Shown: positions 1-64,000 of the stretch, piece by piece
Layout: the number at the start of each line of letters is the position of its first letter
Position numbering within the stretch: position 1 is the first letter of the stretch
DNA from: Cytophagales bacterium Alg240-R148
Lineage (GTDB): Bacteria; Bacteroidota; Bacteroidia; Cytophagales; Cyclobacteriaceae
Length of the DNA stretch: 64,000 nt
Assembly (NCBI GenBank): GCA_900537185.1
Contig: LS999831.1
Coordinates: 310,001 to 374,000, forward strand
Direction of reading: 5' to 3'
Translations under genes and position numbers: made by a program
The notes under the pieces: model-generated
Seen by the model: only the letters and a program-made list of their open reading frames with translations
Database searches by the model: none
Told to the model about the DNA's origin: nothing

Positions 1-1
1 A

Positions 2-577
2 GCAGGTGAAATCACGGCTCCTATTGAAACTGAATATGGTTTTCACATCATCCAAATGATTGAAAGAAGGGGTAACGAATACCATACTAGGCACATTTTA
101 ATCTCACCAACTCCTTCCGAATTGGACACCGAAAGGACCAAAAAATTTGTAGATAGCATAAGAACCGACATACTCAATGAAGCCTATACCTTTGAAAAGG
201 CCGCTTCTTTGCATTCGAATGATAAATTGACCAACACCAATGGTGGTTATATGAACGCAAGAGACGGCTCCGTAAAAATATCAACAGAAGAACTCGACCC
301 AGTGGTCTCTTTAACATTGGACACTTTGCAAGTAGGGAATATTTCGCAACCCATGACTTTTAGAACCGATGATGGCAAAGATGCTATTAGAATTTTATAT
401 TTTAAGGAAAAAATTGCTCCGCATGTAGCCAATCTCGAAGCAGATTGGACAAAAATAAAAGGGGCTGCCTTAAAAGAAAAACAGGACAAAGTGATGGGCA
501 AATGGTTTGATGAAGCAAAAGACGATGTTTTTATTCGAATCGATGAAAAGTACGATCAATGTGAGATCTTAAAATAA
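2..577 (+). CDS. SurA/PpiC-type peptidyl-prolyl isomerase, 3' part
   Basis: The reading frame is open from base 2, so the gene begins before the window and only its C-terminal part (about 191 residues) is present. The first residues read as the end of a parvulin domain (AGEITAPIETEYGFHIIQM, the G-E-I-x-x-P ... YGFHII pattern). A second, more divergent parvulin-like segment starts at HTRHILISP. Known SurA/PpiC proteins are periplasmic chaperones that help outer-membrane proteins fold. The C-terminus is charged and has no membrane segment. A MoxR ATPase gene follows 10 bp downstream on the same strand, suggesting co-transcription. The family is well supported; which SurA paralogue it is cannot be told. 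Confidence 0.85.
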   Translation, partial: AGEITAPIETEYGFHIIQMIERRGNEYHTRHILISPTPSELDTERTKKFVDSIRTDILNEAYTFEKAASLHSNDKLTNTNGGYMNARDGSVKISTEELDPVVSLTLDTLQVGNISQPMTFRTDDGKDAIRILYFKEKIAPHVANLEADWTKIKGAALKEKQDKVMGKWFDEAKDDVFIRIDEKYDQCEILK

Positions 578-587
578 ATCCTTTTTA

Positions 588-1553
588 ATGGAAGTAAACA
601 ACAATGATGTAGCGCTTGCGAATGAGTTTCATGCAACCTACAATAAACTTAAGAAAGAAATATCCAAAGTTATAGTGGGACAAGAGGAGGTTGTAGACCT
701 TTTGCTTACTTCAATTTTTTGCCAAGGACACTGTCTTTTGGTTGGTGTCCCTGGGTTGGCCAAAACCTTGTTAATCCAGACCATTGCTTCCACTTTAGAC
801 CTCAATTTTAACCGCATTCAATTTACGCCAGACTTAATGCCTTCTGACATTTTGGGCGCTGAAACATTGGATAAAGAACGAAACTTCAAGTTTATTAAAG
901 GGCCAATTTTTGCCAACATAATTCTGGCGGATGAAATAAACAGAACACCACCAAAAACACAAGCTGCTTTATTGGAATCCATGCAGGAATATGCGGTTAC
1001 TATTGCAGGGAAAAAGTATGATTTGGACAGGCCGTTTTTTGTTTTGGCTACGCAAAATCCAATTGAACAGGAAGGTACGTACCCGCTTCCAGAAGCCCAA
1101 TTGGATCGGTTTTTATTTAATGTTCGGCTCGACTACCCCTCTTTTGACCAAGAAGTGGAAATTGTTAAAAATACTACAACAGCAGAGTTACCGGTTGCCT
1201 CCAAAATAATGGGCGCAGAAGACATCATTAAGTTTCAACAACTGGTTAGAAAGGTACCTGTAGCAGACAATGTAATTGAATACGCCGTACAATTGGTGCA
1301 CAAAACAAGGCCCAACGGGCCCAACAGTTCTGAGCTAACAAAAGACTACCTAGAATGGGGAGCTGGCCCCAGAGCTTCACAAAACCTCATACTGGCAGCT
1401 AAATGCAATGCCCTTGTTCATGGAAAATATGCTCCTGACATAGAAAATGTTAAAAACGTAGCGCTGCCCATCTTAAGACATCGGATTGTAAAAACATTTA
1501 AAGCAGAAGCAGAGGGCAAAACGGAGGAAAGCATCATTAAAGATTTGCTCTAA
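588..1553 (+). CDS. MoxR family AAA+ ATPase
   Basis: A 321-residue cytoplasmic AAA+ ATPase of usual MoxR length. Visible motifs are Walker A GVPGLAKT (residues 53-60), Walker B ILADEINR (about 112-119), and the family stretch TPPKTQAALLESMQE. A sensor-like ATQNPIEQEGTYPLPEAQLDRF segment lies around residues 154-175. MoxR proteins act as chaperone-like ATPases that insert metal or remodel partner complexes, often with VWA-domain proteins and DUF58 proteins. No VWA gene follows here: the next gene is on the opposite strand, so the usual partners are not adjacent. It lies 10 bp after the SurA-like gene. Confidence 0.93.
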   Translation: MEVNNNDVALANEFHATYNKLKKEISKVIVGQEEVVDLLLTSIFCQGHCLLVGVPGLAKTLLIQTIASTLDLNFNRIQFTPDLMPSDILGAETLDKERNFKFIKGPIFANIILADEINRTPPKTQAALLESMQEYAVTIAGKKYDLDRPFFVLATQNPIEQEGTYPLPEAQLDRFLFNVRLDYPSFDQEVEIVKNTTTAELPVASKIMGAEDIIKFQQLVRKVPVADNVIEYAVQLVHKTRPNGPNSSELTKDYLEWGAGPRASQNLILAAKCNALVHGKYAPDIENVKNVALPILRHRIVKTFKAEAEGKTEESIIKDLL

Positions 1554-1555
1554 TA

Positions 1556-2158
1556 CTAATAGGGCACTTTCTTTTTGGAAAGAAGCATGGCATTGCTCTT
1601 TTCAATGCGGTTTTGTCGTGTTGTTTCTTTCTTGGCATCTTCCACCCATTCTACAAACTCTTTTTTGGAGCTGTAAGACAAGGTGTTAAAAAAAGATATA
1701 GCCGTTTCTTCTAAAGCTGAAGCCATATCTGGAGGCAGTTGTACTGTTTTTAAATTTTTATCGATGTATTGCGAGACTACCTTTTTATGTTTTACCTCAT
1801 CGGCAGGTCGAAACCGCAAGGCAGACCAATCTGCATTCAATGAAATTTGTGTAACTGGCTTATAACCCAAATTTATAAATCCTTCCCAGCCTTGGTCTCG
1901 GTTTATATCAGCCTTCAAAGCACCAGACTTTTTCGGGTAAGCCATCCACAATACCAGGCCTTTTTGCAATGCCCCTCCAACCTTTTCTACAAATTCGTCA
2001 ATATCTGTCTTTTTATAACAAAAATAAAGCATAGCAGCCCCCATATCCTCATCCGACATTTCGTTAACAAAGTAGGTTCCTTCGGGCTCGTTGAGTACCA
2101 ACACATTGGAGACTTTATCAAACAACAACTTCTCTTTTAATAAATTTAAATCAAGCAT
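1556..2158 (-). CDS. YdeI/OmpD-associated (OmdA) family protein
   Basis: 200 residues, no signal peptide or membrane segment. The C-terminal third (about residues 140-200) has the OmdA pattern: a proline-aspartate start (LPPDMASAL), a helix, SYSSKKEFVEWVEDAKKETTR, and a basic end. This matches the YdeI/OmpD-associated family, linked in enterobacteria to peptide resistance but of unknown biochemistry. The N-terminal part (LWMAYPKKSGALKADINRD and a tryptophan-containing block) resembles DUF3052-like small proteins, so this may be a two-domain fusion. Convergent with the moxR-like gene, the stops 2 bp apart, and divergent from the PfpI lipoprotein gene. Confidence 0.65.
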   Translation of the reverse strand: MLDLNLLKEKLLFDKVSNVLVLNEPEGTYFVNEMSDEDMGAAMLYFCYKKTDIDEFVEKVGGALQKGLVLWMAYPKKSGALKADINRDQGWEGFINLGYKPVTQISLNADWSALRFRPADEVKHKKVVSQYIDKNLKTVQLPPDMASALEETAISFFNTLSYSSKKEFVEWVEDAKKETTRQNRIEKSNAMLLSKKKVPY

Positions 2159-2207
2159 AACTTATTTATATGTTGTACATTCATCTGTAAAATTAGATCA
2201 TAAATAA

Positions 2208-2951
2208 ATGAAAAACACTCTTTTTGTATTGATTCTATTGGTAGTAGCTGCCTGCCAGCAAAAATCAAAAGACAGCCCTTCCTCTACATCAAAAAATGAT
2301 ATTACCCCTATTAATCCAACCAAACAGCTCCATGTAGGTTTTGTAATAGTAGAAGGTGTGTACAATTCAGAATTAGTTGCACCCATGGATATTTTCCACC
2401 ACACCATATTCCACCACGACAAAGGCATGAAAGTATTTACTATCGCGCCAGAAAAAAAGCTTCTCACTACTTTCGAAGGATTAAAAATACTCCCTGATTA
2501 TGCCTTCCATGACCCTGCCCTCCCACCGATTGATATCTTAGTGGTTCCGAGTGCAGAATTTAGCATGACTACGGACTTAGAAAATGACAAGCTTATTGAC
2601 TTTGTTAAAAAACAAGGTGTCCTAGCCCAATACGTTATCTCCCTCTGTGATGGTGCCTTTGTTCTGGCACATGCCGGATTGGTAAATGGGAAACACTCCA
2701 CTACATTTCCGGGAGATGTAGACAAGTACAGAACCATGTTTCCCAATCTTTCGGTACATGAAAACGTAAGTTTTGTTCATGATGGCAGTTTGATCACTTC
2801 TCAAGGTGGCGCAAAATCATACGATCCTGCACTTTATTTATGCCATTTATTGTATGGGGAAAAGGCAGCCAAAGGCCTAGCTGGAGGCCTCGTAATAGAC
2901 TGGAACTTAGACAATTTAAACTATTTAAATATTAAAGAAACCGTTGAATAA
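2208..2951 (+). CDS. DJ-1/PfpI family lipoprotein
   Basis: 247 residues. The N-terminus is a lipoprotein signal (hydrophobic core, then VVAAC with the lipidated Cys at residue 16), so the protein is probably membrane-anchored outside the cytoplasm. The rest is one DJ-1/PfpI domain of the kind found at the N-terminus of GlxA-type AraC regulators. It has the nucleophile elbow SLCDGAFVLAHAG (Cys147) and the later DGSLITSQGGAKSYDPAL block, but no AraC DNA-binding domain. Family members include amidases, glyoxalases and sensory domains; the substrate is unknown. Export of a DJ-1-like domain is less usual than the cytoplasmic form. Confidence 0.8.
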   Translation: MKNTLFVLILLVVAACQQKSKDSPSSTSKNDITPINPTKQLHVGFVIVEGVYNSELVAPMDIFHHTIFHHDKGMKVFTIAPEKKLLTTFEGLKILPDYAFHDPALPPIDILVVPSAEFSMTTDLENDKLIDFVKKQGVLAQYVISLCDGAFVLAHAGLVNGKHSTTFPGDVDKYRTMFPNLSVHENVSFVHDGSLITSQGGAKSYDPALYLCHLLYGEKAAKGLAGGLVIDWNLDNLNYLNIKETVE

Positions 2952-3035
2952 TTTCAACATCCCCTTGAATTATCTCCAATTTCGCTAACAAAAACTCTCT
3001 TAAAATTTGAATTCAGTCTTTGATTGCTGTATATT

Positions 3036-4925
3036 ATGAGATCGATTTTTAGAGAAATGAGTCTCAAGACAAGCAATCAGAATACTTTAGAACAAGAAAT
3101 TTTAAAGAATAACTTTTTAAAAACACCATTTTTTGAAAATAGCCCGGACGGGATATTTGTGTTTGATAATCGTTTGACGATTTGCGCCTACAATAAAATG
3201 ATGGCAGAAATATTCTGCCTAGAAGAAAGTTGTGTAGGAAAATTATTGGTGGATGCGTTCAAGTTCATCCCCAACAACGACATCAGCCAGATTAAGAAAG
3301 TTAAAGACGGTGTGCCATTTAAAACACTTTTGGCTTTTAAACATCCATCGAGGCACGAAGAACCCAAAGTTTATGAAATTTCATTTTTTGCGCATTATGA
3401 AAACAATGAAATTTTAGGTGGTTATGGCCAGACTAGAGAAATAACCACCATTTCGAATTCGCGTTCCGACAATGCCAATAGCTTTAGAAACTTTACAATG
3501 AACATCCCTGGTGTTCTATATGAGTTTATCATAGAACCCAATGGACATTATTATTTCCGGTACATCAGTGAAGGCTGTATGGATATGTTCGGCTACAAAC
3601 CGGAAGACATTCGGAAAAACCCAGATTTGTTACCGGGCTTAATATTCCATGAAGACCGGGATTCTTACAACCAATCTTTTAATCGAGCCAATAAGCTAAA
3701 AAGTGCTTGGGAATGGGAAGGCAGATTTGTAGTTAAAAATGAAATCAAAAGAATTAAAGGAAGCTCCAAACCGGATCGGCGCATCAATGGCTCTATTGTA
3801 CGGTACGGCATTTTAGTAGATGTTACCGAGCAGTGGAAAACACAACTCAAACTTCAAAGAAACGAAGAGTTATTTGGAAACCTGTTTGAAAACTCCCCCT
3901 TAGGGATAGTGCTGGCAGATAAAAATTACAAAGTCTCGCGTGTGAACAAGGGATTTGAAAACATGTTCCAATACAACCGAGAAGAGATCATAGGTAAAAT
4001 CTTGAACGATTTTATTGTACCGGCAGAGCACAAAGGACAAGCCATTAAAATCAACCAAGTAATAGGCAACGAAGGGGAAGTAGTAAGTGTCGAATCCATA
4101 CGAAGAACAAAGAACGGCAAATTAATACCGGTCATCATATATGGCGTACCAGTTACCCTCAACAATGAGGTTATAGGAATTTTCGGGCTTTATGTCAACA
4201 TTTCGCACAGGAAAAAAGCAGAAGAAGAACTACAGGTAAGAAATGAAGAGCTGGATAATTTTGTTTACAAAGTTTCCCATGACTTGCGGGCGCCATTGTC
4301 TTCTGTAAAAGGCCTCATTAACTTAGCTCGATTAGAAAATGAGTCCAAAAACCTTAATTTCCCTTACATCGACAACATCGAAGAACGTATAAAAAATTTA
4401 GATAATTTCATTTCTGATGTTTTGAGTCATTCCAAGAATTTAAAGTTGGACTTGAACGTGGATAAAGTAAATTTCGAGAAAATTGTTGCCCAGTGTTTCA
4501 ATGATTTGGACTATTTGAAAAATGCTCAAAACCTCGAAAAGAACATCACCATTAAATGCAGAAGTTTTCATTCCGATGCCTGGAGGATTACTGAGATTTT
4601 TAGAAATCTAATCTCCAACGCCATCAAATACATAGACACCGAAAAACCTACTTCCAAAATATCTATTTGTGTAGAACAAAAAGCCGACATATTAGAAATT
4701 GTCATGGAGGACAATGGAATAGGGATTCCTGCCGAACGCCTTCCAAAAATATTTGACATGTTTTATAGGGCAACAGAATCCTCCGATGGCTCTGGTATTG
4801 GGCTCTACATCGTAAAAAATGCGGTCAACAAAATTGGTGGAAAAATAGACATAGACAGCAAAGAAGGCATTGGCACTAAGTTTTCCATTTTACTTCCTAA
4901 TTTCGTCATTAGCTCCATAGATTAA
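3036..4925 (+). CDS. Triple-PAS sensor histidine kinase
   Basis: About 629 residues from the ATG at 3036; another in-frame ATG lies at 3057 and a TTG at 3024. No membrane segment is visible, so it is probably a soluble sensor. There are three PAS-like domains (about residues 30-140, 150-268 and 278-395), a HisKA dimerisation domain with the phospho-accepting His in YKVSHDLRAPLSS (His415), and an HATPase domain with N box RNLISNAIKY, G1 DNGIGI and G2 GSGIGLYIVKNAV. The TEQW and SHRKKAEEEL linkers after PAS2 and PAS3 are typical PAC ends. No response regulator gene is adjacent, so it is an orphan kinase. The ligand is unknown. Confidence 0.9.
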   Translation: MRSIFREMSLKTSNQNTLEQEILKNNFLKTPFFENSPDGIFVFDNRLTICAYNKMMAEIFCLEESCVGKLLVDAFKFIPNNDISQIKKVKDGVPFKTLLAFKHPSRHEEPKVYEISFFAHYENNEILGGYGQTREITTISNSRSDNANSFRNFTMNIPGVLYEFIIEPNGHYYFRYISEGCMDMFGYKPEDIRKNPDLLPGLIFHEDRDSYNQSFNRANKLKSAWEWEGRFVVKNEIKRIKGSSKPDRRINGSIVRYGILVDVTEQWKTQLKLQRNEELFGNLFENSPLGIVLADKNYKVSRVNKGFENMFQYNREEIIGKILNDFIVPAEHKGQAIKINQVIGNEGEVVSVESIRRTKNGKLIPVIIYGVPVTLNNEVIGIFGLYVNISHRKKAEEELQVRNEELDNFVYKVSHDLRAPLSSVKGLINLARLENESKNLNFPYIDNIEERIKNLDNFISDVLSHSKNLKLDLNVDKVNFEKIVAQCFNDLDYLKNAQNLEKNITIKCRSFHSDAWRITEIFRNLISNAIKYIDTEKPTSKISICVEQKADILEIVMEDNGIGIPAERLPKIFDMFYRATESSDGSGIGLYIVKNAVNKIGGKIDIDSKEGIGTKFSILLPNFVISSID

Positions 4926-4996
4926 ATATTTCATTTAATCTTTCTTACCCTCGTAAAAATAAAAGTATATTTACCGCTTAATACACCCGTACTTAT

Positions 4997-6160
4997 ATGC
5001 AACTGATTGAAGTTACTACCCAACAGGACAAACTAGATTTTATCAAACTTGCCATAAAAATCTATAAAAACCATCCAAATTGGATTCGTCCATTGGACAA
5101 AGATATAGAGGCATTTTTTGACAAAAAACTGAATAAAACATTCCGAAACGGAGAATGTACCCGTTGGATTATTAAGAATGACAAAGGAGAGGCTTTGGGA
5201 AGAATTGCAGCTTTTGTTAATAAAAAGACTGCAAAAAAGAACAAGCAGCCAACTGGCGGCCTAGGTATGTTTGAATGCATTGACGATCAAAAAGTAGCTT
5301 TCGAACTTTTTGACCAAGCCAAAGTTTGGCTGCAAGAAAGAGGCATGGAAGCCATGGATGGCCCTATTAATTTTGGTGATAGAGACAAGTGGTGGGGCTT
5401 GTTAATTGAAGGGTACGACAAAGAACCGAATTACAATTGCAACTACAACCCCCCTTATTACAAAGACCTTTTTGAGGCCTATGGTTTTCAGGTATATTTT
5501 AACCAATTGACATATGCCCGTAAAATGCGCGATCCGTTTGATCCAAAAATAATGGCCAAAGCAGAAAAAGTTAAAGAAGATCCTGATTACCATTTCGAGC
5601 ACCTCAAAAAAAACAACATTGCCAAATACACAGAAGATTTTAGAAATATTTACAACGAGGCATGGGCCAGGCACGCTGGTGTAGCAAAAATGACTTCTTT
5701 GCAAGCAAAAGCTGCTATGAAAAAAATGAAGCCAATAATGGATGAAAAGATCATCTGGTATGGCTATTATAAAAATGAGCCTGTAGCTTTTTACATTATG
5801 TTACCGGAAGTCAACCAAATATTCAAATATGTTAATGGAAAATTGGATTGGATTGGTAAGTTGAAATTCGTCTACCATAAATGGAGGAAAAGTTGCAACA
5901 AAGCGCTCGGTCTTGTATTTGGTGTGGTACCCAAACACCAAGGCAAGGGGGTAGAAGGTGCCTTAATAATGGCCGCTGCGCAAATGGTACAAGTAGATTA
6001 CGCACGGTATGACAACCTCGAGATGAATTGGATTGGTGATTTTAACCCTAAAATGATTCGAGTCGTAGAACAAGTAGGTGGATATGTTGGTAAAAAACAT
6101 GCTACTTACAGAAAGTTATTTGACGAAAACCAACCTTTCGAAAGAGCACCAATGCAGTAA
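4997..6160 (+). CDS. GNAT-fold N-acetyltransferase-like protein
   Basis: 387 residues, soluble, no signal peptide. The N-terminal half resembles a GNAT beta sheet (TRWIIKNDKGEALGRIAAFVNK; MDGPINFGDRDKWWGLLIEG). The C-terminal half has an acetyl-CoA-loop-like segment, GLVFGVVPKHQGKGVEGALIM (V-x-P-x-x-Q-G-x-G), followed by EMNWIGDFNPKMIRVVEQVG. This double-GNAT layout is common in uncharacterised Bacteroidota proteins; the substrate is not known. The next gene, for a VTT-family membrane protein, begins 3 bp after the stop, then hemH, so the three probably form one operon. Confidence 0.65.
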   Translation: MQLIEVTTQQDKLDFIKLAIKIYKNHPNWIRPLDKDIEAFFDKKLNKTFRNGECTRWIIKNDKGEALGRIAAFVNKKTAKKNKQPTGGLGMFECIDDQKVAFELFDQAKVWLQERGMEAMDGPINFGDRDKWWGLLIEGYDKEPNYNCNYNPPYYKDLFEAYGFQVYFNQLTYARKMRDPFDPKIMAKAEKVKEDPDYHFEHLKKNNIAKYTEDFRNIYNEAWARHAGVAKMTSLQAKAAMKKMKPIMDEKIIWYGYYKNEPVAFYIMLPEVNQIFKYVNGKLDWIGKLKFVYHKWRKSCNKALGLVFGVVPKHQGKGVEGALIMAAAQMVQVDYARYDNLEMNWIGDFNPKMIRVVEQVGGYVGKKHATYRKLFDENQPFERAPMQ

Positions 6161-6163
6161 AAC

Positions 6164-6730
6164 ATGAGCATTAATTCAAAAACCAATTTCTTTTTAAAAA
6201 ATTTATTGCGCGGAATTCTTTGGCTAATTGTAATTGTAGCAGTTTACTTATTGGCCAGAAAATTCAACATTATAGATGAAGAATGGATGGCTCAAAACTT
6301 AAGCCCAGCAGCCGTATATACACTCTTTGTAGGAAGCGAAGTAGTTTTCGGAATCATCCCACCCGAGTGGTTTATGTTCTGGTCTATTAAAGTAGGGCTT
6401 TTTGACTCTTATTTTTTAGATGTTGCTTTTCTGGCTGTATTGTCCTATATCGCCGGCGTTTTGGGTTATTTTATAGGAGCAAATTTATTGAACATCAACA
6501 AATATACCTTCCTTCAAAATAAAGTTGGAAAGTACAGACCAATGTTAGAAAAATACGGTGGATTTTTGATCATTGTTGCCGCCATGACGCCATTGCCTTT
6601 TTCTGCCATTGCTATGTTGGTAGGTTCTGCAGATTATAAATTCAAAAACTATTTATTATTTTCATTGTTTAGATTTGTACGCTTCGGAATGTATGGATAC
6701 GTCGTTCTGCAAGCCAATACCATAACATAA
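6164..6730 (+). CDS. VTT/DedA-like membrane protein
   Basis: 188 residues with about four to five hydrophobic segments (residues 13-30, 45-65, 82-105, 130-152, 158-178). The central block, with VVFGIIPPEWFMFW, SYIAGVLGYFIGANL and ITPLPFSAIAMLVGSADY-like motifs, fits the VTT (SNARE-associated/DedA/YqaA) family. These proteins include phospholipid scramblases and undecaprenyl-phosphate translocases. It is shorter than a full DedA protein. It sits between a GNAT-like gene (3 bp) and hemH (4 bp), implying a shared transcript. Function beyond a membrane role cannot be read from sequence. Confidence 0.75.
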   Translation: MSINSKTNFFLKNLLRGILWLIVIVAVYLLARKFNIIDEEWMAQNLSPAAVYTLFVGSEVVFGIIPPEWFMFWSIKVGLFDSYFLDVAFLAVLSYIAGVLGYFIGANLLNINKYTFLQNKVGKYRPMLEKYGGFLIIVAAMTPLPFSAIAMLVGSADYKFKNYLLFSLFRFVRFGMYGYVVLQANTIT

Positions 6731-6734
6731 TTCC

Positions 6735-7751
6735 ATGGAGATTAAAAAAACAGGTGTATTGCTAATCAACTTAGGCACACCAGACAGTCCTAAAACAAGT
6801 GATGTACGCTCTTACCTTTTTCAATTTTTAAATGATAAAAGAGTAATTGATTTACCATTTTTATTGAGAAAATTTCTGGTCAATTTTGTAATAGTTCCTT
6901 TCAGAGCACCCGGTTCTGCCAAAGAATATAAAAAACTATGGGATGAAGAAACGGGTTCACCACTGAGGCATTACAGTGAATTACTCAGCAACAAACTTCA
7001 AAAAAACCTAGGTGAAAAATACCATGTTCATTTGGCCATGCGGTATAAAAACCCGTCGATTACCAATGTTATGGAAGACATGAAGTTGCTGAATTATGAA
7101 CGAATAATCGTTTTGCCTCTTTTTCCGCAATATGCTTCGGCCAGTAGTGGCTCGGCCATTGAAGCCGTAATGGATGAAATAAAAAAATGGTGGGTGATAC
7201 CTGAACTGGTTATTGCAGGTCCTTTCTTTGACCACCCAGATTACATCAATGCGGTAGTAGCCAAGGGCATCCAACACGACGTCAATGACTACGACCATGT
7301 TCTTTTTTCATACCATGGACTTCCCAATCGACACTTAGACAAGGTATACCCTTCAGGCCCCTGTAGCCACCACAATTGTGAGGACAGCATTACAGAAGAC
7401 AACTACTTTTGCTACAAGGCAGAATGTTATGAAACTACGAGGCAAATTGCCAAGCGCATGGGGATCCCCAAAGACAAATACACGGTCTGTTTTCAGTCCA
7501 GATTGGACAAAGACTGGGTAGAACCATTTTCTGACAAAGCCATTGTACAACTTGCCAAAGAAGGCAAAAAAAGGTTATTGATGTTTTCTCCTGCCTTTAC
7601 AGCGGATTGTTTGGAAACGATAGTGGAAATTGGCGAAGGGTACCAAGAATTGTTTGTAGAACACGGAGGTGAAAAAATTCAATTGGTAGAAAGCCTAAAC
7701 GACTCAGACGAATGGGTAGAGTGCCTAAAAAATATAATATGGAAGTTTTAA
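6735..7751 (+). CDS. hemH: Ferrochelatase
   Basis: 338 residues, the usual bacterial length. It inserts Fe2+ into protoporphyrin IX (or coproporphyrin III in other lineages) in the last stage of heme synthesis. The start has the family signature GVLLINLGTPDSP. The catalytic His lies in FSYHGLPNRH (His194) and the metal-pathway Glu in FSPAFTADCLETIVEIGE (Glu294). Several cysteines (SHHNCEDS, FCYKAECYE, VCFQSRL) sit in the middle; they do not clearly form a known Fe-S ligand set. It is the last gene of the GNAT-VTT-hemH run and is followed by a strong hairpin terminator shared with serS. Confidence 0.97.
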   Translation: MEIKKTGVLLINLGTPDSPKTSDVRSYLFQFLNDKRVIDLPFLLRKFLVNFVIVPFRAPGSAKEYKKLWDEETGSPLRHYSELLSNKLQKNLGEKYHVHLAMRYKNPSITNVMEDMKLLNYERIIVLPLFPQYASASSGSAIEAVMDEIKKWWVIPELVIAGPFFDHPDYINAVVAKGIQHDVNDYDHVLFSYHGLPNRHLDKVYPSGPCSHHNCEDSITEDNYFCYKAECYETTRQIAKRMGIPKDKYTVCFQSRLDKDWVEPFSDKAIVQLAKEGKKRLLMFSPAFTADCLETIVEIGEGYQELFVEHGGEKIQLVESLNDSDEWVECLKNIIWKF

Positions 7752-7786
7752 TGAATTCACATTAAAAACTTCCATACAATGTTTAT

Positions 7787-7812
7787 AAAAAGGCCTCCAA
7801 TGAGGCCTTTTT
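7787..7812. terminator. Bidirectional terminator hemH/serS
   Basis: An 11-bp perfect stem (AAAAAGGCCTC / GAGGCCTTTTT) with a 4-base loop. A-tract and T-tract flank it, so it can end transcription from both convergent genes, hemH (+) and serS (-). Confidence 0.9.
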
Positions 7813-7815
7813 TAT

Positions 7816-9087
7816 TTAATCAATCGTATCAAAACCACAATAAGGCACCAAAACATCTGGTATTTTTATACCTTCTGGAGTCTGGTTGTTTTCTAGTATT
7901 GCAGCTAATATTCTAGGCAACGCTAAGGCACTTCCGTTTAATGTATGCAGTAGGGTCGTTTTTTTATCTTCTTTGTACCTCAATTTTAACCTGTTGGCTT
8001 GGTAGGTTTCAAAATTACTTACTGAACTAACTTCCAACCATTTATCTTGGGCAGCAGAAAACACTTCCATGTCAAAAGTCTGGGCAGCGGTAAAGCCAAG
8101 ATCTCCTCCACACAGGTTCAATACTCGGTATTCCAGCCCCAATGATTCTAATAACATTTGAACATGCCCGCACATTTCTTTTAATCGATCGTATGAGTTT
8201 TCTGGCAAATCAATTAATACAATTTCTACTTTGTCAAATTGGTGCAAACGATTCAAGCCTCGCACATGGGCACCCCATGACCCTGCTTCTCTTCTAAAGC
8301 AGGGTGTAAACCCAACATGTTTTACTGGTAACGCTTCCTTCTTTAAAATTACATCTCGGTACATGTTTGTAATAGGCACTTCTGCAGTAGGAATAGCATA
8401 CAAATCGTCTTCTGTCATGTGGTACATTTGCCCATCTTTGTCTGGAAGCTGCCCTGTTCCCAAACCAGATTCTTTGTTGATGAAAATTGGGGGTTGTACT
8501 TCAACAAACCCAGCTTCCACGGCCTTGTCCAAAAAGTAATTTTTCATAGCCCTTTGCAACCGAGCGCCTTTCCCTTTATAAAAAGGGAAACCAGCTCCTG
8601 TTACTTTATTACCCAATTCAAAATCAATGATGTCGTACTTTTTCACCAACTCCCAATGTGGCAAGGCATCTGCTCCTAAAGCAGGGCTGCTCCCATGGTT
8701 GCTCACTATTTCATTGTCCTTTTCAGAACGGCCGCCTGGTACAGCCTCATTCGGAACATTTGGTATGGTATACAACAAAGATTGTAAGGCAGCCTCTGTT
8801 TTGCTCAGCGCTTCACCTAACGTTTTACTTTTTGCCTTTAAGGATGCTGTTTTGGCCTTCACTGTTTCAGCCTCTTCTCTCTTGCCGTCTTTCATCAACA
8901 TACCAATTTGTTTGGACAACCCATTGGATTCGGAAAGTACGCTGTCGTGTTCACTTTGAATGGACCTTCTTTCTGTATCCAAGTCAAGTACTTTTTTAAT
9001 AACATTTCCTGCATCAGGAAAATTGCGCTTTTCCAAACCAGCGACTACCTTATCTGCATTGGTTTGAATAAATGAAATTTGTAACAT
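7816..9087 (-). CDS. serS: Seryl-tRNA synthetase
   Basis: 423 residues, the normal length of bacterial SerRS. It charges tRNA-Ser with serine (class II synthetase). The N-terminal ~110 residues form the tRNA-binding helical arm (charged heptad-like sequence DLDTERRSIQSEHDSVLSE ... LKAKSKTLGEALSK). The catalytic core shows IPTAEVPITNMYRD, motif 2 PCFRREAGSWG with the RGLNRLHQFDKVE continuation, and motif 3 LNGSALALPRILAAILEN. The gene is monocistronic: the 270-bp region upstream separates it from divergent rho, and its 3' end meets a shared terminator. Confidence 0.98.
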   Translation of the reverse strand: MLQISFIQTNADKVVAGLEKRNFPDAGNVIKKVLDLDTERRSIQSEHDSVLSESNGLSKQIGMLMKDGKREEAETVKAKTASLKAKSKTLGEALSKTEAALQSLLYTIPNVPNEAVPGGRSEKDNEIVSNHGSSPALGADALPHWELVKKYDIIDFELGNKVTGAGFPFYKGKGARLQRAMKNYFLDKAVEAGFVEVQPPIFINKESGLGTGQLPDKDGQMYHMTEDDLYAIPTAEVPITNMYRDVILKKEALPVKHVGFTPCFRREAGSWGAHVRGLNRLHQFDKVEIVLIDLPENSYDRLKEMCGHVQMLLESLGLEYRVLNLCGGDLGFTAAQTFDMEVFSAAQDKWLEVSSVSNFETYQANRLKLRYKEDKKTTLLHTLNGSALALPRILAAILENNQTPEGIKIPDVLVPYCGFDTID

Positions 9088-9181
9088 GAGAATTATATTT
9101 TTACCGCAAAATAAGTTAAATTTAAAGTAAATCTGAACTGTTTCTTAAGAAGAAACTTTCATAACGAAGAAAAAAGGCATT

Positions 9182-9189
9182 TATATTTG
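9182..9189 (+). promoter_or_regulatory. Putative -7 box of the rho promoter
   Basis: TATATTTG matches the Bacteroidota -7 consensus TAnnTTTG. A TTTC at 9157-9160 could be a weak -33 element, 21 bases upstream. It would give a leader of about 160 bases before rho. Confidence 0.5.
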
Positions 9190-9244
9190 TATATTGGCCG
9201 TTGTTACGTTATAATTGCATAGAAGAACTGATAAGTCATTCGCT

Positions 9245-9260
9245 ATTTCAGATCTGAAAT
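9245..9260. repeat. 16-bp perfect palindrome in the rho leader
   Basis: ATTTCAGATCTGAAAT is its own reverse complement. It lies about 55 bases after the proposed -7 box and about 100 bases before the rho start codon. It could bind a dimeric protein or form a short RNA hairpin; it has no T-tract immediately after it. Confidence 0.6.
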
Positions 9261-9357
9261 CAGTATCTAAAGATCATATAGAATTTCCACAGAACTTTTT
9301 TCTATTAATTAATTCAAACTAGAAGATTAAAGATTACTTACAATCTCAATTTATTTT

Positions 9358-11163
9358 ATGTACACCATTGAGGAATTGAATGTCAGACTCCTTTCAGAGC
9401 TAAAGGAGATTGCAGAAGAGTTAGAGGTTAAGGGGTATAAGCGCCTTAGCAAAAAAGAACTCGTTTATAAAATTCTTGATTATCAAGCTGTTGCGCCAGA
9501 CGACAAACTGCCTACCAAAAAAGAATTCGCAAAAGAACCAGAAGAAAAATCTTCTAAAAACAAAAGAAGTAGAGTGAAAAGAGTAAATGTGGAAGATGAA
9601 AAAAAGGCCAATTCGGCCCCTGCTTCGGAATCCTCAAAACCTGCTAAACCAGCTAAATCTTCGAAACCAGCCGATTCAAAACCAGCTGATTCAAAGGAAG
9701 GTGAAACAGAACTTTCTTCTGAAGAGTTGTTACAGTCTCTAGATTTTGATGTTGACAATGACTTGGTTTCCTTCGGAAAAGAAGAGAGCAAGGCCAAAGA
9801 CAACAAAAAGACCGAGCGGCCTCGAAAGAAAAACGCTGAAAATCAGCCCAAAGAATCTAAACCTGCTGCTTCTGACAAACCAGAAAGAAAAGACAGGGGA
9901 GAAAGACCAGAAAAACAAGAGCGCAGCGAACGGCCAGAAAGAAATGAAAGACCGGAAAGAAGCGAACGGCCAGAGCGCAGAGACCGAGCGGACAAACAAG
10001 ACCGCGACGATCGATACAACAAGAAAAAGGACAATGACATTAAAGAGTTTGACGGTGTAATTGTAAACGAAGGTGTTTTAGAAATCATGCAAGATGGGTA
10101 TGGTTTTTTAAGGTCTTCCGATTACAACTACCTTGCGAGCCCAGATGATATTTACGTTTCTCCTTCTCAAATAAAACTGTTTGGATTAAAAACAGGAGAC
10201 AGTGTAAAAGGTCAAATCAGACCTCCTAAAGAAGGGGAAAAATATTTTGCTTTGTTAAGAGTGGAGTTGGTCAACGGTAAAACTACGGAAGAAGTAAGAG
10301 ACCGAGTTCCTTTCGAACATTTGACACCTCTTTTCCCAGAAGAAAAAATCAATTTAAGTACAAAAGCAAACAACTATTCCACAAGGATTTTGGATCTATT
10401 TGCTCCTATAGGAAAAGGACAAAGGGGAATGATCGTTGCACAACCTAAAACTGGTAAAACTGTTTTATTGAAGCAAATTGCTAACTCAATTGCAGAAAAC
10501 CACCCAGAATGTTACTTGATGATTCTTTTGATTGATGAAAGACCAGAAGAAGTAACGGACATGGCGCGAAGCGTTAACGGTGAAGTAATTGCTTCAACGT
10601 TTGATGAACAAGCCGACCGACATGTAAAAGTTTCTAGTATTGTGCTTGAAAAAGCGAAAAGAATGGTTGAATGTGGCCATGATGTTGTGATTTTGCTTGA
10701 CTCGTTAACCCGATTGGCAAGAGCATACAACACAGTGGTGCCTTCCTCCGGTAAAATTTTATCTGGTGGTGTTGATGCCAACGCCTTGCACAAACCAAAA
10801 AGATTTTTTGGAGCGGCCAGAAACGTTGAAAACGGTGGTTCACTCACCATTATCGCTACTGCATTAATTGAAACTGGCTCTAAAATGGACGAAGTAATCT
10901 TTGAAGAATTCAAAGGAACGGGTAACATGGAGCTGCAATTAGACAGAAAACTTTCTAACAAACGAGTCTACCCTGCTATTGATGTACCTGCATCAGGAAC
11001 TAGAAGAGAGGACTTGTTGATGGACAAAGAAGAGCTACAAAGGGTTTGGATACTCCGCAAATTTATGTCGGATATGAACTCAATCGAAGCCATGGACTTC
11101 CTTTTAGGAAAAATGAAGGGCACTTTGAACAACGGTGAATTTTTGATTTCCATGAACGGATAA
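9358..11163 (+). CDS. rho: Transcription termination factor Rho, with long disordered insert
   Basis: 601 residues, against about 420 in E. coli. Rho is the RNA-dependent ATPase that ends transcription at Rho-dependent sites. Residues 1-50 form the Rho_N helical domain ([35 protein letters not shown] begins it). Residues about 55-235 are a low-complexity insert, first Lys/Ser/Pro/Ala-rich (repeated SKPAD), then Arg/Glu-rich (repeated ERPER). The cold-shock-like RNA-binding domain follows ([15 protein letters not shown]), then the ATPase core with Walker A QPKTGKT, Walker [11 protein letters not shown] and the Q-loop region [21 protein letters not shown]. All core motifs are intact. Long inserts are known in Bacteroidota Rho. 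A palindrome lies in the leader. Confidence 0.98.
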
Positions 11164-11184
11164 ATTGCATAAAAAATAAAATTT

Positions 11185-11214
11185 AAAAGCCAACAGGTGT
11201 ACCTGTTGGCTTTT
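11185..11214 (+). terminator. rho intrinsic terminator
   Basis: A 13-bp stem (AAAAGCCAACAGG / CCTGTTGGCTTTT) with a TGTA loop, continuing into seven T residues in all. It starts 21 bases after the rho stop codon. Confidence 0.92.
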
Positions 11215-11301
11215 TTTATGCCAATAAAATCATTCCCCCATTTCAAATGATTGCTTAAATGGTCCGGTTTTGCTATATTCCGATATAAATACAATCTATT
11301 T

Positions 11302-12909
11302 ATGAATAATCAGGTCGTTGCGGTAAAAAACTACATTGCTAGGAATTACTATTACATTTTACTCTTTTTAATTCTTTTGTTAATTGTTGTAGGGTTTGTT
11401 TTGACTTTTAGTCTTAACAACAAACTGAACAGCTATACGCGCAACGCTGCGATATACGAAAAAATTCAAACCGAAAAATCGGACATCATGGCAAACATTA
11501 ACAATGTGGACATGAGTGTACGAGGTTACTTGCTGGTTGAAAACCCGGCCTTTCTCAACACCATTAAAGACAGAAAAGTACTACAACGAAAAAGTTACAT
11601 TTCCCTGGATACCCTATTCGAAGAAATTGGCTACGATAAAAGAAAATTTCAAGGTTTGAGAATTGAAGTAGACAGTTATTATGCCCTGATGGAAGATGCC
11701 CTTGCATTGCACCGTGCGGGCAATAAAGAAGCTGCTATTGCTATTATAAGAAAAGACAAAGGTACCGACACATGGTTAAAGTGGAAAGAATTTGGTGAAG
11801 AGTTTGATCCTTTCGTGAAAAAGCTTTCAGAAGAATCGAAGAACTCCTATGACGAACTGCTTAATTTTACTATTTGGTACCAAATTATAATGGCCATATT
11901 TGGAATACCCACCTTGATTTTTGTGATATGGCGCATGAAACACAACGAAAGCAGAAGAAAAGCGCTTTTCCTTAACTTATACAACCAAAACAACGAATTA
12001 ATTTTCAATTCCAACGAAAAGAAAACTTTTGCCAATGCTGCCCAGGTGGTGGAATTGATCATTTCCAATTTAAAAAAAGCTTCCAATTTTATTCAAAACA
12101 TAACCCAAGGCAATTACGATATTAATTGGACCGGGCTTACAGATGAAAATGCCCATGCCAACCAAAACAATTTGGCTGGAGAATTGATCAAAATGCGAGA
12201 ACAAATGATCAAAGTCAGAAATGAAGAAGACAAACGCCGATGGGAAAACGAAGGACTCAATGAACTTACTTCGATAATAAGAAAAAATCAAAATGACTAC
12301 GACGCATTAACAGATGAGATCCTATCATATTTGGTGAAATATGTGGGAGCAAGACAAGGTGGGTTGTATGTCACTTTTGAAAGCGAAGATGGAACCAAAA
12401 CATTAAAATTAGAAGGGTGTTATGCGTATGAAAGAAAAAAACACATCCATTCAGAAGTTGAAATTGGAGAAGGCATTATAGGCCAGGTATACCTTGAAAG
12501 ACGGGTCATGCACTTAGACAACATCCCCAATGGTTATACCACCATTACTTCGGGCTTAGGTCAATCTACTCCAACCACCTTGGTAGTTGTGCCACTCAAC
12601 TTCAATGAAGACACAGAAGGAGTATTGGAAATTGCATCCTTTAAAAAATATGAACCTTTTGAAATTACTTTCTTACAAAAAGCCGGAGAAATCATTGCCT
12701 CCTCCCTTATCAATATCCAAACCAATGAAAAAACGAAAAAGCTTTTAGAATTGTCTCAGTTGCAAGCCGAGGATATGAAAAACAAAGAAGAGGAGATGCG
12801 GCAAAATATGGAAGAGTTAGAGGCAACGCAAGAAGAAATGCAACGGAAGGAGCAAGAAATGCAGCGCATTATAGAAGGAAAAGACAAAAGCCCTGCAACT
12901 GAGGAATAA
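11302..12909 (+). CDS. CHASE3-GAF membrane sensor without output domain
   Basis: About 535 residues from the ATG at 11302. A TTG 51 bases earlier is in frame, but the ATG places the first membrane helix 17 residues from the N-terminus. Order: TM1 (about 17-37), a CHASE3-like periplasmic four-helix region (about 40-185; SDIMANINNVDMSVRGYLL is typical), TM2 (about 189-211), a linker, a GAF domain (about 330-478, ARQGGLYVTFE ... LERRVMHLDNIPNGY), and a C-terminal coiled coil (EEMRQNMEELEATQEEMQRK). No kinase, cyclase or methyl-accepting output is visible, so it must pass its signal to a partner. That coiled-coil sequence resembles the linker often found before kinases or adhesion proteins in Cytophagales. 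Confidence 0.8.
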   Translation: MNNQVVAVKNYIARNYYYILLFLILLLIVVGFVLTFSLNNKLNSYTRNAAIYEKIQTEKSDIMANINNVDMSVRGYLLVENPAFLNTIKDRKVLQRKSYISLDTLFEEIGYDKRKFQGLRIEVDSYYALMEDALALHRAGNKEAAIAIIRKDKGTDTWLKWKEFGEEFDPFVKKLSEESKNSYDELLNFTIWYQIIMAIFGIPTLIFVIWRMKHNESRRKALFLNLYNQNNELIFNSNEKKTFANAAQVVELIISNLKKASNFIQNITQGNYDINWTGLTDENAHANQNNLAGELIKMREQMIKVRNEEDKRRWENEGLNELTSIIRKNQNDYDALTDEILSYLVKYVGARQGGLYVTFESEDGTKTLKLEGCYAYERKKHIHSEVEIGEGIIGQVYLERRVMHLDNIPNGYTTITSGLGQSTPTTLVVVPLNFNEDTEGVLEIASFKKYEPFEITFLQKAGEIIASSLINIQTNEKTKKLLELSQLQAEDMKNKEEEMRQNMEELEATQEEMQRKEQEMQRIIEGKDKSPATEE

Positions 12910-12940
12910 AAAAAGCGCTGATAACATCAGCGCTTTTTTT
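12908..12940. terminator. Bidirectional terminator, CHASE3-GAF / BNR gene
   Basis: A 15-bp stem (AAAAAAAGCGCTGAT / ATCAGCGCTTTTTTT) with a 3-base loop, flanked by A and T tracts, between two convergent genes. It overlaps the stop of the plus-strand gene. Confidence 0.92.
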
Positions 12941-12943
12941 ATT

Positions 12944-15900
12944 TTATTTTATTGGTTCATAATCCTTAAAAGGTGAAATTTCTACCTTTTCCATATTGGA
13001 TCTAAACGTTTTCCATTGGCTGTTGTAAAAAGTATTGACTTTGTCAATGGCAGCCTCTACTGCTTGTTTTGCTTGCTTTTCCAACCTCTGGGCTGTAGGC
13101 CCTGGTGCATCCAAAGAGCTACCAACATAATAGCTGGCGTTGCCTATTCTGGACGAAACCGTCGGGTTGGGCGAACGAATAATCCCTTGCTTTTTACTAT
13201 TGTCTTCTCCGATCAATGGTACTAACAAGGCGTTCAGCGAATCTTTTATGGCTTTGGCTTCTTTAATCTGTTCTTCGTAAGCCTTTTTATCTTTGGCTCC
13301 CATCTTTTTAATGTACTCATCCGCTATCTTCTTAGACTCTAAAATCCTTTTACTAGCCTCATATGCCATGGCATTGTACGATTCTAATCTCTTTTGAAAA
13401 TCCTGCTGCGCTACCAATATTTCGCGACCTACCTTTACTCTTGGATCCATCTTTACTTCCATTTTCACAGAATCTCTTTGGTCTCCATAAGCCACTTTTA
13501 TAGTATAGGTTCCTGGTAATACTGAAACCCCACTTGGTTCTGGCGCATTTTTTCTTGCCGGTCTTCGCGATGGCCTTTTTACCCCTTTCTCATCAAAATA
13601 CCAATACACTTTAAAGGTTCCACTTTTTTTAGGCGCCACTTTTTTCAAGGTCCTAATTAATTGGCCGGTAGCATTGTAAACCTGAAAATGTATGGAATCA
13701 TATAGCACCTTTTTTTCTTCTGGCTTCGCCTCAGTGCCAGCAGCCACCTCTTTTTTCTTTGATTTCTTTTTCTTGGAAGAAACTTCTTCTTTTTTAGGGG
13801 TTTTCTCTGGTTTGTTTATCCAATAGGTAATCATGCCTCCCCCTTTTCTGTTTTCTCCATTAAACATGGCATTTCCGCCAAATCGAGTGCCTGTTGGCTG
13901 TTGGGTAATGGTCCTATAACCTGTTGGTGGATCAAATACCTTGAGCTTTTGGTTCCATACGCCTGCCCCTTCTTTGGCCAAAGCCCTTAGCGGTCTAATA
14001 TCATCCATAACATAGGCGGCCCTTCCGTACGTTCCTATCACCAAATCGTGCTCTCTAGGATGAATAACCAAATCCATTGTTGGAACATTCGGATATTTGT
14101 TAGTCCATTGTGTCCAATTTGCTCCAGCATCAATACTTACATAAAGCCCACCTTCTGAACCTAAAAACATTAGATTAGGCTCTACTGGGTCTTGGACAAA
14201 AGCAAGTGTATAATTCCAAACTTGGCTTTCTCGCACCATGCTCTTCCATGTTTTTCCAAAATCGGAAGTCATGAACAAATACGGTTTAAAATCAAAATTT
14301 CTGTAATTATTAACTACAACAAATGCGGTTCCTTCTTGGTGTTTGGAAGCGGTTATTTGCGCTACCCAACCAGCCTCGGGCATACCAGTAATATTGGCCG
14401 TTACGTTTTCCCAATTGGTACCTCCATTTTTCGAAACATGCACCAGCCCATCGTCTGTCCCTACCCAAAGCACTTCCTTTTTAATGGGGCTAGGAGCGAT
14501 GCACAATATGGTAGTATTGTTTTCAGCTCCTGTAGCATCCATGGTGATACCACCACTCAAGTGTTGTTTTTGTTTTTCTGGGTCGTTCGTGGTTAAATCT
14601 GGGGATATAATTTCCCAACTATGTCCTTTGTTAGTACTCTTGTGCACAAATTGACTCCCAAAATAAACCGTAGCATTATCGAAAGGATCTTGTGCAATAG
14701 CCGAATTCCAATTGAACCTAAGTCGCATGTCAGAGTCCGGGTGCGTAGGACGCACAATTCTTTGGTGCCCAGTTTTTCTATCATAGCGTACAACAAAACC
14801 TTGCTGTGACATGGCAAACCCTTTGTTTGGATCGTCCTTGTCCGGAACTACATCAAACCCATCGCCAAATGCCAATTCTTGCCAATAACTGTTGCGGACC
14901 CCTTGTGCTTTCCAAACGTATGCCGGGCCAATCCAACTACCATTGTCTTGCATGCCACCATACACATTGTATGGGTAGTCATTGTCCACATTTATATGGT
15001 AAAATTGTGCAAAAGGTAAGTTTTCTACAAAACGCCAAGTTTTGCCACCATCCTGTGTGATGTTCAAACCACCATCGTTTCCATCCATCATAAAAAGCGG
15101 ATTATCGGGATGGATCCACCAAGCATGGTGGTCTGGGTGTACCCCTTTCGAGGTACCATAAGCTGGCATCAATTGCGAAAAAGTTTTGCCCGCATCTTCA
15201 CTTACGTTTACATAAGTAAAAATGGTATACAGCCGGTTCTCGTTTTTTGGATCTACATAAAGTTCCGAGTAATAAAATGGTCTGTTCCCTATTTGATTCG
15301 GTTTATCGTTTACTTTTGACCATTTATACCCGCCATCGTCCGATTTGTAAAGGGCATTCTTTTTAGATTCTACCAGTGCATACATTCTACTTGGTTTGCT
15401 CGGTGCAATGGCCAAACCGATCCGACCTAAATCGCCATCCGGTAACCCTTCCTTCTTTCCTAATTTTTTCCAATTTTCACCACCATCAATGGTCATGTAA
15501 AGCCCAGATCCCGGCCCTCCAGATTGGAACGTCCAAGGTTTTCTACGGTGTTCCCACATGGAAACCATTAATTTATTCGGGTTGCTAGGATCCATCACCA
15601 TTTCTGCTGCACCGGTTTTAGGGTCAACATACAGGATTTTTTTCCAAGTCTTACCGCCATCTATAGTTTTGTAAACCCCTCTTTCGGTATGTTCGCCCCA
15701 GGGAGACCCAATGGCTGCAACGTATACCGTATTGGGATTTTTAGGGTCAATTTTAATTCTGTGAATGTTTCTGGTTTTCTCAAGCCCCATTAAACTCCAG
15801 GTTTTTCCTGCGTCCAATGATTTATACAACCCAAAACCACCATTGAGGCTGTTTCTAGGATTTCCTTCTCCTGTGCCTGCCCATACAACATCAGGGTTAT

Positions 15901-16198
15901 CTTGTTGTACCGCTACTGCGCCAATCGACAACACCTTTTGTTTGTCAAAAATAGGCTCCCAAGAGATGCCTCCGCTTTCAGACTTCCACAGCCCTCCAGA
16001 AGCGGAACCAACATACATAATATGTGGTTGGCTATGTACTACATCTATAGAAGTAACCCGACCACTCATTCCCGCTGGCCCGATGCTCCTCACATCAATT
16101 CCTTTTAGCTTGTCCATTTCCAAAGTCTGTGCTTGTGAAAAGCCCACAAAACCTATAAGAAAAAGCAAAAGTGTTGTTCTTAAATGTTCCAATTTCAT
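12944..16198 (-). CDS. Secreted BNR/Asp-box beta-propeller protein (paralogue 1)
   Basis: 1084 residues from the ATG at 16198; an in-frame earlier start at 16216 would put six extra residues before the signal peptide (LLLFLIGFVGFSQAQ). The body has about eleven Asp-box motifs of the S-x-D-x-G-x-T-W type, such as KSLDAGKTWSL, KTIDGGKTWKK and ITQDGGKTWRF, spaced along residues 60-740. This indicates sortilin/VPS10-like beta-propellers. A Lys-rich linker (about 800-835) separates them from a beta-rich then helical C-terminal region. There is no visible type IX secretion sorting domain. Often called 'glycosyl hydrolase' in databases, but no sialidase catalytic set is evident. A close paralogue lies at 30048-33176. 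Confidence 0.88.
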   Translation of the reverse strand: MKLEHLRTTLLLFLIGFVGFSQAQTLEMDKLKGIDVRSIGPAGMSGRVTSIDVVHSQPHIMYVGSASGGLWKSESGGISWEPIFDKQKVLSIGAVAVQQDNPDVVWAGTGEGNPRNSLNGGFGLYKSLDAGKTWSLMGLEKTRNIHRIKIDPKNPNTVYVAAIGSPWGEHTERGVYKTIDGGKTWKKILYVDPKTGAAEMVMDPSNPNKLMVSMWEHRRKPWTFQSGGPGSGLYMTIDGGENWKKLGKKEGLPDGDLGRIGLAIAPSKPSRMYALVESKKNALYKSDDGGYKWSKVNDKPNQIGNRPFYYSELYVDPKNENRLYTIFTYVNVSEDAGKTFSQLMPAYGTSKGVHPDHHAWWIHPDNPLFMMDGNDGGLNITQDGGKTWRFVENLPFAQFYHINVDNDYPYNVYGGMQDNGSWIGPAYVWKAQGVRNSYWQELAFGDGFDVVPDKDDPNKGFAMSQQGFVVRYDRKTGHQRIVRPTHPDSDMRLRFNWNSAIAQDPFDNATVYFGSQFVHKSTNKGHSWEIISPDLTTNDPEKQKQHLSGGITMDATGAENNTTILCIAPSPIKKEVLWVGTDDGLVHVSKNGGTNWENVTANITGMPEAGWVAQITASKHQEGTAFVVVNNYRNFDFKPYLFMTSDFGKTWKSMVRESQVWNYTLAFVQDPVEPNLMFLGSEGGLYVSIDAGANWTQWTNKYPNVPTMDLVIHPREHDLVIGTYGRAAYVMDDIRPLRALAKEGAGVWNQKLKVFDPPTGYRTITQQPTGTRFGGNAMFNGENRKGGGMITYWINKPEKTPKKEEVSSKKKKSKKKEVAAGTEAKPEEKKVLYDSIHFQVYNATGQLIRTLKKVAPKKSGTFKVYWYFDEKGVKRPSRRPARKNAPEPSGVSVLPGTYTIKVAYGDQRDSVKMEVKMDPRVKVGREILVAQQDFQKRLESYNAMAYEASKRILESKKIADEYIKKMGAKDKKAYEEQIKEAKAIKDSLNALLVPLIGEDNSKKQGIIRSPNPTVSSRIGNASYYVGSSLDAPGPTAQRLEKQAKQAVEAAIDKVNTFYNSQWKTFRSNMEKVEISPFKDYEPIK

Positions 16199-16272
16199 AT
16201 ATATAAATTTAAACACTGAAAGTCATAAGATATATGGAAATTGCCAATTGAAATTTGATAGACGGTAGAACT

Positions 16273-16303
16273 AAAAATGGCCTGTAGTTAACAGGCCATT
16301 TTT
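16273..16303 (-). terminator. Terminator of the saccharopine dehydrogenase-like gene
   Basis: A 13-bp stem (AAAAATGGCCTGT / ACAGGCCATTTTT) with a 5-base loop, directly after the stop codon of the minus-strand gene and ahead of the BNR gene, ending in T residues on the minus strand. Confidence 0.88.
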
Positions 16304-17515
16304 TTATTCCTTCCCTTCTACATATTCTTGAAGGTAGGTATAATGGCTGTTTAATTTGCCATCTGCTGTAGTGATTGAAGCTCTATCAATAATAGCATCT
16401 GGGTCTTCTAAAAGCAATGCAGGAATCACATTGTCGATTAATTCTCGTCCGAAATCTTCTGAAGCATTTCTAGGTAACTCACAAGGTAAATTATCGACCG
16501 CCATTACCGTTATGTTGCCTTCCTCTTTAAATGCAGGCTCCTCTACGCGCTCTGTTGGGTTGAAATCATATACTGGAGCATCAATAGTACTAGGGCGTAC
16601 GGTCGAAGGAATGGATCCTTCAATGTCACAAGTAATGTCTGCTATAACTTTAATCTTGAAACCAGGTTCTACCATATCCTCTACTTTAAAAAGGACTGGC
16701 GATTGGGGGTTCCAAAATGCGCCTGCAATTAAAACATCGGCTACGGAAGAAAACTTCAAAAAATCACTTTCGTAAAGCTCAGGGTGGCTATAAAAATGGG
16801 TTCTTTCAAACCCCTTATCATCCGATCTTTTGTTGTAATCTCTAGAATTTAATTGTGTAAAGACGGGTTCATTGTATTCTTTTTCAAGGAACTCGATAGG
16901 GGATACCCTTTTAATACCCATTCCAAACAACACCTCCATGGACCCTTTAGAAACGCGCCCTCCACCTGTTAACACAATTTTTATAGGGGGCAATTTCACT
17001 TTATTAAACTCCGTTTTAAGGTCTTCTAAATCAAAACATTGGTGTGCTGGTCTCAAATCAAATAAATTATACCTTTTCCCAAAGGTTAAAATACCGTTGT
17101 ATGCCCCTACAATTCCAGCATACCTACCAAACGCCACAATCCTAGTCCCATTTTTACTAGTCAGCGTTTCGTAATCAATTAATTGGATATTTTTCTCTAA
17201 AACCTTGTGGAGCAACTCCCTGTTGTAAGCCTGTTTTTTAATAGTATGAGAAAAGAAGAAGTAGGTCTTATTTTCCATCAAAGACTCCAACGGAACTTCT
17301 TTGACCCCCATTAAAATATCACAATCTTCTACACTTCCATTAACAAGAACTCCCTGTTTGTTGTATTCTTCATCGCTAAAACACCTAATATTTGAGCTTT
17401 GACACTTTACTTCTACATCAAACTTTTCTTTCAGTTCTTTTACTTGTTCTGGAGTAAATGGCACTCTCCTATCGACAGGAACCTTCCCTTCCTTAATAAT
17501 TCCAATTTTACGCAT
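16304..17515 (-). CDS. Saccharopine dehydrogenase-like (LYS1-type) oxidoreductase
   Basis: 403 residues, soluble. The start (IGIIKEGKVPVDRRVPFTPEQVKEL) and the segment TYFFFSHTIKKQAYNRELL match the alanine dehydrogenase/PNT N-terminal domain as used by LYS1-type saccharopine dehydrogenase (NAD+, L-lysine forming). A nucleotide-binding motif is seen in IKIVLTGGGRVSKGSMEVLFGMGI. Later blocks (VIADITCDIEGSIPSTVRPST; AVDNLPCELPRNASEDFG) are strongly conserved in this family. It would catalyse reversible saccharopine/lysine conversion, or act on a related opine. No second lysine-catabolic gene is adjacent, so the pathway role is inferred only from the family. A hairpin terminator follows its stop. 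Confidence 0.82.
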   Translation of the reverse strand: MRKIGIIKEGKVPVDRRVPFTPEQVKELKEKFDVEVKCQSSNIRCFSDEEYNKQGVLVNGSVEDCDILMGVKEVPLESLMENKTYFFFSHTIKKQAYNRELLHKVLEKNIQLIDYETLTSKNGTRIVAFGRYAGIVGAYNGILTFGKRYNLFDLRPAHQCFDLEDLKTEFNKVKLPPIKIVLTGGGRVSKGSMEVLFGMGIKRVSPIEFLEKEYNEPVFTQLNSRDYNKRSDDKGFERTHFYSHPELYESDFLKFSSVADVLIAGAFWNPQSPVLFKVEDMVEPGFKIKVIADITCDIEGSIPSTVRPSTIDAPVYDFNPTERVEEPAFKEEGNITVMAVDNLPCELPRNASEDFGRELIDNVIPALLLEDPDAIIDRASITTADGKLNSHYTYLQEYVEGKE

Positions 17516-17595
17516 AATTTTAGATCGTTCGGTATCTTAAAAAACAAAAATCAAAACTTATGGGCGTTTTTCAAATAAGAATGATAAATTAATGC

Positions 17596-18165
17596 ATGGA
17601 GCTTTTGTACCAATTCTTTTCTTGGGCGATATATTATTTTTTCCATAGCTTTTTTGCAGATAAAAATATAAAAAAAAGACTCCAATCTATTCTTTTCAAA
17701 ACCAAACAGCAATACAGGCTGTTTTACACAATGGTTGCCTTACTGACTCTGATTGGCCCCATTATTACCTCCTTACATTTTGGATTAAACCCCCTCTATG
17801 TTACACAAACTTGGAGTACAATTATAGGGGTTGTATTGGTAATTTTGGGGTTGTTGGTTCTTTATTTTAGTTTTCAACATTTTTCACCTTCTGCCTTTAT
17901 CGGGCTTCAAAATGAAAAAAAAGAGTTGGTTTTGCACACCAATGGGCTTCATCGGTATGTCAGGCACCCTTTGTATAGTGGAACAATTTTGCTATTGGCC
18001 GGACTTTTTTTTATTAAGCCAATAGAAGCGGTTTTTGTGTTCAACGTTAGCACTTGGCTCTATTTGCCTTTGGGCATCCGGTTGGAAGAACACAAACTAC
18101 TAAAAGAATTTCCCGGTTATAAAAACTACAAAAAAAAGGTACCAGCTTTGGTACCTTTTTTCTAA
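17596..18165 (+). CDS. ICMT/NnrU-like membrane methyltransferase
   Basis: 189 residues with about five hydrophobic segments. The diagnostic block is the C-terminal RYVRHPLYSGTILLLAG, followed by RLEEHKLLKEFPGYKNYKKKVP, the R-H-P-x-Y-x-G and E-E ... L-x-x-x-F-x-x-Y pattern of isoprenylcysteine/phospholipid methyltransferase-fold membrane proteins. In bacteria the substrate is unknown. The last eleven codons double as a terminator hairpin, and its TAA overlaps the stop of the convergent small gene by two bases. Confidence 0.8.
   Translation: MELLYQFFSWAIYYFFHSFFADKNIKKRLQSILFKTKQQYRLFYTMVALLTLIGPIITSLHFGLNPLYVTQTWSTIIGVVLVILGLLVLYFSFQHFSPSAFIGLQNEKKELVLHTNGLHRYVRHPLYSGTILLLAGLFFIKPIEAVFVFNVSTWLYLPLGIRLEEHKLLKEFPGYKNYKKKVPALVPFF
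18132..18161. terminator. Terminator hairpin inside the end of a coding region
   Basis: A 12-bp perfect stem (AAAAAAGGTACC / GGTACCTTTTTT) with a 6-base loop. It lies wholly inside the last codons of the methyltransferase gene and just downstream of the convergent minus-strand stop, so it can serve both directions. Confidence 0.85.
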
Positions 18166-18383
18166 TCTTCCGATTCAGATGGTTCGTCGGAATCAGTTTT
18201 ATCCTCTCTGTCGATCAGTTTTTTATCCTCGACATTTTTGTCCAAAAAATCGTTGATCTTATCTATTTCAAAATTGGTAACGATTTCTCCAAAAGAATTA
18301 ATTTCAATATTAAAACCTTCCAAATCAGAATTCACCTTTGGAAGTTCTTTTTCTTTTTTCGATTTAGATTTCTTTTTGGACAT
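18162..18383 (-). CDS. Small charged hypothetical protein
   Basis: 73 residues: a Lys/Ser-rich start (MSKKKSKSKKEKELPK), a middle hydrophobic/acidic segment (GFNIEINSFGEIVTNFEIDKINDFLDKN) and a very acidic tail (DKTDSDEPSESED). No known domain is recognised. The start lies 2 bp after the gltX stop on the same strand, so it is probably co-transcribed with gltX. The pattern of a conserved middle flanked by disordered ends supports a real gene; the DNFLDKN-like segment may be the structured or partner-binding part. Its stop TAG overlaps the stop of the convergent methyltransferase gene. Confidence 0.7.
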   Translation of the reverse strand: MSKKKSKSKKEKELPKVNSDLEGFNIEINSFGEIVTNFEIDKINDFLDKNVEDKKLIDREDKTDSDEPSESED

Positions 18384-18385
18384 GG

Positions 18386-19936
18386 TTATTCATTTTTTAA
18401 TGGAATGGACTCTATGGCGTTGCCTATGCGTTCAACCACCGCCTCTTTACCTAATATACTAATAATTTCCATTAGATCGGGCCCAGCTCCGAATCCAGTA
18501 ATAGAAAGCCGTACAGCAGGCATCACTTTTCCCATAGGAACCTCCAACTGCTCGAGTACCTCTACCAATAATTCCTTGGCTTTATCTGCTGTCAATTCTT
18601 CCTGCAATGCTCCAACCACTTCTCTATATTGTGTTAAAACACCAACTGCGGTCTCGTTCCACTTCTTTTTAACGGTTTTCGCATCGTATTCGTTTGGCGA
18701 ACTAAAGAAAAATTTACCCTGTTCAAATAAATCTTGAGGATAGGTTGCCCGCTCTTTCATCAATTCAATAATTCTTTCAAGCTTTTCATCCGATGCCGAT
18801 AAATTATTTTGATCCAGCGCTTGTTTTAAAAACCCTGTTAACTCTGAATTTGGCTTTACTTTTAAATATTGTTGGTTGAACCAAATTGCTTTATTTATAT
18901 CGAATTTAGCCCCAGACTTACCAACTCTTTCAACAGAAAAAGCCTCTACCAACCCTTCCATATTAAATATTTCTTGTTCGGTACCAGGATTCCAACCCAA
19001 CAATGCTATAAAATTTGTAAAGGCATCTGGTAGGTACCCCGCTTCTCTGAACCCGTTAAACTGTTCGTTATCTCCGTCCTTATTTGGGAATGTACCATCT
19101 ATGGGAAACACAGGAAAACCATGTTTGTCTCCATCCCTTTTACTAAGTTTTCCATTGCCATCGGGCTTTAACAGCAAAGGCAAATGGGCAAATTGCGGCA
19201 TGCTGGATTCCCAGCCCAAATATTTGTAAAGCAATACATGCAATGGAGCGGATGGAAGCCACTCTTCTCCCCTAATCACATGGGTTATTTGCATTAAATG
19301 GTCATCGACTACATTGGCCAAGTGGTAGGTAGGCATCCCGTCGGACTTCATAATGACTTTGTCATCCATCTGAGAAGTATGCACCATTACCCAATCTCGG
19401 ATCATATCTTTTAAGCGAACCTCTTCTTTTCGAGGAACTTTTAGTCGAATCACATAAGGTGCTCCACTAGCTAGCTTTTCTTTTACCTCCTCTTCTGAAA
19501 GCGTTAAGGAGTTTTTCATTTGCATTCTCGTAATGGAATTATATTGCGGTTGCGCAACTCTTGCTGCTGTTAAACGCTCGCGCATCGCAGTTAATTCTTC
19601 AGAAGTATCAAAGGCATAATAGGCATGGCCGGCATCCACCAACTGTTGTGCATATTCCTTGTACATTGGTTTTCTTTCTGATTGCCTATAGGGGCCAAAA
19701 TCCCCCCCAGTGCTTGGGCTTTCGTCCGGCACAATACCTACCCAATCCAACGCTTCAGTAATGTATTGTTCTGCACCTTCTACAAACCTTGTTTGGTCCG
19801 TATCTTCAATCCTGAGTATAAATTTACCCTTGTTCTTTTTTGCAAAAAGATAGTTGTATAGTGCTGTTCTTACGCCTCCTATGTGGAGTGCTCCAGTTGG
19901 ACTTGGCGCAAAACGCACCCTTACTTCATTTCCCAT
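18386..19936 (-). CDS. gltX: Glutamyl-tRNA synthetase
   Basis: About 516 residues from the ATG at 19936; an earlier in-frame start at 19984 is rejected because a -7 promoter box lies between them. Class I synthetase that charges tRNA-Glu. The protein starts NEVRVRFAPSPTGALHIGGVRTALYN with the HIGH-type motif, and has the KMSKS-type motif KLSKRDGDKHG. The segment IRGEEWLPSAPLHVLLYKYLGW is typical of GluRS, and the C-terminal helical anticodon-binding domain is present. It heads a two-gene set with the 73-residue acidic protein. Confidence 0.97.
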   Translation of the reverse strand: MGNEVRVRFAPSPTGALHIGGVRTALYNYLFAKKNKGKFILRIEDTDQTRFVEGAEQYITEALDWVGIVPDESPSTGGDFGPYRQSERKPMYKEYAQQLVDAGHAYYAFDTSEELTAMRERLTAARVAQPQYNSITRMQMKNSLTLSEEEVKEKLASGAPYVIRLKVPRKEEVRLKDMIRDWVMVHTSQMDDKVIMKSDGMPTYHLANVVDDHLMQITHVIRGEEWLPSAPLHVLLYKYLGWESSMPQFAHLPLLLKPDGNGKLSKRDGDKHGFPVFPIDGTFPNKDGDNEQFNGFREAGYLPDAFTNFIALLGWNPGTEQEIFNMEGLVEAFSVERVGKSGAKFDINKAIWFNQQYLKVKPNSELTGFLKQALDQNNLSASDEKLERIIELMKERATYPQDLFEQGKFFFSSPNEYDAKTVKKKWNETAVGVLTQYREVVGALQEELTADKAKELLVEVLEQLEVPMGKVMPAVRLSITGFGAGPDLMEIISILGKEAVVERIGNAIESIPLKNE

Positions 19937-19960
19937 TTTCGAATTACAAATAATTTTGAG

Positions 19961-19968
19961 CAAAACTA
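19961..19968 (-). promoter_or_regulatory. -7 box of the gltX promoter
   Basis: On the minus strand the sequence is TAGTTTTG, a match to TAnnTTTG. It sits about 25 bases before the ATG at 19936 and so favours that start. Confidence 0.55.
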
Positions 19969-19998
19969 CAAAATCTTGTAACAAATAGCAGCACTGGT

Positions 19999-20442
19999 CT
20001 AGATGTTTGACAAGAATTGGTCAAAATGAAGTTTTGCTTCTTGGGATTTTCTTTGGTAATTAAAAAAAGAAAAAAAATAGTTCGTCAATCCGAAAGCTAG
20101 TGCGGTTGCACCATAAGAAACCTGATGCTTCATAAAGAACAAGGTCGTGAGCCCCAAACAAAAAATAGTCCAAAATGAAATGTACAGTAGCGTAGTGTTG
20201 TGGTACCTATATTGAAGGTATAAAATAGAACCAGAACCAGTATTTTCCGATTTTCCCGAAATTAAAATGGAAAAACTGTCTGCTCTTTTTGTTTTTAAAA
20301 ACACTTTGAAATGCCCTACATGCGCTTCTCCATCTAAGGTTGGGTTATCTGCGCTTTCAAGTTCATTGTTAAGTGCTAAAAATAAATCCTCCCGCGAGTA
20401 AGGGAGGATTTGGGTTTCTTTTAGGTGGAAAAACCACTGCAT
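19999..20442 (-). CDS. Hypothetical two-TM protein
   Basis: 147 residues, family not recognised. Residues 1-75 are soluble and beta-rich (LDGEAHVGHFKVFLKTKRADSFSILISGK). Two hydrophobic helices follow (about 84-104 and 109-127), then a short charged end (NYQRKSQEAKLHFDQF). It resembles the many small Bacteroidota proteins with a cytosolic domain and a membrane hairpin. Its ATG overlaps the ridA stop (TAATG) at 20442, so the two are translated from one message. Confidence 0.7.
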   Translation of the reverse strand: MQWFFHLKETQILPYSREDLFLALNNELESADNPTLDGEAHVGHFKVFLKTKRADSFSILISGKSENTGSGSILYLQYRYHNTTLLYISFWTIFCLGLTTLFFMKHQVSYGATALAFGLTNYFFSFFNYQRKSQEAKLHFDQFLSNI

Positions 20443-20822
20443 TATTTAACGGCTATGCATGAAATCTCTACATTCACATCTTTCGGCAATCGCGCTACTT
20501 CCACTGTTTCACGCGCTGGCTCCATTCCTTTAAAATAGGCCCCATAAGCGGCATTGATGGTTGCAAATTCATTCATGTCTTTAACAAAAATGGAACATTT
20601 AACTACATCGTCATAGGAAAAGCCGGCTTCAGATAATACCGCACCCATATTTTTCATCACTTGATGGGTTTCCTCTTCTACGGTTCCCTGCATCAATTCG
20701 CCAGTGGCAGGATCCAACGCAATTTGACCTGACATATACAGGGTAGTTCCTGCTAAAATGGCCTGGTTGTAAGGGCCAATGGGTGCTGGAGCGTTTTTGG
20801 TTTCAATTATTCTCTTTTCCAT
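20442..20822 (-). CDS. ridA: RidA family reactive-enamine/imine deaminase
   Basis: 126 residues, the exact usual size. RidA hydrolyses the reactive enamine/imine intermediates released by PLP enzymes such as threonine dehydratase. Family blocks are visible: APAPIGPYNQAI near the start, LYMSGQIALDPATGEL, GFSYDDVVKCSIFVKDMNEF, and the substrate-binding Arg in MEPARETVEVARLPKDVNVEISCIA. It overlaps the following membrane protein gene by one base and is divergent from the HCDH-like gene, 61 bp away. Confidence 0.95.
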   Translation of the reverse strand: MEKRIIETKNAPAPIGPYNQAILAGTTLYMSGQIALDPATGELMQGTVEEETHQVMKNMGAVLSEAGFSYDDVVKCSIFVKDMNEFATINAAYGAYFKGMEPARETVEVARLPKDVNVEISCIAVK

Positions 20823-20845
20823 AGTATAAAAATAAAGGTTAATTA

Positions 20846-20853
20846 TAAATTTG
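20846..20853 (+). promoter_or_regulatory. -7 box upstream of the HCDH-like gene
   Basis: TAAATTTG fits TAnnTTTG, about 31 bases before the ATG at 20884. No good -33 TTTG is seen at 19 bases upstream. Confidence 0.45.
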
Positions 20854-20873
20854 TAACTATAAACGTCAGATCA

Positions 20874-20881
20874 CAAATTTA
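20874..20881 (-). promoter_or_regulatory. -7 box for ridA
   Basis: TAAATTTG on the minus strand, 52 bases before the ridA ATG. With the plus-strand box at 20846 it makes two overlapping divergent promoters in 61 bp. A weak call from a short motif. Confidence 0.35.
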
Positions 20882-20883
20882 TC

Positions 20884-21537
20884 ATGAATATTTTAGTCAG
20901 AGGCAATGAATCGCAATTAAATATTATCAAGGAAAAAATCTCTGGTGGCCACCAGGTATTTCCATTTGAATCAATAGAAGAAAACAAGCCCGATGTTATT
21001 TTTGATTTTGAATTTGCGGACTATCCCGACAACTACGAACTCTACCAAACACTTGAAAATGTAGTTGTATTGGCCAATACAGTTAAAACTTCTTTGGCAG
21101 AATTTGCGTTTATTCATGGTCCTGCCAATTTCCAATTCTATGGGTTCAATGGACTCAACACTTTTGTCGAAGGCCCGGAATTAGAAGTAACGTGTTTATC
21201 AGACGAAGCGGAACCTCGTTTAAATGGCCTGTTAAATGATTTGGGAATCTCCTTTATAGTGGTTGAAGACAGAGTGGGGATGGTAACACCTAGAATTGTC
21301 ACGATGATCATTAACGAAGCCCATTACACGGTTCAGGAAGGCACGGCCACTAAAAAGGACATAGATTTAGGTATGAAGCTGGGCACCAACTACCCCTACG
21401 GACCCTTTGAATGGTGTGATTTAATCGGGGTGCAACAAGTATATGAAATTTTAGAAGCCTTGTACGAAGACAGCAAGGAAGAACGGTACAAAGTTGCTCC
21501 GTTGTTAAAAAAACACTACCTATTGCACGCAGAATAA
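20884..21537 (+). CDS. 3-hydroxyacyl-CoA dehydrogenase-like protein with eroded active site
   Basis: 217 residues, against about 285 for PaaH/Hbd-type enzymes. The C-terminal domain is convincing (GMVTPRIVTMIINEAHYTV; KLGTNYPYGPFEWCDLIGVQQV, the G-x-x-x-P-x-G-P ... D-x-x-G pattern). The N-terminal part retains strand-like segments but no G-x-G-x-x-G loop (it reads MNILVRGNESQLN). The position of the catalytic H-F-F-N-P motif reads YGFNG, with Tyr for His. So NAD binding and catalysis by the usual route seem lost. This suggests a pseudoenzyme or a repurposed acyl-CoA-binding protein. Reading frame and length are intact, so it is not an obvious pseudogene. Confidence 0.72.
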   Translation: MNILVRGNESQLNIIKEKISGGHQVFPFESIEENKPDVIFDFEFADYPDNYELYQTLENVVVLANTVKTSLAEFAFIHGPANFQFYGFNGLNTFVEGPELEVTCLSDEAEPRLNGLLNDLGISFIVVEDRVGMVTPRIVTMIINEAHYTVQEGTATKKDIDLGMKLGTNYPYGPFEWCDLIGVQQVYEILEALYEDSKEERYKVAPLLKKHYLLHAE

Positions 21538-21580
21538 ACGAGCGATTTGACAATTCTAATAGAATTTGTTATTTTTCTTA

Positions 21581-21757
21581 ATGAATAACCTTAAAAACCA
21601 CAAATCACGAGGCATGGTAATATTTGCGCTGGTGCTCTTGGCGCTTGGTGTTTTATTCGTTGTCGGCTCTAAAATTACCCTGGGTACTGTTTTAATTATT
21701 TCAGGAGCTCTCTTTATTATTTTTTCTCTAAAATTCACCAACTACAACAGCGAATAA
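21581..21757 (+). CDS. Small two-TM membrane protein
   Basis: 58 residues from the ATG at 21581; an in-frame TTG at 21566 is less likely. The sequence is a short polar start (MNNLKNHKSRG), two closely spaced hydrophobic helices (about 12-30 and 34-51) joined by GSKITLG, and a polar end. Two-helix small proteins of this kind are widespread in Bacteroidota and have no assigned role. It lies 43 bp after the HCDH-like gene and 74 bp before the BCCT gene, on the same strand. Confidence 0.6.
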   Translation: MNNLKNHKSRGMVIFALVLLALGVLFVVGSKITLGTVLIISGALFIIFSLKFTNYNSE

Positions 21758-21831
21758 CCCCCTCTTTTCTTATTAATATCGGGCAAAACGAATATATTCA
21801 CTATCCATTGTAAACTTGATGGAACAAACCA

Positions 21832-23346
21832 ATGACGCCCAATTTTAGAAAACACCTATCTAAAGTCCGCCACGAGGTTTTTTGGCCGCCTTTTATCTTA
21901 CTTATTGCTGCATTGTTATGCAGTTTATGGGACCGCTCTTTGTTTCTAACTGTTACCACTGCCACCAATAATTTTATAATCGATCACTTTGGATGGTGGT
22001 TCAGTGGAGGGTCGTTGTTGATGGTTCTGACCTGTTTCGCTCTGTTGTTTTCACCAATAGCAAAAGTTAAGATTGGGGGTCCTAAAGCCACTCCTATTCT
22101 GAACAAGTGGCAATGGTTCTCTATTGTTCTTTGCACTACCATTGCTACAGGAATCATATTTTGGGGTACGGCCGAACCCATTTTCCACTTGATTTCGCCT
22201 CCAAACTTCTTGAGCAATTCTAATAACACCGACGGTGTAAACGCACTTTCGCTGGTTTTTTTACATTGGAGCTTCACCCCCTATGCCATTTATTGTATTC
22301 CTGCCTTGGCATTTGCAGTGGCTTTTTACAACAAAAAATTACCCTTCTCTCTTCAATCCACTTTATTCCCGCTTTTCACTAGTAAAAACAAAGTTTTTGC
22401 TAGCGTTATCGACGGCATTTGTCTTTTTGCATTAATTGCCGGTATGTCGGCATCGCTTGGCGCGGGGATTTTGACCTTGTCGGGTGGCATCCATTCGTTG
22501 TTCGGCTTTACTTCCGAAGCACTTACCGCTCTACTAACTATTTTAATTGTAGCTGCCTTTATTATTTCAGCCATTTCTGGTTTAAATAAAGGCATCAAAA
22601 TTCTCTCCGACATCAACCTACGGGTTTTTATATTGTTAGGTATTTTTGTTTTTTTTAGTGCTGATTTTCTTTCTATTCTTTCGCTTGCAGGTTCAGCACT
22701 CCAACAGTATGTTACAGAATTTTTCAATTACGGAACATTGGCCATCCAATACCCAGAAGATCCTTGGCCTAAAAGCTGGACTACTTTTAACTGGGCCAAT
22801 TGGATGGCTTGGGCTCCTATTACCGCTTTGTTTTTAGGTAGAATTGGGTATGGGTATACGATCCGGCAGTTTTTAATCTTTAATTGGATATTGCCAGCGG
22901 TTTTTGGATTGATTTGGATGTCCATATTCAGCGGTATCTCCATTGATTTGGCCACTGACAAAGGAGTCAATTTACAACAAGTTTTGCAAGCCGAAGGAGC
23001 AGAATACATTATTTATTCTATATTTGAACACCTGCCTTGGACCCAATTGGTGGCCGTTTTATTTTTGGTAACCGCCTTGCTTTCTTATGTTACAGCAGCT
23101 GACTCCAACACCGAAGCCATGAGCGGTCTTAGCGCCACGGGAATTTCACCTGACGACCCCACTCCGCCCATTGTGGTAAAGATCATATGGGGTATAACCA
23201 TTGGTAGCATTTCATACATTATGCTTGAATTGGCAGGAATAGAGGGCATAAAGATGCTGTCGAATATAGGAGGCTTACCAGCATTGTTTTTGATTACTGC
23301 GGTTACCATAGGTATGGTAATAAATTTAATAAAAGGCAAAATATAG
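21832..23346 (+). CDS. BCCT family transporter
   Basis: 504 residues with about twelve hydrophobic segments. It belongs to the betaine/carnitine/choline transporter family, which imports quaternary-ammonium osmolytes or related compounds, usually with sodium or protons. The Trp-rich segment TFNWANWMAWAPITALFLGRIG followed by YTIRQFL is the family signature around TM8. The Gly-rich GMSASLGAGILTLSGGI segment in TM5 corresponds to the cation-binding helix region. No long regulatory C-terminal tail is present, unlike osmosensing BetP, so osmotic activation is doubtful. The substrate cannot be assigned. Confidence 0.9.
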   Translation: MTPNFRKHLSKVRHEVFWPPFILLIAALLCSLWDRSLFLTVTTATNNFIIDHFGWWFSGGSLLMVLTCFALLFSPIAKVKIGGPKATPILNKWQWFSIVLCTTIATGIIFWGTAEPIFHLISPPNFLSNSNNTDGVNALSLVFLHWSFTPYAIYCIPALAFAVAFYNKKLPFSLQSTLFPLFTSKNKVFASVIDGICLFALIAGMSASLGAGILTLSGGIHSLFGFTSEALTALLTILIVAAFIISAISGLNKGIKILSDINLRVFILLGIFVFFSADFLSILSLAGSALQQYVTEFFNYGTLAIQYPEDPWPKSWTTFNWANWMAWAPITALFLGRIGYGYTIRQFLIFNWILPAVFGLIWMSIFSGISIDLATDKGVNLQQVLQAEGAEYIIYSIFEHLPWTQLVAVLFLVTALLSYVTAADSNTEAMSGLSATGISPDDPTPPIVVKIIWGITIGSISYIMLELAGIEGIKMLSNIGGLPALFLITAVTIGMVINLIKGKI

Positions 23347-23366
23347 AATTCTATAACGTTTATATC

Positions 23367-24272
23367 ATGAAAACTACTCTATTAACTATAGGAACAGTAC
23401 TGATTTTGTTATCCTGCAATACAAATTGGATCGACAATTCCAACCAAGATACTGTGGAGCAATTAATTGAAAAACAACAATTATTTAAAGCGTTGGAACT
23501 TGTTAATGAAAAAATTAAAACGTCCAACGAGGACCCAGACCTCTATTTTTTAAGAGGTACGATCAAGACCAAACTATACAACTTTACTGGTGCAATTGAA
23601 GACTATCATACAGCCAATATGAACAGCATGAAAACCATTTATATGTTTAACAAAGGTGCCGTCTTTTCGGAAATGGGTAAATATGACCAAGCTGAGGTTG
23701 AATTTAATTCTATTGCAAAGTTTATGGACGAAAATGTCCATTTTTATATAGAGTTAGCAAAACTAGAAGCTAGAAAAGGAAATTTTGAAAATGGCAAAAT
23801 CTATTTAACCCGGGCCAACCAACTTGAACCAAACCTTCAGGACACCTTTTACGCCGGAATTTACTTACTACTTTTAGAAAAGAAATACGCGGATGTAATT
23901 GATATTGTTGATAATTATGAAGGTAGCCTTGGGGACTCTTATTTGGGGTATTTAAGAGCAAGAGCATTGTACGAAACTGAGGAATATACTGCGGCACTGG
24001 ATCAAATTATTTCGTCTTACCAAATACTTCCAGATCCCAAATATTTAGTTTTAAAAGCCCAAATTTTGAACAAAAAAGGCCAAGCAGAAAAAGCCATTGC
24101 TATGCTCAAAAACGTAACAAAAAAATACGGAAATTTTGGTGAAGCTTATTATTGCCTCGCTACCATTTATCTAGAAAGAGAAGATCAAAAAATGGCATGC
24201 CATTTTAAGAGAATGAGCGAAATAAATGGGAATAATAGAGTAAGTTTTCTTAAATTCAAGAAATGCCTATGA
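23367..24272 (+). CDS. TPR-repeat lipoprotein
   Basis: 301 residues. It starts with a lipoprotein signal (LTIGTVLILLSC, Cys near residue 17), then helical tetratricopeptide-like repeats (for example AFSEMGKYDQAEVEFNSI-like, ARKGNFENGKIYLTRANQLEPN, KKGQAEKAIAMLKNVTKKYGNFGEAYYCLATIYLE). TPR lipoproteins serve as protein-interaction platforms at the outer or inner membrane. It lies 20 bp after the BCCT gene and 22 bp before the DUF4251 gene, so a short same-strand envelope operon is likely. The partner is unknown. Confidence 0.85.
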   Translation: MKTTLLTIGTVLILLSCNTNWIDNSNQDTVEQLIEKQQLFKALELVNEKIKTSNEDPDLYFLRGTIKTKLYNFTGAIEDYHTANMNSMKTIYMFNKGAVFSEMGKYDQAEVEFNSIAKFMDENVHFYIELAKLEARKGNFENGKIYLTRANQLEPNLQDTFYAGIYLLLLEKKYADVIDIVDNYEGSLGDSYLGYLRARALYETEEYTAALDQIISSYQILPDPKYLVLKAQILNKKGQAEKAIAMLKNVTKKYGNFGEAYYCLATIYLEREDQKMACHFKRMSEINGNNRVSFLKFKKCL

Positions 24273-24294
24273 TCCAACACAACTAAAAAACCTT

Positions 24295-24786
24295 ATGAAA
24301 AAGATAGTTTTGCTCCTTGTCTTCAGTACAATATTTTCATTGGAAGCGCTGCCTCAATCCAAAAAAGAAAAAAGAACTGCAAAATTTACTGAAATTAAAA
24401 ATTTGGCCAAAAGCCAACATTTCCAAATGGAGGCCATGGATGCTACCACTCAAAAAGGCCGAAAAATATCCTTGATCGGTAGGTCCAATGACTTCAAAAT
24501 GGAAGGAGAGCAAGCCAGTGCAGATTTAGCCTATTTCGGCGCAGCACAATCAGCATCTTATGGCGGAATGGACAACGGCATACTGTTCAAAGGAAAAATG
24601 ATTGATTACAGCATAGAGGTCTCAGACAAAAAAAGAAAAATTGTAATCAAGTTCAGAAATAAATCTCCCAAAGAAACATTTGACATAATACTTACTCTAA
24701 CAGACAGCGATTATGCCACCTTGTCGATCAGAAGCAATAAAAGAAATGGCATCCGGTATTATGGTAAAGTGCAATCTTTAGAGTAA
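24295..24786 (+). CDS. DUF4251-like secreted protein
   Basis: 163 residues. A signal peptide (MKKIVLLLVFSTIFSLEALPQ) leads into a single domain typical of DUF4251, with the blocks FTEIKNLAKSQHFQMEAMDATTQ near the start, ADLAYFGAAQSASYGGMDNGILFKG in the middle, and FDIILTLTDSDYATLSIRSNKR ending in GIRYYGKVQSL. This family is common in Bacteroidota periplasms or surfaces and has no known function. It sits in the run BCCT - TPR lipoprotein - DUF4251 - small membrane protein. Confidence 0.75.
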   Translation: MKKIVLLLVFSTIFSLEALPQSKKEKRTAKFTEIKNLAKSQHFQMEAMDATTQKGRKISLIGRSNDFKMEGEQASADLAYFGAAQSASYGGMDNGILFKGKMIDYSIEVSDKKRKIVIKFRNKSPKETFDIILTLTDSDYATLSIRSNKRNGIRYYGKVQSLE

Positions 24787-24796
24787 TATTGTTTTC

Positions 24797-25096
24797 ATGG
24801 ATAAAAGTCTACAATACATCTACCTACCTGCCGTTTTAAGCCTTATCACCACTTATGTTCATTTATACACTTCTGCCAATTGGGTGAACAAACAACTGGG
24901 CCCCTTGTATTCGATTTACTTTGTTCCCCTTATAATTTTGTTGTTTTTCTTAATGGCCTTTTGCTTTTTTTCCCCTAAAAAACTATTGGTATTGACTCAT
25001 TTAAAGCTAAAACTGCTATTTGCTTTGCTCATTGGTTACACTCCAATTTTTCATATGTGGTACATGGGCTTGGCAACAGGACAAGTTGCCAATTAA
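24797..25096 (+). CDS. Small three-TM membrane protein
   Basis: 99 residues with three hydrophobic helices (about 8-25, 39-60, 72-91), a basic cytosolic loop (KKLLVLTHLKLK), and a final FHMWYMGLATGQVAN. No known family is recognised. It is 10 bp after the DUF4251 gene and probably the last gene of that set. Its stop overlaps the stop of convergent gldB by 4 bp, with no separate terminator between them. Confidence 0.65.
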   Translation: MDKSLQYIYLPAVLSLITTYVHLYTSANWVNKQLGPLYSIYFVPLIILLFFLMAFCFFSPKKLLVLTHLKLKLLFALLIGYTPIFHMWYMGLATGQVAN

Positions 25097-26100
25097 TTTT
25101 TGATGGGGCGGTAGTTGGAAGATTCGAATATAACCTGTGCATTTTTTGTGCGCATTAATTCTTGAATTGGTATATCTTCTTTATCCATGTACTGCTCTAC
25201 TATTTCCCAGCCTAGCCAACGCCCAATTCTACCCGGACAATCTTCTCCTATATCGAATGTCTTTGGCCGCTCTCCAATGTATTTCTGTTTGATAAAATTA
25301 TTGGTTTCATACAGCAACTCGTTGTCTAAAAAATGTGCCCATACAATATCTTGGTTTGCAATACTCCCTTGTAATTCTTTAGCTGTAAATTCCATGAGCA
25401 CGCTGTCTGCCAGGCACGGCATCAATTGCTTGGCCATGTAATAAGACTTTCCGTAAAAAACCATGTCTGCCAATAGCGTTTTGTCTTTCAGGTCTGTCGC
25501 ATTGATAGCAGGACTACTTGCGTACAAAAGCATGCAGGAAGATACAATGTACTCTTTAGCATACCGTTTCTGTATGTATTGCGGTGTATTCAACGGCCTA
25601 AATTTAGCCCCTTCTCCAAGGTAATAATCAAGCCCAATAACAATGGTCGAATCTGAAATAATCAAGTCCGTATCAAAACCAGTAGTGACTGTATAAATTT
25701 TGGGAATTTTAAAATTGGGATAATACAGTTTTAAATAAGAAAAAGCCCTAGAAAAGTCCGCTTCCAATGTTTCCAAAGAAGGAAAAACCCGCTCCACTTC
25801 CATCCGGAGAGAATCCATGTGCGGATTGTTGAATCTATTGACCAAAACCTCCAATAACACAGAATCACTAGGGTAAGCCCCTGTTCTAAGTGCACTTTTG
25901 GCAATGCTAGGATAGCGGTTGATGAAACCCCTGATTTGTTCTTTAGTTTTGCAGGCCAGCAATTCTTTTTCCAATCGGGTGATTGCAATGGAAACCTTAT
26001 TTTCCTCCGCTATTACTGGCGCATCGATACAAGCCTCTTGTTTTTCAGCACAGCAGTACAATACAATTACAACCAACAAATACCAACTTAACTTTCTCAT
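25093..26100 (-). CDS. gldB: Gliding motility lipoprotein GldB
   Basis: 335 residues. A lipoprotein signal ends at VLYCC. The body matches GldB: a conserved N-terminal block around LEKELLACKTKEQI, the middle block GFDTDLIISDSTIVIGLDYYLGEGAKF, the QYIQKRYAKEYIVSS segment, and the C-terminal GRIGRWLGWEIVEQYM. GldB is a lipoprotein required for gliding and for stability of the motility machinery in Flavobacterium; its exact role is unresolved. Here it stands alone, apart from gldE/gldD, which lie about 20 kb away. Confidence 0.9.
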   Translation of the reverse strand: MRKLSWYLLVVIVLYCCAEKQEACIDAPVIAEENKVSIAITRLEKELLACKTKEQIRGFINRYPSIAKSALRTGAYPSDSVLLEVLVNRFNNPHMDSLRMEVERVFPSLETLEADFSRAFSYLKLYYPNFKIPKIYTVTTGFDTDLIISDSTIVIGLDYYLGEGAKFRPLNTPQYIQKRYAKEYIVSSCMLLYASSPAINATDLKDKTLLADMVFYGKSYYMAKQLMPCLADSVLMEFTAKELQGSIANQDIVWAHFLDNELLYETNNFIKQKYIGERPKTFDIGEDCPGRIGRWLGWEIVEQYMDKEDIPIQELMRTKNAQVIFESSNYRPIKN

Positions 26101-26120
26101 ACAATTGTTTTACTAAGACG

Positions 26121-26128
26121 CAAATGTA
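26121..26128 (-). promoter_or_regulatory. -7 box of the gldB promoter
   Basis: Minus-strand TACATTTG matches TAnnTTTG and lies about 21 bases before the gldB ATG. No -33 TTTG at 19 bases is seen. Confidence 0.45.
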
Positions 26129-26238
26129 ACGAACACTTTGAAATTCTGGTATAAAGTCTACTTTAAAAAGAAATTTTTGGTCCTGAATAGTACAATGCAA
26201 TGGCCTTTTTCGTTAATTTTATCACAAGATAAAATGTT

Positions 26239-26877
26239 ATGAAAAAAATTTCCTGCCTTGCTTTAGTAGTTGTATTTGGTGTGTCCATGGCTTTGGCACA
26301 AACCCAGCTTGGATTTAAAGTAATTCCTTCCATTTCTAGCAACCGACCCCATACCAATGCGGACACTTTAGAAATATCCCAGCACAATACCGCTTTTAGG
26401 GTGGGCATGGGCTTGGTTGTGGACATCCCTTTGTCTGAGTTCTACTTCCTACATACTGGCATTAATTTTATGCCAAAATACCTGTCTTTAACAACTACGG
26501 ACTTAGAAAGCCAACAATCGAGCACCGAAACTTTTAAAGCCAACTACCTTCAAATTCCATTTGGACTAAAACTATATACCAATGAAATTTCTGAGGGATT
26601 TCAAATGCACTTCAAAGTTGGTACTTCTTTGGATATTAAAATATCAGAGATAAAAGAAAAAAAAGGCCAAGGATGGATAAAGGACATGAACGACTTGGAC
26701 ATGACCATGCATTTAGGACTAGGAGGAAAAAAGAAACTAGGGGAAAATACCGCTGTTTTTGGTAGTTTTGTCTATTACTACGGCCTGTTTAACGCCATCA
26801 ATAGCACTATTCCTGTTCAAAGTAAAATTGTAAGCAAATTGGACATGATGGCTTTTGAAATCGGCATCATGTTCTAA
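26239..26877 (+). CDS. Outer-membrane beta-barrel protein (PorT-like family)
   Basis: 212 residues. A signal peptide (MKKISCLALVVVFGVSMALAQ) is followed by alternating aromatic/hydrophobic strands (LGFKVIPSISSNRP, FRVGMGLVVDIPLSEFYFLHTGINFMPKYLSL, LQIPFGLKLYT, FHFKVGTSLDIKI-like). This is the layout of the small outer-membrane beta-barrel family that includes PorT. A final phenylalanine-type C-terminus (MAFEIGIMF) fits barrel-targeting signals. The role is not known; it cannot be called PorT on this evidence. Confidence 0.75.
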   Translation: MKKISCLALVVVFGVSMALAQTQLGFKVIPSISSNRPHTNADTLEISQHNTAFRVGMGLVVDIPLSEFYFLHTGINFMPKYLSLTTTDLESQQSSTETFKANYLQIPFGLKLYTNEISEGFQMHFKVGTSLDIKISEIKEKKGQGWIKDMNDLDMTMHLGLGGKKKLGENTAVFGSFVYYYGLFNAINSTIPVQSKIVSKLDMMAFEIGIMF

Positions 26878-26894
26878 AAACAAAACGGTGTTGG

Positions 26895-27140
26895 TTAGCT
26901 GGTTTCATTGGACATGTCCAAAATCTGTTTTGCCGACTGAAAAGGACTATAAGAAGTGTAAAACCCAGAAAGCACTTTGTGTGCAATATGTCCTAAAATC
27001 AACTCTTCATCCGACTTGCCTTCTTTCCCCAACCAATAAACTCTTTTAGGGTGGTTTTTCATATCCCTCACGTATTCCACGGCACGCAGGTATTGGTCTT
27101 CAGTAAAAGAAATTTTAAAAGTTGTTTCTACAGTTTTCAT
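26895..27140 (-). CDS. Hypothetical protein
   Basis: 81 residues from the ATG at 27140; an in-frame earlier start at 27170 would add ten hydrophobic residues. It is soluble and mixed in charge, with recognisable blocks VETTFKISFTEDQYLRAVEYVRDM and HPKRVYWLGKEGKSDEELILGHIAHKVLSGF. No named family is recognised. It is convergent with the beta-barrel gene, 17 bp apart, and stands alone upstream of the YCII/aminotransferase set. Confidence 0.6.
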   Translation of the reverse strand: MKTVETTFKISFTEDQYLRAVEYVRDMKNHPKRVYWLGKEGKSDEELILGHIAHKVLSGFYTSYSPFQSAKQILDMSNETS

Positions 27141-27211
27141 AAATATTGCTTTTAATACTTCAATATACAATTTTTGTTAAAATGAGTCAACTCCTCCTTT
27201 TGGGGGATTTT

Positions 27212-27856
27212 TTAATGCTTACAAAATATTCCATTCGGCAGCCATACTTTTTTTATGGTTGGAATCATAAAACCAAGACCAACCACTGGATCCGACATAA
27301 TTACTTCTTTTGTAACATTGCCTTTCAAAATAAGGGTATTCCCATCGCTATTTGAAAATTCCCCTTCCGATACCACATTGCCTGTGTTCTGTAACGCTTT
27401 TATAAAATCATCGTGCAGTTTAAAATAATCATCTGCCAAGCGAACATTAAACTTAGTGATGTAGGTGTCAAACTTCACAAAAGTATACGGCACAAACTCC
27501 ATTTCTCCGTTAATAGAACACAAATTGCCTATTCTTTGTTTCCAGTAATACCTTTCAATTTGCAACTGCCGTTTTTCGACACCCCTATGAAGCGATAAAA
27601 TACTGTCGATGGCTTCTATTTTTAGGACTTTAAAAATGGCCAGCCCACCCCCACCTTCAAAAGGGCCAGAAACAAGCAAATTGCCAGCTTTGTGTTGCTT
27701 TTGGACAAACTCTTTGTGGGATAAAATTAAGTCTTCTGAAACTGCTTGTGTAGCCTCAACTCGACCTTTAAAAAAAACCACCACATGTTCATACCCTTTT
27801 ACTTGGGCCAACGAGGCATGCGCCATGCAACACAGTGCGATTATTAACCCCTTCAT
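27212..27856 (-). CDS. Exported protein with two YCII-like domains
   Basis: 214 residues. A signal peptide (MKGLIIALCCMAHASLAQ) leads two YCII-like ferredoxin-fold domains. The first (about 20-105) has the usual SHKEFVQKQHKAGNLLVSGPFEGGGGLAIF pattern (His, then G-P-F-x-G-G-G). The second (about 125-205) is more diverged (KLHDDFIKALQNTGNVVSEGEFSNSDG). YCII domains are mostly cytoplasmic, so an exported tandem pair is uncommon. The start overlaps the aminotransferase stop by 4 bp, so it is translationally coupled to that gene. Confidence 0.7.
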   Translation of the reverse strand: MKGLIIALCCMAHASLAQVKGYEHVVVFFKGRVEATQAVSEDLILSHKEFVQKQHKAGNLLVSGPFEGGGGLAIFKVLKIEAIDSILSLHRGVEKRQLQIERYYWKQRIGNLCSINGEMEFVPYTFVKFDTYITKFNVRLADDYFKLHDDFIKALQNTGNVVSEGEFSNSDGNTLILKGNVTKEVIMSDPVVGLGFMIPTIKKVWLPNGIFCKH

Positions 27857-29001
27857 TTTTGCAATTGAATTATGAGGTCTGTTAAGGCCTCCATTTCTGA
27901 AGCTCTATTAAAAACATTTACAGATACTCGAACCGACTGCCCTCTAATGGAGACATAAAATTGTTCTTTCACTAATTCTGTGGCCAAATGTTCAAGAGAG
28001 GTTTGTTCCGAAAGTTTGATTCCGAAGAGGTGCGGGCTTATTTTGGAATCCATTGCCATCATTCCGTGTTCTTTTAACCGCACCATGGACCCTTTTGTTA
28101 TTTCCTCACAATAGGCAATTACATTGTTGGGTTGCCATTTATTTAATACTTTTAAAGATTCCAAAAGCATTGGAAGAAGAGCAAAGTTTGATTTTTCACC
28201 AACATCAAACCGTTCTGCTCCAGGTGCGTATTGGTCCTTATAATTAACCAATCCGGCAAAATCTGAACTGTCCTTTTTTGCAATCCAATTTTCCTCTAGT
28301 GGCATTCCAGCGTTAAACGTTGGACTGTAATACGCTAGCCCTATGCTATAGGGGCCTAAGAGCCATTTATATCCAGCACAAACCAAAGCATCTACTTGTA
28401 ACAGCTCTTGGTCAAACGGCAATGCCCCTACTGATTGCGTACCATCAATTACCAATTTTGCACCAACTGCTGATGTGGCCTCGCGTATGGCTTTCAAATC
28501 GAACAACGTCCCGTCTGCCCAATGGACATGTGGAAGGGCCACCAGTTTTGTTTTAGAATGGATGGCATTCAAAATATTTTCATTCCAGGAAGATTGGCGG
28601 TCTTTTCCTTTTGTAGGACCAATAGATATTAGTTTAGCTCCCGTGTTGGCACATTTGGATTGCCAAGAATAATAGTTACTTGGAAATTGCTCTTTGGCCA
28701 CCAGCACCTCCTCTCCTCGTTCTAAATGGACATTTTTAGCCACTGTAGCGATGCCATAAGAAACAGATGGTAGGATCGAAACCTGTTCAAAACTAGGGGC
28801 GTTTATTAATTTTGAAAATTCTCTTTTAACCGCTTCTGGTAAAAGAAAAAATTCGTCCTTTCCAATTTCCCAAGGGCGTTGTTTCAATTGCACACCAGCA
28901 ATGCCTTTGTCCACAACAGAATGCATGAGTGGTGCCATGTAGGCACAATTCAAGTATTTAATACTTTCAGGGATGTCAAATAAGTGTCTTTGGTCTTTCA
29001 T
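27853..29001 (-). CDS. Class V aminotransferase (cysteine desulfurase-like fold)
   Basis: 382 residues, a PLP enzyme of the class V group that includes selenocysteine lyases, isopenicillin-N epimerases and cysteine desulfurases. The PLP Lys sits in VCAGYKWLLGPY (Lys212), the cofactor Asp/Gln in LVIDGTQSVGALPFD (Asp186, Gln189), and a stacking His in PHVHWADGTLFDL. The start (YLNCAYMAPLMHSV) fits the family. It lacks the conserved catalytic Cys loop expected of IscS/SufS, so the lyase or epimerase branch is more likely. It overlaps the exported YCII gene by 4 bp and is 1 bp from the upstream lipoprotein gene. Confidence 0.85.
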   Translation of the reverse strand: MKDQRHLFDIPESIKYLNCAYMAPLMHSVVDKGIAGVQLKQRPWEIGKDEFFLLPEAVKREFSKLINAPSFEQVSILPSVSYGIATVAKNVHLERGEEVLVAKEQFPSNYYSWQSKCANTGAKLISIGPTKGKDRQSSWNENILNAIHSKTKLVALPHVHWADGTLFDLKAIREATSAVGAKLVIDGTQSVGALPFDQELLQVDALVCAGYKWLLGPYSIGLAYYSPTFNAGMPLEENWIAKKDSSDFAGLVNYKDQYAPGAERFDVGEKSNFALLPMLLESLKVLNKWQPNNVIAYCEEITKGSMVRLKEHGMMAMDSKISPHLFGIKLSEQTSLEHLATELVKEQFYVSIRGQSVRVSVNVFNRASEMEALTDLIIQLQK

Positions 29002-29002
29002 A

Positions 29003-29896
29003 TCAATAGTTTCCTAATTGTAAAGAGTCGTACCATGGCCGGTCCTCATTTTTATTTTTATTCCAATAGTCCAACAATCGTGTAGCTTTTAATCGGGCTG
29101 ATGTGGTATGGGTTTGTCCATTGTCAGCATATTCCGTTTCCTTCCATCCTGTGATTTTGTGCGGGAATTTACTTTCAAAATAAATAGTGACCACCCTACT
29201 ACCTGACGCGTAGGCCATGGTATAATGTTGTAGGCCGTCCACAGTTTTCAGTTCCAGCTCCACTGGCTCGGCTTCTAAGCCCTTGTGGTTCATTCTGGTT
29301 GCAAACAAAGCCGGGACCATATTGTGTTTGCCTAGGGGTAGTAAGTTTGGATTGAGCTTTATTATATTCCAAATTTCATCTTCTAAAAGCGCAGCCTTTA
29401 TTTGTGCGGAAACATCGCCTTCCTTTTCAAAATAGGAATAACCCTTCACATCGAAATAACCATTTCTTCTATTTAGTTGAGCATACACGTGCCCACACCA
29501 TTCTTGAGAAGACATAGTGAGTTTGGTGGTTTGACCTGCCAAATCCAGCGGCGTAAAAACTGACTCCATCATTGAATAAGGGTAAATCCCTGTTCTAAAT
29601 TTTTTAATAAAGTTTAACTTCAATACTTTTTGAGCAGTATGTGAAGCAGCTGGGTCGTCGAGTTTGACTTGCTTCTTTTTTGAAAAATCTTCTGTAACAA
29701 AAATCAAAACTGCTTCTCCCGGTCTAACGGACCCATACCGGGACTGTTTCAATTCATACGCATTTATTTCTGCTTGTCCGGCAAACCAATAGTCCTTAAA
29801 TGGCTGATCATAGTTTACAAGAACCTGTTTTTTTTTCGTTTGAGATTGGCAGCTTGTTACTACCAACACAAACAGTAGTATTCCTAAATACTTCAT
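29003..29896 (-). CDS. Lipoprotein of unknown function, septum-associated-type annotation unsupported
   Basis: 297 residues. A lipoprotein signal ends at VVTSC (Cys16). The body is beta-rich with conserved-looking blocks SSQEWCGHVYAQLNRRNGYFDVKGYSYFEKEG, HNMVPALFATRMNHKGLEAEPVELE and VVTIYFESKFPHKITGWKET. Proteins of this type are sometimes labelled 'septum formation inhibitor Maf' in Bacteroidota genomes, but no Maf nucleotide-pyrophosphatase motif is visible here. It heads a tight minus-strand set with the class V aminotransferase (1 bp) and the YCII-like protein. Confidence 0.7.
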   Translation of the reverse strand: MKYLGILLFVLVVTSCQSQTKKKQVLVNYDQPFKDYWFAGQAEINAYELKQSRYGSVRPGEAVLIFVTEDFSKKKQVKLDDPAASHTAQKVLKLNFIKKFRTGIYPYSMMESVFTPLDLAGQTTKLTMSSQEWCGHVYAQLNRRNGYFDVKGYSYFEKEGDVSAQIKAALLEDEIWNIIKLNPNLLPLGKHNMVPALFATRMNHKGLEAEPVELELKTVDGLQHYTMAYASGSRVVTIYFESKFPHKITGWKETEYADNGQTHTTSARLKATRLLDYWNKNKNEDRPWYDSLQLGNY

Positions 29897-30047
29897 TTCT
29901 CCGCGCGTTAGTTAATCCAGTAACAATATAAAAACAACCCCTGTTTCTATTACCACGTATTAAATCATTTTTTTACCACCCATAAAAAAATGGTCCCTTT
30001 TTTCCTTATATATAAATACCTTTCTAATAAACCTAAACTTAATACCA

Positions 30048-33000
30048 ATGCGCAAACTTTGCACCCTACTGTCTATTGTATTGTTACTTGTTACAATACA
30101 ACTTTCTGAGGCCCAGAAAAAAAAGTCCAAATCAACTCCAAGCATAAGCTTTTCCGAAACAATGTATTCTGGATTAGAATGGCGCAATATAGGACCTTTT
30201 AGAGGGGGGCGGTCTGCTGCGGTAACCGGAGTTCCCGGCAAAGCCAATTTGTATTATTTTGGATCCACAGGTGGTGGCATTTGGAAAACCACAGATGCTG
30301 GGAATAGTTGGGAAAATATTTCTGACGGCTACTTTGGAGGTTCGGTTGGAGCGATTGCAGTTAGCAGCTGGGACAACAACGTCATTTATGTGGGAGGAGG
30401 AGAAAAAACAGTTCGAGGCAATGTATCTTACGGATATGGTGTATGGAAAAGTGTAGACGGCGGCAAAACATGGACTGCCTCTGGGTTAAAAAATTCAAGA
30501 CACATATCTAGAATCCGAATACATCCCAAAAACCCTGATATAGCATATGCTGCGGTTATGGGCGATTTATATACAGCATCCAGCGAAAGAGGAGTCTACA
30601 AAACCAGCGATGGAGGCAAAACTTGGGACAAAGTTTTATTTGCCAATGCCGACGCTGGCGCAGTTGATTTGGTAATGGACCCCGAAAATCCAAGAACTCT
30701 GTTTGCAAGCACATGGCGGATAAGAAGAACCCCATATAGTTTGGAAAGCGGTGGCGCTGGATCGGCTTTGTGGAAGAGTACCGATGCTGGAGCAACTTGG
30801 GTAAACATTTCTAAAAACAAAGGCCTTCCGAAAGGAACCTGGGGCATCAGTGGTGTGGCTGTATCTCCCAAAAACACGGACCGTGTTTGGGCCATAATTG
30901 AAAACAAAGATGGAGGTGTTTTTCGATCGGAAGATGGCGGAGACACATGGAAAAAAATTAATTCGGATAGAAGTTTAAGACAGCGGGCATGGTACTACAC
31001 AAGAATTTATGCCGACACGGAAGATGAAGACATGGTATATGTTCTGAACGTTCGGTACCACCGATCCAAAGATGGCGGAAAAACTTTCTCCCCTTATGTG
31101 GCACCACATGGTGACCACCATGATTTGTGGATAGACCCTAGTGACAACCAAAGAATGATCATTGGAGACGATGGTGGTGCTCAAGTTTCTTTTGATGCTG
31201 GTGAAAATTGGTCCACTTACAACAACCAGCCAACCTCTCAATTTTACAGAGTCACTACAGACAACAGCTTTCCTTACAGAATTTATGGTGCCCAACAAGA
31301 CAATAGTACCGTTAGAATTGCCCACCGCACGGATGGTTACAGTATTGGAGACAAGGATTGGGAATCTACCGCTGGAGGAGAAAGTGCGCACATTGCCATT
31401 GATCCTAAAGACAATGACATCGTTTATGGAGGGAGTTACGATGGATTTTTGACAAGAGTAAACCACAAAACTAAAGAAGTGCGCGCCATCAATGTATGGC
31501 CGGACAACCCAATGGGACATGGCGCAGAAGGCATGAAATATAGATTTCAGTGGAATTTCCCTATCTTTTTCAGCCCCCACGACCCAAACAAACTGTACAC
31601 CGCCTCCAATCATTTACACGCCACTACCAACGAAGGACAAAGCTGGGAAATTATTAGCCCCGACCTGACCACCAATGACAGCACCAAATTAAAATCCTCC
31701 GGTGGGCCTATTACAAAAGACAACACCAGCGTAGAATACTATTGCACCATCTTCGCTGCGATCGAATCTCCGCTAGAAAAAGATTTATTATGGACAGGGT
31801 CTGACGATGGCTTGGTCCATGTTTCAAAAGATGGCGGGAAGAATTGGTCCAATGTCACCCCTCCTAACATGCCAAAATGGACCATGATCAACAGCATAGA
31901 AGCCGATCCATTTAAAAAAGGCGCCGTGTACATAGCTGGCACCAGGTATAAAAGTGGAGATTACGCTCCATATCTGTACAAAACTGAGGACTATGGTCAG
32001 ACATGGAAAAAAATAACTACTGGGATTGACAATGGACATTTTACTAGGGTACTAAGAGCCGATCCTAAAAGAAAAGGATTGTTGTATGCAGGCACGGAAA
32101 GTGGCGTATATGTATCCTTCGATGATGGACAGCAATGGAAGCCCATGCAGTTAAATCTACCGGTAGTACCCATTACCGATTTGGCGATAAAAAATGACAA
32201 CCTAATTGCCGCTACCCAGGGTAGAAGTTTTTGGATGTTGGATGATTTAACTCCCTTGCACCAGTACCAAACTGGGTTGGAGAAAAAAGCATACCACCTG
32301 TTTCAGCCAATGCCTTCTTATTTAATGAGAGGGGGAAGTTATAAAGGATCTAAAACTACAGGAGAAAACCACCCAGGCGGTGTTATGTTCCATTTTTATG
32401 CACAGGATACCGTATCTAGCGATACTGTAAAAATTCAAATCAAAGAAAAAGGAGGCACCCTAATTCAAACATTTTCAACCCACCCTGATAAAAAGAGCAA
32501 AGAAAAGCAATTGGCCGTTCAAAAAGGTTTCAACCGACTGGTTTGGGACATGCGCTACCAAGGGGCAGAAAAATTTGACGGCATGATCTTGTGGTGGGCC
32601 TCATTGAATGGTCCTAGGGCGCTTCCAGGCACCTATGTAGTGCGTCTTGAAAATAATGGAAAAGCTGAAGAAACGACTTTTGAAATAGTAAAAGATCCTC
32701 GCTCTTCAACCAGTGATGCGGATCTTCGCGCACAGTTTGTGTTTTTATCAGAAGTTAGAGACAAACTCTCTGAGACCAACGAAACGATAAAGGATATTAG
32801 ATCGGCAAGAAAACAAATCAACGCAGCTGTTAAAGGAATCAAGGGCGAGGAATACAAAGAACTTATTGCTTTAAAAGACGACATTTTAAAAACAATGAAG
32901 TCAGTAGAAGAAGCGTTGTACCAAACGCAAAATAGATCTGGACAGGACCCTTTGAACTTCCCGGTGCGGTTAAATAATAAACTAGGCCATTTAAATTCAT

Positions 33001-33176
33001 TAGAAAGCATTGGAGCCTTCAAGCCTACAGATCAGGCGATCGCTTTCAAAAACGAAGTTACAGCGGTAATAGATGCAGAATTAAGCAGATGGGACAAAGT
33101 GAAAACGGAGCAACTTCCCGCTTTGAATAAGCTTATTAAATCGCTGCAAGTAGATGCAATTAGGTTAATTGAGTAA
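30048..33176 (+). CDS. Secreted BNR/Asp-box beta-propeller protein (paralogue 2)
   Basis: 1042 residues. A signal peptide (LLSIVLLLVTIQLSEAQ) leads into YSGLEWRNIGPFRGGRSAAVTG, then about eleven Asp-box motifs (KTTDAGNSWEN, KSVDGGKTWTA, KTSDGGKTWDK, RSEDGGDTWKK, VSKDGGKNWSN and others). The propellers occupy about residues 40-740. The C-terminal third has an Ig-like or beta-rich block (VKIQIKEKGGTLIQTF; GTYVVRLENNGKAEETTFEIVKDPR) and a helical end. It shares order and motif spacing with the protein at 12944-16198, but lacks that one's Lys-rich linker. No catalytic site or type IX sorting domain is visible. A duplicated family with unknown target. Confidence 0.88.
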   Translation: MRKLCTLLSIVLLLVTIQLSEAQKKKSKSTPSISFSETMYSGLEWRNIGPFRGGRSAAVTGVPGKANLYYFGSTGGGIWKTTDAGNSWENISDGYFGGSVGAIAVSSWDNNVIYVGGGEKTVRGNVSYGYGVWKSVDGGKTWTASGLKNSRHISRIRIHPKNPDIAYAAVMGDLYTASSERGVYKTSDGGKTWDKVLFANADAGAVDLVMDPENPRTLFASTWRIRRTPYSLESGGAGSALWKSTDAGATWVNISKNKGLPKGTWGISGVAVSPKNTDRVWAIIENKDGGVFRSEDGGDTWKKINSDRSLRQRAWYYTRIYADTEDEDMVYVLNVRYHRSKDGGKTFSPYVAPHGDHHDLWIDPSDNQRMIIGDDGGAQVSFDAGENWSTYNNQPTSQFYRVTTDNSFPYRIYGAQQDNSTVRIAHRTDGYSIGDKDWESTAGGESAHIAIDPKDNDIVYGGSYDGFLTRVNHKTKEVRAINVWPDNPMGHGAEGMKYRFQWNFPIFFSPHDPNKLYTASNHLHATTNEGQSWEIISPDLTTNDSTKLKSSGGPITKDNTSVEYYCTIFAAIESPLEKDLLWTGSDDGLVHVSKDGGKNWSNVTPPNMPKWTMINSIEADPFKKGAVYIAGTRYKSGDYAPYLYKTEDYGQTWKKITTGIDNGHFTRVLRADPKRKGLLYAGTESGVYVSFDDGQQWKPMQLNLPVVPITDLAIKNDNLIAATQGRSFWMLDDLTPLHQYQTGLEKKAYHLFQPMPSYLMRGGSYKGSKTTGENHPGGVMFHFYAQDTVSSDTVKIQIKEKGGTLIQTFSTHPDKKSKEKQLAVQKGFNRLVWDMRYQGAEKFDGMILWWASLNGPRALPGTYVVRLENNGKAEETTFEIVKDPRSSTSDADLRAQFVFLSEVRDKLSETNETIKDIRSARKQINAAVKGIKGEEYKELIALKDDILKTMKSVEEALYQTQNRSGQDPLNFPVRLNNKLGHLNSLESIGAFKPTDQAIAFKNEVTAVIDAELSRWDKVKTEQLPALNKLIKSLQVDAIRLIE

Positions 33177-33189
33177 TATAGGTTAGAGA

Positions 33190-33217
33190 GGGCCAGCAGA
33201 ATACCGTTGGCCCTTTT
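33190..33217 (+). terminator. First hairpin after the BNR gene
   Basis: A 6-bp GC-rich stem (GGGCCA / TGGCCC) with a 12-base loop and a TTTT run, 14 bases after the BNR stop. Weaker than the one that follows. Confidence 0.55.
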
Positions 33218-33227
33218 GTATGAATGT

Positions 33228-33262
33228 AAAAAAGCGCAGACTCGATTGACATGCGCTTTTTT
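33228..33262. terminator. Bidirectional terminator, BNR / Fe-S gene
   Basis: An 11-bp stem (AAAAAAGCGCA / TGCGCTTTTTT) with a 13-base loop, between two convergent genes; T-tracts on both sides. Confidence 0.8.
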
Positions 33263-33268
33263 TATGGG

Positions 33269-34066
33269 TTAGAGTTGTTGGTTCTTTGCTATCAATTCTG
33301 CGATATCCAACACTTCAATTTCGTTTTCCTTGTTTTTATTTTTTATTCCATCCGACAGCATCGTCAAACAAAATGGACATCCAGATGCAACAATTTTAGA
33401 ACCAGTCTCCAATACATCTTCTGTTCTTTCTACATTTATATCTTTGTTGCCCTCTTCCGGTTCTTTAAACATTTGTGCTCCACCAGCACCGCAACACAGC
33501 CCGTTGGTTTTGCACCGTTTCATTTCCACCAATTCAGCATCCAATGATTCGATCACACTCCTAGGCGCTTGGTACACATCGTTGGCGCGACCCAAATAAC
33601 AAGAGTCATGGAAGGTGATTTTTTTACCCTTAAAAGGTTTCCCATCTGCAATAACCACCTGACCAGAATCAATGAGTTCTTGCAAAAACGTTGAATGGTG
33701 GATTACATCGTAGTTACCACCCAAATCAGGGTATTCATTTTTCAGTGTATTAAAACAATGGGGGCAGGCTGTAACTATTTTTTTAACCTGGTAGCCATCC
33801 AATACTTGGATGTTTGCCATGGCTTGCATTTGAAATAAAAATTCATTCCCAGCCCTTCTAGCAGGATCTCCAGTACAAGTTTCTTCCGTTCCCAACACTG
33901 CAAATTTTATTTTGGCGGCGTTTAATATTTTAACAAACGCTTTGGTAACCTTTTTGTACCTATCGTCATACGAACCTGCACAGCCCACCCAAAATAAAAC
34001 ATCAGGTGCCTCTCCTTTGGCCATATATTCGGCCATTGTTGGTACTTTAATTTCCATATCACTCAT
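33269..34066 (-). CDS. HdrB-like CCG-domain iron-sulfur protein
   Basis: 265 residues with two CCG (cysteine-rich, DUF224) domains. The first reads CAGSYDDRYKKV ... ETCTGDPARR ... ACPHCFNTLKNEYP, and the second HDSCYLGRANDVY ... CKTNGLCCGAGGAQMF. This is the [4Fe-4S]-binding pattern of heterodisulfide reductase subunit B and related electron-transfer subunits (GlcF, LldE, DsrK). The start at 34066 is used; a Met three codons in is also possible. It follows the membrane Fe-S subunit by 7 bp, so the two make an electron-transfer pair. A real methanogen HDR is not implied. Confidence 0.85.
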   Translation of the reverse strand: MSDMEIKVPTMAEYMAKGEAPDVLFWVGCAGSYDDRYKKVTKAFVKILNAAKIKFAVLGTEETCTGDPARRAGNEFLFQMQAMANIQVLDGYQVKKIVTACPHCFNTLKNEYPDLGGNYDVIHHSTFLQELIDSGQVVIADGKPFKGKKITFHDSCYLGRANDVYQAPRSVIESLDAELVEMKRCKTNGLCCGAGGAQMFKEPEEGNKDINVERTEDVLETGSKIVASGCPFCLTMLSDGIKNKNKENEIEVLDIAELIAKNQQL

Positions 34067-34073
34067 ACTATTC

Positions 34074-35402
34074 TTAATTTTTTGGGTTTTTTAAATCTTC
34101 TGACCAGTTGAACCTATCGGTTGGTGCAAATTTCCAAGGTGAAAAGCTTGTTTCAACATTTTGAAACATAACATTCCAAGATTGAGGAGAACCAGATTCT
34201 TCCATTGCGATGTACCGCCTCATTTCCAAAATAATATCCAAGGGGTTAATCATAACCGGGCATGCCTCTACGCACGCATTACAGCTCGTACAAGCGTTGA
34301 TCTCCTCTTTGGTGATGTAATCCCCCAAAAGTGACTTGCCGTCGTCTAAACCCTTGTTTCCCGCCTTTATATTTTTACCAACCTCTTCCATCCGGTCTCT
34401 GGTATCCATCATGATCTTTCTTGGGGATAATTTTTTCCCTGTAATATTGGCTGGGCATTGCTGGGTGCAGCGACCACATTCAGTACAGGTATAGGCGTCC
34501 ATTAAGTTTTTCCAACTCAAGTCGTTAAAATCTTTTGCCCCAAACCTACTAATTTCTGCTGGTGGTGCAGCGTCTGCTGGCAACATGCCCAACATGGACT
34601 TTACTTCATTGGTTACGGCATCCATGTTGTCGGCATGCCCTTTAACGGATAATTTCGCAAAATAAGTATTGGGAAAGGCAAGGAATATATGCAAGTGTTT
34701 CGAATAGGTTACATACACTGCAAAAGCCAAAATGCCTAGGATGTGGAACCACCAGGCTGCTCTCTCAACAAACACCAAAGTTCCATCAGAAAAGTTGTCC
34801 ATTAAAGGAATAAAATGTGCACTGAAAAACAAAAAACCAGTGTCGGTATAATGAGCAACTCCTCTGGATTGTAATATTTGATCCGCAGCATTCATTTTTA
34901 AAATTGCAAACATCAATACTACTTCCGTAATTAAAATCAAATTGGCATCCAATGCTGGCCAACCATTCATTTCTATTTTTTTAAATCGATCAATTTTCAA
35001 TACGTTCCGTCTTATCAAAAACACCAAACAACTAATCAGGACCATTACCGCTAAAAATTCAAAGATGTTCATCAAAACGGTATAAAACGATCCGAGGTAA
35101 GGAGCAAAGATTCGGTGCGTTCCTGCGACGCCATCTATTACAAATTCCAGCACCTCCAAATTAATCACCAAAAATCCAACGTATACAAAAAGGTGCAATA
35201 CTGCGGGGATTATTTTTTTAAACATTTTTTGCTGCCCAAAAGCAACAAGCACCATGTTTTTAAAACGGGTGGATTTGTCTCCTGAAGGTTCAAAATCCTT
35301 CCCCATTTTAATATTAGAGCGTATTTGAACTACTCTTCCAAACAGAAGATAGCCTGCCACTCCAGCAATTATTAGAAATAGAATTTGTTGTATGTAGTCC
35401 AT
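34074..35402 (-). CDS. Membrane HdrC-like protein with two 4Fe-4S clusters
   Basis: 442 residues. The N-terminal ~260 residues have about five to six membrane helices (for example LHLFVYVGFLVINLEVLEFVIDG, FLAVMVLISCLVFLIRRNVL, AAWWFHILGILAFAVYVTYSKHLH), resembling the nitrate-reductase-gamma/heme-b-type unit. Then come two cluster motifs, CTECGRCTQQCP and CTSCNACVEACP. This is the DsrMK/HdrDE-like layout that exchanges electrons between quinones and a soluble donor. With the HdrB-like gene 7 bp downstream it forms a plausible two-gene complex. Donor and acceptor are unknown; an ETF or acyl-CoA dehydrogenase link is a guess. Confidence 0.85.
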   Translation of the reverse strand: MDYIQQILFLIIAGVAGYLLFGRVVQIRSNIKMGKDFEPSGDKSTRFKNMVLVAFGQQKMFKKIIPAVLHLFVYVGFLVINLEVLEFVIDGVAGTHRIFAPYLGSFYTVLMNIFEFLAVMVLISCLVFLIRRNVLKIDRFKKIEMNGWPALDANLILITEVVLMFAILKMNAADQILQSRGVAHYTDTGFLFFSAHFIPLMDNFSDGTLVFVERAAWWFHILGILAFAVYVTYSKHLHIFLAFPNTYFAKLSVKGHADNMDAVTNEVKSMLGMLPADAAPPAEISRFGAKDFNDLSWKNLMDAYTCTECGRCTQQCPANITGKKLSPRKIMMDTRDRMEEVGKNIKAGNKGLDDGKSLLGDYITKEEINACTSCNACVEACPVMINPLDIILEMRRYIAMEESGSPQSWNVMFQNVETSFSPWKFAPTDRFNWSEDLKNPKN

Positions 35403-35437
35403 GGGTTAAAATTTTTTACAATATTTTCATTTTTTTA

Positions 35438-35468
35438 TTTGCATCAAAAATATTTTTGCATACTTTTG
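35438..35468 (+). promoter_or_regulatory. Promoter of tRNA-Phe
   Basis: A textbook Bacteroidota promoter: TTTG (35438-35441), 19 bases, then TACTTTTG (35461-35468). The start of transcription would be about 7 bases later, some 10 bases before the mature tRNA end. Confidence 0.8.
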
Positions 35469-35484
35469 CACGCACTTAAACGCT

Positions 35485-35557
35485 GGTGCTGTAGCTCAGT
35501 TGGTAGAGCATCGGACTGAAAATCCGTGAGTCGGTGGTTCGAGCCCACTCAGCACCA
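35485..35557 (+). tRNA. tRNA-Phe (GAA)
   Basis: 73 nucleotides that fold as a cloverleaf: acceptor stem GGTGCTG/CAGCACC, D arm GCTC/GAGC, anticodon loop CTGAAAA (anticodon GAA, phenylalanine), T loop TTCGAGC and discriminator A. One anticodon-stem pair (27-43) is T-T. The 3' CCA is not encoded. A strong promoter precedes it and a hairpin terminator follows, so it is a stand-alone gene. Confidence 0.96.
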
Positions 35558-35563
35558 CGCAAC

Positions 35564-35589
35564 AAAAGCCTCTCAATCGAGAGGCTTTT
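35564..35589 (+). terminator. tRNA-Phe terminator
   Basis: An 11-bp stem (AAAAGCCTCTC / GAGAGGCTTTT) with a 4-base loop and T-tract, 7 bases after the tRNA. Confidence 0.9.
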
Positions 35590-35677
35590 TTTATGTCCAA
35601 CATTTTTTAGTTCTCCATTCATTGTTATATCCAGATAAGAATAAAATTTAGCTCTAAAAATAATAGAATAAAACATT

Positions 35678-35697
35678 TTAGTATGCATGCATACTAA
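35678..35697. repeat. 20-bp perfect palindrome
   Basis: TTAGTATGCATGCATACTAA is fully self-complementary, in the gap between tRNA-Phe and the convergent glycosyltransferase gene. It has no T-tract of terminator type, so a binding site is as likely as a hairpin. The 12-base core AGTATGCATGCA also occurs at 44677-44688, upstream of the HU-like gene. Confidence 0.7.
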
Positions 35698-35754
35698 TAA
35701 AAATCTTATTTAGAATTGTTATCAATAATTTTCTTCAAAGAATTTGATTAAGAC

Positions 35755-36918
35755 CTAAGCCTCGGCACTTCGTTTTTGCAACCAACTAAACCAGCTGGCC
35801 AATTGCGCATCCAAACTGTACTTAGTTTCCGCTAAAATGCGCGAACATTGTTGGGCATTTTTAAGCAACTCTGGCCTTTGTATATAGTCCTTTAGTTGTT
35901 TCAAACAATCTTCTGGGTGGTATGGGTGGTAATAAAATCCATTATTGAACTCGGTAAGGTCCATTTCAATCCAACTCCTAAAGTTAATCACAATCAATTT
36001 TCCGGCTGCCAATGCATCAAAATATTTGTTTGGGCTTCCGGTACCAAGTATTGCGTAATCCGCAAAAGAAATATATGCAACATCCGTTTCGTCCATTAAT
36101 TTGCGTATGCTCTGTTTGTCTACATGGCCCTCCATTCGTACATTATCTAGGCCTTGGGCCAGCACAAACGCTTCCAATGCTCCTGCTTCTTTCCCTTCGC
36201 CTGCTATGATAAATTTTATTGGCAGTTGTTGCCTTTTGCTCTCCAAGGCTACATCCAGTAAAAACTGCACTTGGTTGGCCACACCCAATGCCCCAAAATA
36301 CCCGATAGTGAGAGCAGTGTTCGATTGCTCCGATAACTGGTACCCATTCGTATCCGCTAGGTTGAAAGTAGTTTGGATACTAACCTGTTTGGATACTTTT
36401 TGGACATGCTTGGCAATTGGTTCTGACATGGCAACCACCCCCAATGCATTGTCATAAACCATCTTCTCTAACCTATAAAGTAATTTCCTTAAGGCCCTGC
36501 TTTTAACCAGTCCCATTTGAATGGGAATTTCTGGCCAAATATCTCCAACTTCAAAAATAAATGGCGTTCCTTTGGTCCATTTCTTTGCCAATCCCAATAT
36601 CCCGGTAGACAGTGGTGTCGAAATCACATAATAAAGGTCTGGTGTATCCAATAAGGACATGGCTTTAAAAGCATGTAACATATAGCTCAAAAAAGCCTTT
36701 TTCCTTTTATAAAATGAATAATTATTGCTATATCCTATAGGCAAATAATGTATTTCAATACCTTCTACCACTACAACAGCCGAATGGCCTTTGTTCCAAG
36801 AAGTAACTACCTTCACCGAACAGCCTTGCTCCAGTAAATACTTGGCCAAATAAAAAGAACGGATGCCTCCCCCTTCTTCAGGAGTTTTAAAGTATTGATG
36901 GATAATGGTAATTTTCAT
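35755..36918 (-). CDS. GT4-family glycosyltransferase
   Basis: 387 residues from the ATG at 36918 (a TTG at 36927 is in frame but unlikely). The start MKITIIHQYFKTPEEGGGIRSFYLAKYL is the typical GT4/WbuB-like opening with the Gly-rich loop. The middle holds DLYYVISTPLSTGILGLAKKW, and the sugar-nucleotide domain shows IGYFGALGVANQVQFLLD and later LGTGSPNKYFDALAAGKLIVINF, the N-K-x-x-D-x-x-A-A-G-K nucleotide-binding pattern. It should transfer a sugar from a nucleotide donor to a lipid-linked or surface glycan acceptor. It is a lone gene, 17 kb from the glycan operon at the end of the window. Confidence 0.88.
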   Translation of the reverse strand: MKITIIHQYFKTPEEGGGIRSFYLAKYLLEQGCSVKVVTSWNKGHSAVVVVEGIEIHYLPIGYSNNYSFYKRKKAFLSYMLHAFKAMSLLDTPDLYYVISTPLSTGILGLAKKWTKGTPFIFEVGDIWPEIPIQMGLVKSRALRKLLYRLEKMVYDNALGVVAMSEPIAKHVQKVSKQVSIQTTFNLADTNGYQLSEQSNTALTIGYFGALGVANQVQFLLDVALESKRQQLPIKFIIAGEGKEAGALEAFVLAQGLDNVRMEGHVDKQSIRKLMDETDVAYISFADYAILGTGSPNKYFDALAAGKLIVINFRSWIEMDLTEFNNGFYYHPYHPEDCLKQLKDYIQRPELLKNAQQCSRILAETKYSLDAQLASWFSWLQKRSAEA

Positions 36919-36982
36919 AGGCTTCAAAGAAACAAATTTATCAATTATTTCTCACCGGACAACCCGTCTATAATTAAATAAA

Positions 36983-37011
36983 AAAAGCTACAAGAGACGC
37001 TCGTAGCTTTT
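36983..37011 (-). terminator. Terminator of the DUF-type secreted gene
   Basis: A 9-bp outer stem (AAAAGCTAC / GTAGCTTTT) with a GAG/CTC inner extension. On the minus strand it ends in a T-tract after the 37052 stop. Confidence 0.75.
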
Positions 37012-37051
37012 GAATTTTATAAATGAAATTAAAATTTATTTTTCCAATCCA

Positions 37052-37561
37052 CTAAAAATCAGAGGCAACATCTTCAATAGCTGCTTCTTTTTCCTGTTTC
37101 AGTCTAAGAGGTACTTCGTACGACGTATAAACAAACTCAAGTCTCCCTTTTTTATTTGCTCTGTAGCTCAGTTTTAATTTTTTCCCATCCCAAACATACC
37201 GATCAAACCGGACTGAATATTTGGGCTCTCCATAAATCTTCTTCAAACCTTTGTACAGTTTGGTATCATTGTCCGTGGTCAGGTTTATTTGATAAATATA
37301 GCCCTTGTAAGTCACCACTTCCATCGACCTTATTTTCACTCCGCCAATATCCTCGTAATGGGCTTTATTTCTTTCATAAATATCCACCTCTGGAAACTTA
37401 TCATGGCTCTCCGATTTTTTATAAACCAAGCCAGGGTATTGACTGGCATCAGAATCCAAAACAATATCCTTAAACCCTTTTTTGGTATCCAAAGCACTTT
37501 GATCCTGACCCAGCAGCACTTGGGAACACAGCCAACATGCAACTATTAAAAACTTCTTCAT
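37052..37561 (-). CDS. Secreted hypothetical protein
   Basis: 169 residues from the ATG at 37561, which gives a proper signal peptide (MKKFLIVACWLCSQVLLGQ); an upstream in-frame start at 37621 would put 20 polar residues ahead of it. The mature part has a region resembling PSD1-type small secreted proteins of Bacteroidota (ASQYPGLVYKKSESHDKFPEVDIYER; VRSMEVVTYKGYIYQINLTTDNDTKLYKGL), ending in an acidic tail. No known family is certain. It lies 49 bp after the GAF protein gene on the same strand and is followed by a hairpin terminator. Confidence 0.65.
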   Translation of the reverse strand: MKKFLIVACWLCSQVLLGQDQSALDTKKGFKDIVLDSDASQYPGLVYKKSESHDKFPEVDIYERNKAHYEDIGGVKIRSMEVVTYKGYIYQINLTTDNDTKLYKGLKKIYGEPKYSVRFDRYVWDGKKLKLSYRANKKGRLEFVYTSYEVPLRLKQEKEAAIEDVASDF

Positions 37562-37610
37562 TTCTCCACAATTACGCCATAAAGTTATTAAAACATGGGC
37601 AATTTTACGA

Positions 37611-40004
37611 TTATTTTTCAATAGTTTCTATCAGGCTGTTAATTACATCAGAGTCCAGATTTCTATCCAAATGATTGAACGCAATATCGGAACGAATGGC
37701 CTTTAACCCATAAGCTCCAGGCAAATCTTCTAACTCATGAAGGCTGTGGGTGCCATTCAAATAACCTATAGACTGAAGGTATTCTATGTATTCTATGTAT
37801 TCTTCTTTTTCTCTATCGTTGGTAAATACAATCGCCAGTTTGTTGGGCTGCGTCAGACGTTCGTTGGTCCCTTTGATATAGGCCTTATCAATGCGCTTTT
37901 TAATAATCTCATACCGCATATTATAGGCCCCGTCCACATCGAACTTTTTCTCTTCTTGCCTGAACCTAATAGACAAGGTATCGGAATGCACCAACACCAT
38001 AAATGTCACCTCTAGGTCCATTGGAAATAGGTCTTTGATGTCATTGATTCTGTTGGCAATTTCACATAAATTCAACAACTGCCATAACCTAAAATTTTTT
38101 AAATATACAGGGTCAAATTGCTGCCCTTTTACCATGCTACTTCCAATATACAAATTGTACTCTACCCCGTCGGACTTGTACTTTTCAAAATAATGAGGGA
38201 AAATTTCTTGTGCCTTTTCTTCTGCCTCTAATAAAAATAAAGAAATAGTGTCGTTGATTATGGTAATGGTATCTTCAAAGGCTTTTCTTCTATTGTAAAC
38301 GATACCAAAGTCTGTATTCAATTGATCGTAATAATCACTAATTACAATATTTAAATCCGGGTTGGTAATTTTAAAATGATTCAACAACGGGTTCACCTCT
38401 TTCTTAAGAAATGCTGTAATATCAGATTCTTCTCCTGCATGCAACCCATCTTGAAGCATGAGTTCCTTTTTCCCAATCCGAAATAAAAGCTCATCTAGAA
38501 TGGGCATTGGCTTGTCCTTTAGGATGTTGTTTACAACACCCTTTACCATGGATAAATTTTCCATTAAATCATCTCGAATGGCTTCGTTTCTGGCTTTGGA
38601 AGAACCTCGAACATCCACCATTCCATATAGAGGGTACACATCTTTGAAAGTTACATCCTTAAATTCTGTTTTTTCGCCATTGGATTGCATGTCCCAAATC
38701 TTCATCCCTTCTTCCATGAACTTCCATTCTACTGTTGGGTGGATAGAAGTGCAGCGTTCCTGAATAATGGCCCGCACTTCATTTTCATATTCATCATTTA
38801 CTCGCTGAATAGCCAAACAAAACATCGGTAAAATATCCAAAAGTCGAGCCGCATTTACAATATTTATATCTCCAGGTACTTCTGATGATAGCTCTAAAAA
38901 GCCTAAAAATTCCTCTTCGTATTTTAAACTGGCAATGGCAATATTTTCTACCCCTTCTGAAATCAATTTTTGTTCAATAGGGGTTATGTTGTCCAGCTTT
39001 TTTAAATCCTCAACGACATGCATGGGCTTGGTCTCCAACAACCCATAAACCGAATTTTGATAATCCCCACATTCAGATTCATCCATGGCATCCAACACAA
39101 TGCTTTTCCAGGTAGCTTTGCTCCTGTAGGTCAAGGCCTTTTTATGTTTGTTAAACATGGCCACCCCTAGGGTAATGTCTTTTAAGCCAAAAAGTGCTCT
39201 TACGTTGTCTTGAATGGTATCAAAAGTATCTTGTTTTAATAATGCATTTTTTTCCAACAAATCATTTTTAATTGCCGAGATGGACTCTTGACCTGTGATA
39301 TCTACAAAGTCAATGATTAGCAAACCGGTGAAAATATAATTTTCAGGTTTTAAATACTTCACCAATTCATCGGCATCCAAAGGATTGTTTAAAAGGTGTT
39401 GCAATACTTTTTCATCCAAAGGCTCTACATCCTTTTTAGGTATAACCTTATAAAACCTTTCATCATGGTCCATCTTAAAATAACGGATCAACCCTGTTTC
39501 TCCATCTCTTATTGTAAAAATAAGTGGACGATTAAAATGAATGTCCTTCTTATATATTTGATTCAGAATACTTAAACAAGCCTTTACTAACTTTCCCTTG
39601 CCTATGTCTTGCCCAACAATATTGTTGCTGATTTTTGTATTTTGATTTTGAGGCATTAATTCCATAAACCTTTCTGTTGCATAAATAGGCTCAAAAGAAA
39701 AAGGTCCCAATGCTGCAGAAAAGTGGTTGTTTTGTGCTCCAACAGGAAACACTACCGTGAACAAAATATCGAGCATTTCTTTGTGCTCTACCAATAAAGC
39801 AGTATCCTTTATCGGCTCAAACAGTACTTCTGCCGATTCTATCTGCTCTAAAAGACTTTGCCCTATTTTACCAGGAAAAAATTTCCCATCTTTAATTTGA
39901 TCAATGCAAAAATTTAAAAAGTAGGATAAATCAAGTTGTACATCGTACGGAAATGAAATATCGAATGGCAAGTCCTCGATATTATTTAGTAATTTATCTG
40001 ACAT
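37611..40004 (-). CDS. Large GAF-domain protein
   Basis: 797 residues, soluble. A GAF-like fold is suggested around residues 270-420 (IEQKLISEGVENIAIASLKYEEEFLGFLELSSEVP, then ARLLDILPMFCLAIQRVNDEYENEVRAIIQE). Other parts are helical and charged, with the recognisable segment PLYGMVDVRGSSKARNEAIRDDLMENL. No kinase, cyclase or response-regulator output is present, and no membrane segment. Bacteroidota genomes carry similar long GAF proteins of unknown role. It is co-directional with the secreted gene downstream. Confidence 0.72.
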   Translation of the reverse strand: MSDKLLNNIEDLPFDISFPYDVQLDLSYFLNFCIDQIKDGKFFPGKIGQSLLEQIESAEVLFEPIKDTALLVEHKEMLDILFTVVFPVGAQNNHFSAALGPFSFEPIYATERFMELMPQNQNTKISNNIVGQDIGKGKLVKACLSILNQIYKKDIHFNRPLIFTIRDGETGLIRYFKMDHDERFYKVIPKKDVEPLDEKVLQHLLNNPLDADELVKYLKPENYIFTGLLIIDFVDITGQESISAIKNDLLEKNALLKQDTFDTIQDNVRALFGLKDITLGVAMFNKHKKALTYRSKATWKSIVLDAMDESECGDYQNSVYGLLETKPMHVVEDLKKLDNITPIEQKLISEGVENIAIASLKYEEEFLGFLELSSEVPGDINIVNAARLLDILPMFCLAIQRVNDEYENEVRAIIQERCTSIHPTVEWKFMEEGMKIWDMQSNGEKTEFKDVTFKDVYPLYGMVDVRGSSKARNEAIRDDLMENLSMVKGVVNNILKDKPMPILDELLFRIGKKELMLQDGLHAGEESDITAFLKKEVNPLLNHFKITNPDLNIVISDYYDQLNTDFGIVYNRRKAFEDTITIINDTISLFLLEAEEKAQEIFPHYFEKYKSDGVEYNLYIGSSMVKGQQFDPVYLKNFRLWQLLNLCEIANRINDIKDLFPMDLEVTFMVLVHSDTLSIRFRQEEKKFDVDGAYNMRYEIIKKRIDKAYIKGTNERLTQPNKLAIVFTNDREKEEYIEYIEYLQSIGYLNGTHSLHELEDLPGAYGLKAIRSDIAFNHLDRNLDSDVINSLIETIEK

Positions 40005-40070
40005 AAAAAGAGAATTTTATTTATGGTTGCAACGTTAATTGTACATATAAAGTTTGTTCTATCACCAAAA

Positions 40071-40631
40071 ATGTTTCTTATGAAAGCTTGTTCCTTCTTA
40101 ATTGTATTCTTGTTTGGCAGTATCCATTTGGTTTTGGCACAATTGGAAGGCCAACCTTTTCCTGAAATGAACACAACTACTTTAGAAAGCGAACCCATCC
40201 AGATGCCAAAGGATGTAAATGGAAAATATACAGTCCTTGGCTTGGCCTATTCTAAAAAATCAGAAAAAAGCCTCAACACATGGTTCCAACCTATTTTTAA
40301 TAAATTCATACCAAAAAAAGGTGCCACAAAGAACGTTTTCAGTTCCTTCACTTATGATGTCAATGTATATTTCATTCCTATGTTCACCGGCATTAATACA
40401 GCCGCGGCAGGTCCAGCCAGGAAAAAAGCCTTAAAAAACATTGACCCTCTTTTGCACCCCTATATCCTCTTTTACAAAGGAAAGTTGAAACCCTACAAAG
40501 AAAGTTTGGATTTCGAACGAAAAGACACACCTTATTTGTTTGTTTTGGACCAACATGGCAAAATTGTATATGCTACCTCTGGCGCTTATACAGAAGACAA
40601 AATGGATGCGGTAGAGGCATCCATCGAATAG
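40071..40631 (+). CDS. Secreted thioredoxin-fold-like protein
   Basis: About 187 residues from the ATG at 40071; a Met at 40080 is equally possible and gives the cleaner signal peptide (KACSFLIVFLFGSIHLVLAQ). The mature part has EGQPFPEMNTTTLESEPIQMP and then VNGKYTVLGLAYSKKSEKSLNTWFQPIF, which look like a thioredoxin/AhpC-like beginning, and DTPYLFVLDQHGKIVYATSGAY at the end, the usual strand-turn-strand of that fold. No Cys pair is visible in the position of the redox centre, so it is probably not a redox enzyme. Its stop codon abuts the stop of the next gene. Confidence 0.65.
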   Translation: MFLMKACSFLIVFLFGSIHLVLAQLEGQPFPEMNTTTLESEPIQMPKDVNGKYTVLGLAYSKKSEKSLNTWFQPIFNKFIPKKGATKNVFSSFTYDVNVYFIPMFTGINTAAAGPARKKALKNIDPLLHPYILFYKGKLKPYKESLDFERKDTPYLFVLDQHGKIVYATSGAYTEDKMDAVEASIE

Positions 40632-41309
40632 CTATCGAATTTCAAAAGAACAAAAGACTGAGGCTTCTATTGTAATTTTTTGAAAAGCAACGCCTGGAAC
40701 AAAATCGATATTATCCAGATCATTTTCTTCTTTCATTCGCACTACAGTATTGTCCATGCGCGGCTGGTAATTTCTTTCAATTCTAATGTGCACGGGGCCA
40801 CCCAATTCAGCACCAATGGCCGCCACCATATAACTCGCCTTTTCTTGCGCTGCTTGAATGGCTTGGATCCTCATGGATTTAAGGGTCGTCGTTCTTTGTG
40901 AATAGTCGACATGGTCCAATGATACATTGCTGATGTCATGCGCAGCACACTCCGATAAAAAAACACCCAGTTGTTCCGCCGTTTGGAGTTCGACTACATA
41001 AACTTTGCTGGCCTTCCTTCCTTTTTTAATCCAGTACTTAGTAAACGCACTGTGTACATCCTCCAAATAGACCTGCTCTTTTGAAATCTTTAAATTGTTC
41101 AGAACTTTATTAAATCGCTTTTCAAGTTGATCCAAATTTAGGCTGCCTTTGCTCTCCTTTTCTGCCAAAACAACTTTTAAGAACAGCTGGTCTGGCACCA
41201 CTTCTATTTTGGCTTGCCCTGTCACTTCTATGCTTTTTACTAGCTGTTCTTGGGCTTTAACTACAAAAGCCCAAAGGCTTAAAAAAAATACTACACTAAT
41301 TGATTTCAT
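40632..41309 (-). CDS. SIMPL-domain (DUF541) protein
   Basis: 225 residues. A signal peptide (MKSISVVFFLSLWAFVVKAQ) precedes a single SIMPL domain with blocks IEVTGQAKIEVVPDQLFLKVVLAE near the start, and MRIQAIQAAQEKASYMVAAIGAELG and VHIRIE further on. The YggE/SIMPL family is exported, forms assemblies in some species and has no settled biochemical function. Its stop touches the stop of the convergent thioredoxin-like gene without any gap. Confidence 0.88.
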   Translation of the reverse strand: MKSISVVFFLSLWAFVVKAQEQLVKSIEVTGQAKIEVVPDQLFLKVVLAEKESKGSLNLDQLEKRFNKVLNNLKISKEQVYLEDVHSAFTKYWIKKGRKASKVYVVELQTAEQLGVFLSECAAHDISNVSLDHVDYSQRTTTLKSMRIQAIQAAQEKASYMVAAIGAELGGPVHIRIERNYQPRMDNTVVRMKEENDLDNIDFVPGVAFQKITIEASVFCSFEIR

Positions 41310-41394
41310 GCTTTTTGGTTTTGTTTTGAATTAAATAACGGCTAAAAATAGACAAATGTATAAACTGATAAGGATAGTTTCCGTAAGTTCAAAT

Positions 41395-41610
41395 ATGGAA
41401 TTATTAATTGCACTTCTTGTACTGGCCCTAGGCATTCAAATTGGGCTCTTTGTGATGATTCGCAAAAAGAAAAAAAAAGAGCGTGAAAACAACGTGGTAT
41501 ACAAATACAACATTAAAAACAGTGGAGATGCTTGGCGTCTTTTAAACGACCCAACCATAGAAGAAAGCGACAAAGCGTTAATTCAAAAATTATACGATGG
41601 GGAACAATAA
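41395..41610 (+). CDS. Small single-TM protein
   Basis: 71 residues from the ATG at 41395; an in-frame ATG at 41356 would add 13 residues. It has one N-terminal helix (MELLIALLVLALGIQIGLFVM), a basic stretch (RKKKKKE) and a short soluble end with GDAWRLLNDPTIEESDKALIQKLYDGE. The stop-transfer-like basic run puts the C-terminal part in the cytoplasm. No family is known to me. It is divergent from the SIMPL gene and convergent with RNase E/G. Confidence 0.65.
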   Translation: MELLIALLVLALGIQIGLFVMIRKKKKKERENNVVYKYNIKNSGDAWRLLNDPTIEESDKALIQKLYDGEQ

Positions 41611-41640
41611 AAAAGGCCGTCGCAATGGACAGCCTTTTTT
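41609..41640. terminator. Bidirectional terminator, small TM gene / RNase E/G
   Basis: A 9-bp outer stem (AAAAAAGGC / GCCTTTTTT) plus an inner GTC/GAC, separated by one mismatch. It lies between two convergent genes and overlaps the first base of the RNase stop codon. Confidence 0.82.
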
Positions 41641-43196
41641 TATTGGTTTACTTCAATTTCTTCACCGAATTTATCGACGAACATAAACTGGGTAATTGCA
41701 AAAGATGAATCTTGCACCAGTCTTATTTTTTTGTAGTACTTAAAGAACCATTTTACCTTTTTCGAAATTAATCCTTTTGTAAAATAGGCGTGCAAATAAG
41801 GGTGCAGTACCACTGTTATTTCCTTTTCATTTTGTTTGGTAATCAAATAGTCAATATGCTTTTCTATCTGACCACTGGTCAAAATGGATGCTGTTATTTT
41901 TCCTGTACCGTTACACGAAGGACAAACCTCTCTTGTAACTATGTTCATTTCTGGTCTTACCCTCTGGCGGGTAATTTGCATCAAACCAAATTTTGATAAT
42001 GGAAGGGCCGTGAACTTCGATCGATCATTGGCCATTTCATCTTTAATTTTCTTATACACGAGTCGTTTATTATCGCTGTTTTTCATATCAATGAAATCAA
42101 TAACGATAATACCCCCCATGTCCCTTAACCTTAACTGCCGCGCGATTTCTCTAGCTGCTTCAAGGTTGACTGACAGTGCAGTTGTTTCCTGGTTTTCCTC
42201 TTTGTTCGATTTGTTCCCACTATTTACATCAATCACGTGCAATGCTTCCGTATGCTCAATAATGAGGTAGCCCCCACCTTTTAGGCTAACGGATTGCCCG
42301 AATGCAAATTTTATTTGCTTTTCAATGCCATAATGTTCAAAAATCTTTGCTTTCCCTGAATACATCTTGGCAATTTTCTCCTTGTCCGGAGCAAAATTAC
42401 GTATGAATGAACGCACCTCGTTGTGTACAGCTTTATCGTCTGTCACAATTGAATCAAAAGATTCGTTGAGTATGTCTCTAAGCAAAGCAGAAGTTTTACT
42501 AACTTCTCCAATCACTTTGTCCTTAGGTACTGCTTTTTTCAATTTTGCAATACCATTGTTCCAGGTATCCACCAGATTGCGCAAATCCGCATCCAGTTCT
42601 GCCACTTCTTTACCTTCGGCTACTGTACGGATAATGACGCCAAAATTGGCTGGTTTAATAGATGTCAATAAACGTGAAAGGCGTTTCCTTTCATCACTAT
42701 TGGTAATTCTTTTTGATACATTGACCGCATTTGAAAACGGTACGAGTACCAGGAATCTTCCTGCAATTGACAACTCACAAGAAAGTCTAGGCCCTTTTGT
42801 TGAAATCGGTTCTTTTACTACTTGAACAAGCATCAGGTTGTTTCTATTCATTACCTGATTTACCTTGCCATGTTTGTCAATGTCATGTTCAAGTTTAAAT
42901 TTATCCAGCTTCCCAGTTGGTAGCTTTTGTCCGCGAGAGACTTTAATATATTTCTGTAGGGACTTGAATTGTGGACCAAGATCGTGGTAATGCAAAAATG
43001 CATCCTTTTCATAGCCAATATCAATAAATGCCGCATTAAGACCGGGCACTACTTTATTAACACTACCTAAGAATATGTCCCCTACATTGAACTGATTACC
43101 CAAAGTCTCCTGGTGGTATTCCACCAAAGACTTGTTTACTAAAAGGGCGAGTCTACTTCCTTCCTGAGTTGAATTAATAACTAATTCATTGCTCAA
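41640..43196 (-). CDS. rng: Ribonuclease E/G
   Basis: 518 residues, closer to RNase G length than to full RNase E. It cleaves single-stranded AU-rich RNA and takes part in rRNA processing and mRNA decay. The S1-like start has GDIFLGSVNKVVPGLNAAFIDIG. Metal-binding Asp residues sit in HVIDVNSGNKS and IIVIDFIDMKNSDNK. The Zn-link Cys pair is CPSCNGTGK. It lacks the long scaffold C-terminus of E. coli RNase E. The small COX24-like gene lies just upstream on the same strand, with a hairpin between them. Confidence 0.92.
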   Translation of the reverse strand: MSNELVINSTQEGSRLALLVNKSLVEYHQETLGNQFNVGDIFLGSVNKVVPGLNAAFIDIGYEKDAFLHYHDLGPQFKSLQKYIKVSRGQKLPTGKLDKFKLEHDIDKHGKVNQVMNRNNLMLVQVVKEPISTKGPRLSCELSIAGRFLVLVPFSNAVNVSKRITNSDERKRLSRLLTSIKPANFGVIIRTVAEGKEVAELDADLRNLVDTWNNGIAKLKKAVPKDKVIGEVSKTSALLRDILNESFDSIVTDDKAVHNEVRSFIRNFAPDKEKIAKMYSGKAKIFEHYGIEKQIKFAFGQSVSLKGGGYLIIEHTEALHVIDVNSGNKSNKEENQETTALSVNLEAAREIARQLRLRDMGGIIVIDFIDMKNSDNKRLVYKKIKDEMANDRSKFTALPLSKFGLMQITRQRVRPEMNIVTREVCPSCNGTGKITASILTSGQIEKHIDYLITKQNEKEITVVLHPYLHAYFTKGLISKKVKWFFKYYKKIRLVQDSSFAITQFMFVDKFGEEIEVNQ

Positions 43197-43245
43197 TTCT
43201 TTGGAATTTAATTTAGATTTTTTTTTGCTTTACACAAAGCAACAA

Positions 43246-43272
43246 AGCCGTAAGTAAATGTTACTTACGGCT
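43246..43272 (-). terminator. Hairpin between the 29-codon gene and RNase E/G
   Basis: A 12-bp perfect stem (AGCCGTAAGTAA / TTACTTACGGCT) with a 3-base loop, between the small basic gene and rng. The T-tract after it is interrupted (TTTGTTGCTTTG), so it may be a partial terminator or a processing site rather than a full stop. Confidence 0.6.
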
Positions 43273-43295
43273 AATAATGATTTTAGAAAATTAGA

Positions 43296-43385
43296 CTACT
43301 TCTTCTTGTGTCTGTTTTTTCTTAGTCTTTTCTTTCTTTTGTGTGTAGCAATCTTGTGTCTTTTTCTTTTTTTACCGCAAGGCAT
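43296..43385 (-). CDS. 29-residue basic protein, AURKAIP1/COX24-like
   Basis: A very small gene: 29 codons beginning MPCGKKRKRHKIATHKRKK and ending in a Lys run, stop TAG. The body is almost entirely Lys/Arg/His. It matches the AURKAIP1/COX24 domain (mS38-type), a tiny basic protein present across Bacteroidota and thought to be ribosome-associated. The motif KKRKRHKIATHKRKKR is diagnostic of that family. It sits just upstream of rng on the same strand, and downstream of the TPR gene. Confidence 0.8.
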   Translation of the reverse strand: MPCGKKRKRHKIATHKRKKRLRKNRHKKK

Positions 43386-43428
43386 AACATTAAGATTTTT
43401 GGGGCCATAGGCCGGTTAAACAATATTT

Positions 43429-44292
43429 TTATTCTATATTTTTCAGATAATTATCAACAGCCATTTGAAACTGCTCATTCTCATCCAATTTTTTCAATAA
43501 TTCGAGCTGCTCTTTTGCCGCTGATTTTTTTCCTAAATCAATCAAGGTAATGGCGTAAAGCAACCTACCCTGAATGTGCAACGAATCCACTTCAACGAGC
43601 TTTTTCAATCTAGTTTCTGCTTTGTCCATTTGGCCTGTTTCTCTAGAAAACATACCCAAATTGTACAAGGCCTCCACATTTTCAGGATCCTCTTCCACAA
43701 CAGATCTCAGCATCAATATACCCTCCATTGGGCTTTTTCCTGCTATCACCGTCATTGCAATTTTAGTTTTCAAGTCCAAACGGTCCGGATGGGCCGTTAA
43801 TATTGGTTGCAACAAAGTAGCACATTCTTGTCCTAAATACTGGGCTCTCGCCCTATCCGTTGCAAAACTAAACGCTTGGTAGTAATCCAATCCAGCACGT
43901 TCATTGTGCTCCTCGTTTGGAGCATTTTTAGCAATTAATCCGGAATACCGCGCCACACTATCGTACTTGCTGTATTTACCGAAAAGGATCGCTAAAGAAT
44001 CCGCAAATATAAGACTTTTTTCATTAAAGCTACTAAAATCAATTTTATTTCGAAATTTATTGATTTTACCCTGGTCCTCTTCTGAAATTTCAAGTCCATG
44101 CACAAATGCACTTTGGCCCTCCCCATGGCCTTCACCGGGAGCGTGGTTGTGCCCTTCGTGGCTTTCTTCTTCAGCACTTGCCCCTATCGATTCATTTTCT
44201 GTTGCATTGTCCACTACAACTTTGGGCAAACTAAAAAGCACAGCTACCATCGCAGCTGCGCTTAATATTAATATTATTCTAGTTTTAAGCAT
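43429..44292 (-). CDS. Membrane-anchored TPR protein
   Basis: 287 residues. An N-terminal anchor (MLKTRIILILSAAAMVAVLFSLPKVVV) is followed by an Asn/Glu/His-rich linker (SHEGHNHAPGEGHGEG). TPR-like helical repeats follow (MEGILMLRSVVEEDPENVEALYNLGMFSRETGQMDKAETRLKKLVEVD and LLYAITLIDLGKKSAAKEQLELLKKL). The His-rich linker could bind a metal, though this may be compositional only. Family members act as scaffold proteins. It is the upstream gene of the short minus-strand set with the 29-residue gene and rng. Confidence 0.8.
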   Translation of the reverse strand: MLKTRIILILSAAAMVAVLFSLPKVVVDNATENESIGASAEEESHEGHNHAPGEGHGEGQSAFVHGLEISEEDQGKINKFRNKIDFSSFNEKSLIFADSLAILFGKYSKYDSVARYSGLIAKNAPNEEHNERAGLDYYQAFSFATDRARAQYLGQECATLLQPILTAHPDRLDLKTKIAMTVIAGKSPMEGILMLRSVVEEDPENVEALYNLGMFSRETGQMDKAETRLKKLVEVDSLHIQGRLLYAITLIDLGKKSAAKEQLELLKKLDENEQFQMAVDNYLKNIE

Positions 44293-44351
44293 ATTGCGGG
44301 TATTTTAACCGCGCAAACTTAACAATTTAAAAGTTCAAATTAATGCAGAGA

Positions 44352-44642
44352 TTAGTTTATCTTTGCACTTCCTTTAATCTTTTCAACGAAAACTTTCGAC
44401 GGCTTAAAACTGGGCACAAAATGTTCATCAATTACAATTGCAGTATTTTTAGAAATATTTCTAGCAATTTTACGAGCTCTCTTTTTATTCACAAAACTCC
44501 CAAACCCTCTGACGTAAATGTTATTACCTTCTGCCATGGAATTCTTTACTACACTAAAAAACGCTTCAACTGTCGTCTGAACATCAGACTTGTCAATCCC
44601 AGTAAGATCCGAAATCTCAGTAATTACTTCTGCTTTGGTCAC
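44352..44642 (-). CDS. HU-family DNA-binding protein
   Basis: 96 residues, the exact HU/IHF size. It has TKAEVITEISDLTGIDKSDVQTTVEAFF (helix 1-2 region), EGNNIYVRGFGSFVNKKRARKIARN (the G-F-G-x-F strand turn), then the DNA-grasping arm (NISKNTAIVIDEHFVPSFKPSKVF). The arm uses IDEHFVP where typical HU has K-x-P-x-x-x-x-x-P, and the tip proline is not where it is in E. coli HU, so it is closer to the IHF-like or Bacteroidota-specific HU branch. It bends and compacts DNA. A -7 box TATATTTG lies upstream. Confidence 0.92.
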   Translation of the reverse strand: MTKAEVITEISDLTGIDKSDVQTTVEAFFSVVKNSMAEGNNIYVRGFGSFVNKKRARKIARNISKNTAIVIDEHFVPSFKPSKVFVEKIKGSAKIN

Positions 44643-44662
44643 TTTCTATTTAATTTTGGTTT

Positions 44663-44670
44663 CAAATATA
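44663..44670 (-). promoter_or_regulatory. -7 box upstream of the HU-like gene
   Basis: Minus-strand TATATTTG matches TAnnTTTG, about 21 bases before the ATG at 44642. A TTTG is present 16 bases upstream, shorter than the usual 19. Confidence 0.45.
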
Positions 44671-44790
44671 TTCAACAGTATGCATGCAAACCATTTGATT
44701 ACAAATTTAGACTGACTTGGCCGATATAAAAATTGAATAACGCCAATTATATCACCTCCATAACTACTTGAAAACTAAACGACAAAAATT

Positions 44791-45861
44791 GTGCAGATCC
44801 CTTCTTTTTCAAACACGATAATTCAATGGTATAATCAAAACAAAAGGGATTTACCTTGGAGAAACAACAAAGACCCATACTCCATATGGTTGTCTGAGAT
44901 AATTTTACAACAAACCAAGGTGGCACAAGGCACTCCTTATTTCCTGAAATTCATTGAAAACTTCCCAGATGTGCTTTCACTTTCCAAAGCAAAAGAAGAA
45001 GAAATACTGCGTTTATGGCAAGGGTTGGGGTATTATTCAAGGGCACGAAACTTACACAAATGCGCCAAAATATTGGTAGAAGAATACAATGGCATTTTCC
45101 CTTCTGACTACAAAACTTTACTGAAGCTACCAGGTATAGGCAAATATACCGCCGCCGCAATTGCTTCAATTGGATTCGATGCCCCTGTGCCTGTGGTAGA
45201 TGGCAATGTTTACAGGGTCTTATCTAGGATATTTGGCATGTTTGATGATATATCAAATGTTTCAACATTTAAATTATTTTTCAACTTATCGCAAGATTTA
45301 TTACATCCTAAAGCCTCAGGCGCTTACAATCAGGCAGTTATGGAATTGGGTGCCTTGATTTGTCACCCTGTTGCGCCCCAATGCGAAGAATGTCCCTTCC
45401 ACAACCAGTGTTTTGCTTTAAATGAAAACAAGATCCAACTGCTCCCTGTTAAAACCAAAAAAGTAAAAAAGCGGAGCAAAACAATATACTACATTGTTTT
45501 AAAATGGAACAATCAAATTGCACTAACCATAAGAGACCAAGACGGCATTTGGAAAAACTTATATGAATTTATAAGCATGGAGACAACAAAAGAGCCAGAT
45601 GAAATTGATTTGTTGGATCACTTAAAGACATTGTTCCATGGCCTACCTTCCATTCACTCTATTGGGCCAATAGGTGCCAATATGCAAAAACATATTTTAA
45701 CCCACCGGATCATTTATGCCAACTTTATTGAAATTGAGCTCAACTCTACCAACGCAGTTGCGTTTAAAGATAATAAGTTCCAGTGGTACGGCATTGAAAA
45801 AGCAGATGAATTGCCAAAGCCCATTTTGATCCACAACTATTTGAATGAACACTTTTTTTAA
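44791..45861 (+). CDS. mutY: A/G-specific adenine glycosylase
   Basis: 356 residues, starting with GTG (no ATG fits). It removes A opposite 8-oxoguanine. The catalytic Glu is in [11 protein letters not shown], the helix-hairpin-helix/GPD is [16 protein letters not shown] followed by [15 protein letters not shown], and the four-Cys [4Fe-4S] motif is C-x6-C-x2-C-x5-C ([17 protein letters not shown]). The C-terminal NUDIX-like recognition domain follows. ssb lies 50 bp downstream. The mutY-ssb-gldE-gldD order is a known Bacteroidota arrangement. Confidence 0.95.
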
Positions 45862-45883
45862 TTAGATTTATAAAAGTTTTAGT

Positions 45884-45891
45884 TAGCTTTG
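45884..45891 (+). promoter_or_regulatory. -7 box of the ssb promoter
   Basis: TAGCTTTG matches TAnnTTTG and lies 20 bases before the ssb ATG, so ssb may be transcribed apart from mutY. Confidence 0.45.
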
Positions 45892-45911
45892 TCTTTAAAT
45901 TTTTAAATAAT

Positions 45912-46379
45912 ATGGCAGGAGTAAATAAAGTTATTTTAGTAGGTAGATTAGGAAAAGATCCAGAAGTTAGACATTTAGAAAGTGGTGCTGCTGTGGCCAA
46001 TTTCACCATGGCGACCTCAGAGTCCTATAAAGATAAAAACACCGGTCAAAGAGTAGAGCAAACCGAATGGCACAACATTGTTTTGTGGAGATGGTTGGCA
46101 GAAACAGCAGAAAAATACCTACACAAAGGGGACATGGTATACATAGAAGGCAAGCTAAAAACCCGTTCATGGCAAGATAAAGATGGCAATACAAGGTATA
46201 CAACCGAAGTAGTTGCAGATAACATGACCATGTTGGGAAAAAGAAGTGATGGAGACCAAAGCAATGCAGCTCCTGCGACAACAACTGCACAAAACAGTGG
46301 AGTAGCAGCAGCGCCAGGATCCACCCAAGGAGCATCTGATATTTCTTCAGAAGGAGAAATGGACGATCTTCCATTTTAA
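45912..46379 (+). CDS. ssb: Single-stranded DNA-binding protein
   Basis: 155 residues. The OB-fold core covers residues 1-110 ([69 protein letters not shown]). The tail is Ala/Gln/Ser-rich and ends in the acidic tip EMDDLPF, the usual partner-binding peptide of SSB. It protects single-stranded DNA in replication and repair. It lies between mutY and gldE, on the same strand. Confidence 0.97.
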
Positions 46380-46403
46380 ATTGTTGTACGAAATAACAGA
46401 TTT

Positions 46404-47762
46404 TTGGAAACTAATATTGATGAACCTCCGAGTCAGGTGCTGAGTGCACTTTTAGAACAAAACTATTTGGGGTTTTATGTGCTTATAATATTGGTGCTTT
46501 TAGTATTGTTAGGCCTATCTGCATTGATTTCTGGTTCGGAAGTAGCCTTTTTTTCAATGAGCCCGAATGATGTGGATCAAAGCAAAAAAAAGGAAAAGAA
46601 AAAAGACCAATCTTTGGTTTTTCTACTTTCCAATCCAAAAAAATTATTGGCAACCATATTAATATTAAACAACCTTATCAATGTGGCCATCATTACTTTG
46701 GCTACTTATTTGTCTATTAACATTGTGCTTGAAACAGGTGTTAATAAATTTTTCGGAATTATTTCGACTCTTTCTTTAATCTCCTTAATCACTTCCTTAT
46801 CCATCATCTTTTTTGGAGAAGTTATCCCTAAAGTATACGCTACTCAAAACAGCTTGAAATTTGCAAGAATGGTGGGTCCTTCGCTTAAAGTAGCACAAAC
46901 CATATTGCAGCCCATTTCTTGGCTGCTCTTAAAATTGAGCAATATCATTGAGTCGAGGTTTGAGAACAAAGGGTATGATGTTTCATTAGAAGAATTGAAC
47001 CACGCTTTGGATATAACAACACAAAGCAGCGAGACAACAGAAGATGAAAAAGAAATTTTAAAAGGAATTGTGAACTTTGGTTCTCTTTCTGTAAAACAAA
47101 TTATGAAATCCAGAATGGACATAGTGGCATTCGATTCTACCATGGACTTTCATGAATTGATGAATAAGATTAATAAATCAGGGTTCTCAAGAGTTCCCAT
47201 ATACGAAGAAACCATTGATAAAATAAAAGGCATCCTTTACATCAAAGATTTGTTGCCACACCTTGAAAAAGAAGAAAAATTTGAATGGAACGCATTGGTA
47301 CGACCGCCTTTATACGTTCCGGAAACTAAAAAAATTGACACCCTATTAAAAGACTTCCAGCTCAAGCACATCCATCTGGCCATAGTAGTAGATGAATATG
47401 GTGGGACTTCTGGCTTGATTACCTTGGAAGATATTATTGAAGAAATTGTAGGCGAAATAAGAGATGAATTCGACGACGATGACATCGATTTTAAGCAACT
47501 GGACACCTCAACCTATATCTTTGAAGGGAAAACGAGTCTGCATGACTTCTGTAAAATGATTGAAGTTGACTCCAATTTATTCGAAGAAGTAAAAGGCGAA
47601 AGTGAGTCTTTGGGGGGACTACTTTTGGAGTTAAACGCTGCCATGCCACGAATTGGAGAAAAATTGATATTTGATCAATTTGAGTTTACCGCTGTGGCAT
47701 TGGATAAAAAAAGAATCAAAAAAGTTAAAGTACATATTAAAAATGAAGCAAAAGCAATATAA
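46404..47762 (+). CDS. gldE: Gliding-associated CNNM/CorC-type protein GldE
   Basis: 452 residues, starting with TTG; the first in-frame ATG (about 50 residues later) would cut off the first membrane helix. It has an N-terminal CNNM membrane domain with about four helices ([32 protein letters not shown] onwards), then two CBS-like segments ([63 protein letters not shown]) and the CorC_HlyC transporter-associated C-terminal domain. The order ssb-gldE-gldD is the known gliding-gene location in Bacteroidota. GldE is required for gliding in Flavobacterium; its molecular function is unresolved. It overlaps gldD by 20 bp. Confidence 0.93.
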
Positions 47763-48330
47763 CAAGGTTCTAATATTTGGTATTCTTTTACTTTTTATTG
47801 TGGCTTGTCAAAATACATACAACCCCAAACAAAAGGCCTACAATCGTTTTGACTTACCCGACCACCGCTACCAAAACACGCCAGATTCTCTGCCGTATTT
47901 TTTTGAGTTCAGCCAACATGCAGATCTTCTAAACGATTCAAGTTGGATTTCAGATAAATATTGGGTCGAAATATATTACAAAGAATTAAAAGCCAACATC
48001 CACATTACATACAAAGAAATTTCAAGTGAAAAAGAATTGAAGGAGTTATTAAACGATGCCTACTACCTCACCTCCAAACACCAAATAAAAGCACATGGGA
48101 TCAACGACATCCTCTTAACAACGCCTTCTGGAAAAACAGTTTCCATTGCAGAAATAGAAGGGGACGTTCCAAGCCAATTTCAGTTTTTCACCACCGATTC
48201 TACAAAAAACTTTTTAAGAGGCGCTTTGTATTTTAACACCCAAGTAGCCAATGACTCGCTACAACCATCCATTGCGTATGTCAAAAAAGACATCATTCAC
48301 ATGGTTAACACCTTAGAATGGAAGCATTAG
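47743..48330 (+). CDS. gldD: Gliding motility lipoprotein GldD
   Basis: 195 residues from the ATG at 47743. The start is set by the lipoprotein signal ([14 protein letters not shown]), not by the earlier in-frame start within gldE. The mature part has [21 protein letters not shown], then beta-rich blocks ([63 protein letters not shown]). This matches GldD, a lipoprotein required for gliding in Flavobacterium. It overlaps gldE by 20 bp, so the two are translationally coupled, and is 12 bp ahead of recG. Confidence 0.92.
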
Positions 48331-48342
48331 AAAGGAGCTTTA

Positions 48343-50436
48343 ATGAATTCCGATTTACAAAATCCAATTGAATTTCTTAAAGGGGTTGGCCCTCAAAAAG
48401 GAGCCCTGCTAAATAAAGAAATTGCTGTTTTTACTTTCAGCGACCTGTTGCACCACTATCCTTTCCGGCATGAGGACAGAACAAAATTTTATACGATTTC
48501 TGAAATCAATCAATTTAATACATTTATTCAACTCAAAGGGAGTATTGTATCCAAAAAAGTAATTGGCGAAGGCCGAAAAAAGAGGCTTACTTGCATGCTC
48601 CAAGACAATACTGGCAAAATAGAGCTGGTCTGGTTCAAAGGTGTAGATTGGGTAGCAAAAAAAATCGCCATTGGGAAAATATATGTGGTTTTTGGAAGGC
48701 CCACCCTTTTTGGAAGCACTTACAACATCGCCCATCCAGAAATAGAACCAGTAAATACGAAAACTGCAGAAGGCCCTGCCTTGATGCCCGTTTATTCATT
48801 AACTGAAAAGTTAAAAAATAAGTTTTTGGACTCTAAAGCTATAACAAAGCTCAATTTAGCATTGCTCAAAAACTGCTACCAATACATCAACGACCCACTT
48901 CCAGTTTCGGTAATCAAAAACTATGGCCTCATTAGCAAAAGAGAAGCACTTAAATATTTGCATGCGCCCAGGTCTTTAGTTGAAATAGAAAAAGCCAAAT
49001 ACAGAATTAAATTTGAAGAATTCTTTTACATTCAACTTAAATTAATTCGGAGTAAGAAAATTCGCTTGGTTAAAAACAGTGGTGTCGCATTGACCAACAC
49101 AAGTTTGTTAACCACCTTCTATAATGAACACCTTCCTTTTGACCTTACCGGAGCGCAAAAACGGGTAACGAAAGAGATTTATAAAGACTTTAAAAGCGGG
49201 TTTCAAATGAATCGATTGTTGCAAGGGGATGTAGGAAGTGGAAAAACTATTGTAGCCTTTATTTCAATTTTAATTGCTGTCTCTTCTGGTTATCAAACTG
49301 CCTTGATGGCTCCAACGGAAATCCTAGCTACCCAGCATTTTCACGGGTTGGATGCGTTTGCCCAACGAATCGGAATAAAAATTGCCCTACTAACAGGCTC
49401 CACTAAAAAATCTGAAAGAAAAAAATTAGCTCAGGAACTCGAAAGCGGCTCCTTAAATTTATTAGTTGGTACCCATGCACTAATTGAAGACACCGTGGTA
49501 TTTAAGGCTTTAGGGCTGGCTATTGTAGACGAACAGCATAAATTTGGAGTTGCCCAACGAGCAAAATTATGGAAGAAAAACAAAAATTTCTACCCGCACA
49601 TTTTGGTAATGACTGCCACACCCATTCCTCGAACGTTGGCAATGAGTTTGTATGGAGATTTGGAAATATCCACCATTGATGAACTTCCAAAAGGTAGGAA
49701 ACCCATCATAACCATGCATAAATACGACTCCCATCGACTTAGAGTAAATGGACTTATAAAACAACAAGTAGAGGAGGGAAGGCAAATTTACATTGTTTAC
49801 CCACTCATAGAAGGATCTGAAAAATTGGACCTGAAAGACTTACACGATGGCTATGAAAGCATGAGACGCGCATTTCCGGAATACCACATTAGCATAGTGC
49901 ATGGTAAAATGAAACCTGCCGATAAAGAATTCGAAATGCAGCGTTTTGTAAAAGGCGAAACTCAAATTATGGTAGCCACTACAGTAATTGAAGTTGGCGT
50001 GAACGTACCAAATGCAAGTTTTATGGTGATTGAAAATGCTGAGAGATTTGGCTTGGCCCAATTGCACCAACTGCGCGGGCGTGTTGGCAGAGGGGCCGAC
50101 CAGTCGTATTGTGTTTTAATGAGCTCTTTCAAACTCAGCAAAGATGGCAAAATAAGATTAGAAACAATGGTCCGCTCAACGGATGGATTTGAAATTGCAG
50201 ATGTTGATTTAAAATTAAGAGGGCCTGGAGATGTATCGGGCACCCAACAAAGTGGGCTGGCAGGATTGAAAATGGCGGACATTACGCAAGATGGTGCTAT
50301 TTTGGAACAAGCAAGAGCTGCTGCCAAAGAACTATTAGAAAAAGACCCTCATTTAGCTGATCCAGAGCATAACAAACTGCTCAACTATTTACTCCAACAA
50401 AAAACGGGGCAATTAAAATGGGAGCAAATCAGCTAA
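48343..50436 (+). CDS. recG: ATP-dependent DNA helicase RecG
   Basis: 697 residues, the usual size. RecG reverses stalled replication forks and processes branched DNA. The N-terminal wedge/OB domain (FLKGVGPQKGALLNKEI and VWFKGVDWVAKKIAIGKIYVVFGRP) is present. The helicase core has Walker A GDVGSGKT (295-302), DEQH (396-399), LVMTATPIPRTLAMSLYGD and RLRGRVGRGADQSYC-type motif VI. Complete and intact. The stop overlaps the convergent histidine-kinase stop by 8 bp. Confidence 0.97.
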   Translation: MNSDLQNPIEFLKGVGPQKGALLNKEIAVFTFSDLLHHYPFRHEDRTKFYTISEINQFNTFIQLKGSIVSKKVIGEGRKKRLTCMLQDNTGKIELVWFKGVDWVAKKIAIGKIYVVFGRPTLFGSTYNIAHPEIEPVNTKTAEGPALMPVYSLTEKLKNKFLDSKAITKLNLALLKNCYQYINDPLPVSVIKNYGLISKREALKYLHAPRSLVEIEKAKYRIKFEEFFYIQLKLIRSKKIRLVKNSGVALTNTSLLTTFYNEHLPFDLTGAQKRVTKEIYKDFKSGFQMNRLLQGDVGSGKTIVAFISILIAVSSGYQTALMAPTEILATQHFHGLDAFAQRIGIKIALLTGSTKKSERKKLAQELESGSLNLLVGTHALIEDTVVFKALGLAIVDEQHKFGVAQRAKLWKKNKNFYPHILVMTATPIPRTLAMSLYGDLEISTIDELPKGRKPIITMHKYDSHRLRVNGLIKQQVEEGRQIYIVYPLIEGSEKLDLKDLHDGYESMRRAFPEYHISIVHGKMKPADKEFEMQRFVKGETQIMVATTVIEVGVNVPNASFMVIENAERFGLAQLHQLRGRVGRGADQSYCVLMSSFKLSKDGKIRLETMVRSTDGFEIADVDLKLRGPGDVSGTQQSGLAGLKMADITQDGAILEQARAAAKELLEKDPHLADPEHNKLLNYLLQQKTGQLKWEQIS

Positions 50437-51340
50437 CAACGGCTGAAAACACCAAAGGAATTTCCAAGAAAAAACTAGCCCCTTTTTCATTTTGTTCGTC
50501 TAAGAACAGCTGACCACCCAGTTTTTTTGCAAAAGCCTTGGACAATGCTAGGCCCAACCCGGTAGAATTTTCTCCATTGGTCGGTTGAGAGCTTAACACT
50601 TTAAATTTCTTGTAGAGCATAGGCCGATCAGAAGGAATGATTCCAGGGCCTTGGTCTCTGATGTTAACAACCAAAAAGTCGTCCTTTTCAAAAACGTCCA
50701 AAAATACTTTTTTATCAAACGGCGAAAATTTTATAGCATTGGATATAAGGTTTTCCAAAATTCTCTTAAAATATTGTTCGTCTGTTTTTACAATGGCACT
50801 CGGCACATTGATAGATTTGACCACTTCGATTCGCTTGGATTGCGCAACTCCAGAAAAAGAACTGTCAATTTCATTGATAACCGCCTCGATATTTACATCG
50901 TACAAATCTATGTGCCGTACGTTTTCATCCAATGCCCTGTAATCCAAAAGGTTTTTAATGAGATCCATCCCGTCCAGTACAACCTGGTTCATTTTTTCAA
51001 TATAATCCAGCTGTTCTTCCGTAAGGCTTTCGCTTTCCATTTTGATAAGGCTGGTCAGCGCATATATTCTATTGAGCGGTGATTTTAAATCGTGCGACAC
51101 CACACTAATTAGGTTGGTCTTCTCCTCGTTGAGGTCCTTTAAAAGTTTATTCTGGCCTTCTAATTTTAGGTTTTTTCTATGAATTAACCTGCTTTGTTTT
51201 TGAATCAAGAGGTTTTTTTGTTTCATTTCTTTATTGGCCCGCCATTTTTGCTCCAAACTCATAAAAATAATGAAACCGATTACCGCTAGCAAAGTGAGCA
51301 AGACAATGCCTGTATTTGAATCTAAAATAGCTGCCAACAT
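50429..51340 (-). CDS. Single-TM sensor histidine kinase
   Basis: 303 residues. A TM helix (about 11-27) is followed by a long charged linker with coiled-coil character (EMKQKNLLIQKQSRLIHRKNLKLEGQNKLLKDLNEEKTN). The HisKA His is His83 in VVSHDLKSPLNR. The HATPase domain has ENLISNAIKFSP, DQGPGI and TGLGLALSKAFAKKLGG. There is no N-terminal sensing domain of any size, so the TM/linker itself or a partner must sense. It is the last gene of a minus-strand set with a LEA-2 lipoprotein (12 bp) and an amidohydrolase; there is no response regulator nearby. Confidence 0.88.
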   Translation of the reverse strand: MLAAILDSNTGIVLLTLLAVIGFIIFMSLEQKWRANKEMKQKNLLIQKQSRLIHRKNLKLEGQNKLLKDLNEEKTNLISVVSHDLKSPLNRIYALTSLIKMESESLTEEQLDYIEKMNQVVLDGMDLIKNLLDYRALDENVRHIDLYDVNIEAVINEIDSSFSGVAQSKRIEVVKSINVPSAIVKTDEQYFKRILENLISNAIKFSPFDKKVFLDVFEKDDFLVVNIRDQGPGIIPSDRPMLYKKFKVLSSQPTNGENSTGLGLALSKAFAKKLGGQLFLDEQNEKGASFFLEIPLVFSAVVS

Positions 51341-51352
51341 AAAAAATTACAT

Positions 51353-51790
51353 TTAATATTTAATCTTTTCTGAATATTCAACAGGAATCTTATAGCCTAT
51401 CCCCAAAGCCTTAATTTTAATGTTGCCCACGTACTTAACTGTCAAAGATTTTTTACTCATGATGTTAAGGATGCTGCCCAATATTCCCTTCCCTGGGTCA
51501 AAGTCAACTTCCAAAGGTATCAAAAAATCTGATTCTCCATCAATTTTTTGATTATATTGCTTATCCAGTGTCCCTACCTTTTTGTTATCGGCATATACTT
51601 CTATAAAAGCCGATTTTAATTTAGCGCCCATTTTATTAGGGTTATAAAGACTGGCATCTGCTTTCAGCAACATCTTACCGTCTGCACCAACTACCACCTC
51701 AATTTTATTCAGTTTTCTTAAAACAATAGGCTCTTGAGGCGCACAATTAAATAAAAGAAACAATGTCAAAACAGTCAAAAAATATCTCAT
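51353..51790 (-). CDS. LEA-2-like lipoprotein
   Basis: 145 residues from the ATG at 51790. The lipoprotein signal (TVLTLFLLFNC) is followed by a LEA type 2 (WHy) beta-sandwich: VVVGADGKMLLKADASLYNPNKMGAKLKSAFIEVYADNKKVGTL, then FLIPLEVDFDPGKGIL and YVGNIKIKALGIGYKIPVEYSEKI. The N-P-N-K-x-G signature is typical. In bacteria such proteins are linked to envelope stress or desiccation. It is 1 bp from the amidohydrolase gene and 12 bp from the kinase gene. Confidence 0.82.
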   Translation of the reverse strand: MRYFLTVLTLFLLFNCAPQEPIVLRKLNKIEVVVGADGKMLLKADASLYNPNKMGAKLKSAFIEVYADNKKVGTLDKQYNQKIDGESDFLIPLEVDFDPGKGILGSILNIMSKKSLTVKYVGNIKIKALGIGYKIPVEYSEKIKY

Positions 51791-51791
51791 T

Positions 51792-52925
51792 TTATTTTGG
51801 AAATAAGTTGGAATCAATACCCGGTATTACCTTCAAAGCATTTTTATAGTATATTTTTTTAAGCACTTCATCGCTTAAGCCCAAGCCATACATCCTCCAA
51901 AAAGCATGGTACCTCTTGTAATACGGAAAATAATCATCTTCCGATTCAAGTACTCTAAAATAAGTAGGATATTCGTCTGGATTCCAGGAGTCCTTTCCAA
52001 AAAGGATCCTATCCTGGTATTGGGTTAAAAATTTATTGGCATACCTCGGTTGCCGCCCCAACTCTGCAATTACAGCTCCAATCTCGGCGTACATATTGGG
52101 GTATTTTTCAAATAGAGTTCCTAAATGTGGCAGATTGTTGCCGTACCAACCCAAATGGGCATTTATAAATTTGGTGTTTGGATGTTTTTTAAAAACATCG
52201 TGTTGTTCTGCAATAATTTGCTCCCATGGAACAGGATTTTCTTTGGACCTCTTTCTTCTAGGTTTTAATTTTAGCTCCAACCAACGTTCGTTGTTTTCGT
52301 CATGTGGCTGCCAAAATTGGGCAGGATCTGCCGAATGGATGAGTACCGGTATGCCTAAGGCACCACATTTAGCCCAAATTGGATCCATTCTTTTATCGTT
52401 GACTGCCACTCTATTTCCATTTTGATCGGTAACAGATAATCCATAACTTTTATAAATTTTTAACCCGTTGGCTCCTGCAGCGACATCCTCTTCCAGCTCC
52501 TTTACAGTTTTTTCTACCCAGCCTTCTTTTCCGAAGTCTGCAAAAGATAGGTTAGTAAAAATTATAAACCTTTTAGGGTAATTATCTTCCACATTTTTAA
52601 GACCTTTTACCAGGTAACTTTGGTCATTTACATCAAATTTATTCCCAACTCTTTTAAACCCTCTTCCAGATAAGTTCACCATAACCGCCATATTCAGACC
52701 ATCCATGTCTTTTATCAGTGGATCCAGCTTTTGGATAGGCATTTGGTATTGATGTCCATGTACATCGATAAAAGGAAACTTGGCTTTTGAAATTGGGTTT
52801 TCTGGAACAACCAGTGTGGAGGGAGGATCGTAGGCTTCAAAGTCCATGGTTGGCTCTGGCTTTTTCTCTTGTGCATTGGTATGCATAACCAATAAGAGCA
52901 ACATAACAATAGGTGCGTATTTCAT
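51792..52925 (-). CDS. Exported amidohydrolase (TIM-barrel)
   Basis: 377 residues. A signal peptide (MKYAPIVMLLLLVMHTNAQ) leads to an amidohydrolase_2 (PF04909-type) TIM barrel. Metal-ligand candidates are DVHGHQY near the start (His-x-His), IHSAD, FINAHLGWYG and ILFGKDSW (the final Asp). Members decarboxylate or hydrolyse aromatic or cyclic compounds. Export is unusual for this type of cytoplasmic fold. It heads the minus-strand set amidohydrolase - LEA-2 lipoprotein - kinase; a 506-bp non-coding region lies upstream. Confidence 0.82.
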   Translation of the reverse strand: MKYAPIVMLLLLVMHTNAQEKKPEPTMDFEAYDPPSTLVVPENPISKAKFPFIDVHGHQYQMPIQKLDPLIKDMDGLNMAVMVNLSGRGFKRVGNKFDVNDQSYLVKGLKNVEDNYPKRFIIFTNLSFADFGKEGWVEKTVKELEEDVAAGANGLKIYKSYGLSVTDQNGNRVAVNDKRMDPIWAKCGALGIPVLIHSADPAQFWQPHDENNERWLELKLKPRRKRSKENPVPWEQIIAEQHDVFKKHPNTKFINAHLGWYGNNLPHLGTLFEKYPNMYAEIGAVIAELGRQPRYANKFLTQYQDRILFGKDSWNPDEYPTYFRVLESEDDYFPYYKRYHAFWRMYGLGLSDEVLKKIYYKNALKVIPGIDSNLFPK

Positions 52926-53267
52926 AAATGTGAATTAAAAATCCAAGATATCACAATATATTGAGATACCATAATCCTCATTTTAAGAGCTTTCTGCATA
53001 GGTATACACTTGACAACCACCCATATACTTTCAAAAAAACACGAAATTAGCAGTTACCTTTTCCATTCTCATCATATTCAGGTTATAATGATGATGTATT
53101 ATTTTGATCAAAAATGTCAATTTTACGGCGTTCAAAATAGCAAAGTCTGAATTATCTAAGGTTTACAGAAAATTGTAAATTCAATCATTCAGACATTCAT
53201 AAAACGTTGATTATTAGAATAAAATGAAAAAATTAACCATTTATTTCAAATTTATTAACAAACAAAG

Positions 53268-53292
53268 CATTTAAAAGAATGATATTTAAATG
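53268..53292. repeat. Inverted repeat upstream of the glycan operon
   Basis: CATTTAAA, 9 bases, TTTAAATG. The arms lie 52-76 bases before the -7 box, as an operator for a dimeric regulator might. The AT-rich content raises the chance of coincidence. Confidence 0.4.
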
Positions 53293-53343
53293 TCAAAATT
53301 AAAATAACAGTACAGGATTATAACATATGTAACATTTTATTAT

Positions 53344-53351
53344 TATCTTTG
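53344..53351 (+). promoter_or_regulatory. -7 box of the glycan operon
   Basis: TATCTTTG matches TAnnTTTG. The leader to the ATG at 53432 would be about 75 bases. No clear -33 TTTG is visible 19 bases upstream. Confidence 0.5.
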
Positions 53352-53361
53352 ACATCTTAGT

Positions 53362-53408
53362 TGGCTTTATAAAATTGTGCTCTCAAAGCTCAAGGACAGG
53401 GAAAGCCA
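53362..53408 (+). promoter_or_regulatory. Paired segment in the leader of the glycan operon
   Basis: TGGCTTT (53362-53368) can pair with AAAGCCA (53402-53408) across 33 bases, just after the proposed transcription start. It could be an RNA control element or only a mRNA stem; there is no T-tract. Confidence 0.35.
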
Positions 53409-53431
53409 TCTCAAGAAGTTAAATAATTTAA

Positions 53432-53824
53432 ATGGAGATGGAGAAAATATTAGTAATAGACGACGACGAACCAATTAGCTTATTAATAGCAAAAATCCTT
53501 AAGAAGGAGTTTGACGTGAAGGTTTTTACTAACTGTTTTGAAGCATTTTCGGAAATGGAATCGGGGTACATTCCCGACCTTATCATTTCAGATATAAAAA
53601 TGCCTTCGTTTAACGGGTTGGAGTTTCTTGACAATCTTAAAAAAAGTGGAATTTACAGAGATATACCATTCATCATATTAACAGGATGGGATTCTCCAAC
53701 ACAAAAAAGATTGTGTCTTGACAAAGGCGCCGCAGACTACATCATCAAACCATTTAATCCTGAATCACTGTTGTTAAAAGTAAAAAACACCGTATACCAG
53801 GAAAAAATTAAATTAAAAAATTAA
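53432..53824 (+). CDS. Stand-alone response regulator receiver
   Basis: 130 residues, a single receiver domain with no output. All phosphorylation-site residues are present: acidic pair in ILVIDDDEP (Asp10, Asp11), phospho-accepting Asp54 in IISDIKMP, Thr84 in IILTGWD and Lys106 in DYIIKPF. So it should accept phosphate from a kinase and act through a partner, as CheY/Spo0F types do. It opens the glycan operon and is 11 bp ahead of a gene whose N-terminal receiver is degenerate. No kinase gene is adjacent. Confidence 0.92.
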   Translation: MEMEKILVIDDDEPISLLIAKILKKEFDVKVFTNCFEAFSEMESGYIPDLIISDIKMPSFNGLEFLDNLKKSGIYRDIPFIILTGWDSPTQKRLCLDKGAADYIIKPFNPESLLLKVKNTVYQEKIKLKN

Positions 53825-53835
53825 GTATTAGTTAG

Positions 53836-55017
53836 TTGGCCATGAGTACAGTTTTATTAGATTATCCGGAGCTACTAGATACGCCCAACAAGTCGATGGG
53901 CCTGTCTCGAAAAGCTGATGAGCAAGTGATTGCTCACGAAGAAAAAAGCATTTTATACATTGGATACAACGCAAAAGCGTTTTGTCAAGGAATGGTAACA
54001 TTGGGGTTTGGAGGCGTTTCGATGCCCACCTTCAAAAAAGCCATCACTTGGTTAAAAGACAGTGCATCCAAAGGCATGGATTTACCACATGCCATTATTT
54101 GTGATTATGCTTTGCCGTTTGACAATATCGAAGGGGGTATTGCTTTTTTAAGAAGCAACGATGCCACGAAAGAAATCCCCATCATTTTGATAACGTCTGA
54201 ATACAAAGACGAAGAAAAAGAAAAGGCAATTAGTTTGGGTGTCAACGATTATTACGACATCAACCTAGACACCAATGATTTAAAAGATAGAATTTCTCTT
54301 CTTCTTAGATTAAACTCTTGGAAAAAGACGAACCCTACTGCTAAAAAAGAGCCAGAATTAGACATTCCTGAATTGAAAATGTATTCCATGAAGCGTTTTC
54401 TGGATATTTCAGCTTCTTTTGTAGCGTTGTTGCTTTTAAGCCCATTGTTTTTATTAATTGCAATAATTTTAAAATTAGAATCCAAAGGCCCCGTTTTTTA
54501 CGTTTCAAAACGAGCGGGAAGCAACTACAAAATCATCAACTTTTACAAGTTTCGGTCTATGAGACAGGGAGCAGACAAAGAAGTTAACAAATTGTTGCAC
54601 CTCAATCAATATACAGATGGTATAGACGTAAAAGATGAAAAAGGGGGTAACCCTGCTTTTTTCAAAATTAAAAATGATCCTCGAGTAACTACTTTCGGAA
54701 AATTTTTAAGAAAGTCTAGTTTGGATGAATTGCCTCAGCTTATCAATGTCTTTTTAGGAGATATGTCGTTGGTGGGCAACAGGCCTTTGCCTTTGTACGA
54801 AGCTGAATTGCTTACCAAAGACCAATATGCTTTGAGATTTCTAGCTCCAGCGGGGATTACAGGCTTATGGCAAGTTACAAAAAGAGGTAGAGAAGAAATG
54901 TCGGAAGAAGAAAGAATGCAATTAGACATGGACTACGCCCGACACAATTCATTTTTATTCGATTTAAAAATTATTTTAAAAACAATTCCTGCTTTAATAC
55001 AAAAAGAGGAAGTCTAA
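53836..55017 (+). CDS. Pseudo-receiver fused to a phosphoglycosyl transferase
   Basis: 393 residues. Residues 37-155 have receiver shape and keep Asp88 (IICDYALP) and Thr118 (IILITSE), but the acidic pair is Gly41-Tyr42 (ILYIGYN) and the conserved Lys is Ile140 (DYYDIN), so phosphorylation in the usual way is unlikely. Residues 183-390 form a bacterial sugar transferase (PF02397-type) with a membrane hairpin (SASFVALLLLSPLFLLIAIIL), KFRSM, the catalytic Asp295-Glu296 in SLDELPQLINVF, and PAGITGLWQV. Such enzymes move a sugar-phosphate from UDP-sugar onto undecaprenyl phosphate, the priming step for surface glycans. A fusion of this kind with a receiver-like domain is uncommon. Confidence 0.93.
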   Translation: MAMSTVLLDYPELLDTPNKSMGLSRKADEQVIAHEEKSILYIGYNAKAFCQGMVTLGFGGVSMPTFKKAITWLKDSASKGMDLPHAIICDYALPFDNIEGGIAFLRSNDATKEIPIILITSEYKDEEKEKAISLGVNDYYDINLDTNDLKDRISLLLRLNSWKKTNPTAKKEPELDIPELKMYSMKRFLDISASFVALLLLSPLFLLIAIILKLESKGPVFYVSKRAGSNYKIINFYKFRSMRQGADKEVNKLLHLNQYTDGIDVKDEKGGNPAFFKIKNDPRVTTFGKFLRKSSLDELPQLINVFLGDMSLVGNRPLPLYEAELLTKDQYALRFLAPAGITGLWQVTKRGREEMSEEERMQLDMDYARHNSFLFDLKIILKTIPALIQKEEV

Positions 55018-55019
55018 AT

Positions 55020-56192
55020 ATGATACTTTTAGAATTGGTACTAATAGGATACTTTATTTATACAGTATCCTATTCTTTTTTTCTGGCCGTGGCGGCTCTG
55101 TTTTATAAAAACCCAAAAGCAATTCAAAAACCCAAATTCTTAAATTTTGCGGTTTTAATTCCAGCCTACAAAGAAGATGTAGTAATTCTTGAAGTAGCTG
55201 CTACTGCTGCAAGGTCCAACTATCCTAAAGATAAATTTTCTGTAGTAGTTGTGGCAGATTCTTTGCAACCCAACACTATTAGAACGTTGCGGGCAATACC
55301 GGTGGAAGTAGTAGAAGTTAATTTTGAACAAAGCACAAAAGTAAAATCGCTCAATACTGCCATGGCAGAAATTGGGGACAATTTCGATGCTGTTGCTATT
55401 TTAGATGCCGACAATTTAGTTGGTCCGGATTTCTTATTAGACATGACTGGTGTCATGGAACAAGGCTTCCATGCTGTCCAAGGGGAACGCCGCCCTAAAA
55501 ACAGCAATACAACACTGGCTTTCTTAGATGGTTTAAGCGAAGCCATCAACAACAACATTTTCCGACAAGGCACCACAGTTTTTAAGGGCGCTGCCTCTTT
55601 AAATGGTTCTGGCATGTGTTTCAACTACGCCCTGCTCAAGGGTATATTAAAAAATATGGAATCCGTAGGAGGGTTCGATCGGGAGTTAGAAATGATTTTA
55701 ATGGAACAAGGCGTAAAATCCATTTATCTTAAAAAAGCGTACGTATTGGATGAAAAGACTTCCAATTTAGGCAATTTCAAAAACCAACGAACCAGGTGGA
55801 TTTCAAGCCAGTTCTTTTACTTAAAAAAGTACTTTTCCAAAGGGATTCGCTATGGTTTAAAAGGCAACTTCGCCTACTTAAATAGTTCCATTTTAAGAAA
55901 CATTCAACTCCCTAGGTTGTTGAATTTGGGTTTCCTTACAATTTACACGCTTTTGAACGCAGTTTTTTACAACTTTTTTGAATGGAGTAATGTGGTACTG
56001 ATCCTATTTGCCATCAACACTTTCACCTTTATGATCAGCATTCCAAGAAAGTCGTACAACATGCAAATGTTGAAAGCCATACTCTACCTACCCAAGGTCT
56101 TTTTTCAAATGTTCTCTCTTTTGTTCAAGCTGAAGGGGGCCAACAAAAAGTTCATTCACACCGCTCATGGTCAGAGCGAAGTAAAAAAATAA
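55020..56192 (+). CDS. Membrane GT2-family glycosyltransferase
   Basis: 390 residues, starting 2 bp after the previous stop. An N-terminal TM (about 3-25) is followed by a GT2 core: FAVLIPAYKEDVVILEVAATAARSNYP, then VVVVADSLQPN, the D-x-D-type AILDADNLVGPDFL, and QxxRW as FKNQRTRWISSQF. The C-terminal end is membrane-embedded (LLNLGFLTIYTLLNAVFYNFF; NVVLILFAINTFTFMISI). This is the processive or cellulose-synthase-like branch of GT2, or a close relative. It would extend the lipid-linked glycan started by the phosphoglycosyl transferase. Confidence 0.87.
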   Translation: MILLELVLIGYFIYTVSYSFFLAVAALFYKNPKAIQKPKFLNFAVLIPAYKEDVVILEVAATAARSNYPKDKFSVVVVADSLQPNTIRTLRAIPVEVVEVNFEQSTKVKSLNTAMAEIGDNFDAVAILDADNLVGPDFLLDMTGVMEQGFHAVQGERRPKNSNTTLAFLDGLSEAINNNIFRQGTTVFKGAASLNGSGMCFNYALLKGILKNMESVGGFDRELEMILMEQGVKSIYLKKAYVLDEKTSNLGNFKNQRTRWISSQFFYLKKYFSKGIRYGLKGNFAYLNSSILRNIQLPRLLNLGFLTIYTLLNAVFYNFFEWSNVVLILFAINTFTFMISIPRKSYNMQMLKAILYLPKVFFQMFSLLFKLKGANKKFIHTAHGQSEVKK

Positions 56193-56204
56193 TTTGTATA
56201 CTCC

Positions 56205-57101
56205 ATGCAGGAAGAACCGTTAATTTCTATTGTTTCCATCAACTACAATACACTAAAAGACACTTTAGAATTGTTGGAATCTTTAGAGCAATGCAATTAT
56301 AAAAATCTTGAGATTTTTATAATTGACAATGCTTCTAGAGAAAATCCTGACAAAATAATACAGGAGCGATACCCCAACATTAAATTTATTAGAAGTGATA
56401 AAAACTTAGGTTTCGCCGGAGGTAACAACCTAGGTATTGTCAAGGCTACGGGAGACTTTGTGTTTCTTTTGAACAGCGACACCATCGTGAAGGCAGATTT
56501 CTTTCACGTTATGGTAGATTTTATGTTGGATCGGCCAGAAATAGGAATAGCATCTCCAAAAGTATTGTATGCTGAAAACAACATCATCCAATATGCCGGG
56601 GCAAAAAAAATAAACTTGTTAACCGGAAGAGGCAAACGGTTGGGTTTGTATGAAAGCAATGAAAACAACCCATACAATGAATGTTTTGAAACTGATTTGG
56701 GCCATGGCGCGGCTTTAATGTTAAGAAAAGAAGCCATTGAAAAAGTCGGCCTAATGCCGGAAATCTATTTTCTTTATTATGAAGAACACGATTGGACAGA
56801 GCAAATAAAAAAAGCCGGGTACAAAATGTATTACATTGGAACTACCGACATCATTCATAAGGAGTCTATTTCTATTGGAAAAGATAGCCCACTTAAAGTC
56901 TATTATTTAACTAGAAATAGACTGATTTTCCTGAGGAGAAACAGTTCGGGCTTCCAATTTATATCTGCATGCCTTTTCTTTGCGGTTTTTACTTTTCCAA
57001 AAAATACATTAAAATACCTTTTCAAAGGTGAATTTGTACTATTGAAAAATTTCTTAAAAGGTGTTTTTTGGAATTTTAAAAATAAACTAAGCCATGGGTG
57101 A
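56205..57101 (+). CDS. GT2-family glycosyltransferase (rhamnosyl-type)
   Basis: 298 residues, soluble with a possible hydrophobic end. The start [23 protein letters not shown] and [15 protein letters not shown] lead to [29 protein letters not shown], the family's N-x-G-F-x-x-x-N-N-x-G and D-x-D-type blocks. A late segment, [21 protein letters not shown], is typical of WbbL-like rhamnosyltransferases (F-x-Y-x-E-D-x-D pattern with one change). It follows the membrane GT2 gene by 12 bp and overlaps the next gene by 8 bp, so the genes are coupled. Confidence 0.9.
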
Positions 57102-57687
57102 GATAAAACAGAAATTTCAAAAATTTAAACAGGAATATCCGGAAAAATCATTTTTTGGAATCCTACTTGCATTAATAGTACGTGTAAGCAGGGTATTCTT
57201 AGCCAAGTGGTACCTCAGAAGTTGTACCAAATTAGGACGCTACGTCTCAATTTACGGCAAACCTAGAGTAGAAAATTTAGGCACCATGGTGCTGAACGAC
57301 GAAGTAAGGGTTTGGTCCAAAATCATTCAGGCTAAATTGTATACTGGAAAAAATGGTGTCATGAACATCGGTAAAAACTCAAGAGTGAACGGTGCGCATA
57401 TCGACGCACAACACAGCATAACCATTGGAGAGAATGTTAGAATTGCTCCTTATACACTTATTTTAGACAGTGATTTTCATGATGTGAACAATCACTTTTC
57501 TGACGGGGTATCCAAACCAATAGTTATAGAAGACGACGTATGGTTGGCAACCAGATGTACCGTATTAAAAGGTGTTACTATTGGAAAAGGAGCTGTTGTT
57601 GCTACCGGCGCTTTGGTAACCAAAGATGTTCCTGCTTACAGCATAGTAGCAGGAGTTCCGGCAAAAGTAATAAAAACATTAAAATAA
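57094..57687 (+). CDS. Left-handed beta-helix acyltransferase
   Basis: 197 residues. An N-terminal helical part ([31 protein letters not shown]) may sit on the membrane. Hexapeptide repeats follow from about residue 65, with the catalytic-type His in [12 protein letters not shown] and the run [48 protein letters not shown]. This is the WbbJ/LacA-type O-acetyltransferase, which adds an acetyl (or other acyl) group to a sugar. It sits between the second GT2 gene and the AsnB-type gene. Confidence 0.88.
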
Positions 57688-57693
57688 AGTAAC

Positions 57694-59586
57694 ATGTGTG
57701 GATTAACAGGTTTCGTAGATTTCAACAAACAGTCTGACAAGGAAACAGTTTCTAAGATGACATCCGTTTTGCATCACAGAGGGCCAGACGATGCCGGATT
57801 GGATTTTTTCGACCAGGACTCCTACAGCATTGGGCTTGGCCACAAACGATTGTCCATTTTGGACCTTAGTGCCTTAGGCCACCAACCCTACCATTATGAG
57901 CACTTATCCATGGTATACAATGGTGAGATTTATAATTTCAAGGAAGTACGAGCAGAATTAGAAAAATTGGGTGAAACATTTGTTTCCGATTCTGACACAG
58001 AGGTAATAATCAAAAGTTTTGCACGCAAAGGACTGAGTTGTGTAGAAGACTTTATTGGAATGTTCGCCATCTCTATCTGGGACAAAAAAGAGGATAAAAT
58101 CTACCTCATTAGAGACCGAGCAGGTGTAAAACCATTGTATTATTACTGGAAAGACAACTTGTTGCTCTTTTCTTCTGAACTAAAAAGCTTCCACGAACAC
58201 CCGAATTTCCAAAAAGAATCGGACCAAGATTCCGTCTCGCTTTACTTGCAGTACAGCTACATTCCAGCACCTTATACAATTTTCAAAAATTGCTGGAAAT
58301 TAAAGCCTGGACACACACTTGTAGTGGACCTCAAAAACAAAGACATTAAAGAATTAAAATATTGGGATGTCAATGATTTTTATAACAAAGAAAAGTTAAA
58401 CATTTCTGAAGGCGAAGCCATTGAAGAACTGGAAAGCATTATGAAATCTGCATTTGATTACCGAATGGTTTCAGATGTACCGGTAGGGGTGTTTTTGAGT
58501 GGTGGTTATGATAGTTCTGCAGTTGCTGCCTTGTTACAAAAAGACAGAACGGACCAGATCCATACTTTTACAATTGGGTTTCAAGAAGATGACTTCAATG
58601 AGGCGCCTTACGCTAAAAAAGTGGCTGATTACTTGGGCACTAAGCACACCGAATATTACTGTACCCCTCAGGAAGCAGTAGATATCATTCCGAAACTGCC
58701 AGATATATACGACGAACCTTTTGGGGACAATTCTGTAATTCCAACCGTTTTGGTTAGTGAATTGGCGCGCAAACATGTGACAGTTGCTCTTTCAGCAGAT
58801 GGGGGGGATGAAATTTTTGCTGGCTATCCAAAATTCCATATGGCTCAGAAGTATACCCAAAAACTTCCAGCTTGGTCTCAATACTTATTGAGCAGAGGAA
58901 TGGACCTTGTTAACCCAAAACGATTGGGCATTGGCAACGGTATGTATAACTTTAACACCCGGTATGATAAAATAAAAAATATTTGGAAGAACGGAACTGC
59001 AACAGAAGCTATGAAGATTATTTCTCAGTTTCATACAGATTCCGAAATGAAATCTTTAATTGAATATGATTTCAACCCTAAAAAAACGTACTTTGATGGG
59101 GCGCCTGAGCTTATGGACCACAACGACGACCTCAATAAGATGTTGGCCATCGATTACAAAACCTTTCTTTTGGATAACAACTTGACAAAAGTTGACCGAG
59201 CAACCATGTCGGTAAGTTTGGAAGGAAGAGAACCGCTATTGGACCATAGAATCATTGAGTATGTAAGCCAATTGCCATCCAACCTGAAAACAAAGGACGG
59301 TGTAGACAAATATATTCTGAAAACCATCGTCCACAAACACCTTCCAACCGAATTAATGGAAAGAAAAAAAATGGGGTTTGTTGTACCAATTATGCGGTGG
59401 TTCAAAGACGATTTAAAGGACCTATTCATAGATTACCTCAATGAAGATACCATCAAAAAAAATGGTATATTTAACGCAAAGCGCGTGTTAGAAATGCGCG
59501 ATAGTTTCTTGAATGGCAAGGGAGAAAATGTTCAAAAACTATGGCATTTGCTCTTATTCCAGATGTGGAAAGAAAAGTGGGACTAA
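57694..59586 (+). CDS. asnB: Asparagine-synthase-type amidotransferase
   Basis: 630 residues, the usual AsnB length. The N-terminal glutaminase domain opens with the nucleophile Cys2 (MCGLTGF) and has HHRGPDDAG and YNGEIYNF. The synthetase domain carries the PP-loop LSGGYDSSAVAALL and the late ALSADGGDEIFAGYPKF. Within glycan operons such enzymes often amidate a sugar carboxyl group (WbpS-like) rather than make free asparagine; which applies here is not readable. It is 6 bp from the acyltransferase gene. Confidence 0.9.
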   Translation: MCGLTGFVDFNKQSDKETVSKMTSVLHHRGPDDAGLDFFDQDSYSIGLGHKRLSILDLSALGHQPYHYEHLSMVYNGEIYNFKEVRAELEKLGETFVSDSDTEVIIKSFARKGLSCVEDFIGMFAISIWDKKEDKIYLIRDRAGVKPLYYYWKDNLLLFSSELKSFHEHPNFQKESDQDSVSLYLQYSYIPAPYTIFKNCWKLKPGHTLVVDLKNKDIKELKYWDVNDFYNKEKLNISEGEAIEELESIMKSAFDYRMVSDVPVGVFLSGGYDSSAVAALLQKDRTDQIHTFTIGFQEDDFNEAPYAKKVADYLGTKHTEYYCTPQEAVDIIPKLPDIYDEPFGDNSVIPTVLVSELARKHVTVALSADGGDEIFAGYPKFHMAQKYTQKLPAWSQYLLSRGMDLVNPKRLGIGNGMYNFNTRYDKIKNIWKNGTATEAMKIISQFHTDSEMKSLIEYDFNPKKTYFDGAPELMDHNDDLNKMLAIDYKTFLLDNNLTKVDRATMSVSLEGREPLLDHRIIEYVSQLPSNLKTKDGVDKYILKTIVHKHLPTELMERKKMGFVVPIMRWFKDDLKDLFIDYLNEDTIKKNGIFNAKRVLEMRDSFLNGKGENVQKLWHLLLFQMWKEKWD

Positions 59587-59596
59587 ATAAAATTTT

Positions 59597-61153
59597 ATGA
59601 TTCTAAGGCTGACCGTATTATTATTGACTATATCAACTGCTGCCTTTGCTCAGCAGGCTACCTTTATAAAAAACAGTGTGGCTACTCGGGCCTATGAACT
59701 AGGAGACATCAATTATTTGGTACATTTGCCAAAAGAAGACACTAAAAAGGAAAAAAAACCTTTGTTGTTGTTCATTCACGGCTCCAATCAGACAGGTGGT
59801 GATATCAATAAAATTACTAGTCTTGGTCCATTGAGTTTGGTAAAAGACGATGGTGCGTTGCCCTTTATTGTTGTAGCGCCACATTTGCCTTATAAACTGG
59901 CTTCAAAATGGCCAACACAATTAATATATGACGTGCTTCAGGATGCGCTAAAAAAATACCCCATCGACGAGACCCGTATTTACATTACCGGCGTTTCAAA
60001 AGGTGCTGCTGGCGTGTGGGCTTATTGTTCAGAATACCCTGAAACTGTTACTGCAGCAATGCCCATTGCAGGCTATGGCAATAAAGACAAAGTTTGCAAC
60101 ATGAAAAATGTTCCTGTTTGGGCCTTTCATGGAGAAAATGACAAGTACATCCATGTAAAATCGAGCCGGGATTTGGTGCAAGGATTAAAGAGATGTGGTG
60201 GCGATGTCCTGTATACCGAATACCCAAATGGCAACCACGATATATGGGTTGAAACCTACCGAAACCCAGTTGTTTTTGACTGGATGATGAATTTCAAAAA
60301 AGGACAAGCACCTTTAAAGCCATCCGCCGACTTTATCAAAAGCAATTTAAAAACTAAAGCATCTAAATCTTACAAGCTACCAGCGGCCTTGCACGAGATA
60401 TCGGGAATGGTTCGTTGCAAAAATGGTGATTTATGGGCCCACAACGACAGCGGAAACAACCCGGCTATTTTTAAATTTGACTCAACCGGTCAGGTTCTAC
60501 AGTATGTGAAAATTATGGGTGCTGCAAACAAAGACTGGGAAGACATGACCTTAGACACTGCTGGCAATTTGTACATTGGCGATATTGGTAACAACAGCAA
60601 CGACAGGAAGTCATTTCAAATCTACAAACTGGACTCTAGCTACCAAGAAGCTACTCGTATTTTTGCCAAAAGGATAAATTTCACACTCCCAGACCAGCAA
60701 GACTTTCCTCCCAAACCTTCTGAATTAAACTTTGATTTTGAAGCCTTGATCTGGTTCAAAGGGAATTTGTATCTGTTTTCGAAGAACAGAACCATTCCAT
60801 TTAACGGCCTTTGCAACATCTATAAAATCCCGGACCAACCTGGAGACCACGTGGCAGAGTTTATAGGCAGCCTACAACTAGGGAATGAGAACATGGTAGA
60901 AAGTTGGGTCACAGCTGCCGATTACCACAGAACTACTGGCCAATTGGCTTTGTTATCTTCCAACAAAATGTGGCTCATCAACCAATTTGATGCAGACCAC
61001 TTCCACACTGGAAATATAAAAACAATTGAATTCAACCATTTTAGTCAAAAAGAAGCCATCAGCTTCCATTCTAATGATCAATTTTGGATTGCAGACGAAA
61101 CTTTTATGAAAATATCTGGAGGATACCTTTATTTCATCCAAATTTCGAAGTAA
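59597..61153 (+). CDS. Secreted alpha/beta hydrolase fused to a propeller-like domain
   Basis: 518 residues. A signal peptide (LTVLLLTISTAAFAQQ) precedes an alpha/beta hydrolase domain of the esterase/PHB-depolymerase type, with the nucleophile elbow GVSKGAAG (Ser134), the acid in HGENDKYIHV (Asp182) and the base in NGNHDIW (His214). From about residue 255 a second domain starts (LPAALHEISGMVRCKNGDLWAHNDSGNNP), with repeated blade-like strands (NLYIGDIGNNSNDRKSFQIYKLD; GQLALLSSNKMWLINQFD). The two-domain order suggests a surface or secreted esterase, perhaps for acylated glycans. It closes the co-directional set 10 bp after asnB. Confidence 0.8.
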   Translation: MILRLTVLLLTISTAAFAQQATFIKNSVATRAYELGDINYLVHLPKEDTKKEKKPLLLFIHGSNQTGGDINKITSLGPLSLVKDDGALPFIVVAPHLPYKLASKWPTQLIYDVLQDALKKYPIDETRIYITGVSKGAAGVWAYCSEYPETVTAAMPIAGYGNKDKVCNMKNVPVWAFHGENDKYIHVKSSRDLVQGLKRCGGDVLYTEYPNGNHDIWVETYRNPVVFDWMMNFKKGQAPLKPSADFIKSNLKTKASKSYKLPAALHEISGMVRCKNGDLWAHNDSGNNPAIFKFDSTGQVLQYVKIMGAANKDWEDMTLDTAGNLYIGDIGNNSNDRKSFQIYKLDSSYQEATRIFAKRINFTLPDQQDFPPKPSELNFDFEALIWFKGNLYLFSKNRTIPFNGLCNIYKIPDQPGDHVAEFIGSLQLGNENMVESWVTAADYHRTTGQLALLSSNKMWLINQFDADHFHTGNIKTIEFNHFSQKEAISFHSNDQFWIADETFMKISGGYLYFIQISK

Positions 61154-61286
61154 TATTTTTGGCGATAACGTTGGTTTTTCAAATCCCCAACCAATAATAT
61201 GGTCGCACTATCTAGAATTTTGTTTATTAATCATTTAATAACGCACATTTAAATGGTGTACCTTTTTCTATCACAATTAAAATCGT

Positions 61287-61294
61287 TATTTTTG
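61287..61294 (+). promoter_or_regulatory. -7 box of the beta-helix surface-protein gene
   Basis: TATTTTTG matches TAnnTTTG, 28 bases before the ATG at 61323. No convincing -33 TTTG is seen at 19 bases upstream. It implies a separate transcription start for the surface-protein gene, apart from the glycan operon. Confidence 0.5.
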
Positions 61295-61322
61295 TGTCGT
61301 ATAGCCAACGACAATCCACACT

Positions 61323-64000
61323 ATGAGCAAAAAAAAAACGATACACAAATACCCGTTTTCTAATTTTAACATTCTCTTAACCGCAATTTTCTTAACGGTT
61401 TTTTTTTCTCCTTTATTATCCAACGCACAATGTGGGTGTGATTACAATGTTCCCGCCAATCAATTTGAGGTAGATGGAAACAAGCTAGGGTTTCAACCAG
61501 GGGATGTAATTTGCTTACCAAGTGGGAGCGTCGGCAACAAACATTTTAAGAATATCAATGGGACCAAAGACAACCCTATTATTATTAAGAATTGTGGTGG
61601 ACAATCTAGGCTAGTATTGGCCAGCAGCAAATCTTTTGGAATTAAAATTTCTTATAGCTCGCATTTTAGAATCACGGGTAGTGGCGATCCTGGAACGGAA
61701 TACGGCATCCTCATTGACGGGCCAAGCTTGGGCATCACCATACAGGATAGAAGTACTGATTTTGAAATGGATCATTTCAGAATTAACAACACAGGTTACG
61801 CCGGTATCTTCGGAAAAACAGACCCTTCTTGTAACCCCGCTACTTGGCGAGAAAACTTTACGATGTACAATGTTTCTTTCCACCACAATTACGTTACCAA
61901 TACAGGGGGAGAATCTTTTTATATAGGGAATTCTCATTACCACAAACCCATTACCAAAACTTGTAATGGCAAATCCACTAGTATATTAGAGCACTCTGTA
62001 GTGAATGCTAAAGTTTACAGCAATAGGGTAGAGAATGCCGGAAGGGATGGCATCCAAGTTGGCGCTGTTATTTCAGGTGGTGAAATTTATGATAACTATG
62101 TCTACAACTATGGTATTGGAGATCCTAACCACATCAATGGCATCCAACTCAACCCGGGTTTTAGTGGGGTAGTTTATAATAACTACGTAGAAAAAGGTGC
62201 TGGATATGGTTTGTTTAGCTTAGGAGATGGTGTAAGTCTTTACAACAACATTGCCTATAATTGTACCAATGGCGGTATTTTTTGCGATGACAGAAACACT
62301 ACGCCAGGGTCCTCATTTAAATTTTTCAATAACACACTGGTTCAAAATGGCCGGTACGGCATTTACATGCTCAGTGATGATTCTGATAACAATGAGTTTT
62401 TTAACAACATTATTGTTTCGGACGGTTCTACAGGTTTTAGATATGTTCGTTTGAACAGTGGTAGCATTGAATGGACAGAAGGCAATAATGTTAAAACCAA
62501 AAACATCAATGACTTAAAGTTTGCCAATGTAGGCAGCAAAGATTTTCGAATTGGTGCTGGATCAACCGCTATTGATGGTGGCAAAGATCTATCTGGACAA
62601 GGCGTTACCCACGACTTTGATTATTTGGCCCGTCCACAAGGAACTGCTTACGACATTGGCGCTTTTGAACTTTCAGTAGGAAACCCAGAAGCAGAAGCTG
62701 GTGATGATAAAACTATCAAACTGCCCATCAACACTACCATCCTCAATGGTTCTGGCACGAGTGACAATAGCACCATTGTATCGTATGCTTGGACAAAAAT
62801 AACAGGTGGAACTGCTACCTTAGTAGATGCAGATACGGAGAATTTAACACTCAATGACCTAGAGGAAGGGGTATACCAACTTCAACTTGAAGTAACAGAC
62901 GCCAATGGCCTTAAAGGAACAGATGTGGTAAAAGTGACCGTTTTAGCTGCGGTGGCCAATCTTGCCCCTACTGTCGACGCTGGGGACGATCAGTCCATAA
63001 CCCTACCTACCAACGCTGCTAATTTCACAGCGGTTGCCTCCGATTCGGATGGCACCATTGCCAGTTACTTATGGGAAAAAGTAAGCGGCCCAGACATCAC
63101 CTTAGCGGGAGAAACAACCGCAGTTTTGTCCGTTTCCAATGCTGTTCAAGGCACCTATATCTTTAAAATTACTGTAAAAGACAATTTAGATGCTGTTGGA
63201 GTGGACAACGTAGAACTTATTGTTTTACCTGAGGCCATCAACCAAGCACCTAATGTAGACGTCGGAGATGACCAACAGATATTTACACCAACCAATACCA
63301 TCAACTTAACAGGTACGGCTTCCGATGCCGACGGTACAATTGCCTCTTTGTTGTGGGAAAAAAAATCGGGACCTGCCGCTACTTTGGTCAACGAGACCAC
63401 TACCAGCTTAACGGTCAATGACATGGTAGAAGGCCAATATGTTTTTAGTTTAACCGCAACAGACGACGACGGAGCTGTTGGTTCGGATGAGTTAACAGTG
63501 GATGTTATCAATTCGAATAAAGCGCCAACGGCCGATGCAGGATCTGACGTGACCATTACATTGCCAACCAATGCAACCAACATCACAGGGTCCGGGTCGG
63601 ATTCCGACGGTACCATTGCAGCCTATTTATGGAAAAAAGTTTCAGGGCCAACCGCCACCATAGTCAATGCAGACAAGGCAACGGGCACCTTTCAAGATTT
63701 ACTGGAAGGCACCTATGTTTTTTCTCTAACTGTGACAGATGATGATGGAGCGATTGATACCGATGAAGTGAAAGTTATAGTTAACCCAGTTCCAGTAAAT
63801 GAACCACCAGTAGTAAGCGCAGGAGACGATCAAATTCTAAGGCTGCCGGACAACTCGATTAATTTAACAGGGACAGCTTCAGACGATGGGGCAATTGCCG
63901 CCATTTTATGGGAAAAGAAAAGCGGCCCCGCGGCTACTATTGCTCAAGAATTTACTTTGACGCCGAGCATTACAGGTTTAGTGGAAGGCACCTATGTATT
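61323..64000 (+). CDS. Secreted beta-helix/PKD-type repeat protein, 5' part
   Basis: Open to the window's end: at least 892 codons from the ATG at 61323, with no stop. A signal peptide (NILLTAIFLTVFFSPLLSNAQ) leads into CGCDYNVPANQF and an N-terminal right-handed beta-helix (about residues 45-440). The helix is full of short strand-turn repeats with Asn/Gly (VVNAKVYSNRVENAGRDG; EIYDNYVYNYGIGDPNHINGI; FKFFNNTLVQNGRYGIYM), the pectate-lyase/PbH1 type. From residue 457 at least five repeats of about 90 residues follow, each with A-G-D-D, T-L-P, S-D-x-D-G-T-I, W-E-K-x-S-G-P and V-T-D-x-D-G-A, like PKD/REJ-type Ig repeats. A polysaccharide lyase or adhesin role is possible; no catalytic site is clear. 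Confidence 0.85.
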   Translation, partial: MSKKKTIHKYPFSNFNILLTAIFLTVFFSPLLSNAQCGCDYNVPANQFEVDGNKLGFQPGDVICLPSGSVGNKHFKNINGTKDNPIIIKNCGGQSRLVLASSKSFGIKISYSSHFRITGSGDPGTEYGILIDGPSLGITIQDRSTDFEMDHFRINNTGYAGIFGKTDPSCNPATWRENFTMYNVSFHHNYVTNTGGESFYIGNSHYHKPITKTCNGKSTSILEHSVVNAKVYSNRVENAGRDGIQVGAVISGGEIYDNYVYNYGIGDPNHINGIQLNPGFSGVVYNNYVEKGAGYGLFSLGDGVSLYNNIAYNCTNGGIFCDDRNTTPGSSFKFFNNTLVQNGRYGIYMLSDDSDNNEFFNNIIVSDGSTGFRYVRLNSGSIEWTEGNNVKTKNINDLKFANVGSKDFRIGAGSTAIDGGKDLSGQGVTHDFDYLARPQGTAYDIGAFELSVGNPEAEAGDDKTIKLPINTTILNGSGTSDNSTIVSYAWTKITGGTATLVDADTENLTLNDLEEGVYQLQLEVTDANGLKGTDVVKVTVLAAVANLAPTVDAGDDQSITLPTNAANFTAVASDSDGTIASYLWEKVSGPDITLAGETTAVLSVSNAVQGTYIFKITVKDNLDAVGVDNVELIVLPEAINQAPNVDVGDDQQIFTPTNTINLTGTASDADGTIASLLWEKKSGPAATLVNETTTSLTVNDMVEGQYVFSLTATDDDGAVGSDELTVDVINSNKAPTADAGSDVTITLPTNATNITGSGSDSDGTIAAYLWKKVSGPTATIVNADKATGTFQDLLEGTYVFSLTVTDDDGAIDTDEVKVIVNPVPVNEPPVVSAGDDQILRLPDNSINLTGTASDDGAIAAILWEKKSGPAATIAQEFTLTPSITGLVEGTYV
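62691..64000 (+). repeat. Five tandem PKD/REJ-type Ig-like repeats (last incomplete)
   Basis: Repeat starts near 62691, 62964, 63245, 63522 and 63803, about 280 bases apart. Each codes for the order D-A-G-D-D-Q, L-P-T-N, T-A-S-D-x-D-G-T-I, L-W-E-K-x-S-G-P, L-x-E-G-T-Y-x-F and T-D-D-D-G-A. Repeat 5 has lost one residue in the S-D-x-D-G motif (it reads SDDGAIA). DNA identity between copies is only partial, so the duplication is not recent. Confidence 0.85.

Follow-up and report, generated by a model that had tools for sequence, protein, structure and literature searches.

How does a phosphorylatable receiver protein that has no output domain act, when its gene lies directly upstream of an enzyme that starts polysaccharide synthesis? 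The question is raised by two adjacent genes in a 64,000-nucleotide stretch of DNA from a Cytophagales bacterium (hereafter the window), the first encoding an intact stand-alone receiver and the second a receiver-like domain fused to a priming phosphoglycosyl transferase. An earlier note, made from the sequence, had suggested that the intact receiver, when phosphorylated, binds or displaces the degenerate one and so controls the priming step post-translationally. The pair is made up of the following features:

53432..53824, plus strand: stand-alone single-domain receiver (REC), 130 aa (Pfam PF00072, active-site residues)
53842..55017, plus strand: small monotopic phosphoglycosyl transferase (PGT) with an N-terminal pseudo-receiver, 391 aa (PF02397, AlphaFold2)
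53842..53940, plus strand: PGT residues 1-33, the N-terminal tail (AlphaFold2 pLDDT <50 at residues 1-30)
53941..54330, plus strand: PGT residues 34-163, the pseudo-receiver, a complete (beta-alpha)5 domain in the predicted model
53962-53967, plus strand: G41-Y42, at the site of the acidic pair
54103-54105, plus strand: D88 of the pseudo-receiver
54193-54195, plus strand: T118 of the pseudo-receiver
54259-54261, plus strand: I140, at the site of the Lys
54391..54999, plus strand: PGT residues 184-386, the catalytic domain (Pfam, invariant columns, likeness to PglC)
54724-54729, plus strand: D295-E296, the catalytic dyad

The REC matches Pfam Response_reg (PF00072) at 79.8 bits, above the cut-off of 30.2, and its active site is complete (D10, D11, D54, T84 and K106), so that both coordinates and residues agree with the intact receiver described in the earlier note. 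Position 41 is Glu, where most of the RECs partnered with related PGTs have Trp. When the window's genome was searched with a profile of such partner RECs, of whose nine rows the window REC is itself one, the window REC ranked first at 186.8 bits, and the runner-up reached 103 bits.

We placed the start of the PGT at the ATG at 53842, 17 bp past the REC stop; the open reading frame list starts it at TTG 53836, and the ATG matches the residue numbering of the earlier note. Residues 184-386 match Bac_transf (PF02397) at 203.7 bits (cut-off 27), and D188 and P201 of the re-entrant-helix motif (D188-X12-P201), as well as D295 and E296, are invariant across 71 aligned PGT rows. By profile, D-X12-P motif and Asp-Glu dyad, the window enzyme is a small monotopic PGT with predicted transferase activity, and the fusion to a priming enzyme carrying Asp295-Glu296 is as had been claimed. 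In an AlphaFold2 model of the PGT built from 71 sequences (mean pLDDT 84, pTM 0.65), residues 35-163 form the complete set of five beta-alpha units that make up the receiver fold, with strand 1 ending just before G41, strand 3 at D88, strand 4 at T118 and strand 5 just before I140; the tail of residues 1-33, of low model confidence, is probably disordered. VIA-align superposes residues ~34-160 of the model on receivers of known structure, the best rows reaching Z 17.6 at an rmsd of 1.8 A over 118 residues, and the same domain scores 22.5 bits against PF00072, below the cut-off of 30.2. The degenerate receiver of the earlier note, with G41-Y42, D88, T118 and I140, is thus recovered with a predicted receiver fold. 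Its authoring reader had added that acidic or Lys residues supplied from neighbouring positions would speak against a dead domain. We found no acidic residue after strand 1 (GYNAK) and no Lys within residues 138-144 of the fused domain; nearby residues therefore do not replace the missing ones, and the window pseudo-receiver holds a dead site that cannot be phosphorylated in the usual way.

To place the pair among its relatives, named genomes were searched with a PGT alignment and the catalytic-domain patterns GDMS[LI]VGN and PLPLYEAE, and the best 80 of 585 confirmed candidates were used. These loci were chosen by PGT alone. In 77 of the 80 (best 80 of 585) the PGT is preceded on its own strand by a single-domain REC, at a spacing of -47 to +100 bp in 76 loci and of 637 bp in L040. 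As labelled, they come from Cytophagales, Chitinophagaceae, Sphingobacteriaceae, Saprospiraceae, a Flavobacteriales and a Bacteroidales MAG, and one KSB1 MAG. The control was drawn from PGTs of 70 genomes of the phylum, its 70 loci being the 30 best scorers among the matches listed and 40 hand-picked by frame size. These loci hold 72 PGT frames, three of which are of the paired type (L164, L166 and L167) and all three have a REC; no REC lies beside the other 69 in the fetched 2-6 kb. After leaving out L165 (a low-complexity N-terminus by eye), L168 (a contig-cut large type) and the second PGTs of L147 and L159, none of which has a REC in the fetched DNA, a REC was found beside 0 of 65 PGTs outside the family. 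We use 77/80 and not the family-wide 99/103, because several in-family loci entered via REC-like matches or a visible pair (L020, L023, L024, L030, L032, L201, L205, L208 and L215-L217). The earlier note had asked whether the fusion travels with a stand-alone receiver, and these two counts, 77/80 (best 80 of 585) inside the family and 0/65 outside it, answer that it does.

The pairing also follows descent. In a FastTree phylogeny of catalytic domains (168 rows, thinned of 21 near copies to 147), all paired PGTs fall in one clade (85 rows, 100*) and none of the 62 rows outside it is paired; IQ-TREE recovered the same clade from 65 chosen rows (100*). The window's genome itself has three PGTs, with a REC neighbour at the window PGT only. 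Receivers are common, with 24 matches at E 1e-15 in that genome, and we found no other support for the idea that the two genes are chance neighbours or an annotation artefact; the contrast between 77/80 (best 80 of 585) and 0/65, in a single clade and across many genera, refutes it, and we give it practically no credence. The pair is confirmed as general in many Bacteroidota and is no one-genome oddity, and a REC-PGT partnership is strongly indicated by the genomics.

The survey yielded further observations. A contig labelled Beijerinckiaceae (L052) carries the pair, and its PGT groups with a Chitinophaga one; it is probably a mis-binned MAG contig. One control genome has two small PGT genes directly in tandem (L159:2030-3204). 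Between the positions of window Y257 and F273, 14 of 90 family PGTs (L020, L023, L024, L030, L032, L038, L043, L071, L086, L088, L102, L106, L107 and L112) have a segment of 50-56 residues with at least four cysteines and a shared CxxC...C...C pattern; this segment, which the window PGT does not have, lies inside the catalytic domain and is probably metal-binding.

Exceptions to the pairing are of two kinds. Four family members have no adjacent REC (L005, L047, L065 and L100). The genomes of the first three encode an unlinked stand-alone REC of the partner type, at 145.9, 135.6 and 119.4 bits (next best 91, 105 and 85), and the unlinked RECs in the L047 and L065 genomes do not overlap those loci; in Hufsiella the unlinked partner-type REC heads an OEP/Wzz-like (outer-membrane-export) cluster. 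L100 starts 205 bp from a contig end, and the partner-REC profile found no clear partner REC in its genome (best 93.8 bits). Five other family PGTs (L032, L086, L201, L205 and L218) lack any N-terminal domain and keep the adjacent REC, so what is invariant is the REC with this PGT clade, and the pseudo-receiver is usual, not essential. These five favour a reading in which the REC controls the PGT via its catalytic domain, or via a PGT dimer, the pseudo-receiver being an independent module for structure or dimerisation. We consider this possible but doubtful; an N-terminal domain of fitting length is present in 98 of 103 family rows, the label pseudo-receiver standing across the family for an N-terminal length of 130-235 residues and not for a fold.

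The active site of the REC is complete in 75 of 86 partner RECs. The remaining 11 have lost part of it and are still paired with a PGT: five from Pedobacter carry D54S and D11G (L050, L051, L060, L075 and L103), five carry D10T (Flavihumibacter L048, L083, L085 and L110, and L089, labelled Flavipsychrobacter), and the last is L057. A phospho-switch therefore cannot be universal, and by their residues the degenerate-REC pairs would hardly work as an ordinary one. That such RECs stay paired is what one would expect if the REC were a constitutive structural subunit of the PGT, for which phosphorylation matters little. We hold this to be unlikely for the family, given the complete site in 75/86 and the kinase genes directly upstream in L079, L218 and L201. 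At L079 (KSB1) the genes for a HisKA/HATPase kinase and the REC overlap, and the PGT comes next; at L218 a HisKA-HATPase-REC-Hpt hybrid kinase directly precedes the REC and then the PGT; and L201, which has the same genus code as L218, shows the same kinase-REC-PGT order with the kinase cut by the locus end. A histidine kinase thus lies directly before REC-PGT in two lineages. Among the 90 scanned loci, the fetched DNA holds a kinase gene at nine (ten ORFs; two different searches agree), and the kinase is inside the operon only in L079. The nearest kinase that we considered in the window, a HisKA protein encoded at 50429-51340 (minus strand), lies outside the REC-PGT operon; it was set aside as the cognate kinase for its position alone, on the opposite strand and past two intervening genes.

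The fused domains have gone further. None of 88 retains the full phosphorylation set: both acidic residues are kept in 0 and the Lys in 2, the phosphoacceptor position is Asp in 24 and Glu in 45, and the Ser/Thr is present in 34. Some relatives score above the PF00072 cut-off (L215 57.7, L079 50.1, L208 32.1 and L216 31.8 bits), and by eye the domains of L215 and L216, which are from other classes, are less worn, with one acidic residue and the Lys kept and Glu for Asp. Eight chosen pseudo-receivers form one group (97*), which fits a single fusion followed by decay, a history with which these sequences are consistent. As to an origin from the domain's own partner REC, the partner profile scores higher than background in 6/8 by 1 to 11 bits and lower in 2/8.

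Does the REC touch the PGT, and where? Relative to 66 other RECs, the partner RECs are enriched in W41 (about 80%), G45-N46, S72-G73, an aromatic at 75 and P110; the background includes at least two probable partner-type RECs (L213 and L214), so the contrast is conservative. Positions 41-46 and 72-75 we take to be the alpha2-beta3 and alpha3-beta4 turns. Receivers usually use their alpha4-beta5-alpha5 face, and the location of these positions off that face counts in favour of control via the catalytic domain. So does the published EpsW/EpsZ model, where the REC is in contact with the catalytic domain as well as with the DUF (PMC12802240). On the pseudo-receiver side, the best-conserved positions are L154, D136, F153, R150, P82, G41 and K158 (the window has L153 and N158); most belong to strand 5/helix 5, and G41 is the former acidic-pair site.

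Rates of change bear on the same question. Divergence of the REC and the pseudo-receiver is correlated after control for each of six neighbour genes, with a partial r of 0.72-0.89 in an exploratory set of 12-24 sister pairs that were picked greedily by small distance. The partial r between REC and catalytic domain is also high (0.54-0.85), as contact with the catalytic domain would have it, but that between REC and pseudo-receiver is at least equal to it with all six control genes, which argues against the catalytic domain as the route. The partials of the REC against the control genes themselves run from -0.25 to 0.83, Wzy being highest. Column covariation between REC and pseudo-receiver is weakly above that of sister-swapped pairings (1/60 swaps as high); for REC and catalytic domain, 7/60 swaps were as high. 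We also folded REC and PGT in line, reading L043 through its intergenic stop (28 sequences, no inter-domain error; pTM 0.65); an earlier 81-row in-line alignment had been dropped, as PGT-only rows put the pseudo-receiver onto the REC. REC and pseudo-receiver are each confident in this fold and the catalytic part is poor, probably because of the shallow alignment. Against PleD 2wb4_B, 229 residues aligned at an rmsd of 15.1 A, with no PleD-like geometry.

Taken against these results, the post-translational control proposed in the earlier note stands in part. It is favoured by a predicted receiver fold that is dead across the family (0/88) and by the pairing itself (77/80 of the best 80 of 585, vs 0/65). 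Five PGTs without the domain keep their REC, which speaks against the pseudo-receiver as sole target, and the REC may act on the catalytic part too; nor can there be a universal phospho-switch, since 11/86 RECs are degenerate.

The genes that follow the pair indicate which pathway would be controlled:

55020..56192, plus strand: membrane GT2 glycosyltransferase, 2 bp past the PGT
56205..59586, plus strand: remainder of the apparent operon, with a GT2 (rhamnosyltransferase-like), a hexapeptide acetyltransferase and an asparagine-synthase-like amidotransferase

In 49 of the 80 named loci (best 80 of 585) a relative of the window GT2 is encoded downstream of the PGT, and in 20 it is the immediate neighbour. 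The genes at these loci include GT2 in 51, OEP in 33, Wzz/tyrosine-kinase-like in 32 and Wzy in 28, among others, and the pair is often upstream of them. About 33-41 kb downstream of the pair, on the opposite strand, the window's genome carries Wzz-like, Wzx, GT, Wzy and OEP genes; this distal cluster (L232:3889-12100), which holds an ATP-grasp gene too, may make up the remainder of the pathway, separated from the REC-PGT operon. From the gene content at the named loci and of the distal cluster, the product of the window pathway is likely a Wzx/Wzy-type polysaccharide. The amidotransferase of the apparent operon (57694-59586) has as its top NCBIfam match the XrtA/PEP-CTERM-associated TIGR03108, at 557.7 bits, below the cut-off of 816.9, and passes the cut-off of the general asn_synth_AEB model.

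Some pseudo-receivers bind ligands. The pseudo-receiver might accordingly be a ligand or nucleotide sensor of the enzyme, with the REC merely co-transcribed and acting elsewhere in the polysaccharide pathway, and a precedent would be WbaP, an enzyme that UMP inhibits, perhaps by way of the DUF (PMC10942596). This reading appears quite improbable to us: the REC stays beside the PGT while downstream genes vary between loci, one PGT clade has the REC and 65 other PGTs do not, and partner-type RECs persist unlinked in 3/4 of the unpaired genomes.

The best explanation, and one that we judge fairly probable, is that the REC is a dedicated signalling subunit of the neighbouring PGT, with the pseudo-receiver as its docking or dimerisation partner; the signal protein would probably control the enzyme directly, and not via its gene. 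A histidine kinase, usually encoded elsewhere, would phosphorylate the stand-alone REC, which has no output domain and would work by protein contact on the adjacent PGT. It would thereby set whether the first sugar-phosphate goes onto undecaprenyl phosphate for a Wzx/Wzy-type exopolysaccharide, and the dead pseudo-receiver would most likely serve as the docking or dimerisation partner that gives the REC access to the enzyme, in a mode resembling that of EpsW on EpsZ in Myxococcus. Phosphorylation, physical contact, the surface used for docking and whether the control is positive or negative are what we infer, activation being favoured. A fuller account, which we offer tentatively as a plausible one, is that, across Bacteroidota, a single fusion joined a receiver to a priming PGT, after which the receiver ceased to be phosphorylated and turned into a lasting dock for a separate, co-evolving REC; the resulting two-protein phospho-switch would gate the first exopolysaccharide step and leave transcription alone, and in Pedobacter and Flavihumibacter, where both receivers are degenerate, it would have become a locked structural complex.

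Bacteria have to time the commitment of scarce undecaprenyl phosphate to surface polysaccharide, and a 2025 study of one myxobacterium reported that a receiver protein directly stimulates a priming PGT (PMC12802240). The Bacteroidota family, a widespread one, offers a partner gene next door, fused receivers at successive stages of decay up to full degeneracy, members that have naturally lost the fused domain, and gene arrangements that point to a likely kinase. The mechanism is therefore testable by simple deletions and soluble-domain binding assays.

Among known systems, PleD (REC, REC-like adaptor, GGDEF) has an active and a degenerate receiver that control an enzyme, all in one chain. Taken by itself, the window pseudo-receiver aligns to PleD at Z 17.3 (rmsd 4.7 A, 132 residues); unlike in PleD, the active receiver here is a separate protein. 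The catalytic part resembles PglC (PDB 8e37, 8g1n), which VIA-align matches to window PGT residues 179-388 at Z 22.2 (rmsd 2.8 A, 181 residues, 36% identity) and which shares the D-X12-P motif and DE dyad. The PglC structures, with chains of 185-193 residues, however, comprise the catalytic domain only, without a receiver-like domain. When the pseudo-receiver was compared with the WbaP DUF, Foldseek aligned the window PGT to WbaP over 372 columns at an rmsd of 19.1 A, and VIA-align aligned residues 176-387 only.

In the open-licence PubMed Central literature we found no description of the Bacteroidota pair of REC and pseudo-receiver-PGT. Receiver domains are stated to occur fused to small PGTs (PMC12802240, citing O'Toole et al. 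2021), which is the fusion type of the window; that passage on PGT-receiver fusions, however, makes no mention of inactive receivers, a stand-alone partner or Bacteroidota. The closest functional parallel is in Myxococcus xanthus, where Schwabe et al. 2025 (mBio, PMC12802240) report that EpsW~P is near EpsZ in vivo by proximity labelling and that EpsW stimulates EpsZ activity in a heterologous host, the EpsW/EpsZ complex being a computational model. Both systems join an output-less single-domain REC to the monotopic PGT that initiates exopolysaccharide synthesis, by a Wzx/Wzy pathway in Myxococcus and probably here too, the pairing here being known from genes alone. EpsZ, however, belongs to the large PGTs and has both a transmembrane bundle and a DUF, whereas the window PGT is small, has a dead receiver and gives no Pfam match to the PF13727 DUF at E 0.001; against the EpsZ model NF041877 it scores 166.8 bits (cut-off 800), with the catalytic part only aligned. 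Small monotopic PGTs are said to act as monomers (PMC12802240), and the mechanism put forward for EpsZ, which involves a dimer, may therefore not apply to PGTs of the window type. Judged by sequence, the Bacteroidota pair is not a member of the EpsW/EpsZ family, but by analogy it probably works like EpsW and EpsZ.
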